DNA of 64,000 nt, taken from Leisingera sp. NJS204 (GTDB taxonomy: Bacteria; Pseudomonadota; Alphaproteobacteria; Rhodobacterales; Rhodobacteraceae). A model generated the notes under the pieces. It was not told where the DNA came from. It made no database searches and saw nothing but the letters and a program-made list of their open reading frames with translations. Numbering within the stretch: the first letter of the stretch is position 1; every line of letters begins with the position of its first letter. A program made the translations under genes and the position numbers. Shown piece by piece: positions 1 through 64,000 of this stretch. The stretch is taken from NCBI RefSeq assembly GCF_004123675.1, contig NZ_CP035417.1, positions 1,417,501-1,481,500 on the forward strand. The letters run 5' to 3'.

Positions 1-47
1 TGGTGATCGCCCGCCAGGCGATGGGTGCCTTTCAGGGAGGGAAGTGA
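1..47 (+). CDS. 3' end of an unidentified upstream gene (partial)
   Basis: A reading frame is open from the window edge to the TGA at 45-47 and ends with residues VIARQAMGAFQGGK. The CoA-ligase gene begins one base after this stop, so the two are probably cotranscribed. The visible part is too short to name a family. Confidence 0.45.
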   Translation, partial: VIARQAMGAFQGGK

Positions 48-48
48 T

Positions 49-1662
49 ATGCTGGGACTAACCGCGCATGTAGACAGTTTTGCCCGGGACAACCTGCCGC
101 CTGCGGATCAATGGCCTGAGTTTCTGCTGGAGGGGTTTGACTATCCGGAACACCTGAATGCCGCTGTCGAGCTGACCGATGCGATGGTTGAAAAGGGGTT
201 CGGCGACCGCACTGCGCTGATAGGCAACGGGCGCTACCGGACCTACAAAGAACTGGCGGACTGGACCAACCGGCTGGCGCATGTGCTGAGCGAGGATCTG
301 GGGGTGAAGCCTGGCAACCGGGTGCTGATCCGCTCGGCCAACAACCCGGCGATGGTGGCCTGCTGGCTGGCGGCAACCAAGGCGGGCGCGGTGGTGGTCA
401 ATACCATGCCGATGCTGCGCAAGGGAGAGCTGGCCAAGATCGTCGATAAGGCCCAAGTGTCCCATGCGCTGTGCGACACAAGGCTGAAGGATGAGCTGGT
501 CGCCTGCGCCAAGGATTCGGAATTCCTGAAAACGGTTGTCGGCTTTGACGGCACGTCCAATCACGATGCGGAACTGGACCGGCTGGCACTGGAAAAACCA
601 GTGGCTTATGAAGCGGTGCAGACGGGGCGTGATGACGTGGCCCTGCTGGGTTTCACCTCCGGCACCACCGGCGCACCCAAGGCAACCATGCATTTCCACC
701 GTGATCTGCTGATCATCGCTGACGGATATGCGCGTGAAGTGCTGGATGTGCAGCCGGAGGATGTGTTCGTTGGCTCGCCGCCGCTGGCCTTTACCTTCGG
801 GCTGGGCGGGCTGGCGATCTTTCCTTTGCGCTTTGGTGCTGCGGCGACGCTCTTGGAAAACGCTTCGCCGCCGAACCTCATTGAGATCATTGAGAAATAC
901 AAGGCGACGGTTTGCTTCACCGCGCCGACTGCTTACCGCGTGATGCTGCGGGCGATGGAGGAGGGGGCGGATCTGTCGTCGCTGCGGGCGGCAGTGTCGG
1001 CCGGGGAGACTCTGCCCGCGCCGGTTTATGACGAGTGGATGCAGAAGACCGGCAAACCGATGCTGGACGGGATCGGGGCGACGGAGATGCTGCATATCTT
1101 CATCACCAACCGGTTCAGCGACCACCGGCCCGCTTGCACCGGCAAGCCTGTGGGCGGCTATCAGGTGAAGGTGCTGGATAAAAACGGCAACGAGGCTCCG
1201 CGCGGCGACATCGGGCGGCTGGCAGTCAGGGGACCCACAGGGTGCCGTTACCTGGCCGATGACCGGCAGGCTGGGTATGTGCAAGACGGCTGGAACATCA
1301 CCGGCGACAGTTTTATCCGGGATGACCGCGGGTATTTGCACTTTGCCGCCCGCAACGATGACATGATCGTTTCCTCCGGGTACAACATTGCAGGACCTGA
1401 GGTAGAGGCGGCCTTGCTGGCGCATGAAGCGGTGGTGGAATGCGCGGTGATCGGCGTCCCGGATGAAGCGCGGGGCGAGATTGTGCAGGCGCATGTGGTG
1501 CTGGCCGATGAGCTGGCGCCGTCGGATGAAATGGTCAAGCTGCTGCAGGATCACGTAAAGGCGGAAATTGCGCCTTACAAGTATCCGCGTTCATTGGTGT
1601 TTACCACGGCACTGCCAAAGACCGAGACCGGAAAAATCCAGCGGTTCAGGCTGAAAGCCTAG
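49..1662 (+). CDS. AMP-forming aryl-CoA ligase (benzoate / 2-aminobenzoate-CoA ligase type)
   Basis: Activates a carboxylic acid, probably aromatic, to its CoA thioester through an acyl-adenylate, in the cytoplasm. The 537-residue protein has the ANL-superfamily order: large N-terminal domain with the P-loop TSGTTGAPK (about residues 203-211), then GATEM, a hinge region, and a small C-terminal domain ending in PKTETGKIQRF with the catalytic lysine. Length and the motifs around GFTSGTTGAPKATMHFHRD fit the benzoate-CoA ligase subfamily, which includes 2-aminobenzoate-CoA ligases of Rhodobacterales. The ATG at 49 is preferred over a GTG at 25 because AGGGAGG lies just upstream and the GTG would overlap the preceding gene. 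The exact acid cannot be read from sequence. Confidence 0.8.
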   Translation: MLGLTAHVDSFARDNLPPADQWPEFLLEGFDYPEHLNAAVELTDAMVEKGFGDRTALIGNGRYRTYKELADWTNRLAHVLSEDLGVKPGNRVLIRSANNPAMVACWLAATKAGAVVVNTMPMLRKGELAKIVDKAQVSHALCDTRLKDELVACAKDSEFLKTVVGFDGTSNHDAELDRLALEKPVAYEAVQTGRDDVALLGFTSGTTGAPKATMHFHRDLLIIADGYAREVLDVQPEDVFVGSPPLAFTFGLGGLAIFPLRFGAAATLLENASPPNLIEIIEKYKATVCFTAPTAYRVMLRAMEEGADLSSLRAAVSAGETLPAPVYDEWMQKTGKPMLDGIGATEMLHIFITNRFSDHRPACTGKPVGGYQVKVLDKNGNEAPRGDIGRLAVRGPTGCRYLADDRQAGYVQDGWNITGDSFIRDDRGYLHFAARNDDMIVSSGYNIAGPEVEAALLAHEAVVECAVIGVPDEARGEIVQAHVVLADELAPSDEMVKLLQDHVKAEIAPYKYPRSLVFTTALPKTETGKIQRFRLKA

Positions 1663-1925
1663 CTGCCAGGGATTTCTCAGTGCTTATCCTGTTGGCGGCT
1701 GCCAAGCAGCCGTCAGGGTGCATGAGTTTTATACTCGCAGCACGCATGCGGCATGCCGAAGATCCGTTCTGCGGGCATCTGTGCCGCGCTCTTCAACCGT
1801 TTCAACGCACTCGGCATAGCCGAGATAACACACAAAGCATGACATCAATGGGGAAAGGGGCCACCACGCTTATCGTTGCTGAGGAATTGCGCACCATCAA
1901 AATGAAGATGAAGCACGAGAAGGTG
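1663..1925. other. Non-coding stretch before the integrase relic
   Basis: No convincing gene. One frame stays open here into the integrase remnant downstream, but its residues before about position 1926 resemble no known family. It is probably decayed mobile-element or intergenic DNA. Confidence 0.4.
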
Positions 1926-2132
1926 AGCTACTGCAAAACGCACGGGTTCGGGAAGAACGCGACGATCGAGCTGTATCTGGCCGGTTGTGATGACGAGATG
2001 GTCAAGGCTGTCACCGGTCACTCAGGCGTTGAGATGCTGAAAAAGTACGGTGGGCCGATCCGGCAAAGAGAGTTGGCGAAGGGCGCGCAAGAGGCAAGAA
2101 ATCAATTGGAACGAAGCAAGATCGAAACGTGA
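1926..2132 (+). pseudogene. Tyrosine recombinase (integrase) remnant, C-terminal fragment
   Basis: About 70 residues match the C-terminal catalytic part of phage/island-type integrases: an HGFGKNATIELYLAG stretch where HGLRK is expected, then VKAVTGHSGVEMLKKYGG with the second histidine box and the nucleophile tyrosine, and a basic RQRELAKGAQEARNQ tail. The arginine of the HxxR box is replaced by glycine (codon GGG), and the N-terminal DNA-binding and first catalytic parts are missing. It ends 68 bp from the 3' end of tRNA-Cys, the usual target end for such enzymes. I read it as the relic of an integrated element. No second attachment copy of the tRNA end is seen in the window. Confidence 0.65.
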
Positions 2133-2200
2133 AAGTTTCAACGGTTGTTTCAAAAATCGCAGTGGAGGAGAGGATGGATGACGCAAGTCATTGATTTAAT

Positions 2201-2274
2201 TGGAGGCGAGTACCGGAATCGAACCGGTGTACACGGATTTGCAATCCGCTGCGTAACCACTCCGCCAACTCGCC
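2201..2274 (-). tRNA. tRNA-Cys (GCA)
   Basis: Read on the minus strand, the 74-nt sequence folds as a tRNA with 7-bp acceptor arms GGCGAGT / ACTCGCC, an anticodon loop TTGCAAA with anticodon GCA, the T-loop GGTTCGATTCC, discriminator U as expected for Cys, and an encoded CCA end. The integrase relic lies next to its 3' end. Confidence 0.95.
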
Positions 2275-2379
2275 AGCCGTGGTGTAGGGCGTGATTAATC
2301 ACATGCTTGCAGCCTGTGCAAGAGGCGTATTGCCTCTGTCCGGGCCAAAAACTGCTTTTCTTTCCAGATAGGAAAAATC

Positions 2380-3093
2380 TCAGCTGTCCGCACTTTGGCC
2401 AGGTGCTGCCGCACGGATGGCTTTGGCGATCAAGGCGGGAATACCGGGCAGCGCGCCTGTGACGGGCAGCAGAATTCCTTGGAAAAAGGCAGCCTCAAGC
2501 GCTTGGGGGATGTCCTGTTTTACATGGTCGCCGGCCTGGGCAAAGAACGGCAGGCAAATTGAACAAGCAGGCAAGGCGGTTGCGGCGGTTTCAATCCGCG
2601 GGGATTGTTCCACATAGCCGGGCGACAGTGTGCAGCCGGGCAGCAAGGGACGCAGGCGGGCGGCAAAATGTTCTGCGGCCTCTGCTGCTTTGGGGCCGCG
2701 GGCAGAGCCGTGCGCGGCAAGCAGAAGATGCGTTTCTGCTAACGGCCAGCTTAGCCTTTGTGCGGCCAGGCGGACGGCCTGTGCCGCGAGGGCGGGCAGG
2801 GAGGCATCCAGACCGAAAGGCGGTGCCATACGGTAGCTGCGGCCCTGAAGGCGGCCGGGCAGAACCTTGGCCGTGAACCATCCCTGCGACATGAAAAACG
2901 GATAGACCACGGCGTCCTCGGCCATTTCGCGCTCCAGCCGTCCAGGCGTGGCGAGGGTGGAGGAGCGCACATCCCAGTCGGGCAGATGCGCCGCAACCTC
3001 TGCTGCGAGACCGGCCAGGGCGGCCTCTGCCGGAGCAGGGCCGGAAGGCTGGCCATGGGCGGTTATAACGGCGGTGCGCGTGATCTTTGTCAA
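2380..3093 (-). CDS. CbiX/SirB-type sirohydrochlorin chelatase family protein
   Basis: Probably inserts cobalt or iron into sirohydrochlorin for cobalamin or siroheme. The roughly 237-residue protein has two related halves: an N-terminal VITAHGQPSGP segment and a second LLLAAHGSARGP segment carrying a conserved histidine of the chelatase fold. A longer frame starts at 3303, but that start lies inside tRNA-Gly, so a TTG at 3093 (TLTKITRTAVITAHG) is the most likely start. No ATG or GTG is well placed and the ribosome-binding site is weak, so the start is uncertain. It is monocistronic, with no cob genes nearby, and its cobalamin or siroheme role is inferred from family only. Confidence 0.65.
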   Translation of the reverse strand: MTKITRTAVITAHGQPSGPAPAEAALAGLAAEVAAHLPDWDVRSSTLATPGRLEREMAEDAVVYPFFMSQGWFTAKVLPGRLQGRSYRMAPPFGLDASLPALAAQAVRLAAQRLSWPLAETHLLLAAHGSARGPKAAEAAEHFAARLRPLLPGCTLSPGYVEQSPRIETAATALPACSICLPFFAQAGDHVKQDIPQALEAAFFQGILLPVTGALPGIPALIAKAIRAAAPGQSADS

Positions 3094-3266
3094 GGTGGGG
3101 GTCCGGATCGTTGAAATTGCGGAAGCTGGCAGGATTGTTCCTATATTTGGGGAGCTTGCCGGGAACTCTGCAAGGCTTTGAGGGATTTTTTCTGCGGTGT
3201 GTTGAGAAACGAAACCAAGAAGGTTGACCTTCCCGGGCGCTTCACCTAAATCAGCAAACACTCTGA

Positions 3267-3340
3267 GCGGGTATGGTGAAATGGTATCATAAGAGCCTTC
3301 CAAGCTTAAGGTGCGGGTTCGATTCCCGCTACCCGCTCCA
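3267..3340 (+). tRNA. tRNA-Gly (UCC)
   Basis: A 74-nt cloverleaf with acceptor arms GCGGGTA / TACCCGC, anticodon loop CTTCCAA (anticodon TCC), T-loop GGTTCGATTCC, discriminator T and an encoded CCA end. Confidence 0.95.
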
Positions 3341-3506
3341 GATCTTCCCCGATTGCCATTCTGTTACACCGTGACGCGGGTTGTCCGCGCTTTCATGTGC
3401 TTTTTGAAACGGCTCAGTGCTTGACGCGCGGGGCCTGCAGGGCCATGAACCTTGGCGAATGCGCGGGATTTCATACCCGCCAGCCCAAAGTGCAGAAGGA
3501 TCCGGA

Positions 3507-5306
3507 ATGGCGCGGAGACAAGCGGCCCCGAATGCGGAACAGGAGCGGGAAGGCTCCCGTAAAATTGGCGTGCTGTCGGCGCTGTGGCCGTATATGCGGC
3601 CATACCGTTTGCTGATGCTTGCCGCGACCTGCGCGCTGGTAATGACCGCAGGGCTGTCGCTGACGCTGCCTTTGGCGGTGCGCCGGGTGGTCGACAATTT
3701 CCGGGTCTCGGATTCCGAACTTCTGAACCTCTATTTTGGCGCGGCGCTGGGAATTGCTGCGCTGCTCGCGGCTGGCACCGGCGTGCGCTATGCGCTGGTG
3801 ACCCGGCTGGGGGAGCGGGTGGTGGCTGATATCCGCAAGGCGGTGTTCGACCGGGTGATCGGCATGAGCCCGGAGTTTTACGAACGTGTCATGACCGGCG
3901 AAGTGCTGAGCCGGATCACCACTGATACAACGCTGATCCAGTCGGTACTGGGGTCCTCGGTGTCGATCGCGTTGCGCAATTTGCTGATTTTCCTTGGCGG
4001 CATGGTGCTGATGCTGCTGACCTCGGCCAAGCTGACGATGATGGTGCTGCTGATCGTGCCGGCCGTTATTGTCCCGATCCTGGTGCTGGGCCGCCGCCTG
4101 CGTGCGATCAGCAAGGAAAATCAGGACTGGATCGCAGCCTCCTCGGGCAATGCGGGCGAGGCGCTGGGGGCGGTGCAGACCGTGCAGGCCTTTACCCATG
4201 AGGCCGCCAGCCGCCTGAAGTTCGGCGAGATGACCGAGACCGCCTATAATGTTTCCTGCCGCCGGATCCAGACGCGTGCTTATCTGACGGTAATCGTGAT
4301 TTTCCTGGTGTTCTCCGGCGTGGTCGGCGTGCTGTGGATGGGCGCAAATGACGTGCGCGCGGGTGTTATGTCCGAAGGGTCCCTGATCCAGTTTGTGATC
4401 TATGCGGTGCTGGTGGCAGGCTCGGTGGCGGCGCTGTCGGAAATCTGGAGCGAGCTGCAGCGCGCTGCCGGTGCGACCGAGCGGCTGGTGGAATTGCTGA
4501 ATGCGAATGATACCGTGCTGGATCCGGTTGCGGCGCAGGTGCTGCCTGCGCCTGTGAAGGGTGAGATCCAGTTCGACAATGTGTCCTTCCGCTATCCGTC
4601 ACGTCCTGATGTCTCGGCGCTGGACGCGGTGTCGCTGGCGGTGAAACCGGGCGAGACGGTTGCCTTTGTCGGGCCGTCCGGCGCGGGCAAGACCACCATC
4701 ATTCAGTTGCTGCAGCGGTTCTATGACCCGAACCAGGGCGCGGTGAAACTGGACGGTGTGGCGCTGTCGGCACTGCAGCGGGATGAGTTCCGCCATCACA
4801 TTGCGCTGGTGCCGCAGGACCCGGTGATTTTTGCGGCCTCAGCCCGCGAGAATATCCGCTTTGGCCGGCCGGAAGCCTCGGATGCCGAGGTTGAGGCTGC
4901 AGCCCAAGCCGCCGCCGCGCATGACTTCATCTCGAAACTGCCCGAAGGCTATGACAGTTTCGTCGGCGAGCGCGGGGTGATGCTGTCGGGCGGCCAGAAA
5001 CAGCGGATTGCCATTGCCCGTGCCATCCTGCGCGATGCGCCGGTGCTGCTGCTGGACGAGGCGACCTCGGCGCTGGATGCTGAAAGCGAACGTCTGGTGC
5101 AGGCCGCGGTGGACGAGCTGAGCCAGGGCCGGACGACACTGATCGTGGCGCACCGTCTGGCAACGGTCAAAAAGGCCGACCGGATTGTGGTGATGGATCA
5201 GGGCCGGATCGTGGCCACCGGCACCCATGATGAGCTGGTGGCGCAAGGCGGGCTTTATGCGCGGCTGGCCAAGCTGCAGTTCACCGAAGGACTGGCGGCG
5301 GAGTAA
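3507..5306 (+). CDS. ABC exporter, fused membrane and ATPase domains (MsbA-like)
   Basis: A 599-residue half-transporter that would act as a homodimer in the inner membrane. The N-terminal half has about six hydrophobic segments of the type-1 exporter fold. The C-terminal ATPase carries Walker A GPSGAGKTT, signature LSGGQKQR, Walker B VLLLDEAT and the H-loop AHRL. The ATG at 3507 is chosen because AGAAGGA precedes it by about six bases; an upstream ATG at 3417 lacks such a site. A strong terminator follows. Lipid or hydrophobic-compound export is the common role of the family, but the substrate is unknown. Confidence 0.85.
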   Translation: MARRQAAPNAEQEREGSRKIGVLSALWPYMRPYRLLMLAATCALVMTAGLSLTLPLAVRRVVDNFRVSDSELLNLYFGAALGIAALLAAGTGVRYALVTRLGERVVADIRKAVFDRVIGMSPEFYERVMTGEVLSRITTDTTLIQSVLGSSVSIALRNLLIFLGGMVLMLLTSAKLTMMVLLIVPAVIVPILVLGRRLRAISKENQDWIAASSGNAGEALGAVQTVQAFTHEAASRLKFGEMTETAYNVSCRRIQTRAYLTVIVIFLVFSGVVGVLWMGANDVRAGVMSEGSLIQFVIYAVLVAGSVAALSEIWSELQRAAGATERLVELLNANDTVLDPVAAQVLPAPVKGEIQFDNVSFRYPSRPDVSALDAVSLAVKPGETVAFVGPSGAGKTTIIQLLQRFYDPNQGAVKLDGVALSALQRDEFRHHIALVPQDPVIFAASARENIRFGRPEASDAEVEAAAQAAAAHDFISKLPEGYDSFVGERGVMLSGGQKQRIAIARAILRDAPVLLLDEATSALDAESERLVQAAVDELSQGRTTLIVAHRLATVKKADRIVVMDQGRIVATGTHDELVAQGGLYARLAKLQFTEGLAAE

Positions 5307-5330
5307 CTGCTGAACAGAGCAAAGTGACAA

Positions 5331-5360
5331 GCGCCCCGGATCGTTTCCGGGGCGCTTTTT
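5331..5360 (+). terminator. Intrinsic terminator after the ABC exporter
   Basis: A perfect 10-bp stem (GCGCCCCGGA / TCCGGGGCGC) with a 5-nt loop is followed directly by TTTTT. Confidence 0.85.
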
Positions 5361-5514
5361 GCTGGTAAAACCGCCAAAGGCCGGAAAATGGCGCCACGTC
5401 ATGCCGCAAATTGCCTTGGCGTGACCCTGCACCGGCGCTTGCGCAATTGCCTGTTTGCAATAGTCTGGGCGCAAACAGAACACCCCATGAATTGGGGGAA
5501 CGGGGAGGAGATTT

Positions 5515-7407
5515 ATGGGATTTTCCGGAGTCGCAGACCGCGACGCGCTGCAGAACGAAATGCCGTATGAGGCGCGGGATCTGCCGGCCACGCTGTATGG
5601 GCTGCTGTCACGGACGGCGGGCAAATACCCCAACGGCAAGGCGGTCAGCTATCAGATTTTTTCCGGCCCCCGGGACAAGGCGGAAACCCTGACCTGGAGC
5701 ACGCTGAAGGATCAGGTGAGCCAGGCGGCCAATATGTTCCGCGCGCTGGGGATCGGAGAGCAGGACGTGGTCGCCTATGTGCTGCCCAATTGCCACGAGA
5801 CGCTGGTCACCATGCTGGGCGGCGCGGTGGCGGGGATTGTGAACCCGATCAACCCGCTCTTGGAGCCAGAGCAGATCGCGTCGATCCTGCGGGAAACCAA
5901 GGCCAAGGTGGTGGTGACCCTGCGGCCCTTCCCCAAGACCGACGTGGCCCAGAAGGTGGCCGAGGCCGTGCGCCATGCGCCTGGGGTGAACACGGTGCTG
6001 GAAGTGGACCTGAACCGCTATCTGACGCCGCCGAAATCCTGGATCGTGCCGCTGATCCGGCCCAAGCTGGACAATCAGGCCAAGGCGGCCCATGCGGATT
6101 ACCTGAATTTCTCCAAGGAAGTGGCAAAACATCCCGCCACGCTGAATTTCGCCGACAGCGACGGCGACCGGGTTGCCTGCTATTTCCACACCGGCGGCAC
6201 CACGGGAATGCCCAAGGTTGCGCAGCACAAATACTCGGGCCTGATCTATAACGGCTGGCTGGGGGACAAGCTGCTGTTCACCGAAGAAGACAACATCATG
6301 TGCCCGCTGCCGTTGTTTCATGTCTTTGCGGTGCATGTGATCATGATGGCGGCGGTATCCTCGGGGGCGCATGTGGTGTTTCCGACGCCGCAGGGCTATC
6401 GCGGCGAGGGGGTGTTCGACAATTTCTGGAAGCTGATCGAACGCTGGAAGATCACCTTTATCATCACCGTGCCCACTGCTGTTTCGGCGCTGATGCAGCG
6501 GGAAGTGGACGCTGATATCTCCTCGGTGAAAACGGCGTTTTCGGGCTCGGCCCCGATGCCGATGGAATTGTTCAAGCGGTTCGAGGCAGCGTCAGGCGTG
6601 ACCATTGTCGAAGGTTACGGCTTGACCGAGGCGACCTGCCTGGTGTCCTGCAACCCTCCGGGCGGGGAAAAAAAGGTCGGGTCGGTTGGGATCCCTCTCC
6701 CCTATACCGATGTGCGGATCGTCAAGCAGACCTCCGACGGCCCGCTGGAATGCGGTGTAGATGAAGTGGGGGAAATCTGCATTTCCAACCCCGGCGTCTA
6801 CCCCGGCAACACCTATACCGAAGCCGAAAAAAACGCGGACCTCTACTATCAGGACAAATACCTGCGCACCGGCGACTTGGGGCGGATTGACGGGGATGGC
6901 TACCTGTGGATCACCGGCCGTGCCAAGGATCTGATCATCCGCGGCGGCCACAACATCGATCCGGCCGAGATCGAAGAGGCGCTGCTGGGGCATGAAGCGG
7001 TGGCATTTGCCGGCGCTATCGGCCAGCCGGATGCCCACTCGGGCGAGCTGCCTTGTGCCTTTGTCGAGCTGGTGGGCGGCGCCTCGGTCAGCGAGGCGGA
7101 GCTGCTGGAATACTGCAAAATCCACGTGCATGAGCGGGCGGCGATCCCCAAGCATATGACGGTGCTGGACGAGCTGCCGAAAACCGCCGTGGGCAAGGTA
7201 TTCAAGCCGGATCTGCGCAAACATGCGATCACCCGTGTTTACAACGGCGCACTGGAAAAGGCCGGTCTGGCTGCACGTGTTGTCAGTGTCACCGACGACA
7301 AAAAACGCGGCCTGGTGGCCCAAGTGGCGGCCAATGGCAGTGCCGAGCCTGAAATTTCCGCTGTTCTGGCCAGCTTTACCCGGCCCTGGGAGCCGGCGGC
7401 GGACTGA
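5515..7407 (+). CDS. AMP-forming acyl-CoA synthetase
   Basis: A 630-residue ANL-superfamily ligase that should activate an acyl chain to its CoA ester. It shows the P-loop HTGGTTGMPK (about 225-234), the core motif YGLTEAT, the hinge-region sequence GRAKDLIIRGGHNIDPAEIEEA and the C-terminal PKTAVGKVF lysine motif. It is longer than the aryl ligase at the window edge, with extra residues at the N-terminus (about 20) and C-terminus (about 45). GGGGAGGAG lies seven bases before the ATG. Flanking terminators isolate it as a single-gene unit. The substrate is probably a medium or long fatty acid, but sequence alone does not decide this. Confidence 0.8.
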   Translation: MGFSGVADRDALQNEMPYEARDLPATLYGLLSRTAGKYPNGKAVSYQIFSGPRDKAETLTWSTLKDQVSQAANMFRALGIGEQDVVAYVLPNCHETLVTMLGGAVAGIVNPINPLLEPEQIASILRETKAKVVVTLRPFPKTDVAQKVAEAVRHAPGVNTVLEVDLNRYLTPPKSWIVPLIRPKLDNQAKAAHADYLNFSKEVAKHPATLNFADSDGDRVACYFHTGGTTGMPKVAQHKYSGLIYNGWLGDKLLFTEEDNIMCPLPLFHVFAVHVIMMAAVSSGAHVVFPTPQGYRGEGVFDNFWKLIERWKITFIITVPTAVSALMQREVDADISSVKTAFSGSAPMPMELFKRFEAASGVTIVEGYGLTEATCLVSCNPPGGEKKVGSVGIPLPYTDVRIVKQTSDGPLECGVDEVGEICISNPGVYPGNTYTEAEKNADLYYQDKYLRTGDLGRIDGDGYLWITGRAKDLIIRGGHNIDPAEIEEALLGHEAVAFAGAIGQPDAHSGELPCAFVELVGGASVSEAELLEYCKIHVHERAAIPKHMTVLDELPKTAVGKVFKPDLRKHAITRVYNGALEKAGLAARVVSVTDDKKRGLVAQVAANGSAEPEISAVLASFTRPWEPAAD

Positions 7408-7433
7408 ACCTGATTGTAAACGTGAGATAAAAG

Positions 7434-7455
7434 GCGCCCTCAGGGGCGCTTTTTC
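7434..7455 (+). terminator. Intrinsic terminator after the acyl-CoA synthetase
   Basis: A GCGCCC / GGGCGC stem with a 4-nt loop is followed by TTTTTC. Confidence 0.75.
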
Positions 7456-7524
7456 ATTCAGGCATTCCATTTGCGGGAATCTCTGCCTAGGCTCGGAAAA
7501 ACAGACACGCAGGGAGGCTCGCGG

Positions 7525-8460
7525 ATGGATTATGAACGGCTGATCGACGAAGAGACCTGGGACTTTATCCAGAAGACCGGGGAGCACTACCCTGATGACG
7601 CCGTTGAAATGACCATTGAAGAGCAGCGCCTGATTTATGACTCCATGGCACGCGAGTTCCGGGTGCCGCGTCCGGATGTGGTTTCGGTCATGGATACCTC
7701 GGCTAACGGGGTGCCGGTCCGGGTCTACACCGCAGGCGATCCGACCCGCACGGTGCTGTTCTGCCATGGCGGCGGTTTTGTGGTTGGCGGGCTCGACAGC
7801 CATGACGATGTCTGCGCCGAGATCTGCGCCCAGACCGGTTACCGGGTAGTGGCCGTGGATTACCGCCTGGCGCCGGAGCACAAGCACCCGGCCGGTTTCG
7901 AGGACGCCTGGACCGCCTTGGAATGGGTGGAGGCCGCTTATGGCACCGGCATTGTCCTGACGGGCGACAGCGCGGGTGCGAACCTGTGCGCTGCGGTGGC
8001 GCATCATGCGCGTGGCCGGACAGAGGCAATCCTGGGGCAGGTGCTGATTTATGGCGCCTTTGGCGGCGATGTGAACCAGGGATCCTATATCGAACATGCC
8101 AAAGCGCCGATGCTGACCCGCGAGGATGTGCTGTTTTACATGGATATCCGCACCGATGGCGCGGCGCCGAAAGATGATCCGCTGTTAACACCGCTTACCG
8201 ACAGCGATTTTGCAGGCCTGCCGCCGACAGTGCTGGTGACGGCTGATTGCGACCCGGTGCGCGATGACTCCCGCGATTACAGCGATCGCATTCTGGAGGC
8301 CGGCGGCAAGGCGCATTGGATCAACGAGCCGGGCCTGATCCACGGATATCTGCGCGCCCGCCACAGCGTGGGCCGGGCGCGGGACAGTTTTGAGCGGATC
8401 TCGGTCGCGATCGAAGCACTGGGGCAGGGGATCTGGAGCTACGATGACGAGGCGCCCTAG
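7525..8460 (+). CDS. Alpha/beta-hydrolase, hormone-sensitive-lipase (HSL) family esterase
   Basis: A 311-residue cytoplasmic esterase or lipase. It has the HSL oxyanion motif HGGG (residues 81-84), the nucleophile elbow GDSAG with Ser149, a likely Asp243 in DCDPVRDD and His273 in LIHGY, which together form the triad. The ATG at 7525 has AGGGAGG upstream. Its stop codon overlaps that of the opposing DUF4453 gene in the four bases CTAG. The natural substrate is unknown. It lies downstream of an acyl-CoA synthetase, though a terminator separates them. Confidence 0.82.
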   Translation: MDYERLIDEETWDFIQKTGEHYPDDAVEMTIEEQRLIYDSMAREFRVPRPDVVSVMDTSANGVPVRVYTAGDPTRTVLFCHGGGFVVGGLDSHDDVCAEICAQTGYRVVAVDYRLAPEHKHPAGFEDAWTALEWVEAAYGTGIVLTGDSAGANLCAAVAHHARGRTEAILGQVLIYGAFGGDVNQGSYIEHAKAPMLTREDVLFYMDIRTDGAAPKDDPLLTPLTDSDFAGLPPTVLVTADCDPVRDDSRDYSDRILEAGGKAHWINEPGLIHGYLRARHSVGRARDSFERISVAIEALGQGIWSYDDEAP

Positions 8461-9014
8461 CCGGCAACCTCACGGCATTGCTCCTGTACCAGCGATGTAT
8501 CCAGCCAGCCGCCGCTGGTTGCTTGCCAATCCGGGCCGGAGGTTGTGACATAGGTCCAGCTGCCAACCGGGATGTGTGAATAGCTGACATAATCTCCGGC
8601 AACGATCTGCCCGACCAGCGGTGCATCCGGACGGTGTCCCGCGCGCAGGCCGGTCACCGGACCCAGCCAGCCCAGGCAGGCGCTTTCAAATTCGTCACGC
8701 ACAGGCAGGTCCCACAGCTGGTGCCTGAGGAACAGATCGTCCAGGTCCAGATAGGTCTGTTTGTTGTTCACCCGGCAGCCGAACCGCGCCTCCATCTCCT
8801 TGACCAAAGCCACCATCCGCCCGGAGTGCGGCGGCAGGGATACGGATTTGCCGATGCAGTCGCCGTTGTCGAACACCGCCCGGCCCAGCGGCGAGCCGAA
8901 ACAATACCCGGCCCGGTCGATAACAGCGTTTCTGGTGAACCAAAGGTCGTGACAGGCATCGCTGGCCAGTACCGGGGACGCCAGCAGGCACAGCGCGGCA
9001 GCAAAAGATTTCAT
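8457..9014 (-). CDS. Exported DUF4453 family protein
   Basis: A 185-residue protein with an N-terminal signal peptide (about residues 1-17, ending PVLAS) and a Cys-rich start of the mature part: ACHDLWFTRNAVIDRAGYCF, with the Trp-Phe-x-Arg-Asn-x-x-x-Asp-Arg-Ala-Gly-Tyr-Cys-Phe pattern of the DUF4453/YARHG type known mainly from Rhodobacterales. Its function is unknown and it is probably periplasmic. Its 3' end overlaps the convergent esterase by 4 bp. Confidence 0.7.
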   Translation of the reverse strand: MKSFAAALCLLASPVLASDACHDLWFTRNAVIDRAGYCFGSPLGRAVFDNGDCIGKSVSLPPHSGRMVALVKEMEARFGCRVNNKQTYLDLDDLFLRHQLWDLPVRDEFESACLGWLGPVTGLRAGHRPDAPLVGQIVAGDYVSYSHIPVGSWTYVTTSGPDWQATSGGWLDTSLVQEQCREVAG

Positions 9015-9081
9015 GGCAATCCTTCCTGATCAACAAAACGGCGGCTGAGGGCCATCCTAGCACACAACCGCCGATTTCGCG

Positions 9082-9918
9082 TTACTTCAGGAACGGTTCT
9101 GCCTTCATGGTGCCGGCAATGGGGGCGCCCAGCCGTTTCAGGATGGTCGGCGCCAGCTGGCGCTGGTCGATCACAGCGTCATGATCGGGGCCTTCGGCAT
9201 CACCAAAGTAGTACAGTGCCGTTTCCTGCTGCAGGGCGCCGCGGCCGCCATGGTGGCCGCGTTCGTCCTGGCCGTGGTCTGCCGTCACGATCACCTCGTA
9301 CCCCAGGCCGCGCCAGCGGGTGATGAAAGGGGCCAGCATCTCGTCCATCACGAAACAGGCGTGGTCCATTTCCTGGCAGTCGTGGAAATACCGGTGGCCC
9401 ATGCTGTCCAGGGTGCAGGTGTGCAGCATCCCGTAGTCCAGGCCAAATCGCAGGCAGAGGTTGGTCAGGGTGCCGAACAGGTCGACATCCGACGGGGTCA
9501 TCTGATTATCTTTGCCGTAGCCGGTCATGGAATGAAACCGGCCATGGTTGATGGTCTTGCTCTCGGGTTCGTCGTATTCGATGTCGCGCACGTAATCGAA
9601 CGGGTGCCGGTTGAAGAAGGACGACCAGTAGCTGTGCGCCACAGCCCCGGTCACGCCGCCCGCTTCGCGCACCTGGGAGAATACGTCCTTTTCCTTCAGC
9701 CGGAACACATTGGCATTGCCGGTGCAGCCATGGATGGCAGGCGCCACACCGGTGTGGATCGAGGCATAGCAGCTGGCCGAGATCGACGGCAGCACAGCGC
9801 GCAGTTTCCAGACGCGGGCATCGCCGCTGTCGACCCAGCCTTCGAGGTTGCCGAACAAGCGGCGGAAGTTTCGCCACGGCACGCCGTCCAGAATGATGAG
9901 CAGGAGTTTGTTGTCCAT
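9082..9918 (-). CDS. Alkaline-phosphatase-superfamily hydrolase, ENPP-like (nucleotide pyrophosphatase/phosphodiesterase)
   Basis: A 278-residue two-metal hydrolase. Metal ligands can be read as Asp11 (ILDG), Asp171 and His175 (LDSMGH), and Asp214-His215 (TADHGQ). The PSISASCYASIHTG segment aligns with the nucleophile loop PTKTFPNHYTLVTG of ENPP enzymes, which makes Ser47 the probable nucleophile in place of Thr. No signal peptide is seen, so it looks cytoplasmic. The ATG at 9918 follows an AAAGGG sequence; a longer frame reaches 9987 but would run into the palindrome at 9972-9987. That palindrome is nearly identical to the betI-betT operator, so I infer BetI control and a possible role in releasing choline or phosphocholine from a diester. 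Neither has been shown. Confidence 0.72.
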   Translation of the reverse strand: MDNKLLLIILDGVPWRNFRRLFGNLEGWVDSGDARVWKLRAVLPSISASCYASIHTGVAPAIHGCTGNANVFRLKEKDVFSQVREAGGVTGAVAHSYWSSFFNRHPFDYVRDIEYDEPESKTINHGRFHSMTGYGKDNQMTPSDVDLFGTLTNLCLRFGLDYGMLHTCTLDSMGHRYFHDCQEMDHACFVMDEMLAPFITRWRGLGYEVIVTADHGQDERGHHGGRGALQQETALYYFGDAEGPDHDAVIDQRQLAPTILKRLGAPIAGTMKAEPFLK

Positions 9919-9969
9919 TCGCCGAATCCCTTTTTCGCGCAGACTTGGTGCCGTATCATCGTGACGGTT

Positions 9970-9992
9970 TCTTGAATTGCCATTCAAAAAAC
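9970..9992. promoter_or_regulatory. Putative BetI-type operator upstream of the ENPP-like gene
   Basis: The palindrome TTGAATTGCCATTCAA (9972-9987) differs at two bases from the one between betI and betT (56621-56636). Counting the shared flanks TC and AAAAC, 21 of 23 bases agree. It lies 53 bp upstream of the start codon; the betI copy lies 59 bp upstream of betI, in the same orientation. Confidence 0.55.
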
Positions 9993-10063
9993 GAAAGGAT
10001 GGTCAGAAACCGGCATTTCGGCGGGAAGTTTCCTGGCTTTGCCGGGGAGAGGCCGGGCCGGGC

Positions 10064-10894
10064 TTAGAATGCGGTGGCAAGGACATAGACGCCGGCAAGC
10101 AGCAGGAGCCCGCCAGTGGAGTTAGCAAACAGGCGCGGGTTGCGGACATGCTTTTCCGCCAGCACATAAAGCGCAAGCCCGGCAATCCAGTAGAGGTTCA
10201 TGATGCCGCCGGCAAACAGCAGCAGCATCAACGCCCAGCAGCAGCCGAGGCAAAAAACGCCGTGATGGGCGCCCATCAGTACAGCACCATCCAAACCTGT
10301 GCGGTTATGCGCGGTCAGAAATTGTACCGGCATCCGGCAATGAAATAGGCAGGCGTGCTTGTAGGGGGTAAACTGATAGGCGCCCGCCGCCAGCAACAAC
10401 GCACCGCCAAGCGCGCGGCTGCTGAGCGACATCATGGGACCATAAGAGAGGCCCCACGATTCCAGCCACCATTGCAAGCTGGTGGCGATAATTGAAAAAA
10501 CGGCCCAAGCCAGCAGATAACCGCCAAGAAACGCCAGACTCAGCAGCGGTGCCTGCTGCGGGCTGGAGCCGGCTTTCTTGATGGCCGTGTAGAGCAGCAG
10601 CACAGGCGCGGCACTGGGGGTCATCATGGCGACCATCATGATCCACCACATCAGGAAGATCAGCCCGGTATAGGCAGGCGTCCAGGCATCGTTCGCGCCC
10701 ATCTGCATCGGTGCGCCAATCGGTCCGGCCATCCGTGTCATTTCTACCGCGGTCATGGTCATGCCAACGCCAAAAACAGTGTAAAACACGCTAAGCAGCA
10801 CGATCAGGGCCACGGCGCCCAGCACCACTGCCTGGTCGTGGCGCGCCAACCGTTCCGCTGTTCCCTTTATGCGCAGTACCGGTGCCATGACCAT
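10064..10894 (-). CDS. DUF2182 multi-spanning membrane protein
   Basis: About 276 residues with six to seven hydrophobic segments. The family is described only as a predicted metal-binding integral membrane protein. Visible signature elements are MWWIMMVAMMTPS in the first half and GVFCLGCCWALMLLLF with the conserved Cys-Leu-Gly-Cys-Cys-Trp core in the second half. The partner DUF1326 gene ends just upstream; this frame begins with ATG at 10894 or 10888 directly after that stop, and no clear ribosome-binding site decides between them, which suggests translational coupling. Function unknown; metal handling is a guess from the cysteines and the partner. Confidence 0.7.
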   Translation of the reverse strand: MVMAPVLRIKGTAERLARHDQAVVLGAVALIVLLSVFYTVFGVGMTMTAVEMTRMAGPIGAPMQMGANDAWTPAYTGLIFLMWWIMMVAMMTPSAAPVLLLYTAIKKAGSSPQQAPLLSLAFLGGYLLAWAVFSIIATSLQWWLESWGLSYGPMMSLSSRALGGALLLAAGAYQFTPYKHACLFHCRMPVQFLTAHNRTGLDGAVLMGAHHGVFCLGCCWALMLLLFAGGIMNLYWIAGLALYVLAEKHVRNPRLFANSTGGLLLLAGVYVLATAF

Positions 10895-10895
10895 C

Positions 10896-11537
10896 TCAGG
10901 CCGCGCGCTCAACGCCTCTGCCGGTCAGGTGCAGCTCGGCGATATGGGCGTGGGTTGCGCTGTTCTTGTCCAGGCTGATCGCTGCGTTGCGTGTCACGGT
11001 CGAACCGCTGGCCATGGCGGCCTCGGTGAATTCGAAGCCTTTCGGCAGCGCGATGCTGACGAAATGCGGATCCCCGGAAACGATATTGGCGATCGGCTGC
11101 ACTTTGGTTTCGGCGTAATCGCCAACCTTGGCCGACCCGGTGCCGGTTTCGCGATCATAGTCCAACGAGATCGCGGCATGCAGCGTTTCGTGCTTGGTCG
11201 GGCTTGTCAGGCTGAACACATAGAACATGGTAGCGAATTCATCGGTGTCTTCGCCTGTCATGATCGCCTCCAGCGCGGCCCGCTGATCCGCGGTGGCGCG
11301 TTCGTCGATGATCATCTGCATCTGGCCGTTGCCCTCGTGCACGGCGCCCGGCCATTTATAGATCACCGCCGCATAAAGCCCGTCCAGCTGGACGCTGCCA
11401 TAATGCCCCTTGTCGATACGGTAGGTCAGCATGGCTTCGCATGTGCCGTCCGTGGGCAGCTGTGAGAACTGGCACGGACACCCCGGATTGCAATTGCAGT
11501 TGCCGATTTCCTGTCCGTGAATGGCCCAATCTGTCAT
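10896..11537 (-). CDS. DUF1326 domain protein
   Basis: A 213-residue protein that starts with a tight cysteine cluster (Cys14, Cys16, Cys20, Cys22 in CNCNPGCPCQF), which looks like a metal-binding site. There is no signal peptide or membrane segment. The rest is a beta-rich DUF1326 fold of unknown role. It is followed directly by the DUF2182 membrane protein, a pairing seen in many proteobacteria, so the two probably work together. Confidence 0.72.
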   Translation of the reverse strand: MTDWAIHGQEIGNCNCNPGCPCQFSQLPTDGTCEAMLTYRIDKGHYGSVQLDGLYAAVIYKWPGAVHEGNGQMQMIIDERATADQRAALEAIMTGEDTDEFATMFYVFSLTSPTKHETLHAAISLDYDRETGTGSAKVGDYAETKVQPIANIVSGDPHFVSIALPKGFEFTEAAMASGSTVTRNAAISLDKNSATHAHIAELHLTGRGVERAA

Positions 11538-11702
11538 AGCAGCGCCTCCAGCCTTTTGCAGTCAAACAAAACTGCCCGATGACTTCAGGTTGGCCTGCAA
11601 AGCAAAAACAGCTGCACTCAGAAACAGAACATTATTTGCGGCTGGACCCGCCGCATTTCCCCGGTCCCGTCAAACTATCACAAAATGTCGAAGGCAGAAA
11701 AG

Positions 11703-11733
11703 AAAAAGCCCCCGCCCGGAACCGGGCAGGGGC
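11703..11733 (-). terminator. Intrinsic terminator of the peptide ABC operon
   Basis: On the minus strand a GCCCCTGCCCGG / CCGGGCGGGGGC stem with one mismatch ends in TTTTT. It stands 26 bp after the stop of the ATPase gene at 11760. Confidence 0.8.
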
Positions 11734-11759
11734 GTATGACATAGTAAAAGATTACGGGA

Positions 11760-13397
11760 TCAGTTGCCGGCGCTTTCCATCTTGCGGTGGGCGATCACCT
11801 CTTCCAGCCAGCCCAGCTTCATCTCGGGGACGGAACTCAGCAGCAAGTCGGTGTAATCGTCAAATGGCGGGCTCAGCACTTTGGACTTGCCGCCGTAGCG
11901 CTGCACCTTGCCCTGGTACATCACCGCGATGTTGTCGGAGATGGCGCGCACGGTTGCCAGATCGTGGGTGATGAACAGATAGGCCACATCCTCGATCTTC
12001 TGCAGGTCCAGCAGAAGCTTCAGGATGCCGTCCGCCACCAGCGGGTCCAGCGCCGAGGTGACCTCGTCGCAGATGATCATCTTGGGCTTGGCCGCCAGCG
12101 AACGGGCAATGCAGACACGCTGCTTCTGGCCGCCCGACAGCTCCGCCGGATAACGGTCCATGAATTTTTCGCCCAGCTCGATCTCGTCGAGCAGTTCGAT
12201 GATCCGCTTCTTCTTTTCCGCGCCGCGGATGCCAAAGTAGAACTCCAGCGGACGGCCGATGATGGTGCCAACGGTCTGGCGCGGGTTCATCGCCACATCC
12301 GCCATCTGGTAGATCATCTGCAGCTCGCGCAAGTCCTCGCGGCTGCGCCCTTTGAGGTCGCCCGACAGGGTGCGGCCTGCGAATTCGATCTCACCCTCGC
12401 GCGGGGGCAGAAGCCCGGTGATGACGCGGGCCAGGGTGGATTTTCCGGAACCGGATTCGCCCACCACCGCCAGCGTCTGGCCGGGATAGAGATCAACATT
12501 CACATTGTGCAGCACGTCGAACTGGGTGCCCTTATAGCGCGCGGTGATGTTCCTCACGCTCAGCACCGGATCGGGCGTCGGGGCCTTTTCCTCGTGTTCG
12601 ATGGAGCGGACCGAGACCAGCGCCTGGGTGTACTCCTCCTGCGGGTTGTTGATGATCTGGTCAACGGGGCCGTATTCCACGGTGTTGCCCATCTTCAGCA
12701 CCATGATGTCGTCGCTCACCTGCGCCACAACCGCCAGGTCGTGGGTAATGTAGAGCGCGGCAACGCCGGTGTCGCGGATCGCTTCCTTGATTGCCATCAG
12801 CACGTCGATCTGGGTGGTCACGTCGAGCGCGGTTGTCGGCTCGTCGAACACCACCAGATCCGGCTCCGGGCACAGCGCCAGCGCGGTCATGCAACGCTGC
12901 AGCTGGCCGCCCGACACCTGGTGCGGGTAGCGTTCGCCGATATTGTCCGGATCCGGCAGGCCCAGCTTGGCGAACAGGGCGCGGGCGCGGGCTTCGGCGT
13001 CCTTGCGGGAGAACTTCTTCTGCTCCACCGCGGCCTCGACCACCTGGTCCATGATCTTCTTGGCCGGGTTGAAGGAGGCTGCCGCCGATTGCGACACATA
13101 GGTCACCTCGGCACCGCGCAGGCGCCGGATGTCCTTGTGACCGCTCTTGAGGATGTCTCGGCCGTTGACCCAGACCTCGCCGCCGGTGATCTGCACGCCG
13201 CCGCGGCCATAGGCCATGGACGCGAGACCGATGGTCGATTTGCCGGCACCGGATTCACCGATCAGCCCCAGCACCTTTCCGGGCGCAAGATCAAAGCTGA
13301 CCCCGTGCACGATCTCGATATCGCGGGGGCGTTCGCCCGGCGGGTAGATGGTCGCGCCGATTTTCAGGTCGCGGACTTTCAACAGGGCATCGCTCAT
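11760..13397 (-). CDS. Peptide-type ABC importer, fused double ATPase subunit
   Basis: A 545-residue protein with two complete ATP-binding cassettes in tandem, equivalent to DppD and DppF joined. Walker A motifs are GESGAGKST and GESGSGKST, signature motifs VSGGQLQR and LSGGQKQR, and both halves have an ITHDLA switch region. It energises uptake of a peptide, opine or similar solute by the two permeases. The start overlaps the stop of the preceding permease by 4 bp (ATGA), a mark of translational coupling. It is the last gene of the operon; a terminator follows. Confidence 0.88.
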   Translation of the reverse strand: MSDALLKVRDLKIGATIYPPGERPRDIEIVHGVSFDLAPGKVLGLIGESGAGKSTIGLASMAYGRGGVQITGGEVWVNGRDILKSGHKDIRRLRGAEVTYVSQSAAASFNPAKKIMDQVVEAAVEQKKFSRKDAEARARALFAKLGLPDPDNIGERYPHQVSGGQLQRCMTALALCPEPDLVVFDEPTTALDVTTQIDVLMAIKEAIRDTGVAALYITHDLAVVAQVSDDIMVLKMGNTVEYGPVDQIINNPQEEYTQALVSVRSIEHEEKAPTPDPVLSVRNITARYKGTQFDVLHNVNVDLYPGQTLAVVGESGSGKSTLARVITGLLPPREGEIEFAGRTLSGDLKGRSREDLRELQMIYQMADVAMNPRQTVGTIIGRPLEFYFGIRGAEKKKRIIELLDEIELGEKFMDRYPAELSGGQKQRVCIARSLAAKPKMIICDEVTSALDPLVADGILKLLLDLQKIEDVAYLFITHDLATVRAISDNIAVMYQGKVQRYGGKSKVLSPPFDDYTDLLLSSVPEMKLGWLEEVIAHRKMESAGN

Positions 13398-14209
13398 CCG
13401 CGGCCTCCTTTCAGCGATGTGGTCCGGTTCAGCACCCAGTCAGCAACAAGGTTGACCGAGATCGCCAGAGTGGCGATGGCAAAGGCCGGGATCAGGGCTG
13501 CGGGAATTCCGTAGACGATGCCCTCCTTGTTTTCCTTCACGATGCCGCCCCAGTCAGCCTCAGGCGGCTGCACGCCCAGGCCCAGGAAGGACAGGGTTGA
13601 GACAAACAGCACCGCAAAAATGAACCGCAGGCCCATTTCGGCAATCAAAGGCGACAACGCGTTGGGCAGGATTTCGCGGAAGATGATCCAGGCGGTTTTC
13701 TCGCCGCGCAGACGGGCTGCCTCGACATAGTCCATGACCTCGATATCCACTGCGACGGCACGTGCTAAGCGGAAGACGCGCGTCGAATCCAGAAGCCCCA
13801 TTACAACGATGAGGATCGGGATTGTCACCGGCATCACAGACAGCACGACAAGCGCGAAGATCAGCGTCGGGATAGACATGATCAGGTCGACGAAACGCGA
13901 CAGTACCTGGTCCACCCAGCCGCCCATGACCGCAGCAAAGAAGCCAAGGACAGAGCCAAGCGTGAAGGATAAGATCGTTGCAGCGGTTGCCACAAAGATG
14001 GTTGTCCGCCCGCCATAGATCATGCGCGACAGCAGATCCCGGCCGATGTTGTCGGTACCAAGAAGGAATTCGCCGGACGAAGGTTCCCAAACATCGCCGA
14101 CGATTTCGGCCATGCCGTGGGGGGCAATCAGCGGGGCAAACAGCGCCGCGAGAAAGTAGAGGGCCGTGAAGAACAGCCCGATCATTGCAGAAACTGGGAT
14201 GTTCTTCAT
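13394..14209 (-). CDS. Peptide-type ABC importer permease (DppC-like)
   Basis: A 271-residue inner-membrane subunit with about six membrane spans and the EAA loop EAARLRGEKTAWIIFREILPN typical of BPD permeases (about residues 160-180). The conserved GTDNIGRDLLSRMIYGGR segment after the first span identifies the DppC/OppC half. It overlaps both neighbours by 4 bp. Confidence 0.85.
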   Translation of the reverse strand: MKNIPVSAMIGLFFTALYFLAALFAPLIAPHGMAEIVGDVWEPSSGEFLLGTDNIGRDLLSRMIYGGRTTIFVATAATILSFTLGSVLGFFAAVMGGWVDQVLSRFVDLIMSIPTLIFALVVLSVMPVTIPILIVVMGLLDSTRVFRLARAVAVDIEVMDYVEAARLRGEKTAWIIFREILPNALSPLIAEMGLRFIFAVLFVSTLSFLGLGVQPPEADWGGIVKENKEGIVYGIPAALIPAFAIATLAISVNLVADWVLNRTTSLKGGRG

Positions 14210-15162
14210 TTCGGGTGCCTCAGGCGCGGGTTGGACAGGATCGAAACCACATCAGCGATCAGGTTCAGGCCAATGTAGACGGCGGCAAAGATCAGGCCGC
14301 AGGCCTGCACAACAGGAACGTCCCGCTTGGATACGTGGTCCACAAGATACTGGCCCATACCCGGATAGGTGAACACAACTTCGATCACCACGACGCCGAC
14401 CACCAGATAAGCCAGGTTCAGCATGACAACATTGACGATCGGCGCAACCGCGTTGGGGAAGGCATGACGGTAGATCACCTGAAAACCGGACAGGCCTTTC
14501 AGCTCGGCGGTTTCGATATAGGCCGACTGCATCACGTTCAGAATTGCGGCGCGGGTCATGCGCATCATATGTGCCAGCACAACAAGCGTCAGCACCGCCA
14601 CAGGCAATGCAATGGAACTCAGTTTCTCGAGAAAGCTCATGGAGTCATTGATCATCGATACCGAGGGGAACCAGCGAAGCTTCACTGCAATCAGGTACAT
14701 CAGCATGTAACCGATCAGGAACTCCGGGATCGAAATCGAGGCCAGTGTTACGGCAGAAATCAGTTTGTCCGGCCAACGGTCTTTGTAGCGGACAGCGAGA
14801 AGGCCAAGGAAGATTGCAAGCGGCACCGCAACAACAGCAGCCCAGAAGGCGAGGAACAGAGTGTTGCTCAGGCGCTGGCCGATGCTTTCAGTAATGCTGC
14901 GCCCATTTGTCAGGGCAGTTCCCAAGTCGCCTTGCAGTGCGTTGAACAGCCACTCGAAATAGCGTTGCACGGGAGGATCGTTCAACCCAAGCTCAGCCCG
15001 CAGGTTTGCGAGGGCTTCGGGCGTGGCAGACTGGCCTAGGATCGACTGGGCCACATCACCTGGCAGAATCATCGTGCCTGCGAAAATCAGCGCTGATACC
15101 GCAAGCAGGAGAAGAAGGCCCAGCGCAATGCGCTGGGCCACAAGTTTCAACGCCGGTCCCAT
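14206..15162 (-). CDS. Peptide-type ABC importer permease (DppB-like)
   Basis: A 318-residue inner-membrane subunit with about six spans. It has the DppB/OppB N-terminal signature (an RIALGLLLLLAVSALIF membrane span, then LPGD and a QSILG region) and the EAA-type loop TAELKGLSGFQVIYRHAFPN. It starts two bases after the stop of the binding-protein gene and overlaps the next permease by 4 bp. Confidence 0.85.
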   Translation of the reverse strand: MGPALKLVAQRIALGLLLLLAVSALIFAGTMILPGDVAQSILGQSATPEALANLRAELGLNDPPVQRYFEWLFNALQGDLGTALTNGRSITESIGQRLSNTLFLAFWAAVVAVPLAIFLGLLAVRYKDRWPDKLISAVTLASISIPEFLIGYMLMYLIAVKLRWFPSVSMINDSMSFLEKLSSIALPVAVLTLVVLAHMMRMTRAAILNVMQSAYIETAELKGLSGFQVIYRHAFPNAVAPIVNVVMLNLAYLVVGVVVIEVVFTYPGMGQYLVDHVSKRDVPVVQACGLIFAAVYIGLNLIADVVSILSNPRLRHPK

Positions 15163-15163
15163 A

Positions 15164-16750
15164 TCAAGCAGCGAGCCACATTTTCATGGGAGCGTAGAAG
15201 TTGTTGAGTTCAAAGCCCTGTTTGGCATCGACCCAGCCGCCCACTTCGGTGCTGACACCATCAACAAAATCGTTGAACATCGGGCAGATCAGACCGCCCT
15301 CGTCGCGCAGGATGGTCGACATGTCGGCATACATCTGAGTCCGCTTGCCTTCGTCCAGCTCGCCCCGTGCTGCAACCAGCATCTGGTCGAATTGCTCGTT
15401 GTTGAAGCGGGTGTCGTTCCAGTCCGCGGTCGACAGATAAGCGGTGGTGAACATCTGGTCCTGGGTCGGCCGACCGCCCCAGTAGCTGGTGCAGAACGGT
15501 TTATTGTTCCAAACTTCCGACCAGTAGCCGTCGTTGGGCTCGCGCTTGATTTCCAGGTTGATGCCTGCAGCGCCGGCGGACTGCTGGAACAGAGCCGATG
15601 CATCCGGAGCACCCGGGAAAGAGTTGTCCGACGTGCGCAGCAGGACCGAGCCGTCAAACCCGGATTGCTTCAGGTGGAAGGCCGCTTTGTCCGGATCGTA
15701 TTCGCGCTGCTCCAACTGGGTGAAGAGCGGGTAGGACGAGTTGATCGGAGTGTCGTTGCCGACCGAACCGTATCCTGACAGGATTTTGTCGACCAATTCC
15801 TGACGGTTGATTCCGTATTTCAGCGCCAGCCGCAGATCCTTGTTGTCGAAGGGGGCGGTGTTGGTGTGCATGATGAACACGTAGTGGCCAGGACCCGAAG
15901 TGGTCTGAACATTGATGTTCGGTGCACGGTCAACCAGTTTGGCAGTCCGCGGCGGCACCCGGTTGATCATATGGACCTGACCGGACTGCAGGGCCGCGAC
16001 ACGGGCGGTATCGTCATTGATGACGATTAGTTCGATCGCCTCAGCGTGGCCCAGCGAGTCGTCCCAGTAGTTCGGGTTCTTCTCGGCCACAAAACGCACA
16101 CCCGGCTCGACCGACTTCAGAATGTAGGGGCCGGTGCCGATGCCGGCAGCCGGATCGTCCTTGCCGCCGTCGGGCTGGATCGCCAGGTGATAGTCAGTCA
16201 GCAGATACGGCAGGTCGGCGTTGGGGGTGTCCAGCTCGACAATGAAGTCGTTGCCTTCCGCACGCATCGCCTTGATACCGCGCATGATGCCCAGAGCGCC
16301 GGACTTGGTGTCTTCGCCCGAGTGGCGGTCCATGGTCGCCAGCACATCGTCTGCAGTCAGTGTTTTGCCGTTGGAGAAGGTCACACCTTCGCGGATCTTG
16401 AAAGTCCAGACGCGGGCGTCCGCGGAGGCTTCATAGCTTTCGGCCAGACGCGGCCAGATGCCGCCCTGCGGGTCGAGTTCCAGCAGCGGCTCGCCCCACA
16501 AACGGGTCACCTGGCTTGCGGTTGCGTTTGCACCCAGGGCCGGGTCAAGGCTGTCCGAGGCGCCGCCGCCCTGAATGCCGACCTTGATGGTGCCGCCTTT
16601 TTGCGGGCCGGCGGCCTTGGCTGCGCCGGACAGCAGCAGGTTTGCGGACACAGCGGTAAAGCCCAGTGCAGCGGCTTTGCCCAGGAAGTCACGGCGCGTC
16701 AGTTTGCCTGCCACGGCCTGACTGGCCAGATACTGCATATGCTTGTTCAT
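15164..16750 (-). CDS. Peptide-type ABC importer, Tat-exported solute-binding protein (SBP_bac_5)
   Basis: A 528-residue periplasmic binding protein of the dipeptide/oligopeptide/nickel family. The N-terminus carries a twin-arginine signal (TRRDFLGKAAALGF, about residues 18-31) and a cleavage region AAKAA near 45. The mature part shows family elements such as SLDPALG, WTFKIREGVTFSNGKTLTADDV and IGTGPYIL. It is the first gene of a four-gene operon, with GGGAGAAA before the ATG. The ligand is not predictable; these proteins bind peptides, opines, sugars or metal chelates. Confidence 0.87.
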   Translation of the reverse strand: MNKHMQYLASQAVAGKLTRRDFLGKAAALGFTAVSANLLLSGAAKAAGPQKGGTIKVGIQGGGASDSLDPALGANATASQVTRLWGEPLLELDPQGGIWPRLAESYEASADARVWTFKIREGVTFSNGKTLTADDVLATMDRHSGEDTKSGALGIMRGIKAMRAEGNDFIVELDTPNADLPYLLTDYHLAIQPDGGKDDPAAGIGTGPYILKSVEPGVRFVAEKNPNYWDDSLGHAEAIELIVINDDTARVAALQSGQVHMINRVPPRTAKLVDRAPNINVQTTSGPGHYVFIMHTNTAPFDNKDLRLALKYGINRQELVDKILSGYGSVGNDTPINSSYPLFTQLEQREYDPDKAAFHLKQSGFDGSVLLRTSDNSFPGAPDASALFQQSAGAAGINLEIKREPNDGYWSEVWNNKPFCTSYWGGRPTQDQMFTTAYLSTADWNDTRFNNEQFDQMLVAARGELDEGKRTQMYADMSTILRDEGGLICPMFNDFVDGVSTEVGGWVDAKQGFELNNFYAPMKMWLAA

Positions 16751-17198
16751 TGATTTCTCCCGATTGATTGCGGTGCTGCAAGCACCCGTTTTTTGATTGG
16801 TGGTTCAAGATTTGCGCATTTACTGCCACCTCGCAAGCGTTATTCGCCAAACCCTTGGCAGGGGGGAACGAGCACTTGCGAGGCTGGATAAGGGGGTGTC
16901 GTCTTTTTCAGGTAAGGTGCCGTTTTCAGGGGTAATGTCGCGTGTAAATCAAAAAAACATCCGGAATGCGACAAGAAATTTTTGTGCTCCGGAATGACGG
17001 AATTTTTATGAATCTGCCACGATCGCGCACGCCACCGGGTTTGAATTCGAAGAGAATCGATGCTTTGAGGTCGAAAAACGTCTTCTGCACCGCAAAAGAC
17101 CAATTCCTGACCTTTTCCCGCAGCGGCAGGCGGGATCGTCCGGGCCAATCCCTAAGAACGGTTTGCGGCATGCCAGAAGGCAGCCCGTTGGCGCCGGA
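16751..17198. other. Long upstream region of the ABC importer operon; inverted repeats only
   Basis: No gene is visible in this comparatively AT-rich stretch. Structures seen: GGTGCT-GCA-AGCACC followed by CCGTTTTTTG at 16772-16793 (terminator-like if read on the plus strand, or a stem in the operon's leader); a 9-bp inverted pair CCTCGCAAG (16829-16837) and CTTGCGAGG (16875-16883), 37 bp apart; and two copies of TCCGGAATG near 16960 and 16988. The importer promoter must lie here, but no clear -10/-35 pair stands out. Confidence 0.4.
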
Positions 17199-17645
17199 TC
17201 AAAGCTGTTCTGTGTCCATCCATACCGTCACCGGGCCGTCATTCAGCAGCCGGACCTTCATGTCGGCACCGAACTGTCCTTTTGCAATTTTCAAACCTAG
17301 CCGGGACAATTGCTCCGCAAAATACTCATACAGCCGTTCGCCTTCGGCAGGCGTAGCAGCAGTGGAAAACCCCGGACGGTTGCCGCGGCGGGTGTCGGCG
17401 GCCAGGGTGAATTGGCTGACCACCAGCGCACTGCCGCCGGTATCCAGCACCGAGCGGTTCATCTTGCCGGCCTCGTCCTTGAAGATCCGCAGCTTGGAGA
17501 TTTTGGCTGCCAGCTGATCCGCCTGCGCCTCGCTGTCGCCGTCCATGGCGCAGATCAGGATCAGCAAGCCTGCGCCGATTTCGCCGATGGCCGTGCCCTC
17601 AACGGTGACCGAGGCCTCGCTGACCCGCTGTATCAATGCCCGCAT
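17199..17645 (-). CDS. dtd: D-aminoacyl-tRNA deacylase
   Basis: Hydrolyses D-aminoacyl-tRNA (and glycyl-tRNA-Ala) so that D-amino acids do not enter translation; cytoplasmic. The 148-residue protein has full DTD length with the two hallmark motifs SQFTL (residues 77-81) and the NDGPVT loop containing the Gly-Pro dipeptide (137-138) that gives chiral proofreading. An AAGGAGCAGTC sequence upstream fits a ribosome-binding site. Confidence 0.93.
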
Positions 17646-17842
17646 GACTGCTCCTTGTGCTGAATAGTTCCGGCCGCTGCGCCGTCTGTCCGCCGGTCTG
17701 CAAGAACTCTAGCCCCTTTGCAATGCAGAGGCGGGGTGACAGGCAGTAATCATCCGGTGCGGGTCCGGGTTTTTGCGGCGGATCAAGGCGCCGCCGCGGC
17801 GCCAATGGTAAAATGGGATGTAAGCAGAAAGGAGGCTGAACA

Positions 17843-18262
17843 ATGGTGGAAAAAACCGAACATGGCGGCTTTTGGCCGTCGCTGTATGATCCCTTCCGCG
17901 GTTTTGGCGCCCGGCTGGCCGATTGGCTGAATCCGGCCGCTGAAGCGTCCTCGGGCAAAGAGGCCTATGATATCGCGATGGAACTTCCGGGTGTCGCGCT
18001 GGAGGATCTGGAACTGACGGTGGACAATGGCGTGCTGACAATACGCGGCGAAAAGAAGACGCAGACCGAAAAGACCGGTGACACGTGGTACTTCAGCGAA
18101 CGTCAGTATGGAGCCTTCCGCCGCTCGTTCCGGCTGCCGGAGGATGCGGACGGGCAGACGGCCTCGGCCCGGATGGAGGATGGCGTGCTGCACATAGCGG
18201 TGCCGAAGAAGGCACTGGAACAGACCGAAACGGCCCGCAGGATCGAGATCAGCAAAGGCTGA
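17843..18262 (+). CDS. Small heat-shock protein, Hsp20 family
   Basis: A 139-residue ATP-independent holdase. The alpha-crystallin domain spans roughly residues 40-130, with YDIAMELPGVALEDLELTV at its start and MEDGVLHIAVPK with the typical beta-strand near the end. AAGGAGG precedes the ATG. It is divergent from dtd with about 200 bp between them; I could not identify a confident heat-shock promoter there. Confidence 0.88.
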   Translation: MVEKTEHGGFWPSLYDPFRGFGARLADWLNPAAEASSGKEAYDIAMELPGVALEDLELTVDNGVLTIRGEKKTQTEKTGDTWYFSERQYGAFRRSFRLPEDADGQTASARMEDGVLHIAVPKKALEQTETARRIEISKG

Positions 18263-18318
18263 CAGAGAGGCCGGGCTTGGTTCCTGTGCAGATCCGGGGA
18301 AAGGAACCGGCCGGTTCA

Positions 18319-18350
18319 GGAAGGGGGGCGATTGCGCCCCCTTCCGTTTT
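18319..18350 (+). terminator. Intrinsic terminator after the Hsp20 gene
   Basis: A GC-rich stem (GGAAGGGGGGCG / CGCCCCCTTCC, one base bulged) with loop ATTG is followed by GTTTT. It lies between the convergent Hsp20 and zinc-ribbon genes. Confidence 0.7.
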
Positions 18351-18360
18351 GGAGCAGGCA

Positions 18361-19482
18361 CTATTGCTGACTGGCCAGCAGCGCGATCCCGGCGCCGGCC
18401 AGCAGGGCCAGCAGCACGGCAAAGGCTATTTTCCAAGCCGAGTATGGCCGCTCGCCCTGTACGCGCCCGGATTGCCCGTTGACCACAAAGCGGTAAGTTT
18501 TACCACGGTATTTATAGGCCGCCAGCCAGACCGGCAGCAGGATGTGTTTGAACGTCACCTCCGAAACCTGGGTGTCAATACTGCCGATCCGCTGGCGGTC
18601 GCCGCCGATGTCAAAACGCACATCACGCTCAATCACCCGGTCCATCTTCTGGCCTGCCTCGGCAAAGCCGGTTTCCAGATCCACGGTGTAAGCCTCGGCC
18701 CGGAAACCCGCCAGGTATTGCGGCTGGTATGGTTCCAGCTGAGACAGATCCCAGGGTTCCAGCGCCTCGGTATAGCGTTTGGGCAGGCTGTTGGAGGCCA
18801 GTACCAGCACATCGTCAAAGAACCGCTGCACCCGGCCTGACACCGGCGTCCAGCGTACCTTGGACACCTTCCGGGTCCTGGTCTCGCCATCCTGCTGGTA
18901 GGTCTCGGTCACGTAATAAACCGTGCCGCGCTGACCGGAATAGCGGCTGCGGGTCTGGGCGTCATAGGTCCAGTAGGGCACATAGATACCCTGCATCCGC
19001 CGCCCCTTGCGGGCGTATTCCCTCAGGCCGCTGGGCGCAAACCACAGGCCGCCCAGCCAGTTGGTCATTGCCATATGCGCGGCGCGTTCGGGCATTGCAA
19101 AGGGCAGCACGCCCTTGGGTTTGATATGCCTGCTTTCGCCGGTTCCAGTGACCACCGGTGTGGCGCAGAACGGGCATTCCTTGGCATGGGTATCGGGGTC
19201 GAACTCAACCTGTGCTGCGCAATTGGGGCAGGTGGAAACACGGGTCACTTCGATCTCCGCCTCTGGCAGCCGGTCTGCGGCGGCGGCGGCGAAGTCCAGT
19301 TCCTGAAGCGCAGTCCCTTTCCATGGCCCGCTGCGGATGCTTTCGGAATGCCCGCAGTGGCCGCAGGTCAGGGTGCCCGCGGCCGGGTCATAGGAGTAAT
19401 CCGCACCGCATTGTTCACAAGGGAAGCGATGAGTTTCTTCCTCGGCGGCGGGCATGGTTTCAGCGGGCGGCGGCGGGGGCAT
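18361..19482 (-). CDS. Double zinc-ribbon protein with C-terminal membrane anchor (YdjG-like)
   Basis: A protein of about 373 residues with two TFIIB/primosomal-type zinc ribbons near the N-terminus: Cys22/25/40/43 and Cys85/88/103/106. A long soluble region follows (PYWTYDAQTRSRYSGQRG, then KHILLPVWLAAYKYRGKTYRF), and one membrane span sits at the very C-terminus. Such proteins are sometimes misnamed primosomal helicase; there is no helicase motif. A longer frame begins with TTG at 19536, but that codon lies in the arm of a hairpin, so ATG 19482 (or GTG 19488) is preferred. It is the last gene of the xpaC-telA operon, after an SPFH gene, the order resembling Bacillus ydjG/ydjI neighbours. 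Confidence 0.7.
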   Translation of the reverse strand: MPPPPPAETMPAAEEETHRFPCEQCGADYSYDPAAGTLTCGHCGHSESIRSGPWKGTALQELDFAAAAADRLPEAEIEVTRVSTCPNCAAQVEFDPDTHAKECPFCATPVVTGTGESRHIKPKGVLPFAMPERAAHMAMTNWLGGLWFAPSGLREYARKGRRMQGIYVPYWTYDAQTRSRYSGQRGTVYYVTETYQQDGETRTRKVSKVRWTPVSGRVQRFFDDVLVLASNSLPKRYTEALEPWDLSQLEPYQPQYLAGFRAEAYTVDLETGFAEAGQKMDRVIERDVRFDIGGDRQRIGSIDTQVSEVTFKHILLPVWLAAYKYRGKTYRFVVNGQSGRVQGERPYSAWKIAFAVLLALLAGAGIALLASQQ

Positions 19483-19527
19483 CGTCACTTGCGGCAACCT
19501 GTCAGGTAAGGGGTCAGGGGATGGGGC

Positions 19528-19557
19528 GGGCAGCAAACCGCTTGGGGGTTGCTGCCC
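19528..19557 (-). other. Intercistronic stem-loop between SPFH and zinc-ribbon genes
   Basis: A perfect 9-bp inverted repeat GGGCAGCAA / TTGCTGCCC with a 12-nt loop. There is no U-tract, so it is not a standard terminator. It may stabilise the upstream message or reduce expression of the last gene. Confidence 0.5.
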
Positions 19558-19567
19558 CGGCGCGACG

Positions 19568-20752
19568 TTATCCGGCAGGCGGCGGGGGAGGCGGCGGCAG
19601 GATGGTGAACAGCTGCGCCAGCTCCATCACATCGCCGGCCCGCTTCCAGCCATCCTGGCCCGGGGTCCAGACATGGCTTTCCCGCGTCAGCGTGCCGTCC
19701 TGCGCCATCCGTCCCATTCTTGCCTTTGAGTAGGGGCCGGAGGTCTGTCCGTCCGCCGCAATGTGCCAGACATGCTCGACCGGCGGCGGTGGCGGAGCGG
19801 CAGGCGCGGCCTGCGGGGCTGCGGCAGGCGCTGCCGGTGCGGCAGCAGCGGGGGCGGGGCGGGCGCCCCAGGGGCCTGCGGGCTGACCCGCTGCCCCGTT
19901 GCCGAACTGGTTGCCCATCTGCTGGGCCATCGCGAACCCCATGCCCATTCCCATGCCGCCGCCCATGCCGCTGTTCGGGGTTTGCGCTGCAGCGGTCATT
20001 GCCTCAGCTGCGGAAAATTGCGTGTACCGGCCCAGATCACCCAAAACGCCCATCTGGGTGCGCTTGTCCATCGCTTCTTCCACCGCCGGCGGCAGCGAGA
20101 TGTTTTCAATGTACAGTTCAGGGATCATCAGGCCGTATTCGGCGATTGTGCCGGAGATCTCTGCCGCCACCAGCTTGCCCAGGTCCGCGGTATTGGCAGC
20201 CATATCCAGCACCGGAATGCCGGAGCCAGCGATGACGCGGGAGAACTCCTGAACGATGATGTTGCGGATCTGATAGGAAATCTCGTCCATGGTGAATTCA
20301 CCATCGGTGCCGACGATCTCGGTCAGGAACCGCGCCGGGTCAGCGACCCGCACGGTATAGCTGCCAAAGGCCCGCAGCCGCACCGGGCCGAATTCCGGGT
20401 CGCGGCAGATGATCGGATTCTTGGTCCCCCATTTCAGGTCGCTGAACCGGGTGGTGTCGACAAAATAGACTTCCGATTTAAACGGCGACTGGAACGCGTG
20501 GTCCCAGTGCTGCAGCGTTGTCATCACCGGCATGTTGTTGGTCTCAAGCATGTAAAGACCGGGTGTGAACACATCCGCCAGCTGACCCTCATGCACAAAC
20601 ACCGCCGCCTGGCCCTCGCGCACCGTCAGCTTGGCGCCGTATTTTATCTCATGGCCCTCGCGCTCAAACCGCCAGACCATGGTGTCATGGGTGTCATCCA
20701 CCCAATGGATGACGTCAATGAATTCGCCTTTGAGAAAATCGAAAATACCCAT
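19568..20752 (-). CDS. SPFH-domain protein with C-terminal GYF_2 domain (YdjI-like)
   Basis: A 394-residue protein. The N-terminal two thirds is an SPFH/band-7-type scaffold of the class often labelled virion core protein (MGIFDFLKGEFIDVIHW at the start, FGSYTVRVADPARFL in the middle). A Met/Gly-rich and then Ala/Pro-rich linker (about 255-330) leads to a GYF_2 domain (WHIAADGQTSGPYSKARM, about 335-390) that in other proteins binds proline-rich peptides. There is no signal peptide or clear membrane span. SPFH proteins assemble on membranes as microdomain scaffolds; the zinc-ribbon membrane protein next door is the likely partner. Confidence 0.75.
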   Translation of the reverse strand: MGIFDFLKGEFIDVIHWVDDTHDTMVWRFEREGHEIKYGAKLTVREGQAAVFVHEGQLADVFTPGLYMLETNNMPVMTTLQHWDHAFQSPFKSEVYFVDTTRFSDLKWGTKNPIICRDPEFGPVRLRAFGSYTVRVADPARFLTEIVGTDGEFTMDEISYQIRNIIVQEFSRVIAGSGIPVLDMAANTADLGKLVAAEISGTIAEYGLMIPELYIENISLPPAVEEAMDKRTQMGVLGDLGRYTQFSAAEAMTAAAQTPNSGMGGGMGMGMGFAMAQQMGNQFGNGAAGQPAGPWGARPAPAAAAPAAPAAAPQAAPAAPPPPPVEHVWHIAADGQTSGPYSKARMGRMAQDGTLTRESHVWTPGQDGWKRAGDVMELAQLFTILPPPPPPPAG

Positions 20753-20778
20753 CTGTCAGGTCCTCTTTCTTTGCTGGC

Positions 20779-21720
20779 CTACAGTTCCTGGCCCATCGCC
20801 TCGCGGGCGAGAATGCGGATCACCGGGCGGGCCTCGTCGGCGCCCATCCCTGTTTTCAGTCTTGGATCATACAGCATCTGCAGCAGTTTTTCGTCAAAGC
20901 TGGTCAGCAGCGCAAATTCATCGTCGTCGTTAAAGATCGAGGGCCGCGCCCGCGGGCTGTCATTCCTGAGACCGAGCCCTTGCGCGACTTCCTCATGCAC
21001 GCAGCTTTTGCGCACCAGATCGGGATGTTCAGCGCGGATCAGCGCCACGCCGCGGGTATAGGACAGGGGGTCGCTTTGCGGCCCGCCGGCAACCACAAGG
21101 CAGTAAAAACTGCGGGGCGGGGCAGCCAGCAGCGACAGGTCTTTGGCGCTGATCGAAGGCAGCAGCTCGCGCACCCGCTCAGCGACAAATGCGCTGTCAT
21201 CAAGGCTGGCAAAGATCACGTAAAAGTTCGCCCGGGACGCCACCGTGCTGACCGGATGGCTGGTAATCCGGGCCAGCCGTGCGGCATAGGCGGTGACTGT
21301 TTCCTTGTCCGCCGCCCGCTGGACCGCCGGCACCGAGGGGCCGAATTCGGCTGCGATCCGCACCGGCCCGGCCCAGCGGCCCAAGCCGCCGGAAATGCCC
21401 GATCCGCCGTATTCGTCATAAAACGCCAGCGCCTCGAAACTTTCGGCCAGGTCCTCGGCATCATAGGGCGTGTCCGGGCCGCCGCCATCGGTGCGCAGCA
21501 GCCCGCGGGTCAGCAGGTCGCGTTGCAGGGCATTGTAGTAATAGGCCAGCTGGGCGCTGTCGGCAGAGGGTTTGTAGACCGCAGGTTCAGGCACTGCGGG
21601 TCGGGCCTGCGGCACCAGTGATTCCGGCTGGGCAAAGGGCAGGCAGGCAGACAGGGCAGCCAGCCCGGCCAGGGCGGCTCCGCTCTTCCAGACGGCTTTT
21701 GTTGCCTGCACGCCTGCCAC
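20779..21720 (-). CDS. DUF2927 lipoprotein
   Basis: A 313-residue exported lipoprotein: the N-terminal signal ends in a lipobox LSAC with Cys26 as the lipidation site. The mature domain contains CVHEEVAQGLGLRND (His242-Glu243-Glu244, then Gln247), which resembles a metalloprotease HExxH helix with Gln in place of the second His. This fits the DUF2927 family of Alphaproteobacteria, whose function is unknown. It is the only clearly secreted member of the operon, which suggests that the system connects cytoplasm and periplasm. Gaps to its neighbours are 5 and 26 bp. Confidence 0.72.
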   Translation of the reverse strand: MAGVQATKAVWKSGAALAGLAALSACLPFAQPESLVPQARPAVPEPAVYKPSADSAQLAYYYNALQRDLLTRGLLRTDGGGPDTPYDAEDLAESFEALAFYDEYGGSGISGGLGRWAGPVRIAAEFGPSVPAVQRAADKETVTAYAARLARITSHPVSTVASRANFYVIFASLDDSAFVAERVRELLPSISAKDLSLLAAPPRSFYCLVVAGGPQSDPLSYTRGVALIRAEHPDLVRKSCVHEEVAQGLGLRNDSPRARPSIFNDDDEFALLTSFDEKLLQMLYDPRLKTGMGADEARPVIRILAREAMGQEL

Positions 21721-21725
21721 TCCGC

Positions 21726-22916
21726 TCAGGTCGGCACAGCGGTGCCGGCGTTGTCGCCGACCCCGTCGCGGCGCGACTTGGCAGAGGCCAGCGTATCGCG
21801 CAGCTCAGCTTCCATCTTCTGCAAGTCCGCCTCGGCAGCGGCGCGTTTGGCTTTGCCTTCGTCAGCGATCCGCAGGCTGTCCTGAATGGTGCCGATCAGG
21901 TCGGCATTGGCCTGCTTTACTGCTTCGATGTCAAAGACGCCGCGCTCCATCTCCTGCCGGATCATCTCGTTCGACTGGCGCAGATTGGCTGCGTTGGATT
22001 TCAGCAGTTCATTGGTCAGGTCATTGGCGTCACGCACAGCGGCGGCGGCCTGGGCCGAACGCTGAATGGTCAGCGCCTGGGCCAGCTGGGTCTCCCACAG
22101 CGGCACGGTGTTCACCAGGGTTGAGTTGATTTTGGTGACCAGCGACTTGTCGTTCTCCTGCACCAGCCGGATCGAGGGCAGCGACTGCATGGTGACCTGG
22201 CGGGTCAGTTTCAGGTCATGCACCCGGCGTTCCAGGTCGTCGCGCGCGGCGCGCAGGTCGCGCAGCTCCTGCGCCTTCATCACCTGGTCATCTTCGGGTG
22301 CTGACTGCACTTCGGCTTCCTTTGCGGGGATGGCGGTCCCGTCCAGCTCAGCCAGCTTGGCCTCGCCCGCAGCGATGTACAGCGCCAGCTCGTCATAGAA
22401 GCTCAGCGTTTTCTCGTAGAGCATATCGAGAGACTTAATGTCTTTCAGCAGGGTGTGCTCGTGTCCCAGCAGATCGTCGGTGACCTTGTCGATCTGCCCC
22501 TGCACGGTTTCATACCGCGCGGTGAATTTGGCAAAAGGGGCTGCCTTGCCCAGCAGGCGCTCCCAGAACGACGGCTTGCGGCGGATGTCCAGTTCGGACA
22601 CTGAAAAGCCGCGGATGGTGGTCACGATATTGCGTAAGGAATCGCCCGCAGGCCCCACGTCCTTGTTACGCACATCGGCTAGCATCGCCTGGCTGATCGT
22701 CTGCAGTTCGCTTTGCGCGGCCGAGCCGAAATGAATGATCGAATTGGTGTCGCCCATGTCGATCTGATCCATCCGCACCCGGATCGCTTCGCTGGTGGGG
22801 GCGTCGGCCTGCGCCAGCGGCTGGATGTCTGCGGCAGGTTCGGGCAGTTCGATCGCCGTGACCTCATTGACCAGGGCCTCGGCTTGGGCGGCTTTCTGTT
22901 GCACGGCTTCGGACAT
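21726..22916 (-). CDS. telA: TelA/YaaN family protein (toxic anion resistance family)
   Basis: A 396-residue, mostly alpha-helical cytoplasmic protein covering the full TelA domain (for example NIVTTIRGFSVSELD, the FAKFTARYETVQGQIDKV segment and the WETQLAQALTIQRSAQAAA segment), with a coiled-coil C-terminus. TelA homologues were first linked to tellurite resistance and recur with XpaC and other envelope-stress genes; the molecular role is unresolved. It lies 18 bp after xpaC and 5 bp before the DUF2927 gene, clearly one operon. Confidence 0.8.
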   Translation of the reverse strand: MSEAVQQKAAQAEALVNEVTAIELPEPAADIQPLAQADAPTSEAIRVRMDQIDMGDTNSIIHFGSAAQSELQTISQAMLADVRNKDVGPAGDSLRNIVTTIRGFSVSELDIRRKPSFWERLLGKAAPFAKFTARYETVQGQIDKVTDDLLGHEHTLLKDIKSLDMLYEKTLSFYDELALYIAAGEAKLAELDGTAIPAKEAEVQSAPEDDQVMKAQELRDLRAARDDLERRVHDLKLTRQVTMQSLPSIRLVQENDKSLVTKINSTLVNTVPLWETQLAQALTIQRSAQAAAAVRDANDLTNELLKSNAANLRQSNEMIRQEMERGVFDIEAVKQANADLIGTIQDSLRIADEGKAKRAAAEADLQKMEAELRDTLASAKSRRDGVGDNAGTAVPT

Positions 22917-22934
22917 GAACGGCTTCCTCGCTAA

Positions 22935-23828
22935 TCAGTTTTGGTCCAGATGGACCCCTTCACGCTGCAAACGGTCGCGCAGCACATCAATTTCAATGGT
23001 CAGATCCGCACGGTCCTCGACCAGCATCTTGCGGGTGCGCGCGGCAAAATTCTGTTCCAGATCATCCAGCAGCGCCAGATAATCGGTGCGGGCCTGGGCG
23101 TCCTGGCTGCGGGCGTAGATATCGGCGAATTTCACCGTCGCGTCGCGGGCGCCCTGCAAATACACGGTCAGATACTTGCGCGCCGCGGTCAGGTCGCGCG
23201 GGTCTTCCTCGACCGTGCGGAACAGGTCGCGGGCTACCGCCTGAAACTGCTCTACCCGGGCTTCGACCTGGCGGTCACGGGCGCGCAGAGCGGCGTCGGT
23301 CATCGCAGCAAGGCTCATTTCCGCCTCGTCCACCGCACGGGCGACACGGGATTGCTGGAATTCATCGATGCCCTCGGCGCCTTTGTCCTGCAGCGGGTCG
23401 ATCCCGAATGCGGTCAGGTAGAGGCCAAGCGTTGCGGCGCCATAGATAACTGCGGTCAGAACACCGGGCTCGGCCTTCCACGCCGCCAGCGCCGCGCCTG
23501 TGCCTGCCAGCAATGCGGCCAGGATCTTGCGGGGCAGGGCGGGTTTGCGGGCCACCTTACGGGCGGCAAAGGCGGCCTCGGCCTTCAGTCCTTCGCGCAG
23601 CAGGAAGGCGCCGCCGGTCCACAGGCCTGCGCCTGCCAGCCCCAGCGCCAGCCCTATTGCTCCGTCGTTCAAGGACAAAAGCGTCAGGATCGCGGGCGGC
23701 ACAAACATCAGGTTGGCGCGCATGCCAACAGGATCTACTTGCGCATTGCGAAAGGATTGCGCGGGCTTTGCGGGCTGCTGCGCGGGTTTTCCATCGGGGC
23801 TGTATTTGCCGCCGTAACGCTGTGCCAT
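22935..23828 (-). CDS. xpaC: XpaC family membrane protein
   Basis: A 297-residue protein with a basic, Gln/Pro-rich N-terminus (1-35), two hydrophobic blocks (about 38-76 and 101-142, two hairpins of spans) and a long helical cytoplasmic C-terminus (150-297) typical of the XpaC domain (QFQAVARDLFRTVEEDPRDL, then a YLTVYLQGARDATVKFA segment). XpaC was named for hydrolysis of a chromogenic phosphate substrate, but there is no evidence of an enzyme active site here. It pairs with TelA in many bacteria. It is the first large gene of the operon. Confidence 0.78.
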   Translation of the reverse strand: MAQRYGGKYSPDGKPAQQPAKPAQSFRNAQVDPVGMRANLMFVPPAILTLLSLNDGAIGLALGLAGAGLWTGGAFLLREGLKAEAAFAARKVARKPALPRKILAALLAGTGAALAAWKAEPGVLTAVIYGAATLGLYLTAFGIDPLQDKGAEGIDEFQQSRVARAVDEAEMSLAAMTDAALRARDRQVEARVEQFQAVARDLFRTVEEDPRDLTAARKYLTVYLQGARDATVKFADIYARSQDAQARTDYLALLDDLEQNFAARTRKMLVEDRADLTIEIDVLRDRLQREGVHLDQN

Positions 23829-23832
23829 GGGA

Positions 23833-23907
23833 TCAGCCCCCTACAATCCAGCCGGTGCTGAGGCCAAGCATCAGGATCAACAGGGCAGCATAGGCAAGTT
23901 TCTGCAC
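23833..23907 (-). CDS. Possible 24-residue single-span membrane peptide
   Basis: A GTG start at 23907 with GGGGGGACC upstream opens a 24-codon frame reading MQKLAYAALLILMLGLSTG and ending WIVGG. It has a short positive N-terminus and then one continuous hydrophobic span. It stops 4 bp before the xpaC start, so it would be the first gene of the operon. No database family can be claimed; the ribosome-binding site, hydrophobic pattern and tight spacing are the evidence. Confidence 0.4.
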   Translation of the reverse strand: MQKLAYAALLILMLGLSTGWIVGG

Positions 23908-24001
23908 GCAGGTCCCCCCAGAACGGCCAGCAAAGATTAACTGATTGGAAATCTAGGGGATAGCTGGCGGTGTTGCTAGGGGGAAGTCTGCGGGAAATGG
24001 C

Positions 24002-25066
24002 TCAGCGGCGGGGATTCTTGCCGATCGGACGCTTTCCGCCCCCGCGCTGAGCGTCCCCGCCGCCGCGGGGGGCTGACGGCTTGCCGGAGGGTTTGCCCGG
24101 TTTCCCTTGCGCTTTCTGCCCGGGTTTTCCACCCGGTTTGCCCATTGGTTTTCCTGCCGGTTTGCCGGCTGGTCTGCCCATCGGTTTGCCGCCAGGCTTG
24201 CCTGCAGGTTTGCCGCTGCGCGAACGAGTCGGGCGGGTTTCGGGCTGTTCTTCTTCCGGAGCAAGCCCCAATTGGTCGCGTACCACGCGCGAGCGCAGCT
24301 CCTCGACTGCACCGGGTTTCAGCTCGCCCAGCTGGAACGGGCCGTATGAAATCCGCAGCAGCCGGTTCACGTTGAAGCCGATATCCTCCATCGCGCGGCG
24401 GATCTCGCGGTTCTTGCCTTCCCGCAGGCCCACGGTCAGCCAGGCATTGGCGCCCTGCTGGCGGTCCAAGGCAACGGTCATCGGCTGAAATCGCTCGCCC
24501 TCGATCACCAGGCCCTGGCGCAGCGGGGCAAAATCTTCGTCCTTGGGGCGGCCGTTGATCCGCACCCGGTAACGGCGCAGCCAGCCGGTCGAGGGCAGTT
24601 CCAGCTTGCGCTTGATGCCGCCGTCGTTGGTCAGCAGCAGCAAGCCTTCGGAGTTGATATCAAGCCGCCCGACCGTCATCACCCGCGGCATGTCTTCGGG
24701 CAGCTCGTCAAAGATCGTCGCGCGGCCCTTTTCGTCGCTGTTCGAGGTGACCAGTCCGATCGGCTTATAGTACAGCCACATCCGCGGCGCTTCGGCCTCG
24801 GGCAGGGGCTTGCCATCGACGCTGATCCGGTCCGCCGCAGTCACGTTCAGCGCCGGGCTGTCGATCTTCTCGCCGTTCACTGACACACGGCCCTCGGCGA
24901 TCATCCGTTCAGCCTCCCGGCGCGAGGCGACGCCTGCGCGCGACAAAACCTTGGCGATGCGGTCGCCCTCGGGGGCGGCGCCGCCGGCAGGGGCGGCGGC
25001 TGCAGCTTTGCGGGGCTGGGATTTCGGGCCGGGTTTGCCCTTGGGGGATGCGGGTGCTTTGCTCAT
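24002..25066 (-). CDS. Pseudouridine synthase, RsuA/RluB family, with Lys-Pro-Gly tail
   Basis: Isomerises a uridine in rRNA. The 354-residue protein has an S4 RNA-binding domain (RIAKVLSRAGVASRREAERM, about 35-80) and the catalytic domain with GRLDINSEGLLLLTNDG, in which the Asp is the nucleophile. The last 75 residues form a basic low-complexity tail of repeated Gly-Lys-Pro units ending in GKRPIGKNPRR, which could bind RNA. The ATG at 25066 is used because the frame upstream would overlap the promoter region of divergent tadA. RluB (23S rRNA) is the likeliest identity. Confidence 0.85.
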   Translation of the reverse strand: MSKAPASPKGKPGPKSQPRKAAAAAPAGGAAPEGDRIAKVLSRAGVASRREAERMIAEGRVSVNGEKIDSPALNVTAADRISVDGKPLPEAEAPRMWLYYKPIGLVTSNSDEKGRATIFDELPEDMPRVMTVGRLDINSEGLLLLTNDGGIKRKLELPSTGWLRRYRVRINGRPKDEDFAPLRQGLVIEGERFQPMTVALDRQQGANAWLTVGLREGKNREIRRAMEDIGFNVNRLLRISYGPFQLGELKPGAVEELRSRVVRDQLGLAPEEEQPETRPTRSRSGKPAGKPGGKPMGRPAGKPAGKPMGKPGGKPGQKAQGKPGKPSGKPSAPRGGGDAQRGGGKRPIGKNPRR

Positions 25067-25127
25067 GTGCGTGCCATAGAGCATTCCGCCGCCTTGCGAA
25101 AGCGCGCAATCGCGGGCAGGAAGGGGC

Positions 25128-25577
25128 ATGGCATTCAAATCGCATATGGACAAGGCGCTGGAGCAGGCGCGTGCCGCGGCAGACCGCGGCGAGGTGCCGG
25201 TCGGCGCGGTGCTGATCGCACCGGACGGGCAGGTCGCGGCGCTGGCGGGCAACCGCACCCGCGAGCTGAGCGACCCAACCGCTCATGCCGAGATCCTGAC
25301 GATCCGGGAGGCCTGTGCCGCGCTTGGGGGCGAACGGCTGACCGGCTTTGATCTCTATGTGACGCTGGAACCCTGCGCGATGTGTGCCGCCGCCATTGCC
25401 GCTGCCCGCATCCGCCGGGTTTATTACGGGGCTTCCGATCCCAAATCCGGCGGTGTTGCGCATGGCGCATGCGTGTTCTCCCATCCCCAGGCGCACCACG
25501 CGCCCGAAGTTTATGACGGCATAGCCGAAGGCGAGGCCAGCGCATTGCTCAAGGACTTCTTCGCGGGCAAACGCTAA
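25128..25577 (+). CDS. tadA: tRNA(adenine34) deaminase
   Basis: Converts A34 to inosine in tRNA-Arg(ACG). The 149-residue protein has the cytidine/deoxycytidylate deaminase zinc site: His53-Ala-Glu55 with the proton-shuttling Glu, and Pro-Cys83-x-x-Cys86. Length and the EVPVGAVL start fit TadA. It is divergent from the pseudouridine synthase, another RNA modification enzyme. Confidence 0.9.
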   Translation: MAFKSHMDKALEQARAAADRGEVPVGAVLIAPDGQVAALAGNRTRELSDPTAHAEILTIREACAALGGERLTGFDLYVTLEPCAMCAAAIAAARIRRVYYGASDPKSGGVAHGACVFSHPQAHHAPEVYDGIAEGEASALLKDFFAGKR

Positions 25578-25622
25578 GCAGATAACGATAATTTTCCGCC
25601 CGGCTTTTGGTGATTGCAGAAT

Positions 25623-25663
25623 TAGGTCATTTGTCCTATTCAAGGTGTAGGTCATTTGTCCTA
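25623..25663. promoter_or_regulatory. Two tandem 16-bp operator copies before the TetR gene
   Basis: TAGGTCATTTGTCCTA occurs twice, at 25623-25638 and 25648-25663, exactly 25 bp apart. Each is an imperfect palindrome (TAGG...CCTA). The second ends 9 bp before the start codon at 25673. The position is what a self-repressing TetR regulator would use. Confidence 0.7.
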
Positions 25664-25672
25664 GGGGTTTGG

Positions 25673-26254
25673 ATGGCGCAGGAAACAACCAGAGACCGGA
25701 TTGCAGAAGCCGCCGATCAGCTGTTCTATGAACGCGGGTTCGAGGTGACGTCATTTGCGGACATCGCTGCTGCGGTTGGCATCTCGCGCGGAAATTTCTA
25801 CTATCATTTCAAGACCAAGGACGAGATCCTTGAAGCGGTGATCGCGCGCCGCATGGCCAGTACCCGCACCATGCTGAAGGATTGGCAGGCGGAGGTCAGC
25901 AGCCCCGGGCAGCGGATCGCCTGCTTTATCCGCATCCTGATTGCCAATCAGGCCAAGATCGCCCTCTACGGCTGCCCGGTCGGCACGCTGGTGGCGGAAC
26001 TGGGCAAACTGGACCACGCCGCCCGGGATCAGGCCAATGCCATTTTCACCCTGTTCCGCGATTGGCTGTGTTGCCAGTTTGAACGGGCGGGCTGCGGCGA
26101 AGCGGCGGACGCCCTGGCCATGCACCTGCTGGCCCGCAGCCAGGGGGCGGCAACGCTGGCGCAGGCGTTTGGCGACGTGGAATTCATCAATAGAGAAGTG
26201 GCGCTGATGCTGGATTGGCTCGGCGATCAGCTGCCAGGGGATCACCCTGCCTAA
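25673..26254 (+). CDS. TetR-family transcriptional regulator
   Basis: A 193-residue repressor with an N-terminal helix-turn-helix (TSFADIAAAVGISRGNFYYHFKTKDEIL, about 25-52) and a ligand-binding domain. The ATG at 25673 is used; an earlier GTG at 25607 would run through the tandem operators. It heads an operon with a YciI protein and the tag glycosylase, so it may sense a damaging small molecule; that is inference. Self-regulation through the two TAGGTCATTTGTCCTA copies is likely. Confidence 0.85.
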   Translation: MAQETTRDRIAEAADQLFYERGFEVTSFADIAAAVGISRGNFYYHFKTKDEILEAVIARRMASTRTMLKDWQAEVSSPGQRIACFIRILIANQAKIALYGCPVGTLVAELGKLDHAARDQANAIFTLFRDWLCCQFERAGCGEAADALAMHLLARSQGAATLAQAFGDVEFINREVALMLDWLGDQLPGDHPA

Positions 26255-26275
26255 CACTCATCATAGGAGACACGC

Positions 26276-26569
26276 ATGTATTTTATTTTGCTTTCATTCG
26301 CGGCGCAGAAGGACCACCTGGCCGAATTCCTGGAGGGCCACAAGGCCTGGCTGAAACAGGGGTTCGAGGACGGGGTGTTCCTTGCTGCCGGGTCCATGAC
26401 CGATGGCGAAGGCGGCGCGATCCTCGCCGTGGGTGAAGGCGAAGAGGAACTGGCCGCCCGCGTCGCGCAGGATCCATTTGTGAGCGGCGGCGTGGTGGAG
26501 CCGGAAATCATCGGCGTGGCGCCCACCATGATGGACCCCCGGCTTGACTTCCTGCGGGGCGGGGAATGA
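26276..26569 (+). CDS. YciI family protein
   Basis: A 97-residue single-domain protein of the YciI/YCII ferredoxin-like fold: YFILLSFAAQKDHLAEFLEGHKAWL, with the conserved His of the H-x-x-(Y/W) helix, then GSMTDGEGGAILAVGEGEEE and DPFVSGGV. The family's function is poorly defined; some members are dehydrochlorinases or peroxide-related. It lies in an operon between TetR and tag and overlaps tag by 4 bp. Confidence 0.8.
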   Translation: MYFILLSFAAQKDHLAEFLEGHKAWLKQGFEDGVFLAAGSMTDGEGGAILAVGEGEEELAARVAQDPFVSGGVVEPEIIGVAPTMMDPRLDFLRGGE

Positions 26570-27189
26570 GCAGCACCATCATCGCCGCCGACGGCCATCC
26601 CCGCTGCACCTGGAGCGCCTCGGCGCCGGACTTCCTGCGTTACCACGACGAGGAATGGGGCTATCCGGTCGGCGACGACATCCGATTGTTCGAGAAGGTC
26701 TGCCTGGAAAGCTTCCAGTCCGGTCTCAGCTGGCGCACCATTCTGGACAAGCGCGAGAATTTCCGCGCCGCCTTTGCCGGTTTTGATTTCTATGAGATGG
26801 CCGAATTCGGCGAACGGGACGTGGAGCGCCTGCTGCAGGACAAGGGCATCATCCGCCACCGCGGCAAGATCGAAGCGGTGATCGACAACGCCGCCCGCGC
26901 CCAGGAGCTGGTGGCTGAGGCCGGCTCGCTTGCGGCGTTTTTCTGGAGTTTCGAGCCAAGACCAGAAGATCTTCCGGAACCGCAGACCGCCTCAACCAGT
27001 CCCGATTCGGTGGCCCTGTCCAAGGCGCTGAAGAAACGCGGCTGGAAATTTGTCGGCCCCACCACGGCCTTTGCCTTCATGCAGGCAATGGGTTTGATCA
27101 ATGACCATGCCCGCGGCTGTATCTGCCGGGAGAAAGCGGCTGAAGCGAGAAAGACCTTTACCGCGCCACGGCTGGAAACGTCTGACTGA
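26566..27189 (+). CDS. tag: DNA-3-methyladenine glycosylase I
   Basis: Removes 3-methyladenine from alkylated DNA (base excision repair). The 207-residue protein shows the Tag zinc ligands (Cys14 in RCTW, His27 in YHDEEWG, and the later His/Cys in NDHARGC), and the substrate pocket LESFQSGLSWRTIL with the conserved Glu. Its start overlaps the YciI stop by 4 bp. Confidence 0.92.
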   Translation: MSSTIIAADGHPRCTWSASAPDFLRYHDEEWGYPVGDDIRLFEKVCLESFQSGLSWRTILDKRENFRAAFAGFDFYEMAEFGERDVERLLQDKGIIRHRGKIEAVIDNAARAQELVAEAGSLAAFFWSFEPRPEDLPEPQTASTSPDSVALSKALKKRGWKFVGPTTAFAFMQAMGLINDHARGCICREKAAEARKTFTAPRLETSD

Positions 27190-27212
27190 CGGCGTCTGAG
27201 TGAAGCGCAACC

Positions 27213-27235
27213 GCGCCGGGCCGCAGGCCCGGCGC
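27213..27235. other. Perfect GC hairpin after tag
   Basis: GCGCCGGGCC / GGCCCGGCGC, 10-bp arms with a 3-nt loop and no U-tract. It sits between the convergent tag and UPF0173 genes and could act as a transcript barrier on both strands. Confidence 0.5.
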
Positions 27236-27308
27236 CCGGCCCGACAGGTGCAGAACTGCAACGCAGATCCTGCGCCGGGCGGGAGTGCCCCGGTGCGTCC
27301 CAAAATAG

Positions 27309-28001
27309 CTACAGTTCGATTGCTTTCATCACCTCCGGTTCAATGACCTCGACCCCCGGCAGCCCCTCAATCAGATCCGATGCGTCCTGCTCCAGGATCG
27401 GGAAGGTTTTGTAATGGCAGGGGATCACCGTCTTGAAACTGAAATAGCGCTTGGCGGCATAGGCTGCTTGTTTCATGTCCATGGTGAAATGCCCGCCTGC
27501 AGACAGGATACCGATATCGGGTTTGTAGTAATCCCCCATCCAGTCCATGTCGGCCATGATTGCAGTGTCGCCGGACAGGTAGACAGTCTTGCCCTCCGCC
27601 ATCAGCATGTAGCCCACTTCCGAGCCGCCGGTGCGCAGGCCGTCCTGGGTGTTGAAGGTCGAACTGTGCGAGGCAGGCACCATCGCAACCTTCACCCCAT
27701 CCAGATCCACTGCGCCGCCCTTGTTAAAACCAATGGTCTCCACCCCTTCGGTTTCGCCCCACAGCCCCATCAGGTCGTATTGCCCAGCCACCGGCACCTC
27801 CAGCCGTCTTGCCAGCGGCAGCACATCCACCACATGATCGAAATGCACATGGGTCAGCAGGATATGGGTGGCGCCCGCAATTGCGGCCTCATGCCGGTCC
27901 TCCGGCAAAACCGGATTGCCGCTAAGCCAGGGGTCGACCAGCAGCACCCGGCCTGCGGCCTCAATGCGGAACGATCCGTGTCCCAGCCAAATGATCTTCA
28001 T
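27309..28001 (-). CDS. UPF0173 metal-dependent hydrolase (metallo-beta-lactamase fold)
   Basis: A 230-residue UlaG-like hydrolase. It has the zinc motif THVHFDH (HxHxDH), the later His residues in PASHSS and PCHYKTFP, and the SGDTAIMADM aspartate. Substrate unknown; the family is widespread and related to L-ascorbate-6-phosphate lactonase. No signal peptide. Monocistronic and convergent with tag. Confidence 0.83.
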   Translation of the reverse strand: MKIIWLGHGSFRIEAAGRVLLVDPWLSGNPVLPEDRHEAAIAGATHILLTHVHFDHVVDVLPLARRLEVPVAGQYDLMGLWGETEGVETIGFNKGGAVDLDGVKVAMVPASHSSTFNTQDGLRTGGSEVGYMLMAEGKTVYLSGDTAIMADMDWMGDYYKPDIGILSAGGHFTMDMKQAAYAAKRYFSFKTVIPCHYKTFPILEQDASDLIEGLPGVEVIEPEVMKAIEL

Positions 28002-28187
28002 CTCAAATCTCCTCCCGTGGCTTTTGGCCGAAGCCTAACAGGCTTGCTGCGAAATGGAATTGAAGCCTGCGGATAATTTGCCCGCCTGCCGGGCTGGCCA
28101 GGCGAGGACGCAGCGAACGTCCCTTGCAGGCTTGCAGGCGGGGCGGTGCGGCGGTAAATGCCTCAGTAACACCAGATGAGGGTTCCC

Positions 28188-28475
28188 ATGTCGATTGACC
28201 AAAGCACCGCCGCCAAGGTGGCCAAACTGGCCCGGATCAAGGTTGAAGACGCAGCACTTCCGGCGCTGGCGGACGAGTTCAACACGATCCTGGGCTTCAT
28301 CGAACAGCTGAACGAAGTGGATGTGACCGGCGTCGAGCCGATGACCTCGGTCACCCCGCAGCGCCTCAAGCGCCGGGTGGATGAAGTCACCGACGGCAGC
28401 CAACAGGACAAGGTGCTGGCCAATGCGCCCGATGCCCGCGAAGGCTTCTTCGCAGTGCCCAAAGTGGTGGAGTAA
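28188..28475 (+). CDS. gatC: Asp-tRNA(Asn)/Glu-tRNA(Gln) amidotransferase subunit C
   Basis: A 95-residue subunit that wraps between GatA and GatB in the transamidosome. [22 protein letters not shown] at the start and VEPMTSVTP in the middle are typical. The ATG at 28188 is preferred over one at 28176 because GAGGG lies six bases upstream. gatA follows after 5 bp; gatB is not in the window. Confidence 0.9.
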
Positions 28476-28480
28476 GAGAC

Positions 28481-29968
28481 ATGAGCGATCTGAACAAACT
28501 GGGCCTGGCAGAGGCCCGCGACGCGCTGCGCAAAGGCGATACCACCTCTGTTGAGCTGACCGAAGCCTGCCTCAAGGCGATTGACGCCGCAGATGCGTTG
28601 AACGCCTTTGTGCACAAGACCCCGGAGATAGCGCTGGACCGCGCCCAGGCGGCAGACGTGCGCATCAAGGCGGGCGGTGCCCCTTCCATGTGCGGCCTGC
28701 CGGTCGGCATCAAGGATCTGTTCTGCACCAAAGGTGTGCCGTCGCAGGCCGCTTCGGGGATTCTGGAAGGCTTCAAGCCGGAATATGAATCCACTGTCTC
28801 GCAAAAGCTGGCTGATGCCGGTTCCGTCATGCTGGGCAAGCTGAACATGGACGAATTCGCCATGGGTTCGTCCAACGAGACCTCGGTTTACGGCAATGCC
28901 GTCAGCCCCTGGCGCCGCGGCAATGATGACGCACAGCTGACACCGGGCGGCTCCTCCGGCGGCTCGGCCTCGGCTGTGGCAGCAGACCTTTGCCTGGCAG
29001 CAACCGGCACCGACACCGGCGGCTCGATCCGCCAGCCCGCAGCGTTCACCGGAACTGTCGGCATCAAACCGACCTATGGCCGCTGCTCGCGCTGGGGCAT
29101 TGTTGCCTTTGCCTCCTCGCTGGATCAGGCCGGCCCGATGACCAAATCGGTCCGCGATGCGGCGATCATGCTGGAAGCCATGTGCGGCTATGACCCCAAA
29201 GATTCGACCAGCGCCGAACTGGCGGTGCCGGATTTCGAGGCGATGCTGACCGGCGACATCAAGGGCAAGAAAATCGGTATCCCCAAGGAATACCGTATGG
29301 ACGGCATGCCGGGCGAGATTGAAAAGCTGTGGTCCGATGGCGCCGAAATGCTGAAGGCCGCGGGCGCCGAGATCGTTGACATCTCGCTGCCCCACACCAA
29401 ATACGCTTTGCCTGCCTATTATGTGATTGCCCCGGCTGAGGCGTCTTCGAACCTGGCCCGCTACGACGGTGTCCGCTATGGCCAGCGCGCCGCGCTGAAG
29501 GCTGGCGACGGCATCACCGAGATGTACGAAAAGACCCGCGCCGAAGGTTTTGGTCCCGAGGTGCAGCGCCGGGTGATGGTTGGCACCTATGTGCTGTCGG
29601 CAGGATTCTATGACGCCTATTACAACCGCGCCCGCCGCGTCCGCACTCTGATCAAGAAAGATTTCGAGGACGTCTTTGCTGCTGGCGTCGATGCGATCCT
29701 GACCCCGGCAACCCCGTCGGCGGCCTTTGGTCTCGGTGAGATGACGGATGCGGACCCGGTGCAGATGTATCTGAACGACGTCTTTACCGTCACTGTGAAC
29801 CTGGCAGGCCTGCCGGGGATTGCAGTGCCTGCGGGGCTGGATGCCCAAGGCCTGCCGCTGGGTCTGCAGCTGATCGGCAAGCCCTGGGATGAGGGCGATC
29901 TGCTGAACACTGCCTATGCGCTGGAGAATGCAGCAGGCTTTGTAGCCAAGCCGCAGCAATGGTGGTAA
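28481..29968 (+). CDS. gatA: Asp-tRNA(Asn)/Glu-tRNA(Gln) amidotransferase subunit A
   Basis: A 495-residue amidase subunit that releases ammonia from glutamine for the transamidation of mischarged tRNA. The amidase-signature triad reads Lys78 (GIKDLFC), cis-Ser158 (PGGSSGGSA) and nucleophile Ser182 (TGGSIRQPA). It is cotranscribed with gatC. Confidence 0.95.
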
Positions 29969-29971
29969 TGC

Positions 29972-29993
29972 TCTGCTCAATGAGTTGAGCAGA
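29972..29993 (+). other. Stem-loop after gatA
   Basis: TCTGCTCAA / TTGAGCAGA, 9-bp arms with loop TGAG, 3 bp after the gatA stop. No U-tract. It may protect the 3' end of gatCA mRNA or end transcription weakly. Confidence 0.5.
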
Positions 29994-30009
29994 ACTGACA
30001 GGTAACCCC

Positions 30010-30786
30010 ATGCGCGCATTCGCATCTTACGCCGCTGCAGGCAGCCTTCTGGTTATGGCTGCCTGTTCCCCTCAGGTCCCCGACAGTGCCGCAAACGTCG
30101 GCATTGACGGTGATCCGTTTGCACCGCCTCCCGCCGCAGGCGCCACAATTACAGGGGCGCCGCTGGTGCCGCCTGCGCGGGTCTCGACCGAACCCTATCA
30201 GGTAAGCCCGGCGCCGCGCAGCCCTGGGTCGGTTGCGGCGGCAGGCACGTTCACCTCGTCTGTGCCGGCCGCTGGCAGCGATGCCGATATTGCCCGCGAA
30301 ACGGCTGCGGCCCTTGCGGCTTCACAGTCGAATTCCGGGATCGCGCCGCTGCAGGCCAGCCCCTCCAACCCGGCACCGCAGCCGGGCGGCAATGCCAGCA
30401 TTTCGGATGAGAACGACTTCCAGGCGGTCTCCTCCCGTCAGTCGATCGAAAGCGATGCCGCCCGGCTGGAGCGCCAGCGGGCGCAATACCAGCAGGTGCA
30501 GCCGGTGGCAGTGCCGCAGAGGACCGATACTGCCAGTCCCAACATCGTGCGATACGCGCTGAGCACCAGCAACTCCAAGGGTGCCCGTCTCTACAGCCGT
30601 GCGGGCATCAACCTGCAGGCCCGCAGCAAGCGCAACTGCGCCGAGTTTGCCTCACCTGATCAGGCCCAGACCGCATTCCTCGACGCGGGCGGCCCGCAGC
30701 GGGACCGCAAGGCGCTGGACCCGGATGGTGACGGCTTTGCCTGCGGCTGGGACCCGGCACCGTACCGGCAGGCCGTTCAGAATTGA
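30010..30786 (+). CDS. Lipoprotein with C-terminal Excalibur calcium-binding domain
   Basis: A 258-residue exported protein. The signal ends in LLVMAAC (lipobox, Cys19). A long Pro/Ala-rich disordered region follows (20-150), then a helical stretch, and the Excalibur domain at the end: NCAEF, then DPDGDGFACGWDPAPYR, with the Asp-x-Asp-x-Asp-Gly calcium loop and paired cysteines. Its stop overlaps the start of the amidase gene by one base (TGATG), so it probably acts with it at the envelope. Confidence 0.78.
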   Translation: MRAFASYAAAGSLLVMAACSPQVPDSAANVGIDGDPFAPPPAAGATITGAPLVPPARVSTEPYQVSPAPRSPGSVAAAGTFTSSVPAAGSDADIARETAAALAASQSNSGIAPLQASPSNPAPQPGGNASISDENDFQAVSSRQSIESDAARLERQRAQYQQVQPVAVPQRTDTASPNIVRYALSTSNSKGARLYSRAGINLQARSKRNCAEFASPDQAQTAFLDAGGPQRDRKALDPDGDGFACGWDPAPYRQAVQN

Positions 30787-31475
30787 TGGCGCCGGATCAG
30801 CGCGGGCCTGATCATCCGGGCGCCATCTGGCACCCCAGCCCGAATTCAGGGCCGCGCAGGGACGGTCTGACACCGTCCCTGATTGTGTTGCATTACACCG
30901 CGATGAAAAGCGCGCAGGCCGCACTGGAACGGCTCTGCGACCCGGTTGCCGAAGTTTCCGCCCACTACCTGATCGGATCGGACGGCACCCTCTGGCAACT
31001 GGTGGCCGAAGCTGACCGCTCCTGGCATGCCGGGGCAGGGGAGTGGTGCGGCCAGGCGGACATAAACTCCCGCTCCATCGGCATCGAACTGGATAATCGC
31101 GGCAATCACCCCTTCAGCGCGCGCCAGATGGCAGCGCTTGAAGATCTGATGCAGGGTATCACGCAGCGCTGGTTTATCGCTCCGGCCGGGGTCATCGGCC
31201 ATTCCTGCATGGCGCCGGGGCGAAAGGCCGACCCGGGCCCGCGGTTCGACTGGGCCCGGCTGGCCCGCCAGGGATTGGCTGAAGACACAGGGAGCGGACA
31301 GCGGCCGCAAGCCTTTACGTTCGATCACTTCCGCAAGGCCGCCCGCAAGGCCGGCTTCACGGCGCCGGCGGATGACGAAGCGCTGCTGGCCGCTGTCCGC
31401 TTGCGTTTCCGGCCTTGGGCGCGCGGGCCGCTCTCGCCTGAGGATTTTATTCCGCTTGGCCGGGGCGGCCTCTGA
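30786..31475 (+). CDS. N-acetylmuramoyl-L-alanine amidase, AmpD-type (Amidase_2)
   Basis: A 229-residue zinc amidase that cuts between N-acetylmuramic acid and the peptide stem. Zinc ligands are the His in IVLHYTAM, the His in VIGHSCMAP and the Asp in RKADPGPRFDW. There is no signal peptide, which fits cytoplasmic recycling of muropeptides (AmpD role); a C-terminal extension after about residue 160 (DHFRKAARKAGF) may bind substrate. It starts within the stop codon of the Excalibur lipoprotein gene. Confidence 0.85.
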   Translation: MAPDQRGPDHPGAIWHPSPNSGPRRDGLTPSLIVLHYTAMKSAQAALERLCDPVAEVSAHYLIGSDGTLWQLVAEADRSWHAGAGEWCGQADINSRSIGIELDNRGNHPFSARQMAALEDLMQGITQRWFIAPAGVIGHSCMAPGRKADPGPRFDWARLARQGLAEDTGSGQRPQAFTFDHFRKAARKAGFTAPADDEALLAAVRLRFRPWARGPLSPEDFIPLGRGGL

Positions 31476-31511
31476 ACATGATGTATAGCGAGGCTCTGCC
31501 TCGCGCTCCGG

Positions 31512-31610
31512 GATATTTCTGGCCAGATGAACAGGGGATCCTGTATTCTACTGGCTGCCTATATCCTGGGGTGAATAGGCCGCGAGGCCAAGAGGGGCAA
31601 AGCCCCTGCC
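31512..31610 (+). repeat. Dispersed element, copy A (GGCC-GCGA-GGCC and AGGGGC hairpins)
   Basis: This copy begins with GGATATTTCTGGCCAGATGA and, after an insert, continues ATATCCTGGGGTGAA and then two hairpins: GGCC-GCGA-GGCC and AGGGGC-AAA-GCCCCT. Copy B (49271-49336) has the same order with GGCC-GCAA-GGCC and GGGGC-AGC-GCCCC. Shorter relatives C and D lie at 59585 and 39851. Confidence 0.6.
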
Positions 31611-31624
31611 GTCTGCACTATCTG

Positions 31625-31653
31625 CTTGACGCCGCCCGCCGATGTTCCTACGC
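31625..31653 (+). promoter_or_regulatory. Putative rnpB promoter
   Basis: CTTGAC (31625-31630), a 17-bp spacer and CTACGC (31648-31653) put transcription start near 31661, exactly where the P1 helix of RNase P RNA begins. The -35 is good and the -10 weak. Confidence 0.45.
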
Positions 31654-31660
31654 ATCCGGC

Positions 31661-32088
31661 GCGCAGAAGGCTGGACGGCTGCGTGGGGTTCAGGCCCCGC
31701 GAGGAAAGTCCGGACTCCATGAAGCAACGGTGCCGGGTAACGCCCGGGCGGGGAAACCCGACGGAAAGCGCCACAGAAAACAGACCGCCCGCCGGACCGG
31801 AGGTTCGCCAACGGAGCATTCGGCGGGTAAGGGTGAAACGGTGGGGTAAGAGCCCACCGCGCCGCTGGCAACAGGGGCGGCACGGCAAGCCCCACCGGGA
31901 GCAATGCCAAATAGGGCCCCCGCGCAGGCAGGTCCCGGAAACGGGAAACCGCTGCTAGGCACGCTTCAGCCGAGAGGGGCCGGGTTGGCAGCTAGAGGCA
32001 CGCAGCAATGCGGGCCCCAGATGAATGGCCGTCGAGCCCGGGATTACGGTCCCGGGGGGACAGGATCCGGCTTACAGGCCTTCTGCGC
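31661..32088 (+). ncRNA. rnpB: RNase P RNA, class A
   Basis: The catalytic RNA that matures tRNA 5' ends. Ends are set by the P1 helix: GCGCAGAAGG at the 5' end pairs with CCTTCTGCGC at 32079-32088. Conserved elements are present in order: GAGGAAAGTCCGGACTCC (CR-I), CCACAGAAAACAG, GGTAAGGGTGAAACGGTG, AGATGAATGGC, and ACAGGATCCGGCTTACAG near the 3' end. At about 428 nt it is of normal length for an alphaproteobacterium. Confidence 0.95.
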
Positions 32089-32108
32089 ATAATTACCCCC
32101 GAATCCTA

Positions 32109-32136
32109 TTGACTTGGGGGCTGGGGCAGGTACAAG
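32109..32136 (+). promoter_or_regulatory. Putative rpmG promoter
   Basis: TTGACT (32109-32114), a 16-bp spacer and TACAAG (32131-32136), a near-consensus housekeeping promoter between the end of rnpB and rpmG. Confidence 0.5.
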
Positions 32137-32197
32137 CCGGGCTTCAGATAGGAATTTACCGAGAGGCCCCTGCCTTTTCGGACGCAGGAGAAGCACC

Positions 32198-32365
32198 ATG
32201 GCGAAGCCGACCACAATCAAGATCCGCCTGAACTCGAGCGCGGGCACCGGCCACTTCTATGTGACCAAGAAAAACGCTCGCACCATGACCGAAAAAATGG
32301 TTGTGCGGAAGTACGACCCGGTTGTGCGCAAGCATGTCGAGTACAAAGAAGGCAAAATCAAGTAA
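32198..32365 (+). CDS. rpmG: Ribosomal protein bL33
   Basis: A 55-residue large-subunit protein: [20 protein letters not shown], then VTKKNARTM and a [18 protein letters not shown] end. It is the cysteine-free form, so it does not bind zinc. GCAGGAGAAG precedes the ATG at 32198. An own promoter and terminator bracket the gene. Confidence 0.96.
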
Positions 32366-32391
32366 GCCTTTCCTTTGGAATGATTTCCGGA

Positions 32392-32420
32392 AACGGGTCG
32401 CGCCTGGCGCGGCCCGTTTT
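32392..32420 (+). terminator. Intrinsic terminator after rpmG
   Basis: ACGGGTCGCG / CGCGGCCCGT stem (one G-T pair) with a 5-nt loop, followed by TTTCTTTT. Confidence 0.75.
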
Positions 32421-32575
32421 CTTTTGCGCTGGCCTAACACTTCGCGCGGCTGCTTCAAATTCTCGGAAAATGCCGGGCTGTTTCCGCCGCGCGGCCACCT
32501 GCCGCGGCACGTTCGTGCCCCAATTCCCGCCTAGCCTTAAACCCGTGGGTTAATGAACAAACGGGTGGATGTGCT

Positions 32576-32989
32576 GTGAGGGTTTTTATGATTGCGGCTG
32601 CGCTGGCAGCGGGCGGGGCGCCGGTCTCCAGCTCTTTTGATGCTGGGATGGCGGTGCCGCCGCCGCCTGCTGTCGAGGCACGGCATCTGCAGGCAGCGTC
32701 GCCGGCCCCTTCCGGCGGAGAGCGGGCTGTGGTGGACAAAATCGTGCACCTGCAGGGGCGCAGGCTGGCCTTGTGCCTGGTCCGATCTGGCAGTGCCGGA
32801 ATGGCGGTTTTAAGCGTCCCGGAGGACAGTGCGGTGCCCAGCCTGCCAGAGATCCCAGCGGCTGAGTTCCTTGGTTTGGTCACAGAGGCCTCCGGCTGCC
32901 GCCCGGACGGAGAAGTGCGCAAAGTGTCGAGCCGCCGGGGCACAATCGCCGTCTCCACCGGGCTGGACTGCGCCGCTCCGGGATCCTGA
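32576..32989 (+). CDS. Hypothetical small exported protein
   Basis: About 137 residues with a short hydrophobic N-terminus (MRVFMIAAALAAGG) that looks like a signal peptide. Two cysteines later in the mature part (ALCLVRSG and SGCRPDG) and a third near the end could form a disulfide. No family is recognised. Start is GTG at 32576 or ATG at 32588. The frame antisense to it (32455-32958) is less protein-like, so this strand is preferred. Confidence 0.5.
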   Translation: MRVFMIAAALAAGGAPVSSSFDAGMAVPPPPAVEARHLQAASPAPSGGERAVVDKIVHLQGRRLALCLVRSGSAGMAVLSVPEDSAVPSLPEIPAAEFLGLVTEASGCRPDGEVRKVSSRRGTIAVSTGLDCAAPGS

Positions 32990-33004
32990 CGCCACAGATC
33001 TACA

Positions 33005-33478
33005 CTAGGCGCGCCACTCGGCCATAGTCAGCACCGGATCCATTCCCATCCCCTGCATCAGCGCGGCTGAGGCGGTGTTGAAGGGCGCATAAGTGGCTGC
33101 AACCACTGTGGCGCCCGCCGCCAGTGCCTGTGCCCTCATCGCCTCGACCAGCGCCTTGCCAACCCCCATCCGGCGCCAGGCTTCGGTCACCGAAATATGG
33201 TGCAGCATGGCGCGGGTTTCAGCCGCGCGGATGGGCAGCGCCGGCCGGTTCTGCAGCTCATAGATCAGATAGCCCAGCAGCGCCCCTTGCGGGCTTTCTG
33301 CAGCCAGCGCAAAGATGTTCTCTTCCCGCAGCCACTCCTGCAGCCATGCGGCCAGATCAGTGCTGCCAGGGGCCGGTGTGTGGCGCTCTGGCTGATGTGC
33401 TGCGTGCAGCGCATGCAGGTCCTGCAACAGCGGCAGCAGACGGTCTGCCTCCACCGCGGGAATCTCGATAATCTTCAT
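33005..33478 (-). CDS. GNAT-family N-acetyltransferase
   Basis: A 157-residue acetyl-CoA-dependent acyltransferase. The CoA-binding motif A reads RRMGVGKALVEAM, preceded by the HHISVTEAW strand. AGAGGGATG precedes the ATG at 33478. The acceptor is unknown. It is separated from the BI-1 gene upstream by that gene's terminator. Confidence 0.8.
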   Translation of the reverse strand: MKIIEIPAVEADRLLPLLQDLHALHAAHQPERHTPAPGSTDLAAWLQEWLREENIFALAAESPQGALLGYLIYELQNRPALPIRAAETRAMLHHISVTEAWRRMGVGKALVEAMRAQALAAGATVVAATYAPFNTASAALMQGMGMDPVLTMAEWRA

Positions 33479-33505
33479 GGGGTCATCCCTCTTATTGTTG
33501 TTGAA

Positions 33506-33538
33506 ACGAAAAGGGGCGGATCGTTGTGATCCGCCCCT
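33506..33538 (-). terminator. Intrinsic terminator of the BI-1 gene
   Basis: AGGGGCGGATC / GATCCGCCCCT, perfect 11-bp arms with a 5-nt loop, followed on the minus strand by TTTTCGTTTC. Confidence 0.85.
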
Positions 33539-33564
33539 CGCTGACTTTGGAATGTGTTGTACGC

Positions 33565-34341
33565 TTATTCGCGGTTTCCAAGCAGCTGGAGCAGCATCAT
33601 GAACATGTTGATGAAGTCCAGATAAAGGCTGAGTGCGCCCATGATGGCGGATTTTGCCAGCCATTCCTGGTCGCCCGAATGGGCCATCTGCAGGTAGTCG
33701 TTCTTGATCCGCTGGGTGTCATAGGCGGTGAGGCCCGCAAAGATCAGCACGCCGATCACCGAGATCGCAAAGGCCATCGCCGACGACGCCAGGAAAATAT
33801 TGACGATCGAGGCCACGATCAGGCCGATCAGACCCATGATCAGGAAGGCGCCCATGCCGGACAGGTCTTTCTTGGTGGTGTAACCGACCAGCGACAGGCC
33901 TGCAAAAGCGACGGAAGTGATCAGGAACACCTGCACAATGCTCTCGCCGGTGAACACCAGGAAGATCGAGCTGATCGACAGGCCCATCACGGTGGCGAAG
34001 ACATAAAACAGCAGCTGGACGCCGGCCGCGGACATGCGGTTTGCGGCAGCGCCGATGCCAAAGACAAAGGCCAGCGGTGCAAACATGACGACCCATTTCA
34101 GCGGCGAAGCGTAAAGCGCATGGCCGATATTGGTCAGATATTTATCCGCGCTCAGCTGCGCCACGGCATTAGCCGGGTCCGCAGTGACGGCCAGGCCGGA
34201 AATGGCCCAGGCTGCAAGGAAAGTGATGAACGTGCCTGCGGCCATGGTGCCGTAGACCTTGTTCATATGGGCGCGCAGGCCCTCATCAATCTGCGCGGCG
34301 CGGGCGCCGGCGGCAGACCGGATGGTGTCGAATTGTGCCAT
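33565..34341 (-). CDS. Bax inhibitor-1 / YccA family membrane protein
   Basis: A 258-residue inner-membrane protein with about seven spans and a hydrophobic C-terminus (MMLLQLLGNRE). The family core is seen in GLSISSIFLVFTGESIVQVFLI and LTAYDTQRIKNDY, which carries the conserved Asp that senses pH in BI-1 channels. In bacteria the family includes YccA, a substrate and modulator of FtsH, and calcium-leak channels. The ATG at 34341 with GGAG upstream is used in place of a longer frame. Confidence 0.88.
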   Translation of the reverse strand: MAQFDTIRSAAGARAAQIDEGLRAHMNKVYGTMAAGTFITFLAAWAISGLAVTADPANAVAQLSADKYLTNIGHALYASPLKWVVMFAPLAFVFGIGAAANRMSAAGVQLLFYVFATVMGLSISSIFLVFTGESIVQVFLITSVAFAGLSLVGYTTKKDLSGMGAFLIMGLIGLIVASIVNIFLASSAMAFAISVIGVLIFAGLTAYDTQRIKNDYLQMAHSGDQEWLAKSAIMGALSLYLDFINMFMMLLQLLGNRE

Positions 34342-34539
34342 CTTGGGTGGTCTCCGTAAATTACTCCCTTGCTGCCGGCGCACGAGCCGGGCCGCGGCCG
34401 GCAGCATTCCCGCTAAATATCGGGGGAACTGCGTTCCGGTTCAAGTATTTCAGGGCAATAAATACATGAAAAACGAGGAAACGGGCCGCCGGCTGGCGGC
34501 CCATCTCAAATGCGGGCGTCAAATCGGGCTGCAGTGGTC

Positions 34540-34761
34540 TCAGCGGGACCAGTGATCCGGCGCGCTCCAGAATCCGCGCCGGGCCTCGGCGTCTGCTTCT
34601 GCGCGGGTCACGCCGATGTCGTCCAATGCGCGGGTGTCCAGCTTGGCCAGCTGGCGGCGCTGCGTCCAGACCTTCAGGTGCAAGCGCAGGCGGGCAGCCA
34701 GCGAAAGCTGCGGCTTTGCGGCAGGGCGGGGTGTGCAGCGGGAGGAGGTTGCAGGGGTCAT
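34540..34761 (-). CDS. DUF1127 (YjiS-like) small protein
   Basis: A 73-residue basic protein. The C-terminal half has the DUF1127 signature: an RRQLAKLDTRALDDIGVTRAEAD stretch with L-x-x-L-D-x-R-x-L-x-D-I-G. In other alphaproteobacteria DUF1127 proteins affect small-RNA stability and phosphate or stress responses; here the role is not known. It is divergent from a LysR gene 122 bp away, with a perfect inverted repeat between them. Confidence 0.85.
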   Translation of the reverse strand: MTPATSSRCTPRPAAKPQLSLAARLRLHLKVWTQRRQLAKLDTRALDDIGVTRAEADAEARRGFWSAPDHWSR

Positions 34762-34847
34762 GGCGCGGATCCTTCAGTTACGTTTGTGATGCGTCCCTTT
34801 TGGGTGATCAATTGTGTTGATGAATATGGCGTCTTGTGGCACATTTT

Positions 34848-34863
34848 AAAAACGAATGTTTTT
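34848..34863. promoter_or_regulatory. Perfect inverted repeat between DUF1127 and LysR genes
   Basis: AAAAAC-GAAT-GTTTTT, 6-bp arms, 23 bp before the LysR start. A likely operator for the LysR protein, which would control both divergent genes. Confidence 0.4.
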
Positions 34864-34886
34864 GATACAATGCATCAGGTGCTGTG

Positions 34887-35768
34887 ATGATAAGAAATCT
34901 CGATATTACCACGCTCCGCTCTTTTGTGGCGGTGGCGGACAATGGCGGCGTGACCCGGGCTGCCGGTTTTCTGCATCTCACTCAATCGGCGGTCTCCATG
35001 CAGATGAAGCGGCTGGAGGAGCTTTTGGGTTTAAGCCTTCTGGACCGCTCCGGGCGCACCATTGCGCTGACAGCAGAAGGCGAGCAGATGCTTGGTTATG
35101 CCCGCAGGATGGTGGCGCTGAATGACGAAGTGATCGGCAGGCTGACAGACCAGGCCTTTGAGGGCGAGGTGCTGCTGGGGGTGCCGCATGACGTGGTGCA
35201 TCCGGTCATTCCGCAAGTGCTGAAGCGGTTCAATCTCAGCTACCCGCGGGTGAATGTGAACCTCTGCACTTCCAACACCCGCGACTTGAAGACCGAATTC
35301 TCGCGCGGTGCCTTCGACCTGATCCTAACCACGGAAAACGGATCAGGCGAGGGCGGTGAGACGATCCACAGCATGCCGTTGCGCTGGGTCGGCGCGCCCG
35401 ACGGATCGGTCTGGCGGCAGCGTCCGCTGCGGCTCGGCTTCTGCCGCAACTGCAGTTTCCGCCCCGTGGCCACCGCGGCGCTGGATAAGGCGGGTATCGA
35501 ATGGGAGATGGCGCTCGACAGCGATTCCGACCGCACCGTCGAGGCAACGGTCAGCGCCGATCTAGCGATTGGTGTGCTGCTGGAGGGCACCCAGCCGGGT
35601 TATCAAGAGCTTGTCGAACAGGGCTGCGGCCTGCCGGACCTTCCCATGCAGCACATCAACCTCTATGGGGCCGAGCGCGTGCGCGCACCCTACGTCGAGG
35701 AGCTGGCCGAATTTATCCGCCAGGCATTTCAAGGGCTGTGGTCGGCGCCGCTGCGCGCTGCCAGTTGA
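34887..35768 (+). CDS. LysR-family transcriptional regulator
   Basis: A 293-residue activator/repressor: N-terminal winged helix-turn-helix (VTRAAGFLHLTQSAVSMQMKRLEELLG, about 24-50) and a LysR substrate domain. It starts LDITTLRSFVAVADNGG, as in regulators found beside DUF1127 genes in Rhodobacterales. Start may be ATG 34887 or GTG 34884. The effector is unknown. Confidence 0.85.
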   Translation: MIRNLDITTLRSFVAVADNGGVTRAAGFLHLTQSAVSMQMKRLEELLGLSLLDRSGRTIALTAEGEQMLGYARRMVALNDEVIGRLTDQAFEGEVLLGVPHDVVHPVIPQVLKRFNLSYPRVNVNLCTSNTRDLKTEFSRGAFDLILTTENGSGEGGETIHSMPLRWVGAPDGSVWRQRPLRLGFCRNCSFRPVATAALDKAGIEWEMALDSDSDRTVEATVSADLAIGVLLEGTQPGYQELVEQGCGLPDLPMQHINLYGAERVRAPYVEELAEFIRQAFQGLWSAPLRAAS

Positions 35769-35823
35769 CGCGTTGATGCTCCGGCACCGGGAGGGGGGAA
35801 GCGCGGCTCCCTCCCTTGTCTGG

Positions 35824-36792
35824 TCAGCGGTTGCGGCCCATGGTGATCACCACCTTGCCGGTGGACTTGCGGCTGCGCAGCAGCTCCAGCCCCTCGGCCG
35901 CGCGGTCCAGCGGCAGGGTGTGGCTGATATGCGGTTTGATGCGGCCTTCGCCGTGCCAGGTAAACAGCGTCTCAAAGGACCGGCGCACCGCTTCGGGCCG
36001 GAATTTCATGTAGCCGCCCAGATAGAAACCGATCACTGTCAGGTTCTTCACCAGCAGGTGGTTGGCCGGAATTTGCGGCACCTCGCCGCCGGCAAATCCC
36101 ACCGGCAGCAGCCGAGCGCCGGGATTGGCTGCGCGGAAAGCGGCTTTCCAAACATCGCCGCCCACAGCGTCATAAACCACATCGGCCCCGCCCAGTGCTT
36201 TCACAGTGCTGCGCAGGTCTTCACCGGCATCGACCAGGTGATCCGCACCGGCAGCGGCAGCAACCTCCAGCTTCTCCTGCCCGCGGGCCTGGGCAATCAC
36301 CGTCGCGCCCATCAGCTTGCCGATTTCAACAGCCGTCAGCCCGACGCCGCCGGCGGCGCCTGTTACCAGCAGTGTCTCGCCCGGCTGCAGGCGGGCGCAA
36401 TGATCCAATGCCATGTGGCTGGTGCCATATGCGATCTGCATCGCCGCGGCGTGCTCGAAACTCATCGCATCCGGGATCCGGATCAGTTGGGCTGCGTCAA
36501 AAACCCCGGCTTCAGCCAGCCCGCCGGAACCGCCGAACAGCGCGACCCGGTCGCCAGGAGTAAACCCTTTTGTGCCTTCACCCAGTTCCGTCACCACGCC
36601 TGCCGCTTCCAGTCCCAGGGTAAAGGGAGGCTCGGGCGTGTCCTGATAGCTGCCCTTCATCATCAATAGGTCGGCAAAGTTCAAACCGCAGGCCCGCAGC
36701 GCAACGGCAGCTTGGCCAGGGCCCGGCGGCGGGACGTCTGTTTCAGTCAGCGACGCCGGACGGTCAAAGGCCGGAACTTGAAAAGCCTGCAT
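35824..36792 (-). CDS. NADPH:quinone oxidoreductase, zinc-free MDR family
   Basis: A 322-residue medium-chain reductase. The GroES-like N-domain has LRACGLNFADLLMMKGSY, and the Rossmann domain has TGAAGGVGLTAVEIGKLMGA, the AxxGGVG nucleotide motif of the quinone-oxidoreductase group. No zinc-ligand cysteines are seen. It probably reduces quinones or enones with NADPH. Monocistronic. Confidence 0.85.
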   Translation of the reverse strand: MQAFQVPAFDRPASLTETDVPPPGPGQAAVALRACGLNFADLLMMKGSYQDTPEPPFTLGLEAAGVVTELGEGTKGFTPGDRVALFGGSGGLAEAGVFDAAQLIRIPDAMSFEHAAAMQIAYGTSHMALDHCARLQPGETLLVTGAAGGVGLTAVEIGKLMGATVIAQARGQEKLEVAAAAGADHLVDAGEDLRSTVKALGGADVVYDAVGGDVWKAAFRAANPGARLLPVGFAGGEVPQIPANHLLVKNLTVIGFYLGGYMKFRPEAVRRSFETLFTWHGEGRIKPHISHTLPLDRAAEGLELLRSRKSTGKVVITMGRNR

Positions 36793-37144
36793 GTTTTTTC
36801 CTCAGCTTCCGCGGGAATCTGTGTGATTCGCCACCTTACACTGGCGGGGTGCTGCGCCTGGCCGCACCTCGCTATTTCTGGGGAGGTACGTGATCGGCAG
36901 CCGCTTGGCAACAAAACCTTTAGAAAAATGATACATGAAATCATGCGCTTGAACGTGCGGTCCGCGCACGGGGCGACGGCAGCCTTGCAATCAATCGCAA
37001 GGGTTGTACACTTTTGCTCAGAGGTTGAGCTTTGATCGCTCTGATGGGGAACCGTGTTCCGGCAAAGAATTGAAGCCGCCAGAACAGGTTATAGGAACGC
37101 AGCGGTCCGGGTTGCAGCCGGATTTTTGGACTTAGGAGAAACGC
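36793..37144. other. Intergenic region upstream of the XRE gene, with candidate promoter
   Basis: No gene is seen in 352 bp. A possible promoter is TTGCAA (36985-36990), 16-bp spacer, TACACT (37007-37012). CTTGC...GCAAG (36984-37001) overlaps its -35 and GGAAC-CGT-GTTCC (37048-37060) lies downstream of the -10; either could be an operator for self-control by the XRE protein. Confidence 0.4.
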
Positions 37145-37516
37145 ATGGCTCATCCAGTTGACGTGCATGTGGGAAAGCGCATCCGCCACCGCCGGTGGCT
37201 GATCGGCATGACACAGCAGCAACTCGCCGAGCAGGTCGGCATTAAATTTCAGCAAATTCAGAAATACGAGACCGGTGCCAATCGGGTCAGCGCCTCGCGG
37301 CTCTGGGATATTTCCGACGCCCTTGAGGTGCCGGTGAGCTTCTTCTTCGAAGGTCTGCAGGAAGAAGGCAAATCCTCGTCGGATAAAGCCTCCGTTCCGG
37401 AAGATCTGATGGGCGACAAGGAAGCTCTTGATCTGGTGCGCTCCTACTATGCAATCCCGGAAAACCAGCGCCGCCGCCTGTTTGAGCTGGCACGCGTGCT
37501 GAGCGACGTCGCCTGA
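37145..37516 (+). CDS. XRE-family helix-turn-helix regulator
   Basis: A 123-residue DNA-binding protein. The Cro/C1-type helix-turn-helix covers about residues 10-65 (GMTQQQLAEQVGIKFQQIQKYETGANRVSASRLWDI), followed by a linker and a helical C-terminus (RSYYAIPENQRRRLFELA). This form is highly conserved in Alphaproteobacteria and resembles PraR of Rhizobium. TTAGGAGAAACGC provides the ribosome-binding site. Targets are not known here. Confidence 0.85.
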   Translation: MAHPVDVHVGKRIRHRRWLIGMTQQQLAEQVGIKFQQIQKYETGANRVSASRLWDISDALEVPVSFFFEGLQEEGKSSSDKASVPEDLMGDKEALDLVRSYYAIPENQRRRLFELARVLSDVA

Positions 37517-37544
37517 AATCCTGACGGCGAATGAAGGGTAATAA

Positions 37545-37580
37545 CAAGCGCAAAACCTGCGATGCCAGGGTTTGCGCTTG
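37545..37580 (+). other. Long stem-loop after the XRE gene
   Basis: CAAGCGCAAAACCTG / CAGGGTTTGCGCTTG forms a 15-bp stem with one mismatch and a 6-nt loop. There is no U-tract. It could end transcription or be the 5' structure of the next message. Confidence 0.5.
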
Positions 37581-37613
37581 CAATAGTGCCGGGTGAGTGG
37601 CACCCGTATTGGT

Positions 37614-38405
37614 ATGACACAGGCCGCTTTTCCCGATCTTGACGTTGCACACAGGATGGCAGACGCAGCCCGCGCCGCCATCCTGCCGCATTTCCGCACA
37701 TCTTCGCTGACCGCTGAGAACAAACTCGACGGCGGGTTTGATCCGGTCACGGTTGCGGACCGCGCTGCCGAGCAGGCGATGCGGGCAGTGCTGGCGGAGT
37801 TGCGCCCCGATGACGGAATTCTGGGCGAAGAGTTCGGCACCAAGCCGGGGACTTCGGGCCGCACCTGGGTGCTGGACCCGATTGACGGAACCCGCGGTTT
37901 CATCAGCGGTACGCCAACCTGGGGCGTGCTGATTGCGCTGTCGAATGAAAACGGCCCGTTCCTGGGGGTAATCGACCAGCCCTATACCGGCGAGCGTTTC
38001 TGCGGCGGGCCGGATATTGCTTCCATGACCGGCCCATTAGGCAAAAGACCTCTGCAGACCCGCGCCACTGCGGCGCTGGAAGACGCCATCCTGTTCACCA
38101 CATTCCCGGAGGTCGGCACAGCGGAAGACCGCGCTGCGTTCGAACGGGTCTCGGCCCGCTCCAAGCTGACCCGCTATGGCACCGACTGTTATGCCTATGC
38201 GCTGGTGGCGGCAGGACAAGTGGATCTGGTGATCGAGGCCGGTCTCAACGCTTATGACATTCAGGCGCCGATTGCGCTGATCCAGGCGGCAGGCGGCATG
38301 GTCACTGACTGGCAGGGCAACCCGGCTCACAACGGCGGCCGTGCCCTGGCCGCGGCCAACGCGGATATTCACGCGGCTGCGCTGGAACTGCTGCAACAGA
38401 CGTAA
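37614..38405 (+). CDS. hisN: Histidinol-phosphatase, inositol-monophosphatase family
   Basis: A 263-residue Mg-dependent phosphatase. Metal-site motifs are GEEFG (Glu), WVLDPIDGTRGFISG (Asp-x-Ile-Asp-Gly-Thr) and the later AYDIQAPIALIQAAGG. FISGTPTWGVLIAL and the overall length match the HisN type that makes histidinol; a broader inositol or 3'-nucleotidase role cannot be excluded. Start is ATG 37614 or the upstream GTG 37593; neither has a strong ribosome-binding site. Confidence 0.78.
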   Translation: MTQAAFPDLDVAHRMADAARAAILPHFRTSSLTAENKLDGGFDPVTVADRAAEQAMRAVLAELRPDDGILGEEFGTKPGTSGRTWVLDPIDGTRGFISGTPTWGVLIALSNENGPFLGVIDQPYTGERFCGGPDIASMTGPLGKRPLQTRATAALEDAILFTTFPEVGTAEDRAAFERVSARSKLTRYGTDCYAYALVAAGQVDLVIEAGLNAYDIQAPIALIQAAGGMVTDWQGNPAHNGGRALAAANADIHAAALELLQQT

Positions 38406-38523
38406 ACGGGTTGAAATTGGCGCCCCCGGCTTGTAGTTTTCCCGGCAGGCCGGTTCTTCGCCCGTTTTCCACCGGTCAATCACACATTCCTCTGAAGCGG
38501 GCTGTCTTTTGGAGTGTGTGTAA

Positions 38524-39864
38524 ATGACAGAGATCCTGATACAAAATGCCGACACCATCCTGACGATGGATGACACGCGCCGTGTGCTGCACGGCGCTGA
38601 TGTGCTGATCCGTGGCGGCGTGATTGCCGCAGTGGGGCAGGGGCTGCAGACCAGCGAGGAGGTGATTTCCGGGCGCGGCTGCGTCGTCACTCCCGGGCTG
38701 GTCAACACCCATCACCACCTCTACCAGAACCTGACCCGCGCGGTGCCGGGTGCGCAAGATGCGCTGCTGTTCGGCTGGCTGCAGCGGCTCTATCCCATCT
38801 GGGCGCAGTTCACCCCGGACGAGATGTTCGTCTCTGCCCAGCTGGGCCTGGCGGAGCTGGCGCTGTCGGGCTGCACGCTCAGTTCCGACCACCTGTACCT
38901 ATACCCCAATGGCTCGCGGCTGGAGGACACTATCCATGCCGCCCGCGATGTGGGCCTGCGCTTTCACCCGACCCGCGGCGCGATGAGCATCGGCGAAAGC
39001 GACGGCGGATTGCCGCCTGACAGCCTGGTCGAGAAAGAGCAGGCCATTCTCGACGACATGATCCGGGTTGTTGATGGCTTCCACGATGCAGGCGAAGGGT
39101 CCATGTGCCGCGTCGGCCTGGCTCCATGCTCGCCGTTTTCGGTCAGCCGCGAGCTGATGCGCGATGCCGCACTGCTGGCCCGTGACAAAGGCGTGATGCT
39201 GCACACCCATCTGGCCGAAAACGACGAAGACATTGCCTATTCCGAGGCCAAATTCGGCTGCCGCCCCGGCCAGTATGCCGAAGAGCTTGGCTGGACCGGC
39301 GATGATGTCTGGCATGCCCACTGCGTGAAGCTCGACGTGAAAGAGATTGACCTTTTTGCCAGAACCCGCACCGGGGTTGCCCATTGCCCCTGTTCCAACT
39401 GCCGTCTGGGCAGCGGCATTGCCCCTGTGCGCGTAATGCGGGACGCCGGGGTTCCTGTGGGGCTGGGCGTGGACGGCTCCGCCAGCAACGACATGGCCGG
39501 CCTGGCGTCAGAGGCGCGGCAGGCCATGCTGCTGCAGCGGGTTGCCAATGGCGCCGACGCGATGAGCGCTTATGAAACGCTGGAGATCGCCACCCGCGGC
39601 GGCGCCGATGTGCTGGGCCGCCCGGATTGCGGCCGCCTGGCACCGGGCAAGCGCGCCGATATCGCGGTCTGGGACACCACAGGCATTGCCTCCAGCGGCA
39701 GCTGGGACACCGCAGCCCTGCTGCTGGCCGGTCCGACCCAGGTGAAACACTTGTTTGTCGAAGGCAAGCAGATCATCCGCAGCGGCGAGATCACAACGCT
39801 CGACCTGCCGCAGCTGATCGAACGCCACGGGAAACTGGCGCGGGCGCTGGCTTCATCTTTCTGA
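38524..39864 (+). CDS. 8-oxoguanine deaminase
   Basis: A 446-residue amidohydrolase that converts 8-oxoguanine (and possibly isocytosine-type pyrimidines) to urate, giving a route for oxidised guanine. Zinc ligands: His-x-His in NTHHHLYQN, His in HTHLAEN, His in DVWHAHCV and Asp in LGVDGSASND. This pattern and NADTILTMDDTRRVL at the start fit the 8-oxoguanine deaminase group. The last residues (SSF) are encoded in a dispersed repeat (copy D). It is convergent with guanine deaminase. Confidence 0.82.
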   Translation: MTEILIQNADTILTMDDTRRVLHGADVLIRGGVIAAVGQGLQTSEEVISGRGCVVTPGLVNTHHHLYQNLTRAVPGAQDALLFGWLQRLYPIWAQFTPDEMFVSAQLGLAELALSGCTLSSDHLYLYPNGSRLEDTIHAARDVGLRFHPTRGAMSIGESDGGLPPDSLVEKEQAILDDMIRVVDGFHDAGEGSMCRVGLAPCSPFSVSRELMRDAALLARDKGVMLHTHLAENDEDIAYSEAKFGCRPGQYAEELGWTGDDVWHAHCVKLDVKEIDLFARTRTGVAHCPCSNCRLGSGIAPVRVMRDAGVPVGLGVDGSASNDMAGLASEARQAMLLQRVANGADAMSAYETLEIATRGGADVLGRPDCGRLAPGKRADIAVWDTTGIASSGSWDTAALLLAGPTQVKHLFVEGKQIIRSGEITTLDLPQLIERHGKLARALASSF

Positions 39865-39896
39865 AAATACTCAAGGCTGAGGCGCATCAGCGCCTC
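39851..39896. repeat. Dispersed element, copy D, with terminator-like hairpin
   Basis: CTTCATCTTTCTGAAAATAC is related to copies A-C (TTCTGG...AAATA). It contains the stop of the 8-oxoguanine deaminase gene. A hairpin GAGGCGC-ATCA-GCGCCTC (39879-39896) follows; the guaD stop codon (39887-39889, minus strand) lies in its loop. Confidence 0.5.
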
Positions 39897-41185
39897 TGCT
39901 CAACCGGTCGCCCGCCAATCCAGACCCCGGCAATGGCGCGGTCGTCGCCCATCATGATGGTGGGGAACACCGCCTCCCAGATATCCTCCGCCCGCGCGGA
40001 CCGCTGCGCGATCGCCGGGGCCGAGGCCAGATCCAGCACCACCAGATCCGCCTCCATTCCGGGGGCGATATTGCCGATCTTTGCCTCCATCCGCAGCGCC
40101 GTGGCGGATCCTTGGGTCGCCAGCCACAACAGCTGTGCTGCATGCAGCGGCGTGCCGCGCAGCTGGCCGATCTCATAGGCCGCCGCCATGGTGCGCAGCA
40201 TCGAAAAGCTGGACCCGCCGCCGGTGTCAGTGGCAAGCCCGATCCGCTGGCCCTCTGCCATCAGCCCTGCCATGTCGAACAGCCCGGAGCCGATAAAGGT
40301 ATTCGACGTCGGGCAGTGGATCAGCGCCGCGCCAAAGTCCCGCAACCGGTGCCGTTCACGCTCCTCCAGATGGATTGCGTGGCCATAAAGGCCCCTGGCG
40401 CCCAACAGTCCGAACTCCTCATAGGTGTCCAGATAATCGCGGGCTTGCGGAAACAACGACCTGACCCATTCGATTTCATCAGTCTGCTCGCTCAGATGCG
40501 TTTGCATCAGGCATTCCGGGTGCTTGCCCCACAGTGCACCCATTGCCTCCAGCTGCGCAGGGGTGGAGGTGGGCGAAAACCGCGGGGTAATTGCATATTC
40601 CAGCCGGTCCACACCGTGCCAGCGCCCGATCAATGCGTCTGAATCGTCATAAGCCGACTGCGCGGTATCCCGCAGTTCCTCCGGCGCGTTGCGGTCCATG
40701 CAGGTCTTGCCCGCAACCACCCGCTGCCCGCGCGATTGCGCGGCCGTGAAAAACGCATCCACGCTTTCGGAGTGAATTGTGCAATAGCTGCAGGCTGTGG
40801 TGGTGCCATGTGCGGCAGTCAGGTCCAGATACCTGTTGGCAATTCCGTCTGCATAGGCGCGGTCGCCGAACCGCATCTCCTCCGGGAAGGTATAGCTGTT
40901 CAGCCAGTCGATCAGCCGCTTGCCCCAGCTGGCGATAATCGCGGTCTGCGGATAATGCACGTGGGCGTCCACAAACCCTGCCATGATCAGCTTGCCGCTG
41001 TGGTCCACGGTTTCCGCCTTTGGCAGCAGCGCCTGCATCTCTGCCAGCGGCCCGGCACCCGCGACCTTGCCGTTTTGCACCGCCACCGCGTCCAGCAGAC
41101 GGGCCGCGTCTTCGGGCCGGTCCGCGGCAAAGGGAGAGCCGGCAAAAGACAGTACGTGCCCTTTCAGGATGTAATCGGTGCCCAT
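39887..41185 (-). CDS. guaD: Guanine deaminase
   Basis: A 432-residue amidohydrolase that converts guanine to xanthine. Zinc ligands appear as DAHVHYPQ, QTHLSEQ, YGHAIHL and LATDTGGG. The FSPTSTPAQLEAMGAL and CPTSNTFIGSGLFDM segments are typical of GuaD. The ATG at 41185 is used. It faces the 8-oxoguanine deaminase, so one short region specifies degradation of both normal and oxidised guanine. Confidence 0.9.
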   Translation of the reverse strand: MGTDYILKGHVLSFAGSPFAADRPEDAARLLDAVAVQNGKVAGAGPLAEMQALLPKAETVDHSGKLIMAGFVDAHVHYPQTAIIASWGKRLIDWLNSYTFPEEMRFGDRAYADGIANRYLDLTAAHGTTTACSYCTIHSESVDAFFTAAQSRGQRVVAGKTCMDRNAPEELRDTAQSAYDDSDALIGRWHGVDRLEYAITPRFSPTSTPAQLEAMGALWGKHPECLMQTHLSEQTDEIEWVRSLFPQARDYLDTYEEFGLLGARGLYGHAIHLEERERHRLRDFGAALIHCPTSNTFIGSGLFDMAGLMAEGQRIGLATDTGGGSSFSMLRTMAAAYEIGQLRGTPLHAAQLLWLATQGSATALRMEAKIGNIAPGMEADLVVLDLASAPAIAQRSARAEDIWEAVFPTIMMGDDRAIAGVWIGGRPVEQRR

Positions 41186-41329
41186 TCTTCCAACCCTTTC
41201 CTTGCAAAATGGCTCTTGGCAGGATACCCGCCGCATCAGCTCCGGTAAATTATTCCGATGTCATTGTTTTCCGGTAGCCGCTTCTTCTACTTTGCAGGCA
41301 GACACTAATAAAATACCCGGGGGCAACAC

Positions 41330-42718
41330 ATGAGCAGCGGCGACAACATCACCGGCGATCTGTCTCAGGACGACTCCTATGACCTGGACCGCAAATTGGT
41401 TGCCCGGATTCTGGGTGCGGTGGAGCAGGGCGATCAGCAGGCGCTGACGGATCTGCTCGAAGACCTGCACGCAGCCGACATCGCCGACCTTCTGGAACAG
41501 ATCGATGCCAGCGACCGGGCGCGGCTGATCCGGCTTTACGACCGTGAGTTCGACGGCGAGATCCTGTCCGAACTGGACGAGTCGATCCGCGAAGAAGTCA
41601 TCGAGACGCTGAACCCGCTGGTTCTGGCCGACGCGGTCCGGGAGATGGAAAGCGACGATGTCGTCGACCTTCTCGAAGACCTTGAGGTGCCGCAGCAGGA
41701 AGCCATTCTTGAGGCGCTTGAAGATGCCGACCGGGTCGCGGTTGAGCAATCTCTGAGCTATCCGGAAAACTCGGCCGGCCGCTTGATGCAGCGCGAAGTG
41801 GTGATGGCGCCTGAGCATTGGAATGTCGGTCAGGCCATTGATTTCATGCGCAACTCGGATGATTTGCCAGAGCAGTTCTATCACGTGGTCCTGGTTGATC
41901 CGCGTCTGCATCCGATTGGCAATGTCACCCTTGGCCGGATCATGGCTACCAAACGCCAAGTGCCGCTGACCGAACTGGTCGAGGACACCTTTCAGGTGAT
42001 CCCCGCCGATCAGGACGAGGAAGACGTGGCTTATGCCTTCAACCAGTACCACCTGATCTCGGCGCCCGTGACCGACGCTGAGGGGCGTCTGGTCGGTGTG
42101 ATCACCATCGACGATGCGATGATCGTGCAGGACGAAGAACACGAAGAAGACATCCTGCGCCTGGCCGGTGTGGGCGAGGAAAGCTCGCTGGCTGACCGGG
42201 TGATTGAAACCACCAAACGCCGGTTCCCCTGGCTCGCTGTGAATCTGGTCACGGCGATATTGGCCTCGCTGGTGATTGCGCAGTTTGAAGCAACCATTTC
42301 GCAGTTCGTGGCCCTTGCGGTGCTGATGCCGATTGTCGCCTCGATGGGCGGTAATGCCGGCACCCAGTCGCTGACGGTTGCCGTGCGCGCGATTGCCACC
42401 CGCGACCTTACCGGCTCCAACGTCTGGCGGGTGATCCGCCGCGAAGTGCTGGTGGGGCTGGTCAACGGGGTGATCTTTGCCATTGTGATGGGTCTGGTGG
42501 GCCTCGCTTGGTTCGGCTCGCCGATGCTGGGGGTCGTGATTGCCGTCGCTATGGTGATCAATCTGGTCGTGGCGGGGCTGGCGGGAACGGTGATCCCGGT
42601 TCTATTGGAGAAAGCCGGTATTGACCCGGCGCTGGCCTCAGGCGCTTTTGTGACCACGGTGACCGATGTGGTCGGGTTCTTTGCCTTCCTCGGGCTTGCC
42701 GCAACTGTTTTGCTGTAG
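41330..42718 (+). CDS. mgtE: Magnesium transporter MgtE
   Basis: A 462-residue Mg2+ channel/transporter of the inner membrane. Order: acidic N-domain (ADIADLLEQIDASDRARL, about 20-135), two CBS domains (about 140-270), and five spans with the pore motif ASMGGNAGTQSLTVAVRAIA. The many acidic residues of the N-domain and CBS domains sense internal Mg2+. The folate cyclo-ligase gene follows 9 bp later. Confidence 0.93.
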   Translation: MSSGDNITGDLSQDDSYDLDRKLVARILGAVEQGDQQALTDLLEDLHAADIADLLEQIDASDRARLIRLYDREFDGEILSELDESIREEVIETLNPLVLADAVREMESDDVVDLLEDLEVPQQEAILEALEDADRVAVEQSLSYPENSAGRLMQREVVMAPEHWNVGQAIDFMRNSDDLPEQFYHVVLVDPRLHPIGNVTLGRIMATKRQVPLTELVEDTFQVIPADQDEEDVAYAFNQYHLISAPVTDAEGRLVGVITIDDAMIVQDEEHEEDILRLAGVGEESSLADRVIETTKRRFPWLAVNLVTAILASLVIAQFEATISQFVALAVLMPIVASMGGNAGTQSLTVAVRAIATRDLTGSNVWRVIRREVLVGLVNGVIFAIVMGLVGLAWFGSPMLGVVIAVAMVINLVVAGLAGTVIPVLLEKAGIDPALASGAFVTTVTDVVGFFAFLGLAATVLL

Positions 42719-42727
42719 GAGACCGCG

Positions 42728-43291
42728 ATGACGGATCTGACTGAAATCAAGGCCGCCGCCCGCAAGGCCGCCTTTGCCCGCCGCAAGCAGGCGCATGCCC
42801 GCAATACTCCAGGTGCCGCAGGCCATCTGTCCGAGGTGCTGGCCGGTTACCGCGGCGTGCCGCTGTCGGGTTTTCTGCCGATCCGCACCGAGATCGACCC
42901 GGTGCCCGCAATGGCCGAAGCGGCAGCGCACGGGCCTGTTGGCGTTCCGGTTATCATGGGGGCGGGCCAGCCGCTCAAATTCAGCCGCTGGCAGCCCGAA
43001 GGCCCGCTGCGCGACGGCCCTTTTGGCGCCATGGTTCCCGAGGCAGATGACTTTTTCGAGCCTGAGATCCTGGTGGTGCCGCTGGTTGCCTTTGATGCCA
43101 AGGGCGGACGGCTGGGTTACGGCGGCGGCTTTTATGACCGCACGCTGGAATTGCTGCGCGGCAAGCGGGCGACGCTGGCGATCGGCTTTGCCTTTGACGC
43201 GCAAGAGGCCGAAGACCTGCCGCTGGAACCCACCGATCAACCGCTGGACATGCTGATTACCGAAAGCCGGATCCTGCAATTCAGCCGCTGA
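42728..43291 (+). CDS. 5-formyltetrahydrofolate cyclo-ligase
   Basis: A 187-residue ATP-dependent enzyme that converts 5-formyl-THF to 5,10-methenyl-THF. Family motifs: basic N-terminus AARKAAFARRKQAH and GRLGYGGGFYDRTLE near residues 122-136. It is in one operon with mgtE. Confidence 0.9.
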   Translation: MTDLTEIKAAARKAAFARRKQAHARNTPGAAGHLSEVLAGYRGVPLSGFLPIRTEIDPVPAMAEAAAHGPVGVPVIMGAGQPLKFSRWQPEGPLRDGPFGAMVPEADDFFEPEILVVPLVAFDAKGGRLGYGGGFYDRTLELLRGKRATLAIGFAFDAQEAEDLPLEPTDQPLDMLITESRILQFSR

Positions 43292-43305
43292 CGCTGGCCG
43301 CGCGA

Positions 43306-43352
43306 CCAAGATTTTTCGAAAAATCTTGGCAAAACTTTTCAGAAAAGTTTTG
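43306..43352. repeat. Tandem double-palindrome element, copy 1
   Basis: Two adjacent AT-rich palindromes in GC-rich DNA: a perfect 24-bp one at 43306-43329 (arms CCAAGATTTTTC) and CAAAACTTTTC-A-GAAAAGTTTTG at 43330-43352. Related elements lie at 46440-46487 and 50541-50586. It sits between two genes on the same strand. Confidence 0.7.
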
Positions 43353-43404
43353 CGCGCCTGCCGCAGGCCTTGTTCTGCCGTCCGCATCCGCGTACCACGC
43401 CCGC

Positions 43405-44217
43405 ATGCGAATTCTGTTTCTAGGCGATGTGATGGGCCGCGCGGGGCGCAGTGCCATTACCGAAAATCTGCGGCGGCTGCGCCAGGACTGGCGGCTCGAT
43501 TTTGTTGTGGTGAACGGCGAAAACGCCTCCAACGGCATGGGGCTGAGCGGCGAGCACGCCAAACTGCTGCTGGAGGCCGGCGTTGATTGCCTGACCCTGG
43601 GCGACCATGCCTTTGATCAAAAGGACATGCTGCAGTTCATTGAGAAGGAGCAGCGCATTATCCGGCCGCTGAACTTTGCCAAAGGCGCACCGGGCCGCGG
43701 CTTCCGGCTGTTCCAGGCCCCGGGCGGGCGCAAGGTGCTGGTGGTGCAGGTGCTGGGCCAAGTGTTCATGAAGCGCGCTTTCGATGATCCCTTCGGCGCG
43801 GTTGAGGCGGTGCTGAAATCGCACCCCCGGGGCGGGCTGGCACAGGCCATCATTGTGGATGTGCATTGCGAAGCCACCTCCGAGAAGATGGCGATGGGAC
43901 ATTTCTGCAACGGGCGTGCCTCGCTGGTGGTCGGGACCCATACCCATGTTCCAACGGCTGACGCGCAGATCCTGTCCGAAGGCACCGGCTATCTGACCGA
44001 TGCCGGCATGTGCGGTGATTACAATTCGGTCATCGGTATGGACAAGGCCGAGCCGATGCGCCGCTTCCTGACCGGAATGCCCAAGGCGCGCTTTACCCCT
44101 GCAAACGGTGCGGCCACCCTGTCCGGCGTGTTTGTCGAGACTGACGACCGCACAGGTGCTGCCAAGCAGATTCGCATGGTGCGCAACGGCGGCCTGCTGC
44201 AGGAGGCCGCCCCCTGA
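43405..44217 (+). CDS. YmdB-type metallophosphoesterase (TIGR00282)
   Basis: A 270-residue two-metal phosphodiesterase. Motifs: GDVMGRAGRSAI, NGENASNGMG, GDHAFDQ, VDVHCEATSEK and VGTHTHVPTAD. Bacillus YmdB hydrolyses cyclic nucleotides and affects cell fate; the role in this organism is unknown. Confidence 0.88.
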   Translation: MRILFLGDVMGRAGRSAITENLRRLRQDWRLDFVVVNGENASNGMGLSGEHAKLLLEAGVDCLTLGDHAFDQKDMLQFIEKEQRIIRPLNFAKGAPGRGFRLFQAPGGRKVLVVQVLGQVFMKRAFDDPFGAVEAVLKSHPRGGLAQAIIVDVHCEATSEKMAMGHFCNGRASLVVGTHTHVPTADAQILSEGTGYLTDAGMCGDYNSVIGMDKAEPMRRFLTGMPKARFTPANGAATLSGVFVETDDRTGAAKQIRMVRNGGLLQEAAP

Positions 44218-44430
44218 CAGAATGCCTTTCCGCCCCGCGGTGCAGCTTGTGGCGGGATGAATTGCCGGTGCAGCCGCGATTTTCCGCATAAATTCCCGAA
44301 TCCAGGCCTCCGCAGCGGGGCGGGCGCGGAAATTCTTGCTCAGGCCAAGGGTTTCAGGGAAACTGCGCGATGGCGGAGCGTGCAGCAGCGCGCTAAACCC
44401 GTCTGAAACAATAAGGCATCGTCACGGTAT

Positions 44431-46209
44431 ATGCAGTTTTTCCAACTAGGTGATTCCGGCAGCGCGGTCCTGGCGATAGCCATTGTTCTGGCCATGTTCG
44501 TGGCTTTTCTGCGCGAAACCTATCCCACCGAAGTTGTGGCGCTGACCGGCGTTGCAGCAATGCTGGCCACTGGCGTTTTGCCCTACAATCAGGCGTTGCC
44601 GGTGCTGTCCAACCCGGCGCCTTGGACCATTGCGGCGATGTTCATCATCATGGGTGCCTTGGTGCGGACCGGTGCGCTGGATGCCTTCACTCAAATCGCC
44701 AAAAAGCAGGCTGAGGTGAGCCCCAAGCTTGCGGTTGCCTTGCTGATGGCCTTTGTGGTTGCGGCCTCTGCCGTGGTGTCAAACACGCCGGTGGTGGTGG
44801 TGATGATACCAGTGTTCATCCAGATCTCCCGCACCCTGAAGGTTTCCGCCTCCAAGATGCTGATCCCGCTCAGCTATGCGGCGATCCTGGGCGGCACGCT
44901 GACACTGATCGGAACCTCGACCAACCTGCTGGTGGATGGTGTTGCGCGGGCGCAGGGCCTGCAGCCTTTCACTATTTTTGAGGTCACGCCGCTGGGCGTG
45001 ATCCTGGTCATCTATGGCATGATCTACCTGCGCTTTATCGCGCCGCGTTTGCTGCCGGACCGTGACAGTATGGCCATGCTGCTGAGCGACAAATCCAAGA
45101 TGAAATTCTTCACCGAAGCGGTGATCCCGCCCGAAAGCAACCTGATCGGCCGCGAAGTCACCGGCGTGCAGCTGTTCAAACGCCCTGGCGTGCGGCTGAT
45201 CGACGTGATCCGCGGCGATGACTCTTTGCGCCGCAACCTCATGGGTGTGGAGCTGCAGGTCGGCGACCGGGTGGTGCTGCGCACCCGGATGACCGAGCTG
45301 TTGAGCCTGCAAACCAACAAAGAGCTCAAGCGGGTGGATCAGGTTTCCGCCGTCGAGACCGAAACCGTGGAGGTGCTGATCACGCCCGGATGCCGCATGG
45401 TGGGCCGCAGCCTTGGCGCCATGCGCCTGCGCCGCCGCTACGGCGTCTATACCCTGGCGGTGCACCGCCGGAACCAGAACATCGGCGTGCAGCTGGATGA
45501 CCTTGTGGTGCGGATCGGCGACACCCTGCTGCTGGAGGGGGCGCCCGCCGATATCCAGCGTCTGGCCTCCGACATGGATCTGGCCGATGTCTCGCAGCCG
45601 ACCCAGCGCGCCTACCGCCGCAGCCACGCGCCGATTGCCGTTGTTGCACTGCTGGGGATCGTTCTGCTGGCCGCCTTCGGCGTGGCACCTATCCTGATGC
45701 TGTCTCTGCTGATGGTGTCGCTGGTGTTCGTGACCCGCTGCATCGACGCGGACGAGGCGTTCTCCTTTGTCGACGGGCGGCTCCTGGCGTTGATTTTTTC
45801 GATGCTGGCCATCGGCGCCGCGCTGGAAAGCTCTGGTGCGGTTGCCCTGATCGTCAATGCCATTGCCCCCGGCTTGTCGATGCTGCCGCCGTTCCTGCTG
45901 GTCTGGGCGGTCTATCTGCTGACCTCTGTCTTGACCGAGCTGGTCTCAAACAACGCAGTGGCTGTAGTCGTCACCCCGATTGCCATTGGCCTGGCCCAGG
46001 CCATGGGAGTGGATCCGCGCCCCTTGGTGGTGGCCGTCATGGTCGCCGCCTCGGCCTCCTTTGCCACCCCGATCGGATACCAGACCAACACGCTGGTTTA
46101 CGGTCCTGGCGGTTACAAGTTCACCGATTTCCTGCGTGTCGGCATCCCGCTGAACCTGACCGTCGGCATGGTTGCGTCCTTGATTATTCCGTTTTTCTGG
46201 CCGCTCTGA
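44431..46209 (+). CDS. SLC13-type (DASS) permease with two internal RCK_C domains
   Basis: A 592-residue inner-membrane transporter with about eleven to twelve spans split by a soluble insert (about 215-390) that holds two TrkA-C/RCK_C regulatory domains (RPGVRLIDVIRGD and YGVYTLAVHRRNQN). Both halves have the SNT/SNN substrate motifs (VVSNTPVVVVMIP, TELVSNNAVAVVVTP). Members move sulfate, dicarboxylates or other anions with Na+; the solute cannot be read. A second protein of the same kind faces it at 46496. Confidence 0.82.
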   Translation: MQFFQLGDSGSAVLAIAIVLAMFVAFLRETYPTEVVALTGVAAMLATGVLPYNQALPVLSNPAPWTIAAMFIIMGALVRTGALDAFTQIAKKQAEVSPKLAVALLMAFVVAASAVVSNTPVVVVMIPVFIQISRTLKVSASKMLIPLSYAAILGGTLTLIGTSTNLLVDGVARAQGLQPFTIFEVTPLGVILVIYGMIYLRFIAPRLLPDRDSMAMLLSDKSKMKFFTEAVIPPESNLIGREVTGVQLFKRPGVRLIDVIRGDDSLRRNLMGVELQVGDRVVLRTRMTELLSLQTNKELKRVDQVSAVETETVEVLITPGCRMVGRSLGAMRLRRRYGVYTLAVHRRNQNIGVQLDDLVVRIGDTLLLEGAPADIQRLASDMDLADVSQPTQRAYRRSHAPIAVVALLGIVLLAAFGVAPILMLSLLMVSLVFVTRCIDADEAFSFVDGRLLALIFSMLAIGAALESSGAVALIVNAIAPGLSMLPPFLLVWAVYLLTSVLTELVSNNAVAVVVTPIAIGLAQAMGVDPRPLVVAVMVAASASFATPIGYQTNTLVYGPGGYKFTDFLRVGIPLNLTVGMVASLIIPFFWPL

Positions 46210-46321
46210 CACCACCGGATGCCCATGGTGATGGCGGTTTTCCGCTTCGCCAGCATTTGTTTACGTGAAATTGTTAAAGCCGGGCCCATATGAAACAGAG
46301 AGTATTTCAAGGGGTGGCAAA

Positions 46322-46453
46322 GTGGATTTCAAAAAACTGTTCCTGATCGCGGTCCTGGGCGGATCAACAGCCATTGTGCTGATGTCGCAGGCCTGGGCGG
46401 ACCAGCCCCCACAGCCTTCAAAAGTCTCCGCGCAGGCCGCAAAATCCTTGTGA
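46322..46453 (+). CDS. Possible 43-residue exported peptide
   Basis: GTG at 46322 (with AAGGGG upstream) opens MDFKKLFLIAVLGGSTAIVL followed by MSQAWA, a clear signal-peptide pattern with AWA as cleavage site, leaving a mature peptide of about 18 residues. Its TGA stop lies in the loop of the first palindrome of the repeat at 46440. No homologue recognised. Confidence 0.4.
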   Translation: MDFKKLFLIAVLGGSTAIVLMSQAWADQPPQPSKVSAQAAKSL

Positions 46454-46487
46454 AAGGATTTTGGCAAAACTTTTCCTCAAAAGTTTT
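46440..46487. repeat. Tandem double-palindrome element, copy 2
   Basis: CAAAATCCTT-GTGA-AAGGATTTTG (46440-46463) is followed by AAAACTTTT-CCTC-AAAAGTTTT (46466-46487). The joining GGCAAAACTTTT is the same as in copy 1, while the first palindrome differs in sequence but keeps pairing. It lies between the two convergent SLC13 genes and could also end both transcripts. Confidence 0.7.
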
Positions 46488-46495
46488 AGACCCCG

Positions 46496-48271
46496 CTACA
46501 ATGGCCAAAACACCAGGATTGCCGGAATAGAGACGGCAATGACCAGAACCTCCAGCGGCAATCCCATCCGCCAGTAATCGCCAAAGCGGTAACCGCCAGG
46601 ACCCAGCACAAGCGTGTTGTTCTTATGTCCGATCGGCGTCAGGAACGCCGCCGAGGCGGCAACCGCCACCGCCATCAGGAACGGATCGGGGGATACCCCT
46701 AGGGACTCCGCCATCTGAATGCCCACAGGTGCCGCGACAATGGCTGTGGCGGTATTGTTCAGCACATCCGACAGGGTCATGGTCACCACCATCAGCACCG
46801 TAAGCACCGCCCAGGCGGGCAAGCCTTCGGTCAGGCCTGTCAGCGCATTGGCAATCAGAGCGGTGCCGCCTGAACTGTCCAGCGCCGCCCCCAACGGGAT
46901 CATCGACCCCAGCAGCACCACAACCGGCCATTCCACATGATCATAGATCTCCGCCACCGGCAGGATCTTGAAAAGAACATAACCGATCGCCACCAGTCCC
47001 AGGGCCACCGGCAGGTAGATCAGCCCGGCCGAGGCCGCCAAAACCGCAGTGGCAAACAGACCGATGGCGGCCCAGGTTTTGTCATTTGCCGTTACCGCCA
47101 GCCCGCGCTGCGCCAGCGGCAGGCAGCCCAGCCAGTCGGTCACATCGGCACTGCGCCCGCGCGGGCAAAGCAGCAGCAGAATGTCGCCCGCCTCGATCTC
47201 TGCCTGCCGGATATGTTTAGTGATCCGCCGGCCTTGACGGGAAATCCCCAGCAGCACCGCGCTTTGCCGCCAGGCCAGTCCGATCGACTGGGCGCTGCGC
47301 CCGCGCACGCGGGCCGCTTCCGGCACCACGACCTCAACCAGCTCCAGCCCGTCGCCTGCAGCGGTCAGCTTTTCCTGCCGGGCGGCGTCGGCAAAATCCA
47401 GTTTCAGGGCACTGCGGAACTCATCAAGTGCCTCCGGTTCGGCCTCGATCACCAGCGTATCCCCGTCCCGCAGCGTCGCAGCGCTGGCGCGGCCATAGCG
47501 GCGCTTGCCGTCCCGGATCAACCCGATGATCGCCACATCCGCCTTTTCGGCCTCTTCGTCCAATTCGCCCAGCCGCTTGCCGGTCAGCTCTGACCCTTCG
47601 CCCACAGTCAGCTCAGCAATATAGGGCGCCAGCTGCGCCTCGGACGCTCCCGCTGCATTCTCCCGCGCGGGGATCAGCCGCCAGCCGATCAGCGCCACAA
47701 AGGTAAGCCCAGCCAGCGCCGCGACGCCGCCCACCGGGGCAAAATCGAACATCCGGAACGGCTCTCCCAGCCGCTCCTCCCGGATCGCGGCAATGATGAT
47801 GTTGGGCGGCGTGCCGATAAGGGTCGCCATGCCGCCCAGAATAGTGGCAAAGGACAGGGGCATCAGGCTCAACCCCGGCGCCCGGCCTGACTTGCGTGCG
47901 GTCTGGATGTCCACCGGCATCAGCAGCGCCAGCGCCGCAACATTGTTCATGAAGGCTGACAGCACCGCACCGACCCCGCCCATCAGAGCGATATGACCGC
48001 CCAACCCGCGCGCACTGTCCACCAATGTGCGGGTGATCAGAAACACCGCGCCTGACCGCACCAGCCCTGCGGACACAATCAGCACCAGCGCCACCACCAG
48101 CGTTGCCGGATGGCCGAACCCGCCAAAGGCATCGCCAGCAGGAACCACCCCCAGCACCACCCCCGCCATCAGCGCCGCAAAGGCCACCAGATCATAGCGG
48201 TAACGCCCCCATAACAGCAGGGCAAAAACGGCAGCAAATAACGCAAATAAAACAGCTTGATCATATGTCAT
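46496..48271 (-). CDS. SLC13-type (DASS) permease with two internal RCK_C domains
   Basis: A 591-residue transporter with the same plan as the convergent gene at 44431: membrane halves with [17 protein letters not shown] and [19 protein letters not shown] motifs, and two RCK_C domains in the middle (about 205-385; [30 protein letters not shown]). The two are similar in layout but diverged, so they may carry different anions. Start is ATG 48271. Confidence 0.82.
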
Positions 48272-48393
48272 CGGGCCAGCTTAACCCCGAAACCCCGCGG
48301 AGCAAGGGCCAAGCCGGAGCAGGGTGCTTGAAACCCGGTACCGGCACGGGCTATATGGGCGCCAATTCAGATATTCAGCAGCAAGGATGCACT

Positions 48394-49134
48394 ATGGCAG
48401 GCCATTCAAAATGGGCAAACATTCAGCACCGCAAAGGCCGTCAGGACGCTGCGCGGTCGAAACTGTTTTCCAAGCTGGCCAAGGAGATCACCGTGGCCGC
48501 CAAAATGGGCGACCCTGATCCCGACAAGAACCCGCGTCTGCGCCTGGCGGTCAAGGAAGCCAAAAGCCAATCTGTTCCTAAGGACGTGATTGACCGCGCG
48601 ATCAAGAAGGCCGTGGGCGGCGACGCTGAAAACTATGACGAAATCCGCTACGAAGGGTACGGCCCCAATGGCGTGGCCGTCATCGTCGAGGCCATGACCG
48701 ACAACAAGAACCGCACAGCCTCCAACGTGCGTTCGACCTTTTCCAAGAACGGCGGCAACCTGGGCGAGACCGGTTCGGTCGGCTTCATGTTCGAACGCAA
48801 GGGTGAAGTCACCTATCCGGCCTCTGTTGGCGATGCCGACACCGTGATGATGGCAGCAATCGAAGCCGGCGCCGAAGATGTCGAAAGCTCGGAGGACGGC
48901 CATATCATCTACTGCGCCGATACCGACCTCAATGACGTGTCAAACGCACTGGAAGCGGAACTGGGCGAGTCCGAGAGCACCAAGCTGGTCTGGAAGCCGG
49001 GCACCACCACCGAGCTGGATCTCGAAGGCATGCAAAAGCTGATGAAGCTGGTCGATGCGCTGGAGGACGACGACGACGTGCAGCGTGTCACCACCAACTT
49101 CGAAGCGTCTGACGAGGTCATGGCGCAGCTCTAA
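48394..49134 (+). CDS. YebC/PmpR-family protein
   Basis: A 246-residue YebC protein: [20 protein letters not shown] at the start and the acidic [20 protein letters not shown] middle. YebC proteins have been described as transcription regulators and as factors that relieve ribosome stalling on proline stretches. ATG 48394 with CAAGGA upstream is the start. A strong terminator follows. Confidence 0.93.
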
Positions 49135-49160
49135 GCTGCTGCAGCCGCGCAACGATGAAA

Positions 49161-49190
49161 GCCCGCCGCGCTTCCGGCGGGCTTTTGTTT
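49161..49190 (+). terminator. Intrinsic terminator after yebC
   Basis: GCCCGCCG / CGGCGGGC stem with a 6-nt loop, followed by TTTTGTTTTGG. Confidence 0.85.
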
Positions 49191-49207
49191 TGGCGCACAG
49201 GCCATCT

Positions 49208-49591
49208 TTATCGGGCCACCAGTTTCGGGCCACCTGTATGGCGCCACCCGTACCGCTCCGGGCTGCTGCTTCTTTCTGGTCGGAAATACCCCGGGGGTGA
49301 GGCCGCAAGGCCGAGGGGGCAGCGCCCCTCCCTGCCGCCGCGCCGGGATCGGTCCAGCTTGCTGTACTTCAGAACATTTCCGCGCGGCAGATACATCGGT
49401 ATCAGCTCCAAGTGATTCACATAGTCGATCACATAGCAGTAATCCTTGCCGGTTTCTTCCTCGCGGCCATAGTGATACGGCCCGCCGCCCTCGAAATTGA
49501 AACACCGTTCCGAGACAGCCGGATAGTCCAGCCCGGCAGTGGCAGGCGATGCTGCCAGCCCCAGGCCCGCAGCAAGTAGATTATGCTCCAT
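49208..49591 (-). CDS. Small exported protein with CYxID...YLPRG motif; tail altered by a repeat
   Basis: About 127 residues. A weak signal peptide (1-20, ending SPATAG) is followed by LDYPAVSERCFNFEGGGPYH and DYCYVIDYVNHLELIPMYLPRGNVLKY. The latter matches the C-terminus of the protein at 54954-55982 (CYQIDSLTRDGMTLIYLPRGTRLDY). There the protein ends five residues later; here the frame runs on for about 48 residues (RCPLGLAASPPGYFRPE...) into repeat copy B. The tail is probably a recent extension caused by the repeat. Confidence 0.6.
   Translation of the reverse strand: MEHNLLAAGLGLAASPATAGLDYPAVSERCFNFEGGGPYHYGREEETGKDYCYVIDYVNHLELIPMYLPRGNVLKYSKLDRSRRGGREGRCPLGLAASPPGYFRPERSSSPERYGWRHTGGPKLVAR
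49271..49336. repeat. Dispersed element, copy B (GGCC-GCAA-GGCC hairpin)
   Basis: TCTTTCTGGTCGGAAATACC, then CCGGGGGTGA, hairpin GGCC-GCAA-GGCC (49301-49312) and hairpin GGGGC-AGC-GCCCC. Same order as copy A at 31512. Both four-base loops (GCGA, GCAA) fit the GNRA tetraloop pattern. It overlaps the 3' part of the gene at 49208-49591. Confidence 0.65.
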
Positions 49592-49676
49592 GCAAAACGT
49601 CCCACGGCTGATGCCTGAAACGCTAGGGGGGATGGTAGAGGCGGCAAGAGAAACCGGTTGCACGGCGGCTGGCCGG

Positions 49677-50513
49677 TCAATCGGTTACGACACCGCCAAT
49701 TCGCAGGGCCGTGGCATCCGGTATCCATATCTCCCGGTGGGGGATGGCAAAGACCCTGTTGGCAAACTCGGCGCTCACCCCTTGCTGCAACAGAAAGGCG
49801 CGGTCCTTTTCCTGCTCCTTTTCCAGGTTTATCTGCGGCAGACCGCTTTCGAACTGCAAAGCATAGCTGTGAAAGCCAAGCTGCCCGTCCCCGCCAAGGC
49901 TGCGCCGGAGCCCGGCTGCGAACATCAATGTGCAGGCCGAAGCACACAGACCCTCTGCACGGGTGGAAAACCCCTGTTCGCGGATCAGTCTGGCGGCGCC
50001 ACGGGCTTCGGCGATCAGACCGCCGGGACTGGTCAGGGTAATTCGCTGCAGCCCGGGATGCTGGAGGATCATCTGCTCAATCCGCCGTGTCAGGCCAAAG
50101 GTGATTTCACCTGCAAAGATCAGTGCGTGGCCGTCATTGGAAACTGTCAGCTTGTAAAGCGCTTCGCGCGCTTGCCGCCGCTGTTCGGCATAGACGGGTT
50201 CCTCCTTTGTCCGGGCAATCAACTGGGCGTCCCACCACAGGGTGACCGCCGCGAAACCCGCAAACAGCAGCACCAGATAACCGCCCCAGACCGGCGCCAT
50301 CGCACCGGTGCTGCGTACATGCGCATCGGCACTGTGCAGAAAGACGCGGGCCTGCCACAGCAGAACCAGCCCGTCCGCCGCCATCAAAGCAAAGACCAGC
50401 GGTACCGGCAGGCTGACCCATTGGTTCAGCGCCAGCCAGATCAGCACAACCCCTGCGCGCGGCAGCAGCACCTGCAGGCCGAGGCTGCGGCGCAAGGAGG
50501 CTGGCGCCGGCAT
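49677..50513 (-). CDS. Membrane-anchored ClpP/SppA-fold protein (COG3904-like)
   Basis: About 278 residues with two to three N-terminal membrane spans (about 15-45, 75-97), then a ClpP-like domain: ITLTSPGGLIAEARGAARLI (about 160-180), a Ser within CASACTLMFAAG in the nucleophile position and His in LGFHSY. This matches the predicted periplasmic COG3904 type; whether it is a protease is unknown. ATG 50513 is preferred to TTG 50543, which lies inside the repeat at 50541. Confidence 0.68.
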   Translation of the reverse strand: MPAPASLRRSLGLQVLLPRAGVVLIWLALNQWVSLPVPLVFALMAADGLVLLWQARVFLHSADAHVRSTGAMAPVWGGYLVLLFAGFAAVTLWWDAQLIARTKEEPVYAEQRRQAREALYKLTVSNDGHALIFAGEITFGLTRRIEQMILQHPGLQRITLTSPGGLIAEARGAARLIREQGFSTRAEGLCASACTLMFAAGLRRSLGGDGQLGFHSYALQFESGLPQINLEKEQEKDRAFLLQQGVSAEFANRVFAIPHREIWIPDATALRIGGVVTD

Positions 50514-50540
50514 CAGCCGCACCGCCCGCCGCGGGCGGTA

Positions 50541-50586
50541 CAATTTTCTTGCAAGAAAATTGGCCGGAAAATTCGAATTTTCCGGC
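50541..50586. repeat. Tandem double-palindrome element, copy 3
   Basis: Two perfect palindromes side by side: 22 bp at 50541-50562 (arms CAATTTTCTTG) and 24 bp at 50563-50586 (arms GCCGGAAAATTC). The junction again reads TTGGC, as in copies 1 and 2, but both palindromes differ in sequence. A further stem, ACCGCCC-GCCGC-GGGCGGT, abuts at 50521-50539. Confidence 0.7.
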
Positions 50587-50601
50587 TGCCGGCGGTGAGG
50601 G

Positions 50602-51294
50602 CTATTCTACAAATGCTGCAATCTCCTCGAGCGGTTTTTTCAGCTTGGCAACGGAGGGCACCATCGCGTTCTCTGCCGGATGGCCCACGGCGATGATCAT
50701 CGTCGGTTTTTCCGATGCAGGGCGGCCCAGGGCGCAATTCAGGAACTTCATCGGGTTCGGCGTGTGGGTAAGAGTGCACAGGCCCGCCGTATGCAAAGCT
50801 GTCAGTAATACGCCGGTGGCAATATTCACGCTTTCCGGCACATAATAGTTTTTGTAGCGGCTGCCGTCCTCAAAAGCGCCCCAGCGCTGGGCGAAAACCA
50901 CAATCAGCCAGGGCGCGGTGGTCAGATGCGGCTTGTCCGCATCGGTGCCGATCGGCTCCAGCGCCGTGATCCATTCATCGCCCGCACCGCCCGCATAGAA
51001 CTTTTTTTCCTCTTCTTCAGCCTCGGCGCGGATCTGCGCCTTCAGCTCCGGATCGGAAATCGCAGCAAAGAACCAGGGCTGATGGTTGGCCCCCGAGGGT
51101 GCCGTGCCGGCTGCACGGATACAGGTCTCGATCACCTGCCGCGGCACCGGCTGGCCGGTAAAGTCCCGCACCGAATGCCGCCGCCGCATATGGGCCAGGA
51201 ACTCTGCTGCTTTTTCCTGCATTTCAGCGTCGGAGTACTCCGCTCGGTCCGGCAAGGGCAGGGGATCATAGCTGAGAGCGTCTTTTGAAAACAT
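50602..51294 (-). CDS. Nitroreductase-family flavoprotein
   Basis: A 230-residue FMN-dependent oxidoreductase. RRRHSVRDFTGQPVPRQVIE (FMN-binding Arg), TAPSGANHQPW and NIATGVLLTALHTAGLCTLT are typical. The spacing and sequence resemble the iodotyrosine dehalogenase branch, so it may reduce halogenated or nitro-aromatic compounds; substrate not known. Confidence 0.83.
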   Translation of the reverse strand: MFSKDALSYDPLPLPDRAEYSDAEMQEKAAEFLAHMRRRHSVRDFTGQPVPRQVIETCIRAAGTAPSGANHQPWFFAAISDPELKAQIRAEAEEEEKKFYAGGAGDEWITALEPIGTDADKPHLTTAPWLIVVFAQRWGAFEDGSRYKNYYVPESVNIATGVLLTALHTAGLCTLTHTPNPMKFLNCALGRPASEKPTMIIAVGHPAENAMVPSVAKLKKPLEEIAAFVE

Positions 51295-51310
51295 CGGCGG
51301 GCTTTCCTGT

Positions 51311-52195
51311 TTAGCTTTGGGTCAAATACTGCCTAGCAGATTTCTGCACGGCGCGGGTCACCTCCGCAAGGGCAGGGGCCATTACCCGCGCCACCTGCCA
51401 GGTCAAGGGCACCGGCAGCGTGGTCTCAGGGATCAGTGGCACCAGCCGCCCGCTGCGGATATCGCCGGCGACCATTGCCAACGGATTCATACCCCAGCCC
51501 AAGCCGGCCGCGGCGGCATCAATGAAGGCCTGGGTCGAGGGCAGGTAATGGGCAGGCGGCGCCAGCTGCGGCGCCACGTTCCGCTCCAGCCACAGCCGCT
51601 GCAGATTGTCCTTGGCATTGAAGATCAGGCACGGAGCGCGGGCGGCAGCCTCCGGTGTCACCCCTGCCGGAAACCAGCGCGCCATGAAGTCCGGGTTGGT
51701 GGTTGCCACATAGTCCAGCGTGCCCAGCGGATGGGCGTCAAACCCGGTGACCGGCTTGGCGCTGGCCGTCACCGCAGCAGAGACCTCGCCGCGCTTCAGC
51801 CACTCCGCGCTGTGGTCCTGATCATCCACCAAAAGATCGAACAGCACCCCGTCCACCTCGGCCATCGCGTCAATGAACCAGCTGGCCAGGCTGTCTGCAT
51901 TGACCGCAATCCGCAGCCGCACCGGGCCGTGATCCACCTCCAAAGCCAGTTCCCGCGCCAGCTGCGCCTCCAGCAGGCCGATGTCCTCGGCATGTTTGGC
52001 AATCCTGAGACCCGCCGCCGTCCCGGTGCAGGGCGTGCCGCGCCGCACCAGTGCGGTGCCGATGCGGTCCTCCAGCGCCTTGATCCGCTGCGAAACGGCT
52101 GATGGCGTCACCCGCAAGGATTGCGCCGCGGCCTCAAAAGTGCCAAGGCGCAGCACCGCGCTCAGCGCCGCCATCTGGCTGGGATCCATCTGCAT
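51311..52195 (-). CDS. argP: ArgP/LysG-type LysR regulator
   Basis: A 294-residue LysR regulator: helix-turn-helix FEAAAQSLRVTPSAVSQRIKALEDRIG and a ligand domain. Position, divergent from an argO/lysE exporter with an 89-bp gap, identifies it as the ArgP/LysG type that senses arginine or lysine and activates the exporter. Start is ATG 52195 (MQMDPSQMAALSAV); a TTG at 52201 and an ATG at 52189 are alternatives. Confidence 0.85.
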   Translation of the reverse strand: MQMDPSQMAALSAVLRLGTFEAAAQSLRVTPSAVSQRIKALEDRIGTALVRRGTPCTGTAAGLRIAKHAEDIGLLEAQLARELALEVDHGPVRLRIAVNADSLASWFIDAMAEVDGVLFDLLVDDQDHSAEWLKRGEVSAAVTASAKPVTGFDAHPLGTLDYVATTNPDFMARWFPAGVTPEAAARAPCLIFNAKDNLQRLWLERNVAPQLAPPAHYLPSTQAFIDAAAAGLGWGMNPLAMVAGDIRSGRLVPLIPETTLPVPLTWQVARVMAPALAEVTRAVQKSARQYLTQS

Positions 52196-52284
52196 TAGCA
52201 ACTCTAATCTGACTTAAGCTTCTTTAACTGGATTAATGGCGTGGCAGTCTCTAGTCAAACCCCAGCACAACGATGGAGACCACC

Positions 52285-52887
52285 ATGCCCCCCAGCCTGC
52301 TTGCCGGATTCGCCCTTGGCCTTAGCCTGATCGCGGCGATCGGTGCCCAAAACGCCTTTGTTCTGCGACAGGGGTTGCGGCGCCAGCATGTGTTCTGGAT
52401 CTGCTTCACCTGTGCGGGATCCGATGCGGTGCTGATCACTGCGGGTGTTTTCGGCTTTGGCTCGCTGGCGCTGGCAGTTCCGTGGTTTGAAAAGGCGATG
52501 CGGCTTGGCGGTGCGGCTTTTCTGATCTGGTACGGCGCCCGCGCCCTGCGCAGCGCCTGGCGCGGCGGCGAAACCCTGGACACGGCGGGCGAAGGCGCCG
52601 GCGCTGCCCTGCTGCCGGTACTGGCCACGGTGCTGGCGCTGACCTGGCTGAACCCGCATGTCTACCTTGATACAGTGGTTCTCCTTGGCTCGATCTCGGC
52701 ACAATACCCCGAGCCGCTGGTCTTTGCCGCCGGGGCCACCATCGCCAGCTTCACCTTTTTCTTCACGCTCGGCTATGGCGCCAGCCTGCTGGCTCCGGTC
52801 TTTGCCCGCCCGCGCGCCTGGCAGGTGCTGGATGCCATCGTCGGCCTGACCATGTGGGCGATTGCGCTGAAACTGCTGATGATGTGA
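52285..52887 (+). CDS. argO: LysE/ArgO-family basic amino-acid exporter
   Basis: A 200-residue inner-membrane exporter with about six spans; LIAAIGAQNAFVLRQGLRR at the start and TWLNPHVYLDTVVLLGSIS are typical of ArgO/LysE. It exports arginine or lysine. ATG 52285 with GGAG six bases upstream is chosen over ATG 52273. In the gap to argP, TTAA (52214-52217) and TTAA (52224-52227) around GCTTCT may be part of the ArgP site. Confidence 0.88.
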   Translation: MPPSLLAGFALGLSLIAAIGAQNAFVLRQGLRRQHVFWICFTCAGSDAVLITAGVFGFGSLALAVPWFEKAMRLGGAAFLIWYGARALRSAWRGGETLDTAGEGAGAALLPVLATVLALTWLNPHVYLDTVVLLGSISAQYPEPLVFAAGATIASFTFFFTLGYGASLLAPVFARPRAWQVLDAIVGLTMWAIALKLLMM

Positions 52888-52971
52888 CGAACAGCATCTG
52901 TGCGCAGGCCGCTCTAACGCCTGCGCAGAAATGCGCTACTTTCCTCCTGAAGCCGCCAACAGGAGGGAAGG

Positions 52972-53916
52972 ATGAGCTGGAACCCGGCACTGGAACCGCA
53001 ATGCCCCGATGCGGGCAGCCTTGATGCAATTGAAACGGTGATCATCCCGCGCGCCCGTGACCTCGGCGGCTTTGAGGTCCGCCGCGCCTTGCCCGCACCG
53101 CGCCGCCAGATGGTCGGCCCGTTCATCTTCTTCGATCAGGCCGGGCCGGCGGAGTTCCTGACCGGGCAGGGCATCGACGTGCGCCCGCATCCGCATATCG
53201 GCCTTGGCACTGTGACCTATCTCTATCAGGGCGAATTCGAGCATCGCGATTCCTTAGGCACTCACCAGATGATCTATCCGGGCGAGGTGAATTGGATGGT
53301 GGCAGGCCAGGGAGTCACCCATTCCGAACGCACCTCGGCCACGACCCGCGCAGCCCCAAGCAGCCTGTTCGGCATCCAGACCTGGATCGCGTTGCCCGAC
53401 AGCCACGAGGACACGCCCGCGGCCTTTGAACACCACGGCAAGGACGCGCTGCCGCTGCTGGAGGGCGAGGGCAAGGCCGTGCGGCTGATCCTCGGCTCCG
53501 CCTGGGGTGAGAAAGCCCCTGCAACGCTTTATTCTGAAACATTTTATGCCGATGCGGTATTGCAGGCCGGCGCCAAACTGCCGCTGCCCTTGGATCACGA
53601 GGACCGGGGGCTTTACGTCACGCAAGGATCGGTGGAAATCGCCGGCGAAACATTTGAGGCCGGCCGGATGATGGTTTTCCGGCCCGGTGACGCGATCACT
53701 GTGACCGCAGGCCCGCAAGGGGCGCGGCTGATGGCGCTGGGCGGTGCGACGCTGAACGGGCCGCGCTATATCTGGTGGAACTTCGTCGCCTCCTCCCGCG
53801 ACCGGATCGAAGACGCCAAGTCCGCCTGGGCCGCTGGCGACTGGCAGCAGGGCCGCTTCCAGCTGCCGCCTGGCGATGATGAAGAATTCACCCCGCTGCC
53901 GGAGAAGCGGAAATAA
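52972..53916 (+). CDS. Pirin family protein
   Basis: A 314-residue bicupin. The metal site is DVRPHPHIGLGTVTYLYQGEFEHRDS with the conserved His pair plus later His/Glu, and GQGVTHSERT. Bacterial pirins can be quercetinases or regulators of pyruvate metabolism; the role here is open. AGGAGGGAAGG is a strong ribosome-binding site. Confidence 0.87.
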   Translation: MSWNPALEPQCPDAGSLDAIETVIIPRARDLGGFEVRRALPAPRRQMVGPFIFFDQAGPAEFLTGQGIDVRPHPHIGLGTVTYLYQGEFEHRDSLGTHQMIYPGEVNWMVAGQGVTHSERTSATTRAAPSSLFGIQTWIALPDSHEDTPAAFEHHGKDALPLLEGEGKAVRLILGSAWGEKAPATLYSETFYADAVLQAGAKLPLPLDHEDRGLYVTQGSVEIAGETFEAGRMMVFRPGDAITVTAGPQGARLMALGGATLNGPRYIWWNFVASSRDRIEDAKSAWAAGDWQQGRFQLPPGDDEEFTPLPEKRK

Positions 53917-53966
53917 TTCACATGTGAAGCCTTGCGCCGCCGCCCGAACGGGTGTTCTGTCCCGCC

Positions 53967-54887
53967 ATGTCCCAAACCGCCAAATCCGGCTATACCGTGC
54001 AAAACCCTCTTCGGGGGGTGTTCTGGATGGTTGTCACCGGTCTTTGCTTTGTGGCGGTCACAGCGCTGGTCAAACACCTTGGCAGCCGCATCCCGCCCGC
54101 CGAAAGCGCCTTTTTGCGGTACTTGCTGGGGCTGGTGTTTCTGATCCCGATGGCCGGGGCCTTGCGCCGGGCGCAGCTGACCCCGCGGCTTTGGGCATTG
54201 TTTGCAGGCCGCGGCGTGGTGCATTCTGCCGGCGTGATCCTGTGGTTTTATGCTATGACCCAGATCCCGCTGGCCGAGGTTACGGCAATGAACTACCTGT
54301 CCCCGGTCTATGTCACCTTGGGGGCTGCGCTGTTTCTGGGGGAGAAGCTGGCGGTGCGCCGGATATCGGCGATTGCTGTCGCTTTGATCGGCGCGATGAT
54401 CATCCTGCGTCCGGGCTTCCGCGAAGTCTCCCCCGGCCATATCGCCATGCTGTTCACTGCCGTGTCCTTCGGGGCCTCTTACCTGATCGCCAAGTTTACT
54501 GTCGGCAGCAACAGCCCGGCTGTCGTGGTCGGCATGCTGTCGATCTTTGTCACTCTGGGCCTTGCCCCCTTTGCCCTGGCGGTCTGGGTGACGCCCACGC
54601 TGGCCGAGATTGCAATTCTGTTCGGAGTCGCCAGCTTTGCCACCGCGGGCCACTACACCATGACGCTTGCCTTTGCTGCGGCACCCGTTGCGGTGACCCA
54701 GCCGGTCACGTTCCTGCAACTGGTCTGGGCCACCTTGCTGGGCGCACTGGCGTTTGGTGAACCGGCTGACATCTGGGTAATGTCCGGCGGCGGGCTGATC
54801 CTGGCTGCGGTCAGTTTTATCTCGTGGCGTGAAGCCAGAATTAAAAAGAAGGCTCTTACACCTTCCGGTAATGCGACTGGTGTTTGA
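53967..54887 (+). CDS. DMT-superfamily (EamA) transporter
   Basis: A 306-residue inner-membrane protein with ten predicted spans in two EamA repeats (LRYLLGLVFLIPMAGAL, YLSPVYVTLGAALFLGE; later VTFLQLVWATLLGALAFGE). Probably an exporter of a metabolite or amino acid. ATG 53967 is preferred to GTG 53952, but neither has a clear ribosome-binding site. Confidence 0.82.
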   Translation: MSQTAKSGYTVQNPLRGVFWMVVTGLCFVAVTALVKHLGSRIPPAESAFLRYLLGLVFLIPMAGALRRAQLTPRLWALFAGRGVVHSAGVILWFYAMTQIPLAEVTAMNYLSPVYVTLGAALFLGEKLAVRRISAIAVALIGAMIILRPGFREVSPGHIAMLFTAVSFGASYLIAKFTVGSNSPAVVVGMLSIFVTLGLAPFALAVWVTPTLAEIAILFGVASFATAGHYTMTLAFAAAPVAVTQPVTFLQLVWATLLGALAFGEPADIWVMSGGGLILAAVSFISWREARIKKKALTPSGNATGV

Positions 54888-54953
54888 TCGTCTTATGGAT
54901 GTTACAAACCCGAAGTAATCTCCCGCTCTTACCGACGCAAGCGGAGACCGCGC

Positions 54954-55982
54954 ATGGCGAATTGGCTTTGGCCCACGGCGTTGCTGCTGGCGGCCCTTTT
55001 TGATCCGCCGGCCGCCCAGGCCGGGCCCAGTATCTGCAACGATACTGAGGCTTTGCATCAATTGGCCGTCAGCTTGCGGATTGACGGCCGTTGGGTGGTA
55101 CAGGGCTGGCAGCCGCTCATCCCGGGAGATTGCGCCGAACCGGTGCCGGCCGGCTATCAGGGCCGGTTTCTCTACTTCCGCGCCAAAAGCCCCGGATACA
55201 GTTTCCGCGACGACAGCGTCCGGTTTTGCACGGCCCAGGGCCGGTTCCGGATTGAGCATGGCAGCGATTGCACCACACAAGGCTATGCAATGCAGGGTTT
55301 TGCCAAAACCGTTACGGCACCAGCAGGACCGCAGGTTCTGCTCAGTTCCCGATCACAGTCCGAACGCCGGGAGGCTGCGGTTGCCGCCGCTGAAGACGGG
55401 CATGACGCAACAGAAGACCAATTTCATTACGCGGCGGAGGTGGTCTTTCAAGGCTGCAAGCAGCAGAAAAGTCCGGGCGCCGTCACCTGCAGTTTTGTTG
55501 GCGGCGGCATGGAGTTCGGTGCTGTGGGCAAGGTCCGGATCTCCGATCCGGTCTTCACATTCCTGCTGGGGCTGGTGCGCGGCACCCCGCTGGCTATTGA
55601 CGGTGAGATAGTCACCCGTTTCGGCTCCTTTGCAGAGCTGGAGCTGCACAGTGTCACGCCGCGTGTGCCGAACCGGTTCGACAAGATGCTGCAGAACATG
55701 CAGGGAGAGTGGCGGTCCGTGCAAAACCCCAAAGACCGGTTTGCCATTTCCGGTGCCGTGCGCCAGGTCCGATACGGCGGCAGGCAAATGACCCCGGAGT
55801 TTGTCACGATCGAGCAAGGCTGCCGCGGCATGGGGTTTACGGGTGACTTCCTGATGGCCTGGGACAGCCAGAGCGGCACCAAACTGTGTTATCAGATCGA
55901 TTCTCTGACCCGCGATGGAATGACACTTATTTATTTGCCGCGCGGAACCCGGCTGGACTACGAACGGCTGCCTGGCGGCTAG
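54954..55982 (+). CDS. Exported protein with DUF1036-like domain and C-terminal YLPRG domain
   Basis: A 342-residue protein with a signal peptide (1-23, ending AAQA). Residues 25-120 fit DUF1036 (ICNDT, LRIDGRWVVQGWQPLIPGDC, RFCTAQGRF, a CTTQGYAMQGF end), with paired cysteines. The C-terminal part (about 280-342) shares a CYxID-x5-YLPRG-x2-L-x-Y motif with the small protein at 49208. Function unknown. It stops 3 bp from the convergent betI gene. Confidence 0.7.
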   Translation: MANWLWPTALLLAALFDPPAAQAGPSICNDTEALHQLAVSLRIDGRWVVQGWQPLIPGDCAEPVPAGYQGRFLYFRAKSPGYSFRDDSVRFCTAQGRFRIEHGSDCTTQGYAMQGFAKTVTAPAGPQVLLSSRSQSERREAAVAAAEDGHDATEDQFHYAAEVVFQGCKQQKSPGAVTCSFVGGGMEFGAVGKVRISDPVFTFLLGLVRGTPLAIDGEIVTRFGSFAELELHSVTPRVPNRFDKMLQNMQGEWRSVQNPKDRFAISGAVRQVRYGGRQMTPEFVTIEQGCRGMGFTGDFLMAWDSQSGTKLCYQIDSLTRDGMTLIYLPRGTRLDYERLPGG

Positions 55983-55985
55983 GCC

Positions 55986-56561
55986 TTATGGGATGACAAG
56001 ATCCACAACCAGATGCGCCGCAGCTCGCGCGGCCTCGGGATTCAGCGGATCTTCCGACTGCGCGGCCTGTAGCCAGACCCCGTCCATATAGCATTGCAGC
56101 GCCTGGCGCGCGGTTTCCAACTGTCCGCCGGGCAGCAGCGCCCGCAGCTCGGCCAGGACATGGCTGCGCACCCGGGCACGGTTGATTCGGTGCAGGCGGC
56201 TCAGCCGCGGCGAATAGGGGGCATTTGCCCAGAACTGCATCCAGATACTGCACTGGGGCACAGTGAAAAGACCGTCGGCAAAGTTCGCGTCCATCACCGC
56301 ATATAGCCGTTCGCGCGGGGTGCGCGCTGTGGCATAGCCATCCGCCATGGCCCGCCGCAGCTTGCCCAGAAGATGCAGCATTGTGGCTTCCATCAGCCCT
56401 TCCTTGGAGCCGAAATAATAGTTTATCGAGGCCGCCGAAGCACCGGCCTCCCTGGCGATTTCCGCCATGGTTACAACACCGTAACCGCGCTCATGCACTG
56501 CAACGATGGTGGCTTCGATCAGCTCTTCGTTGCGGATATCCCGGATGCGTTTCCTGCTCAT
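55986..56561 (-). CDS. betI: BetI-type TetR repressor of choline genes
   Basis: A 191-residue TetR repressor that in other bacteria is released from DNA by choline. Helix-turn-helix VTMAEIAREAGASAASINYYFGSKEGLMEA (about 30-60) and the QCSIWMQFWANAPYSPRLSRLH region match BetI. It is divergent from betT, with a 16-bp palindrome in between. The ATG at 56561 is chosen over the longer frame, which would run through the operator. Confidence 0.9.
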   Translation of the reverse strand: MSRKRIRDIRNEELIEATIVAVHERGYGVVTMAEIAREAGASAASINYYFGSKEGLMEATMLHLLGKLRRAMADGYATARTPRERLYAVMDANFADGLFTVPQCSIWMQFWANAPYSPRLSRLHRINRARVRSHVLAELRALLPGGQLETARQALQCYMDGVWLQAAQSEDPLNPEAARAAAHLVVDLVIP

Positions 56562-56620
56562 GAATAAGTTGTGCGGCAATTGGGCCGGCGTTTCAACTGT
56601 TGTTCGAGGGAATCCAAATC

Positions 56621-56636
56621 TTGAATGGTCATTCAA
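56621..56636. promoter_or_regulatory. Putative BetI operator between betI and betT
   Basis: TTGAATG-GT-CATTCAA, perfect 7-bp arms, 59 bp from the betI start and 84 bp from the betT start. It resembles the palindromic BetI sites (TTGA...TTCAA) reported in other bacteria. Confidence 0.65.
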
Positions 56637-56720
56637 AAAACTATTTGGCCGATCAGTCTGCTGTGTTATGTACCCGACCCATGTCTTAGGGCGGGAACCG
56701 CCTGGAAATGGGAGGGACAT

Positions 56721-57929
56721 ATGACTTCAATCATTTCATTCGGGATTCTGCTGGCCTTTGCGCTGGTGGTGTTCTGCGTGATCAAGTGGTGGAACGTCCG
56801 CAACGTCGGCGTGACTCCGGTCCACTTGTTCACCTTCATCGCAATCCTCTTCACCTCGGGCCTGGACGTCGGCCTGATCATGTTCCCGCTGGCCTGGGAC
56901 TTTCCGCTTTATGCCGACACCGCGGCAGAGCCCGCCTATGGGTTCACCAACCCGCTGGCGCTGGAATTCGGCTTCTGGGGCTTCCTGATCTGGGGCTTCT
57001 ACTTCCTGACCACCTTCTATTTCTGCGTGGTCGAGCCGCGGGTGAAGTTCTTTGAGATCCCGCTGGTGAAATGGCTCAACAACATCGTGATCATCGGCAC
57101 CTGCGCCTTCACCGGCGCGCTGTTCCTGATCTACCTGCCGTATTATGCCACTTTCATGGGCGACGGCGAGAGCGTGATCCCGGCCTTCTATGTCATTACC
57201 TTCCTGGTGATCCTGTTTGCCGCCTTCTCGTCGACCGACATCAAATACGTGCGCATCCTGTCGGTCGGCTCCACCGTGTTGTTCCTGTCGCTGATCCTCG
57301 GCATGTGGGCTTATTCCGGTATGGGGCTGAGCGCCTTCGGCGATACTGCCTCTAACATCGGCGGCTATTTTGCCAACATCCACAAATTCGTGCTGCCGCT
57401 GACCGACTATCACGAATTCTACCTGTTCTGGTGGTTCGCATGGTCGATCATGATCGGCCAGTTCACCTCGCGCTTTGTCGGCGGGCTGCGCACCTGGCAG
57501 GTTCTGGCAGCGCTGCTGATCTTCCCGTCGATCCCGCTGGGTGTGTGGTTCTCGGTTCTGTACTATTACCACCTCAACAGCATCGAGACGACGCTGCTGA
57601 TCAATGTCTCCATGGTCGCGGTGGGCATCATCTTCGTGGTCAACTCCTTTGACTCGCTGATCCGCCTCTACACCGACAACTTGAACCTGACGGCCAAGCG
57701 TTTCGGCACCATTCCTTATGTGCTGGGCAATGCGGTTGTACTGTTTGCCCTGACCCTGGCGTTCCAAAGCCAGTGGCTGCAGATCCAATGGATCGGCACC
57801 GTGGTGATCGGCATCTATGTCGCCTGCCTGGCCTATATCGTGCTGTTCAAGCGCAGCGAAGTGATGAGCATCACCGCTTCGCCCGAGGAAAACACGCTCG
57901 ACTTCGACAAGATCAAGACGGCCCATTAA
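56721..57929 (+). CDS. betT: BCCT-like choline transporter, short form
   Basis: A 402-residue membrane protein of about eleven spans, probably importing choline with Na+ or H+. The BCCT signature is visible in altered form as FWWFAWSIMIGQFTSRFVGG (about 236-255). It is much shorter than usual BCCT carriers (500-680 residues) and lacks the long C-terminal regulatory tail. GGGAGGGA precedes the ATG at 56721. Position at the head of betT-betC-betB-betA and beside BetI supports the assignment. Confidence 0.75.
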   Translation: MTSIISFGILLAFALVVFCVIKWWNVRNVGVTPVHLFTFIAILFTSGLDVGLIMFPLAWDFPLYADTAAEPAYGFTNPLALEFGFWGFLIWGFYFLTTFYFCVVEPRVKFFEIPLVKWLNNIVIIGTCAFTGALFLIYLPYYATFMGDGESVIPAFYVITFLVILFAAFSSTDIKYVRILSVGSTVLFLSLILGMWAYSGMGLSAFGDTASNIGGYFANIHKFVLPLTDYHEFYLFWWFAWSIMIGQFTSRFVGGLRTWQVLAALLIFPSIPLGVWFSVLYYYHLNSIETTLLINVSMVAVGIIFVVNSFDSLIRLYTDNLNLTAKRFGTIPYVLGNAVVLFALTLAFQSQWLQIQWIGTVVIGIYVACLAYIVLFKRSEVMSITASPEENTLDFDKIKTAH

Positions 57930-57985
57930 GGGCGGTCTCCCGGCTGGCCCCTAGTTTCCCCGAATGATGGGACCAGCCACTAACT

Positions 57986-58014
57986 GCCTGGCAGCGCCTT
58001 CGGGCCTGCCAGGC
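57986..58014 (+). other. Stem-loop between betT and betC
   Basis: GCCTGGCAG / CTGCCAGGC, 9-bp arms around an inner CGCC-TTC-GGGC. Only TTT follows, so it would attenuate at most. It may set the ratio of betT to betCBA message. Confidence 0.5.
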
Positions 58015-58053
58015 GCCTTTCGAAGAAACATCGCCAATACTGGGAGGTCCGCG

Positions 58054-59562
58054 ATGAGTGCCCCGAATATCCTGATCCTGATGGTTGACCAGTTGAATGG
58101 GACGCTTTTCCCGGACGGCCCCGCCGAATGGCTGCATGCTCCGAACCTTAAGAAACTGGCGGAACGCTCGACCCGCTTTAAGAACGCCTATACCGCGTCG
58201 CCCTTGTGCGCACCGGGCCGGGCGTCTTTCATGTCCGGCCAGCTGCCGTCGCGCACTGGCGTCTATGACAACGCCGCCGAATTCCGCAGCGACATCCCGA
58301 CCTACGCCCACCATCTGCGCCGCGCAGGCTACTACACCTGCCTTTCAGGCAAGATGCATTTTGTCGGCCCCGACCAGATGCACGGCTTCGAGGACCGCCT
58401 GACCACCGACATCTACCCGGCTGATTTCGGCTGGACCCCGGACTACCGCAAGCCCGGTGAACGCATTGATTGGTGGTATCACAACATGGGGAGCGTCACA
58501 GGGGCAGGGGTCGCGGAGACCTCCAACCAGATGGAATACGACGACGAGGTCGCCTATAATGCCACTGCCAAGCTCTATGAGCTGTCGCGCGGGCTGGACA
58601 ACCGTCCCTGGGCGCTGACCGTCAGCTTTACCCACCCGCATGACCCTTATGTGGCGCGCAAGAAATACTGGGACCTTTATGAGGATTGCGCGCATCTTCT
58701 GCCGCAAGTTCCGGCAATGGATTACGACGACCACGACCCGCACGCCCAGCGGATCTTCGACGCCAACGACTGGCGCAGTTTCGACATCTCTGAAGAAGAC
58801 ATCAAACGCTCCCGCCGCGCCTATTTCGCCAATATCTCCTATTTGGATGACAAGATCGGCGAGATCCTGAATGTGCTGGAAACCACCCGGCAGGAGGCAA
58901 TCATCCTGTTTGTCTCCGACCACGGCGACATGCTGGGCGAACGGGGCCTGTGGTTCAAGATGAGCTTCTATGACGGCTCCTCCCGCGTGCCGCTGATGAT
59001 CTCCGCGCCGGACCTGCCAGCGGGCCTGATCGAAGCACCTGTTTCCACGCTGGACGTGACTCCGACGCTGGGCGCGCTGGCGGGTGTCGATATGGCTGAA
59101 ATCGAACCCTGGACCGACGGCCAGAACCTGGTGCCGCTGGCCACCGGCACGGAACGGACCGAACCGGTTGCCATTGAATACGCGGCTGAGGCCTCATATG
59201 CGCCGCTGGTGTCGCTCCGCTATGGCAAGTGGAAATACAACCGCTGCGCGCTGGACCCCGATCAACTGTTCGATCTGCAGGCCGACCCGCACGAGCTGAC
59301 CAATCTGGCAGCCGATCCGGCCCATGCCGGAACGCTGGAAACCTTGCGCGCCAAATCAGACGCCCGCTGGGACCTGGAGGTCTTCGACGCCGAGGTGCGC
59401 GCCAGTCAGGCCCGCCGCTGGGTGGTCTACGAGGCTCTGCGCCAAGGCGGCTACTACCCCTGGGATTACCAGCCGCTGCAAAAGGCATCCGAGCGCTACA
59501 TGCGCAATCACATGGATCTTAACACCCTCGAGGAAAACAAACGTTTTCCCCGCGGCGAATAA
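58054..59562 (+). CDS. betC: Choline-sulfatase
   Basis: A 502-residue type I sulfatase that hydrolyses choline-O-sulfate to choline and sulfate in the cytoplasm. The signature Cys52-Ala-Pro-Gly-Arg56 carries the cysteine converted to formylglycine. Other active-site elements: [33 protein letters not shown]. The C-terminal WEVF-type region and last 50 residues match the choline-sulfatase C-terminal domain. GGGAGG precedes the ATG at 58054. Confidence 0.93.
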
Positions 59563-59584
59563 CCCGAAATCAGCACCCCGCCAG

Positions 59585-59617
59585 TTCTTCTGGCCCCAAA
59601 TATCCCCGCCGGAGGCA
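59585..59617 (+). repeat. Dispersed element, copy C, just upstream of betB
   Basis: TTCTTCTGGCCCCAAATATC, then CCCGCCGGAGGC. Related to copies A, B and D. Its GGAGG (59611-59615) stands nine bases before the betB ATG and is the only visible ribosome-binding site. Confidence 0.55.
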
Positions 59618-59624
59618 TGAAAAT

Positions 59625-61082
59625 ATGACCCACCCCGCACAGCCCAAAGCCAGCCACTTCATCAACGGCGAATACGTCGAAGACACCGCAGGCACCCCGA
59701 TCCCGGTGATCTACGCCGCCACCGGTGAGCAGATCGCCACCGTCTACGCCGCAACGCCCGCAATCGTTGAACAGGCACTCTCCACCGCCAAGGAAGCGCA
59801 AAAGGCATGGGCCAAGATGACCGGCACCGAGCGCGGCCGCATCCTGCGCCGCGCCGCCGACATCATGCGCGAGCGCAACCACGACCTCAGCGTGCTGGAA
59901 ACCTACGACACCGGCAAGCCGCTGCAGGAAACCCTGGTGGCCGATGCCACCTCCGGCGCAGACGCGCTGGAGTATTTCGGCGGCCTCGCCGCCTCGCTGA
60001 CCGGCGAGCATATCCCGCTGGGTGAAGACTGGGTCTATACCAAACGCGAGGCGCTGGGCCTGTGCGTCGGCATCGGCGCCTGGAATTACCCGACCCAGAT
60101 CGCCTGCTGGAAAGGCGCGCCCGCGCTGGCCTGCGGCAACTCGATGGTGTTCAAGCCGTCCGAGACCACGCCGCTCTGCGCGTTGAAAGTGGCCGAAATC
60201 CTGATCGAGGCCGGCGCCCCCGCAGGCGTCTTCAACGTCGTTCAGGGCATGGGCGAAGTGGGCGGTGCGCTGGTGACCGATCCGCGCGTTGACAAGGTTT
60301 CGCTGACCGGTTCGGTGCCGACCGGCAAGAAGGTCTATGCCGCCGCCGCTGCGGGCATGAAGCACGTCACCATGGAACTGGGCGGCAAGTCGCCGCTGAT
60401 CATCTTTGACGACGCTGATGTGGACAACGCTGTTGGTGGCGCCATCAACGGCAACTTCTACTCCTCCGGCCAGGTGTGTTCGAACGGCACCCGCGTGTTT
60501 GTGCAGAAAGGCATCAAGGAAAAATTCCTTGCCCGTCTCGCCGAACGCACCGGGAATGCCATCATCGGCGACCCGATGGATGAGGCCACCAGCTTTGGCC
60601 CGATGGTCACCGAGAACCAGATGAACATCGTTTTGGGCTATATCGAGAAGGGCAAAGAAGAAGGCGCCCGCTTGATCTGCGGCGGCAAGCGCGCGGATAT
60701 GGACGGCTATTTCATTGAGCCCACCGTCTTTGCCGATGTGACCGACGACATGACCATCGCGCGCGAAGAAATCTTCGGCCCGGTGATGTCCGTCCTTGAT
60801 TTCGACACCGAGGAAGAGGTCGTCGCCCGCGCCAATGACACCGAATTCGGCCTGTCGGCAGGTGTGTTCACCAAGGACTTCACCCGCGCCCACCGGGTGA
60901 TCGGCAATCTTGAGGCCGGCAGCTGCTTTATCAACTCTTACAACGACGCCCCGGTCGAGGCGCCGTTCGGCGGCGTAAAGGCATCCGGCGTTGGCCGCGA
61001 GAACTCGAAAGAGGCGATCAAGCACTTCAGCCAGGTGAAATCGGTCTACGTCCGCATGGGCGACGTCGAAGCGGCATTCTGA
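59625..61082 (+). CDS. betB: Betaine-aldehyde dehydrogenase
   Basis: A 485-residue NAD(P)-dependent ALDH that turns betaine aldehyde into glycine betaine. Catalytic Cys285 ([10 protein letters not shown]) and Glu251 (MELGGKS), the GSVPTGKKV nucleotide loop and GAWNYP are present. The Asn and aromatic residues near [10 protein letters not shown] fit the BADH type. It follows betC by 62 bp; an in-frame-stopped ATG-AAA-ATA-TGA mini-frame lies just ahead of its start. Confidence 0.94.
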
Positions 61083-61291
61083 TTGCCCTTTCGGGCAACG
61101 CCCACCCGCCGCCCCGTTGCCCGATAGGGCAAGAGGGAAGGGGTTGCTGAGAGGTCGCTGAGGGCGCTTTGCGTCCTCAGCAGACCAGAACAATGATGAG
61201 GCAGATTCGGGATGCCTCAAGGACAAGCCGCGCCAAGGCGCGGTGCCAATGGCATCCTTGACCCAACCCGGATCCGCAATGGAGAGAAGAA
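61083..61291 (+). promoter_or_regulatory. Structured spacer between betB and betA
   Basis: Four or more stems in 209 nt: TTGCCC-TTTC-GGGCAA (61083-61098), TTGCCC-GATA-GGGCAA (61117-61132), GCTGAGG/CCTCAGC (61157-61181), and CCGCGCC/GGCGCGG (61228-61243) inside GGATGCC/GGCATCC (61210-61257). TCAAGGA (61217-61223) can instead pair with TCCTTGA (61255-61261), which excludes the outer stem. No gene fits here. It may process or regulate betA separately. Confidence 0.5.
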
Positions 61292-62947
61292 ATGAACGCG
61301 GATTATGTGATTGTCGGGGCCGGGTCTGCCGGTTGTGCAATAGCCTACCGGCTGTCTGAGGCCGGCAAAAAGGTTCTGGTGATCGAACACGGCGGCACCG
61401 ATGCCGGGCCGTTCATCCAGATGCCGGGCGCGCTCAGCTACCCGATGAACATGCCGCTGTACGATTGGGGCTACAAATCCCAGCCCGAGCCGCATCTGGG
61501 CGACCGCGAACTGGTTTGCCCGCGCGGCAAGGTGATCGGCGGCTCCTCCTCGATCAACGGTATGGTCTATGTGCGCGGCCACGCCGGCGACTACAACCAC
61601 TGGGCCGAGTCTGGCGCTGCCGGCTGGTCCTACGCCGACGTGCTGCCGTACTTCAAACGCATGGAAACATGGAACGATCGCGGCCATGGCGGCGATCCGG
61701 ACTGGCGCGGCACCGACGGCCCGCTGCATGTGACCCGCGGCCCCCGCGACAACCCGCTGCACGACGCCTTTGTCAATGCAGGCGCGCAGGCGGGCTACCC
61801 GGTCACCTCCGACTACAACGGCGAGCAGCAGGAAGGCTTCGGCCCGATGGAGATGACGGTCTACAAAGGCCAGCGCTGGTCCGCTGCCAACGCCTATCTG
61901 CGCCCGGCGCTGAAGCGTGACAACTGCAACCTGATCCGTGCCTTCGCCCGCAAGGTGGTGATCGAGGACGGCCGCGCCGTCGGGGTAGAGGTTGAACGCG
62001 GCGGTAAGGTTGAAGTGATCCGCGCCAATACCGAAGTGATCCTGGCCGCCTCCTCGCTGAATTCCCCCAAGATGCTGATGCTGTCCGGTATCGGTCCGGC
62101 CAAACATCTGGCGGAACACGGCATTGACGTGGTCGCCGACCGCCCCGGCGTGGGCCAGAACCTGCAGGACCACCTGGAATTCTATTTCCAGTTCGCCTGC
62201 AAACAGCCGATCACCCTGTTCAAATACTGGAACCTGTTCGGCAAGGCGCTGGTGGGGGCGCAATGGCTGTTCACCAAGACCGGCCTTGGCGCCTCGAACC
62301 AGTTCGAAAGCGCCGCTTTTGTCCGGTCCGGCAAGGGGGTGGACTATCCGGACATCATGTATCACTTCCTGCCGATTGCCGTCCGCTATGACGGTCAGGC
62401 CGCGGCTGAGGGCCATGGTTTCCAGGCCCATGTCGGGCCGATGCGCTCCGGCTCGCGCGGCGAGGTCACGCTGAACTCTGCCGATCCGAAAGACGCGCCA
62501 AACATCCTGTTCAACTACATGTCGACCGAACAGGACTGGGAGGATTTCCGCAAATGCATCCGTCTGACGCGCGAAATCTTCGGCCAGGAGGCGATGAAGC
62601 CCTTCCTCAAGCATGAGATCCAGCCCGGCGAAGCGCTGCAATCGGACGAGGAGCTGAACGGTTTCATCCGGGAGCACGTGGAAAGCGCCTATCACCCCTG
62701 CGGCACCTGCAAGATGGGCGCAGTTGATGACCCGATGTCTGTGGTCGATCCTGAATGCCGCGTGATCGGCGTCGATGGCCTGCGGGTCGCCGACAGCTCG
62801 ATCTTCCCGCGCATCACCAACGGCAACCTCAACGGCCCGTCTATCATGACCGGCGAGAAGGCCTCGGACCACATCCTGGGCCGCCGCCTGCCGTCCTCGA
62901 ACGCTGAACCGTGGTTCAACCCGGACTGGCGCCAGGCGCAGCGCTGA
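61292..62947 (+). CDS. betA: Choline dehydrogenase
   Basis: A 551-residue GMC-family flavoprotein, membrane-associated, oxidising choline to betaine aldehyde. FAD site: [17 protein letters not shown] at the N-terminus. GMC signatures: [18 protein letters not shown] and [15 protein letters not shown]. The catalytic His is about 468 in [20 protein letters not shown] precedes the ATG. Confidence 0.95.
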
Positions 62948-62965
62948 TCCTGTTGCGCTGCCAGC

Positions 62966-63005
62966 AAGCCGCCCGCCACCTCCCCGTTGTGCGGGCGGCT
63001 TATTT
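62966..63005 (+). terminator. Terminator after betA
   Basis: AAGCCGCCCGC / GCGGGCGGCTT, 11-bp arms with a 14-nt loop, followed by ATTTCC. It closes the bet operon. Confidence 0.7.
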
Positions 63006-63156
63006 CCTGATGTCCTGGCCTGGGATCGGGCCAGGGAACGGGGCTGAAATCAGGCCCGAAAATCAGCGCGTTTGCCGTATCTTTTGATCCGCGTCAAAGC
63101 GGGTGCGCAGCGCTGCGGATAATCTGCAACCGACCCTGGAAAAAAGGAGCGGGCAG

Positions 63157-63396
63157 ATGTCCAACACCCCCCATGAACTGGCCGAAGAATTCCCCGAAAA
63201 GGCCGTGCAGATCAGTCAGCTGAAACAGGCAGATGCCCATTTCGCCAAGCTGTCGGACGAATACCACGAGGTAAACCGAGCCGTACACCGGGCCGAAACC
63301 AACGTGGAGCCAGTGAGTGCTGAGGCCGAAACCGGCTTGCGCAAACAACGCGCCGCGCTGAAGGACGAGATCTGGGGGATATTGTCGAAGGCGTGA
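63157..63396 (+). CDS. YdcH (DUF465) family small protein
   Basis: A 79-residue, mostly helical, charged protein: FPEKAVQISQLKQADAHFAKLSDEYHEVNRAVHRAE, then LRKQRAALKDEIW, the normal YdcH pattern with a likely coiled-coil hairpin. AAAAGGAGCGG gives a ribosome-binding site before ATG 63157. Function unknown. Confidence 0.82.
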   Translation: MSNTPHELAEEFPEKAVQISQLKQADAHFAKLSDEYHEVNRAVHRAETNVEPVSAEAETGLRKQRAALKDEIWGILSKA

Positions 63397-63415
63397 GAGC
63401 AGATCGTGTTGACGG

Positions 63416-63452
63416 CAGAACGGGGTATCACTGTAGCCCCGTTCTGTTTTTT
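63416..63452 (+). terminator. Intrinsic terminator after the YdcH gene
   Basis: CAGAACGGGG / CCCCGTTCTG, perfect 10-bp arms with an 11-nt loop, followed by TTTTTT. Confidence 0.85.
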
Positions 63453-63486
63453 GAACCTGTTCGGCACTGACTGGCCTAGACCCGTT

Positions 63487-64000
63487 TCAGGGCCGGTCTG
63501 CGTTGCAGGTACCTGAGCCCATCAAGACCGGCATGGATTGCCCGCCGGTGTCCAGGGCAAAGGCCTGTTTCACCCGAATGGAGCCAAGCCCCGCAGCCGT
63601 AAGTGCTGCGCGCATCTGCTGTTCTGTCAGCCCGAAGCCGCCGCTGTCCTGGCCTTGCCAATCCCATTGCATAAACCGGCCGCCGCGCTCAAGCAGGCCT
63701 GAAAGTGCCTTCACGGCAGCTGCGTAGTCCGGCAGGAAGCCGCAGACGGAAGACGCGCAGATCAAATCGAATCCGGAAAGCCGGTCTTTGCCGCCCGCAG
63801 CTCCACCGCCTAGGATGTCCGCGTGGACAGGTGTCACGCTGGGCAGATTCTTGTCCTTCAGGACCGCAATCATCCTGTCCGAGGTGTCAACGGCAATCAC
63901 CTCCTTAACATGCGGTGCAATCAGTTCCGTCAGCAGCCCGGTTCCGCATCCAAAGTCGAGGACACGTTTCGATTGCCAAGCCTCACCGCGTATTCCGGCA
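63487..64000 (-). CDS. Class I SAM-dependent methyltransferase (5' end beyond window)
   Basis: The last 171 residues or so of a methyltransferase. SAM motif I reads RVLDFGCGTGLLTEL near the window edge, followed by the acidic VIAVDTSDRMI (motif II) and FDLICASSVCGFLPDY. The frame continues unbroken past base 64000, so the start is not in the window. The substrate is unknown. Confidence 0.8.
   Translation of the reverse strand, partial: AGIRGEAWQSKRVLDFGCGTGLLTELIAPHVKEVIAVDTSDRMIAVLKDKNLPSVTPVHADILGGGAAGGKDRLSGFDLICASSVCGFLPDYAAAVKALSGLLERGGRFMQWDWQGQDSGGFGLTEQQMRAALTAAGLGSIRVKQAFALDTGGQSMPVLMGSGTCNADRP

Follow-up and report, generated by a model that had tools for sequence, protein, structure and literature searches.

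In Bacillus, YdjH contacts YdjI and PspA. A study of the pspA-ydjGHI system reports that PspA depends on YdjI to reach the membrane, that YdjG and YdjH are needed for both, and that loss of ydjI lowers membrane fluidity (PMC8581546). The Firmicutes pair xpaC-yaaN/telA (lmo1966-1967, llmg_1115-1116) resembles the locus described here in that the XpaC and TelA genes adjoin in the identical order. Both families are widespread, were named for a side phenotype and, to our knowledge, are mechanistically unexplained. A transcriptome table in a Lactococcus study of membrane-protein overproduction and CesSR shows xpaC-like and telA genes raised (PMC3139573), and a Listeria telA mutant is cited as having greater sensitivity to nisin and tellurite (PMC12791056). 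Polyamine-linked band-7/zinc-ribbon operons, as outlined in PMC11237479, share with our locus an SPFH gene adjoining one for a zinc-ribbon protein; the loci of this type that we compared (L130-L137; weak matches, 15-32 bits) differ in being without XpaC-TelA and, in the one checked (L130), in having DUF4178 as the zinc-ribbon partner. In the open-licence literature, partly among the matches listed, no paper was found to describe the whole gene set.

Within the window, by which we mean the whole 64,000-nucleotide stretch of Leisingera sp. NJS204 DNA that was analysed, family matches confirm five genes in the order of the preliminary description, all on the minus strand, from 18361 to 23828 (Table 1), with XpaC directly before TelA on one strand. 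Its first three intergenic gaps (18, 5 and 26 bp) are exact, and the fourth, between the SPFH and zinc-ribbon genes, is 85 bp if the latter starts at the ATG at 19482, which is the more likely start, and 31 bp if translation begins at TTG 19536. The genes are probably co-transcribed; a promoter scan found one candidate against 1.3 in shuffled sequences, a terminator scan eight against 5.4 (sd 2.3), which is little excess, and none was accepted from either.

Table 1. Features of the operon in the window
Feature	Position	Strand	Evidence
XpaC	22935..23828	minus	PF10112, 9.7e-29
TelA	21726..22916	minus	PF05816, 8.3e-109
DUF2927 lipoprotein	20779..21720	minus	PF11150, 7.5e-62
SPFH-GYF protein	19568..20752	minus	PF13421 (Band_7_1) 3e-99; PF14237 (GYF_2) 2.3e-19
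Double zinc-ribbon protein, one C-terminal TM	18361..19536	minus	domain match and hydropathy; YdjG homology
Micro-ORF, 24 aa, GTG start, VQKLAYAALLILMLGLSTGWIVGG	23833..23907	minus	translation; proposed first operon gene

Comparison with pspA-ydjGHI, a PSP-type system, places two of the five products within a known framework. The SPFH protein, which consists of an SPFH (Band_7_1) domain, a GYF_2 domain and a C-terminal polyproline tail, is homologous to the adaptor YdjI over the SPFH domain (27% over 263 aa, pairwise 3e-35; profile 178 bits), and the zinc-ribbon protein, previously described as sensor-like, is a full-length homologue of the transmembrane protein YdjG, aligning with it along almost its entire length (27% over 354 aa, pairwise 1e-41). 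In contrast to the Bacillus operon, the one in the window has neither PspA nor YdjH, none of the five proteins matching PspA/IM30 (PF04012) or the YdjH (TPM) family, and its additional parts are XpaC, TelA, DUF2927, a microprotein and a GYF domain carried by the SPFH protein. TelA is 36% identical over 377 aa to the TelA that adjoins xpaC in B. spizizenii TU-B-10; XpaC resembles its Bacillus namesake only weakly (profile 34 bits, BLASTP 24 bits). In that genome xpaC-telA lies at ~36 kb, a second TelA gene at 430 kb and pspA-ydjGHI at ~790 kb, so that xpaC-telA is ~750 kb from ydjGHI, whereas in the window it adjoins the YdjI- and YdjG-like genes; what is apart in B. spizizenii is thus together here.

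Starting from the observed gene content, order and conservation, from the homology to YdjG, YdjI and TelA (weak for XpaC) and, likewise from the data, from the predicted fold of DUF2927 and the selection on the micro-ORF, we infer complex formation, recruitment, stress induction and every function given to the operon below. We hypothesize, at what we consider even odds, that this is a core membrane-surveillance operon working like the B. subtilis pspA-ydjGHI complex with TelA in PspA's stead. The YdjG-like protein and XpaC would be anchored in the inner membrane, the bulk of each lying inside the cell; the SPFH-GYF protein would dock on both and assemble into a scaffold, and the scaffold would recruit or concentrate an elongated, helical TelA at the stressed membrane. 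DUF2927 might report from, or link to, the periplasm or the outer membrane. The adjacency of XpaC and TelA to YdjI- and YdjG-like partners thereby offers a concrete model, in which TelA would be the client of an SPFH adaptor. That TelA may take PspA's seat in this operon has to be weighed against a PspA-like gene elsewhere in Leisingera sp. NJS204 (C1:1644304, ~204 kb off), which counts against it; in its favour, PspA occurs across the order in 46 of 149 genomes (E<=1e-10) and TelA in 147. The model as a whole is further weakened by the lack of a YdjH counterpart among the five proteins and by the weak XpaC similarity.

The gene set is core in the Rhodobacterales, the order to which the window belongs: besides TelA, a single match in 144 of those 147 genomes, DUF2927 is found in 148 and Band_7_1 in 146 of the 149. 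At 61 of the 72 TelA loci examined (71 genera) all five genes keep the same order and strand, and for this reason we regard the arrangement as beyond chance. Both XpaC and TelA were matched by profile at 70 of the 72 loci, always on one strand and within 100 bp at 69 of the 70, gaps here and below being counted from a stop codon to the 5' limit of the open frame that follows and therefore lower bounds. As to conservation beyond close relatives, the complete five-gene order was seen in the window's family only, though 72 genera of that family were sampled; a four-gene core lacking DUF2927 extends outside it, to four genomes from three other families. The proposal of a single conserved set of genes, its products spread over periplasm, membrane and cytoplasm and akin to envelope-stress proteins, is supported.

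An alternative, which we judge unlikely, is that XpaC-TelA(-DUF2927) and SPFH-zinc ribbon are dyads independent of each other that merely share an inherited neighbourhood. The SPFH-zinc ribbon pair does occur without TelA in other Proteobacteria, the halves of the operon are separated in two genomes (G124 and G048) and possibly in a third (G130, whose SPFH gene sits at a contig start), and insertions are common at the seam between the SPFH and zinc-ribbon genes, where the spacing exceeds 250 bp at 26 of 64 loci, which counts against reading the genes as a single unit. Two independent pairs sit poorly, however, with the order kept at 61 loci and with the four-gene version in three other families. 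In a tree of TelA sequences (16 from the window's order, a subsample, and 21 others), moreover, those encoded next to an SPFH gene group in a single clade (97/100) that excludes TelA lacking such a neighbour; the clade includes a distant lineage, L138, a long branch, in which XpaC-TelA adjoins a GYF/weak-SPFH gene.

For the proposed assembly, XpaC has two hydrophobic regions (46-77 and 122-143, by hydropathy) and a C-terminus that is probably cytoplasmic and helical. TelA has no transmembrane segment by hydropathy, and its model (pLDDT 78) contains long helices at 126-205, 208-323 and 330-383; its sequence matched no solved relative in the PDB. The 50 Foldseek matches listed for this model comprise alpha-pore toxins and axonemal and BAR-domain coiled coils (best E 0.0053; rmsd >16 Å in 43 of the 50; query TM at most 0.37). 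Neither ESCRT-III nor PspA, for which TelA had been considered a look-alike by fold, is among them, a result that is uninformative either way. The XpaC N-terminus, suggested earlier as a Pro-rich ligand of the GYF domain, is instead a conserved MAQRFGGKYSP-like peptide (MAQRYGGKYSP in the window; strict pattern in 59 of 70, with 10 of the 11 exceptions near variants by eye). GYF binding to XpaC is possible on the sequence; the SPFH protein's own PPP tail, kept in 71 of 72, is by its conservation the better-kept ligand candidate. Conservation does not extend to the N-terminal PPPPP of the zinc-ribbon protein in the window (PPP in 5 of 67).

A narrow tellurite or oxyanion tolerance operon, the function implied by the family name, strikes us as improbable. 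At 15 of the 72 loci xpaC is preceded, on its own strand, by a TerC-family gene (Pfam verified for one), and R. sphaeroides telA appears among tellurite loci in PMC6955997. Against so narrow a role, the operon is near-universal in the order, homologues are tied also to cell-envelope agents, and the SPFH and YdjG-like parts belong to membrane stress.

The DUF2927 protein, with a lipobox (LSAC, read by eye), can now be assigned a predicted fold and an active site that is altered, defined and invariant. Its AlphaFold model (pLDDT 91.5) has a matrixin-like fold over about residues 94-287, which places the predicted structure among the metzincins (matrixin, M10-type). Matrixins account for 45 of the 50 Foldseek matches listed (best E 0.013, none <0.001); VIA gave a best Z of 11.7 (147 residues, 2.7 Å) and Z of 10.6-11.7 among 50 matches listed, and the sequence found nothing better than E 0.025 in the PDB. 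Unlike metzincins, the protein is a lipoprotein and has Glu, Gln and Asp for the zinc histidines: E243, E244, Q247 and D254 occupy the H-E-H-H places and are kept in 71/71 sequences, C207 and C240 also being invariant. The HEExxQ motif noted earlier is literally present (H242 E243 E244 V A Q247); as a zinc motif it is one residue off, because E243-E244-Q247, and not H242, hold the H-E-H positions, and the window reads EExxQxxGxxND in place of an HExxHxxGxxH/D-type site. The hint of a protease is likewise out of register. DUF2927 could conceivably still be an active metallopeptidase with unusual ligands, making the operon a periplasmic proteolytic stress switch, with Glu244 at the catalytic position, the other three residues invariant in a matrixin fold and family members L162-L164 retaining HExxHxxGxxxH. 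We find this quite doubtful, given that the window protein and its 70 orthologues lack all three zinc histidines and that the replacement recurs in 14 of the 19 other family members read, while 3 of the 19 keep the histidines.

PSP relatives were first met in phage infection, yet a phage-defence system, the other half of the preliminary description's trans-envelope stress or defence machine, is very improbable, since TelA is near-universal and mostly single rather than patchy and island-like, has dtd as its usual neighbour (49 of 72 loci), and shows no evident mobile genes among the neighbours identified as recurrent (family searches covered a minority of neighbour clusters), with PADLOC matches for 0/5 proteins at E<=0.01.

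Returning to the proposed surveillance operon, a micro-ORF whose product has a single hydrophobic segment ends with its stop codon 4 nt ahead of the xpaC ATG. Of 70 loci in the order, 68 have a hydrophobic ORF that runs up to the xpaC start, compared with 443 of 8520 control ATGs, and the synonymous excess among these counterparts points to purifying selection. The product matches nothing in Pfam or NCBIfam, and this microprotein is a candidate subunit at nearly all xpaC loci examined, perhaps serving XpaC in regulation or assembly. A fuller version, which we offer tentatively and consider somewhat unlikely, is a TelA-based membrane-surveillance machine, near-universal in this one large order, in which TelA would be a membrane-acting polymer replacing PspA, the SPFH-GYF scaffold would cluster TelA, the transmembrane microprotein (about 22-36 aa) would gate XpaC, and the metzincin with its acidic Glu/Gln/Asp site would act as a periplasmic, perhaps cation-binding, sensor. 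In the four-gene loci outside the family, judged by eye, micro-ORFs are unconvincing in L111 and L114 and hydrophobic candidates are present in L112 and L115. The end point of the preliminary description, 23907, falls 79 bp ahead of the xpaC ATG and coincides exactly with the GTG of this micro-ORF, which it had left unnamed.

The gene set is real and belongs to the core of the window's order. In a sample of 149 genomes from that order, comprising 72 genera and one family in the classification used, TelA is present in 147 (in one, G085, by weak fragments only), DUF2927 in 148, mostly with at least two matches per genome, and Band_7_1 in 146, 145 of them above the cut-off. We then considered 72 loci: the window and, from every one of the 71 genera in which TelA was matched, a single TelA locus; locus L032 comes from the window's own genus. 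Using profiles grown from the window's proteins to call genes, we found that the five-gene order put forward in the preliminary description is kept across Rhodobacterales, with all five genes collinear and on a single strand at 61 of the 72 loci. All four gaps, which are lower bounds, are at most 250 bp in 29 of these 61. From this spacing and conservation, we infer that the five genes form an operon. No description of the set as a whole was found in the open-licence literature, among the matches listed.

Features of the gene set in the window, its surroundings and recurrent neighbours at other loci
Feature	Position	Strand	Family or remark
XpaC		-	PF10112
TelA		-	PF05816
DUF2927 lipoprotein		-	PF11150
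SPFH protein with GYF_2 domain		-	PF13421 + PF14237
Double-zinc-ribbon protein		-	single C-terminal TM segment
Micro-ORF (predicted single-TM microprotein)	23833-23907		24 codons; GTG start at 23907; stop 4 nt ahead of xpaC ATG
Hsp20 gene	17843-18262	opposite to the set	downstream side, beyond zinc-ribbon gene
dtd	17199-17645		downstream side, beyond Hsp20 gene; name as we read it
Pseudouridine-synthase-like gene	24002-25258		upstream of the set; name as we read it
Cytochrome b561-like gene between SPFH and zinc-ribbon genes			L034, L035, L036, L043, L051, L057, L062, L069, L073, L081, L086, L093, L094, L099, L101, L107
TerC-family gene upstream of xpaC			L033, L035, L040, L041, L046, L051, L053, L060, L068, L073, L079, L093, L094, L096, L101

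Departures from the complete order take several forms. DUF2927 is missing from its place at L040 and L048, XpaC is not recognisable by profile search at L038, and L078 holds a TelA fragment. The zinc-ribbon gene is missing at five loci, three near contig ends (L046, L072, L084) and two away from them (L039, L049); both it and the SPFH gene are missing at L076 and at L091, where the pair lies on a separate contig (L103). Gaps of at most 100 bp separate XpaC from TelA at 69 of 70 loci, TelA from DUF2927 at 68 of 69, DUF2927 from SPFH at 56 of 67 and SPFH from the zinc-ribbon gene at 35 of 64. XpaC, TelA and DUF2927 are therefore the tightest part, and the seam ahead of the zinc-ribbon gene is loose; at 16 loci it holds a cytochrome b561-like gene (Pfam check on one, L057). 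At L087, TelA and DUF2927 lie eleven kilobases apart. A TerC-family gene (assigned by a Pfam check on one locus, L079) precedes xpaC in the same orientation at 15 of the 72 loci, at most 171 bp away in 14 and 419 bp away in L094, and offers a hint on mechanism. At L049, L058 and L064, xpaC is immediately preceded by another XpaC-like gene that has diverged; a Pfam scan of the L049 copy returned nothing at E≤0.01.

The preliminary description ended the set at 23907, which is the GTG of a 24-codon ORF. A hydrophobic ORF ending between -4 and +4 of the xpaC start is present at 68 of the order's 70 XpaC-bearing loci, compared with 443 of 8520 random ATGs from those loci; adding a short sequence motif gives 58/70 versus 27/8520, but the motif was picked after the sequences had been seen, so the motif-free contrast is the fairer one. 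L047 has its ORF end slightly beyond this range, and L087 has no hydrophobic ORF at the xpaC start. Across L032-L102, the single-TM ORF encodes 22-36 residues. Over 865 sequence pairs, which are not independent, single-base codon differences were synonymous in 5269 cases and not in 2700; the numbers expected under no selection are 2527 and 5442, respectively. Three of the peptides had no match in Pfam or NCBIfam, and a search of the open-licence literature found no account of the microprotein. We take the ORF to be a genuine sixth gene of the set, predicted to encode a transmembrane microprotein and probably translationally coupled.

We compared the set with the Bacillus operon, using a primer sequence from PMC8581546 to locate it in B. 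spizizenii TU-B-10. The zinc-ribbon protein of the window can be aligned with YdjG over almost its entire length (27% of 354, 1e-41 pairwise), the SPFH domain aligns with YdjI (27% of 263), and TelA aligns with the TelA adjoining xpaC (36% of 377); XpaC is only weakly similar. In B. spizizenii the xpaC-telA and ydj units lie ~750 kb apart. The peptide MAQRFGGKYSP at the XpaC N-terminus (23796-23828 in the window) is strongly kept across the order and absent from the Bacillus XpaC compared, and may be a docking motif. In Bacillus, according to PMC8581546 (also PMC9239133), PspA localisation requires YdjI, which depends on YdjG and YdjH, and membrane fluidity falls on YdjI loss. PMC11237479 covers the ydj operon together with band-7 operons linked to polyamines, and TelA does not occur in its main text. 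Envelope-stress studies of Gram-positives name XpaC-TelA genes, a further hint on mechanism. Given the YdjI and YdjG homology, and that of the order's 149 genomes 46, among them that of the window, have PspA at E≤1e-10 and 147 have TelA, our working model would retain the adaptor and receptor of Bacillus PSP with a different effector, TelA acting like PspA; a TelA fold search was uninformative as to PspA likeness. The set would thus be a variant of known wiring, PSP-like with a different likely effector, to which a pseudo-metzincin lipoprotein and a microprotein are added. The defence role also suggested earlier gained no support, as a PADLOC search with the five proteins returned no match.

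The DUF2927 structure model, built with 71 sequences (pLDDT 91.5), resembles matrix metalloproteinase catalytic domains, which make up 45 of the 50 Foldseek matches listed; the rest are one unrelated protein and four other metzincins, which we take to be ADAMTS4, archaemetzincin and snapalysin (twice). Among the matches listed, the best E is 0.013, with none under 0.001, and probability reaches 0.99; VIA-align of model residues 94-284 gave Z 11.7 over 147 residues at 2.7 Å. The window motif is C240-V-H-E243-E244-V-A-Q247-G-L-G250-L-R-N-D254, and three distant members (Pfam E 1.4e-15 to 2.9e-13) carry C-x-x-H-E-x-x-H-x-x-G-x-x-x-H in an identical, ungapped register counted from the shared Cys. 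Because of this match, a register resting on sequence rather than residue-level superposition, E243, Q247 and D254 would occupy the zinc-ligand places. The HEExxQ motif reported in the preliminary description is present, with H242 kept in 70 of 71 sequences, but H242 is not at a ligand place. E243, E244, Q247, D254, C207 and C240 are kept in 71/71, including L105 and L106, whose genomes lack the other genes of the set. Conservation this strict favours reuse of the site, with or without metal binding, over decay, and C207 and C240 may pair in an extracytoplasmic disulfide. Among 20 further DUF2927 loci, four from the window's order and the others from other families, 19 were readable: 14 have the E-E-Q-D pattern, 3 the canonical one and 2 neither. 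One class genome has seven DUF2927 matches in ~20 kb (G280:C1:46652-66787), two possibly pieces of one gene, probably a tandem expansion.

A class-wide draw of 192 genomes includes 189 from outside the window's family. TelA is present in 19 of the 192 and in 16 of the 189, and six of the 189 have a strong Band_7_1 match; XpaC-TelA-SPFH-zinc ribbon without DUF2927 occurs in G259, G193, G247 and G334, from three other families. In a phylum draw of 299 genomes, SPFH and TelA are mostly separate outside the family. Outside the family, 19 genomes match SPFH strongly, and we fetched the SPFH loci of 15. The zinc-ribbon-family match next to SPFH is strong in 6 of these and weak (15-32 bits; the one checked is a DUF4178 protein) in 8, and the remaining locus, L124, runs into a contig edge. 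In a TelA tree of 37 rows, with the order represented by every fifth locus and the window (16 rows), TelA genes adjoining an SPFH gene form one clade (support 97/100) of the order, the four outside genomes and the distant lineage L138, a long branch; resolution is poor elsewhere in the tree. A single origin of the four-gene set agrees with the SPFH tree (support 85/92, under the star threshold). These distributions and trees suggest that two dyads were joined, perhaps in a single event, and that DUF2927 was added in this order. In the 2.0 Mb genome of L138, the gene after XpaC-TelA encodes a GYF protein that matches SPFH weakly (L138:6510-9296).
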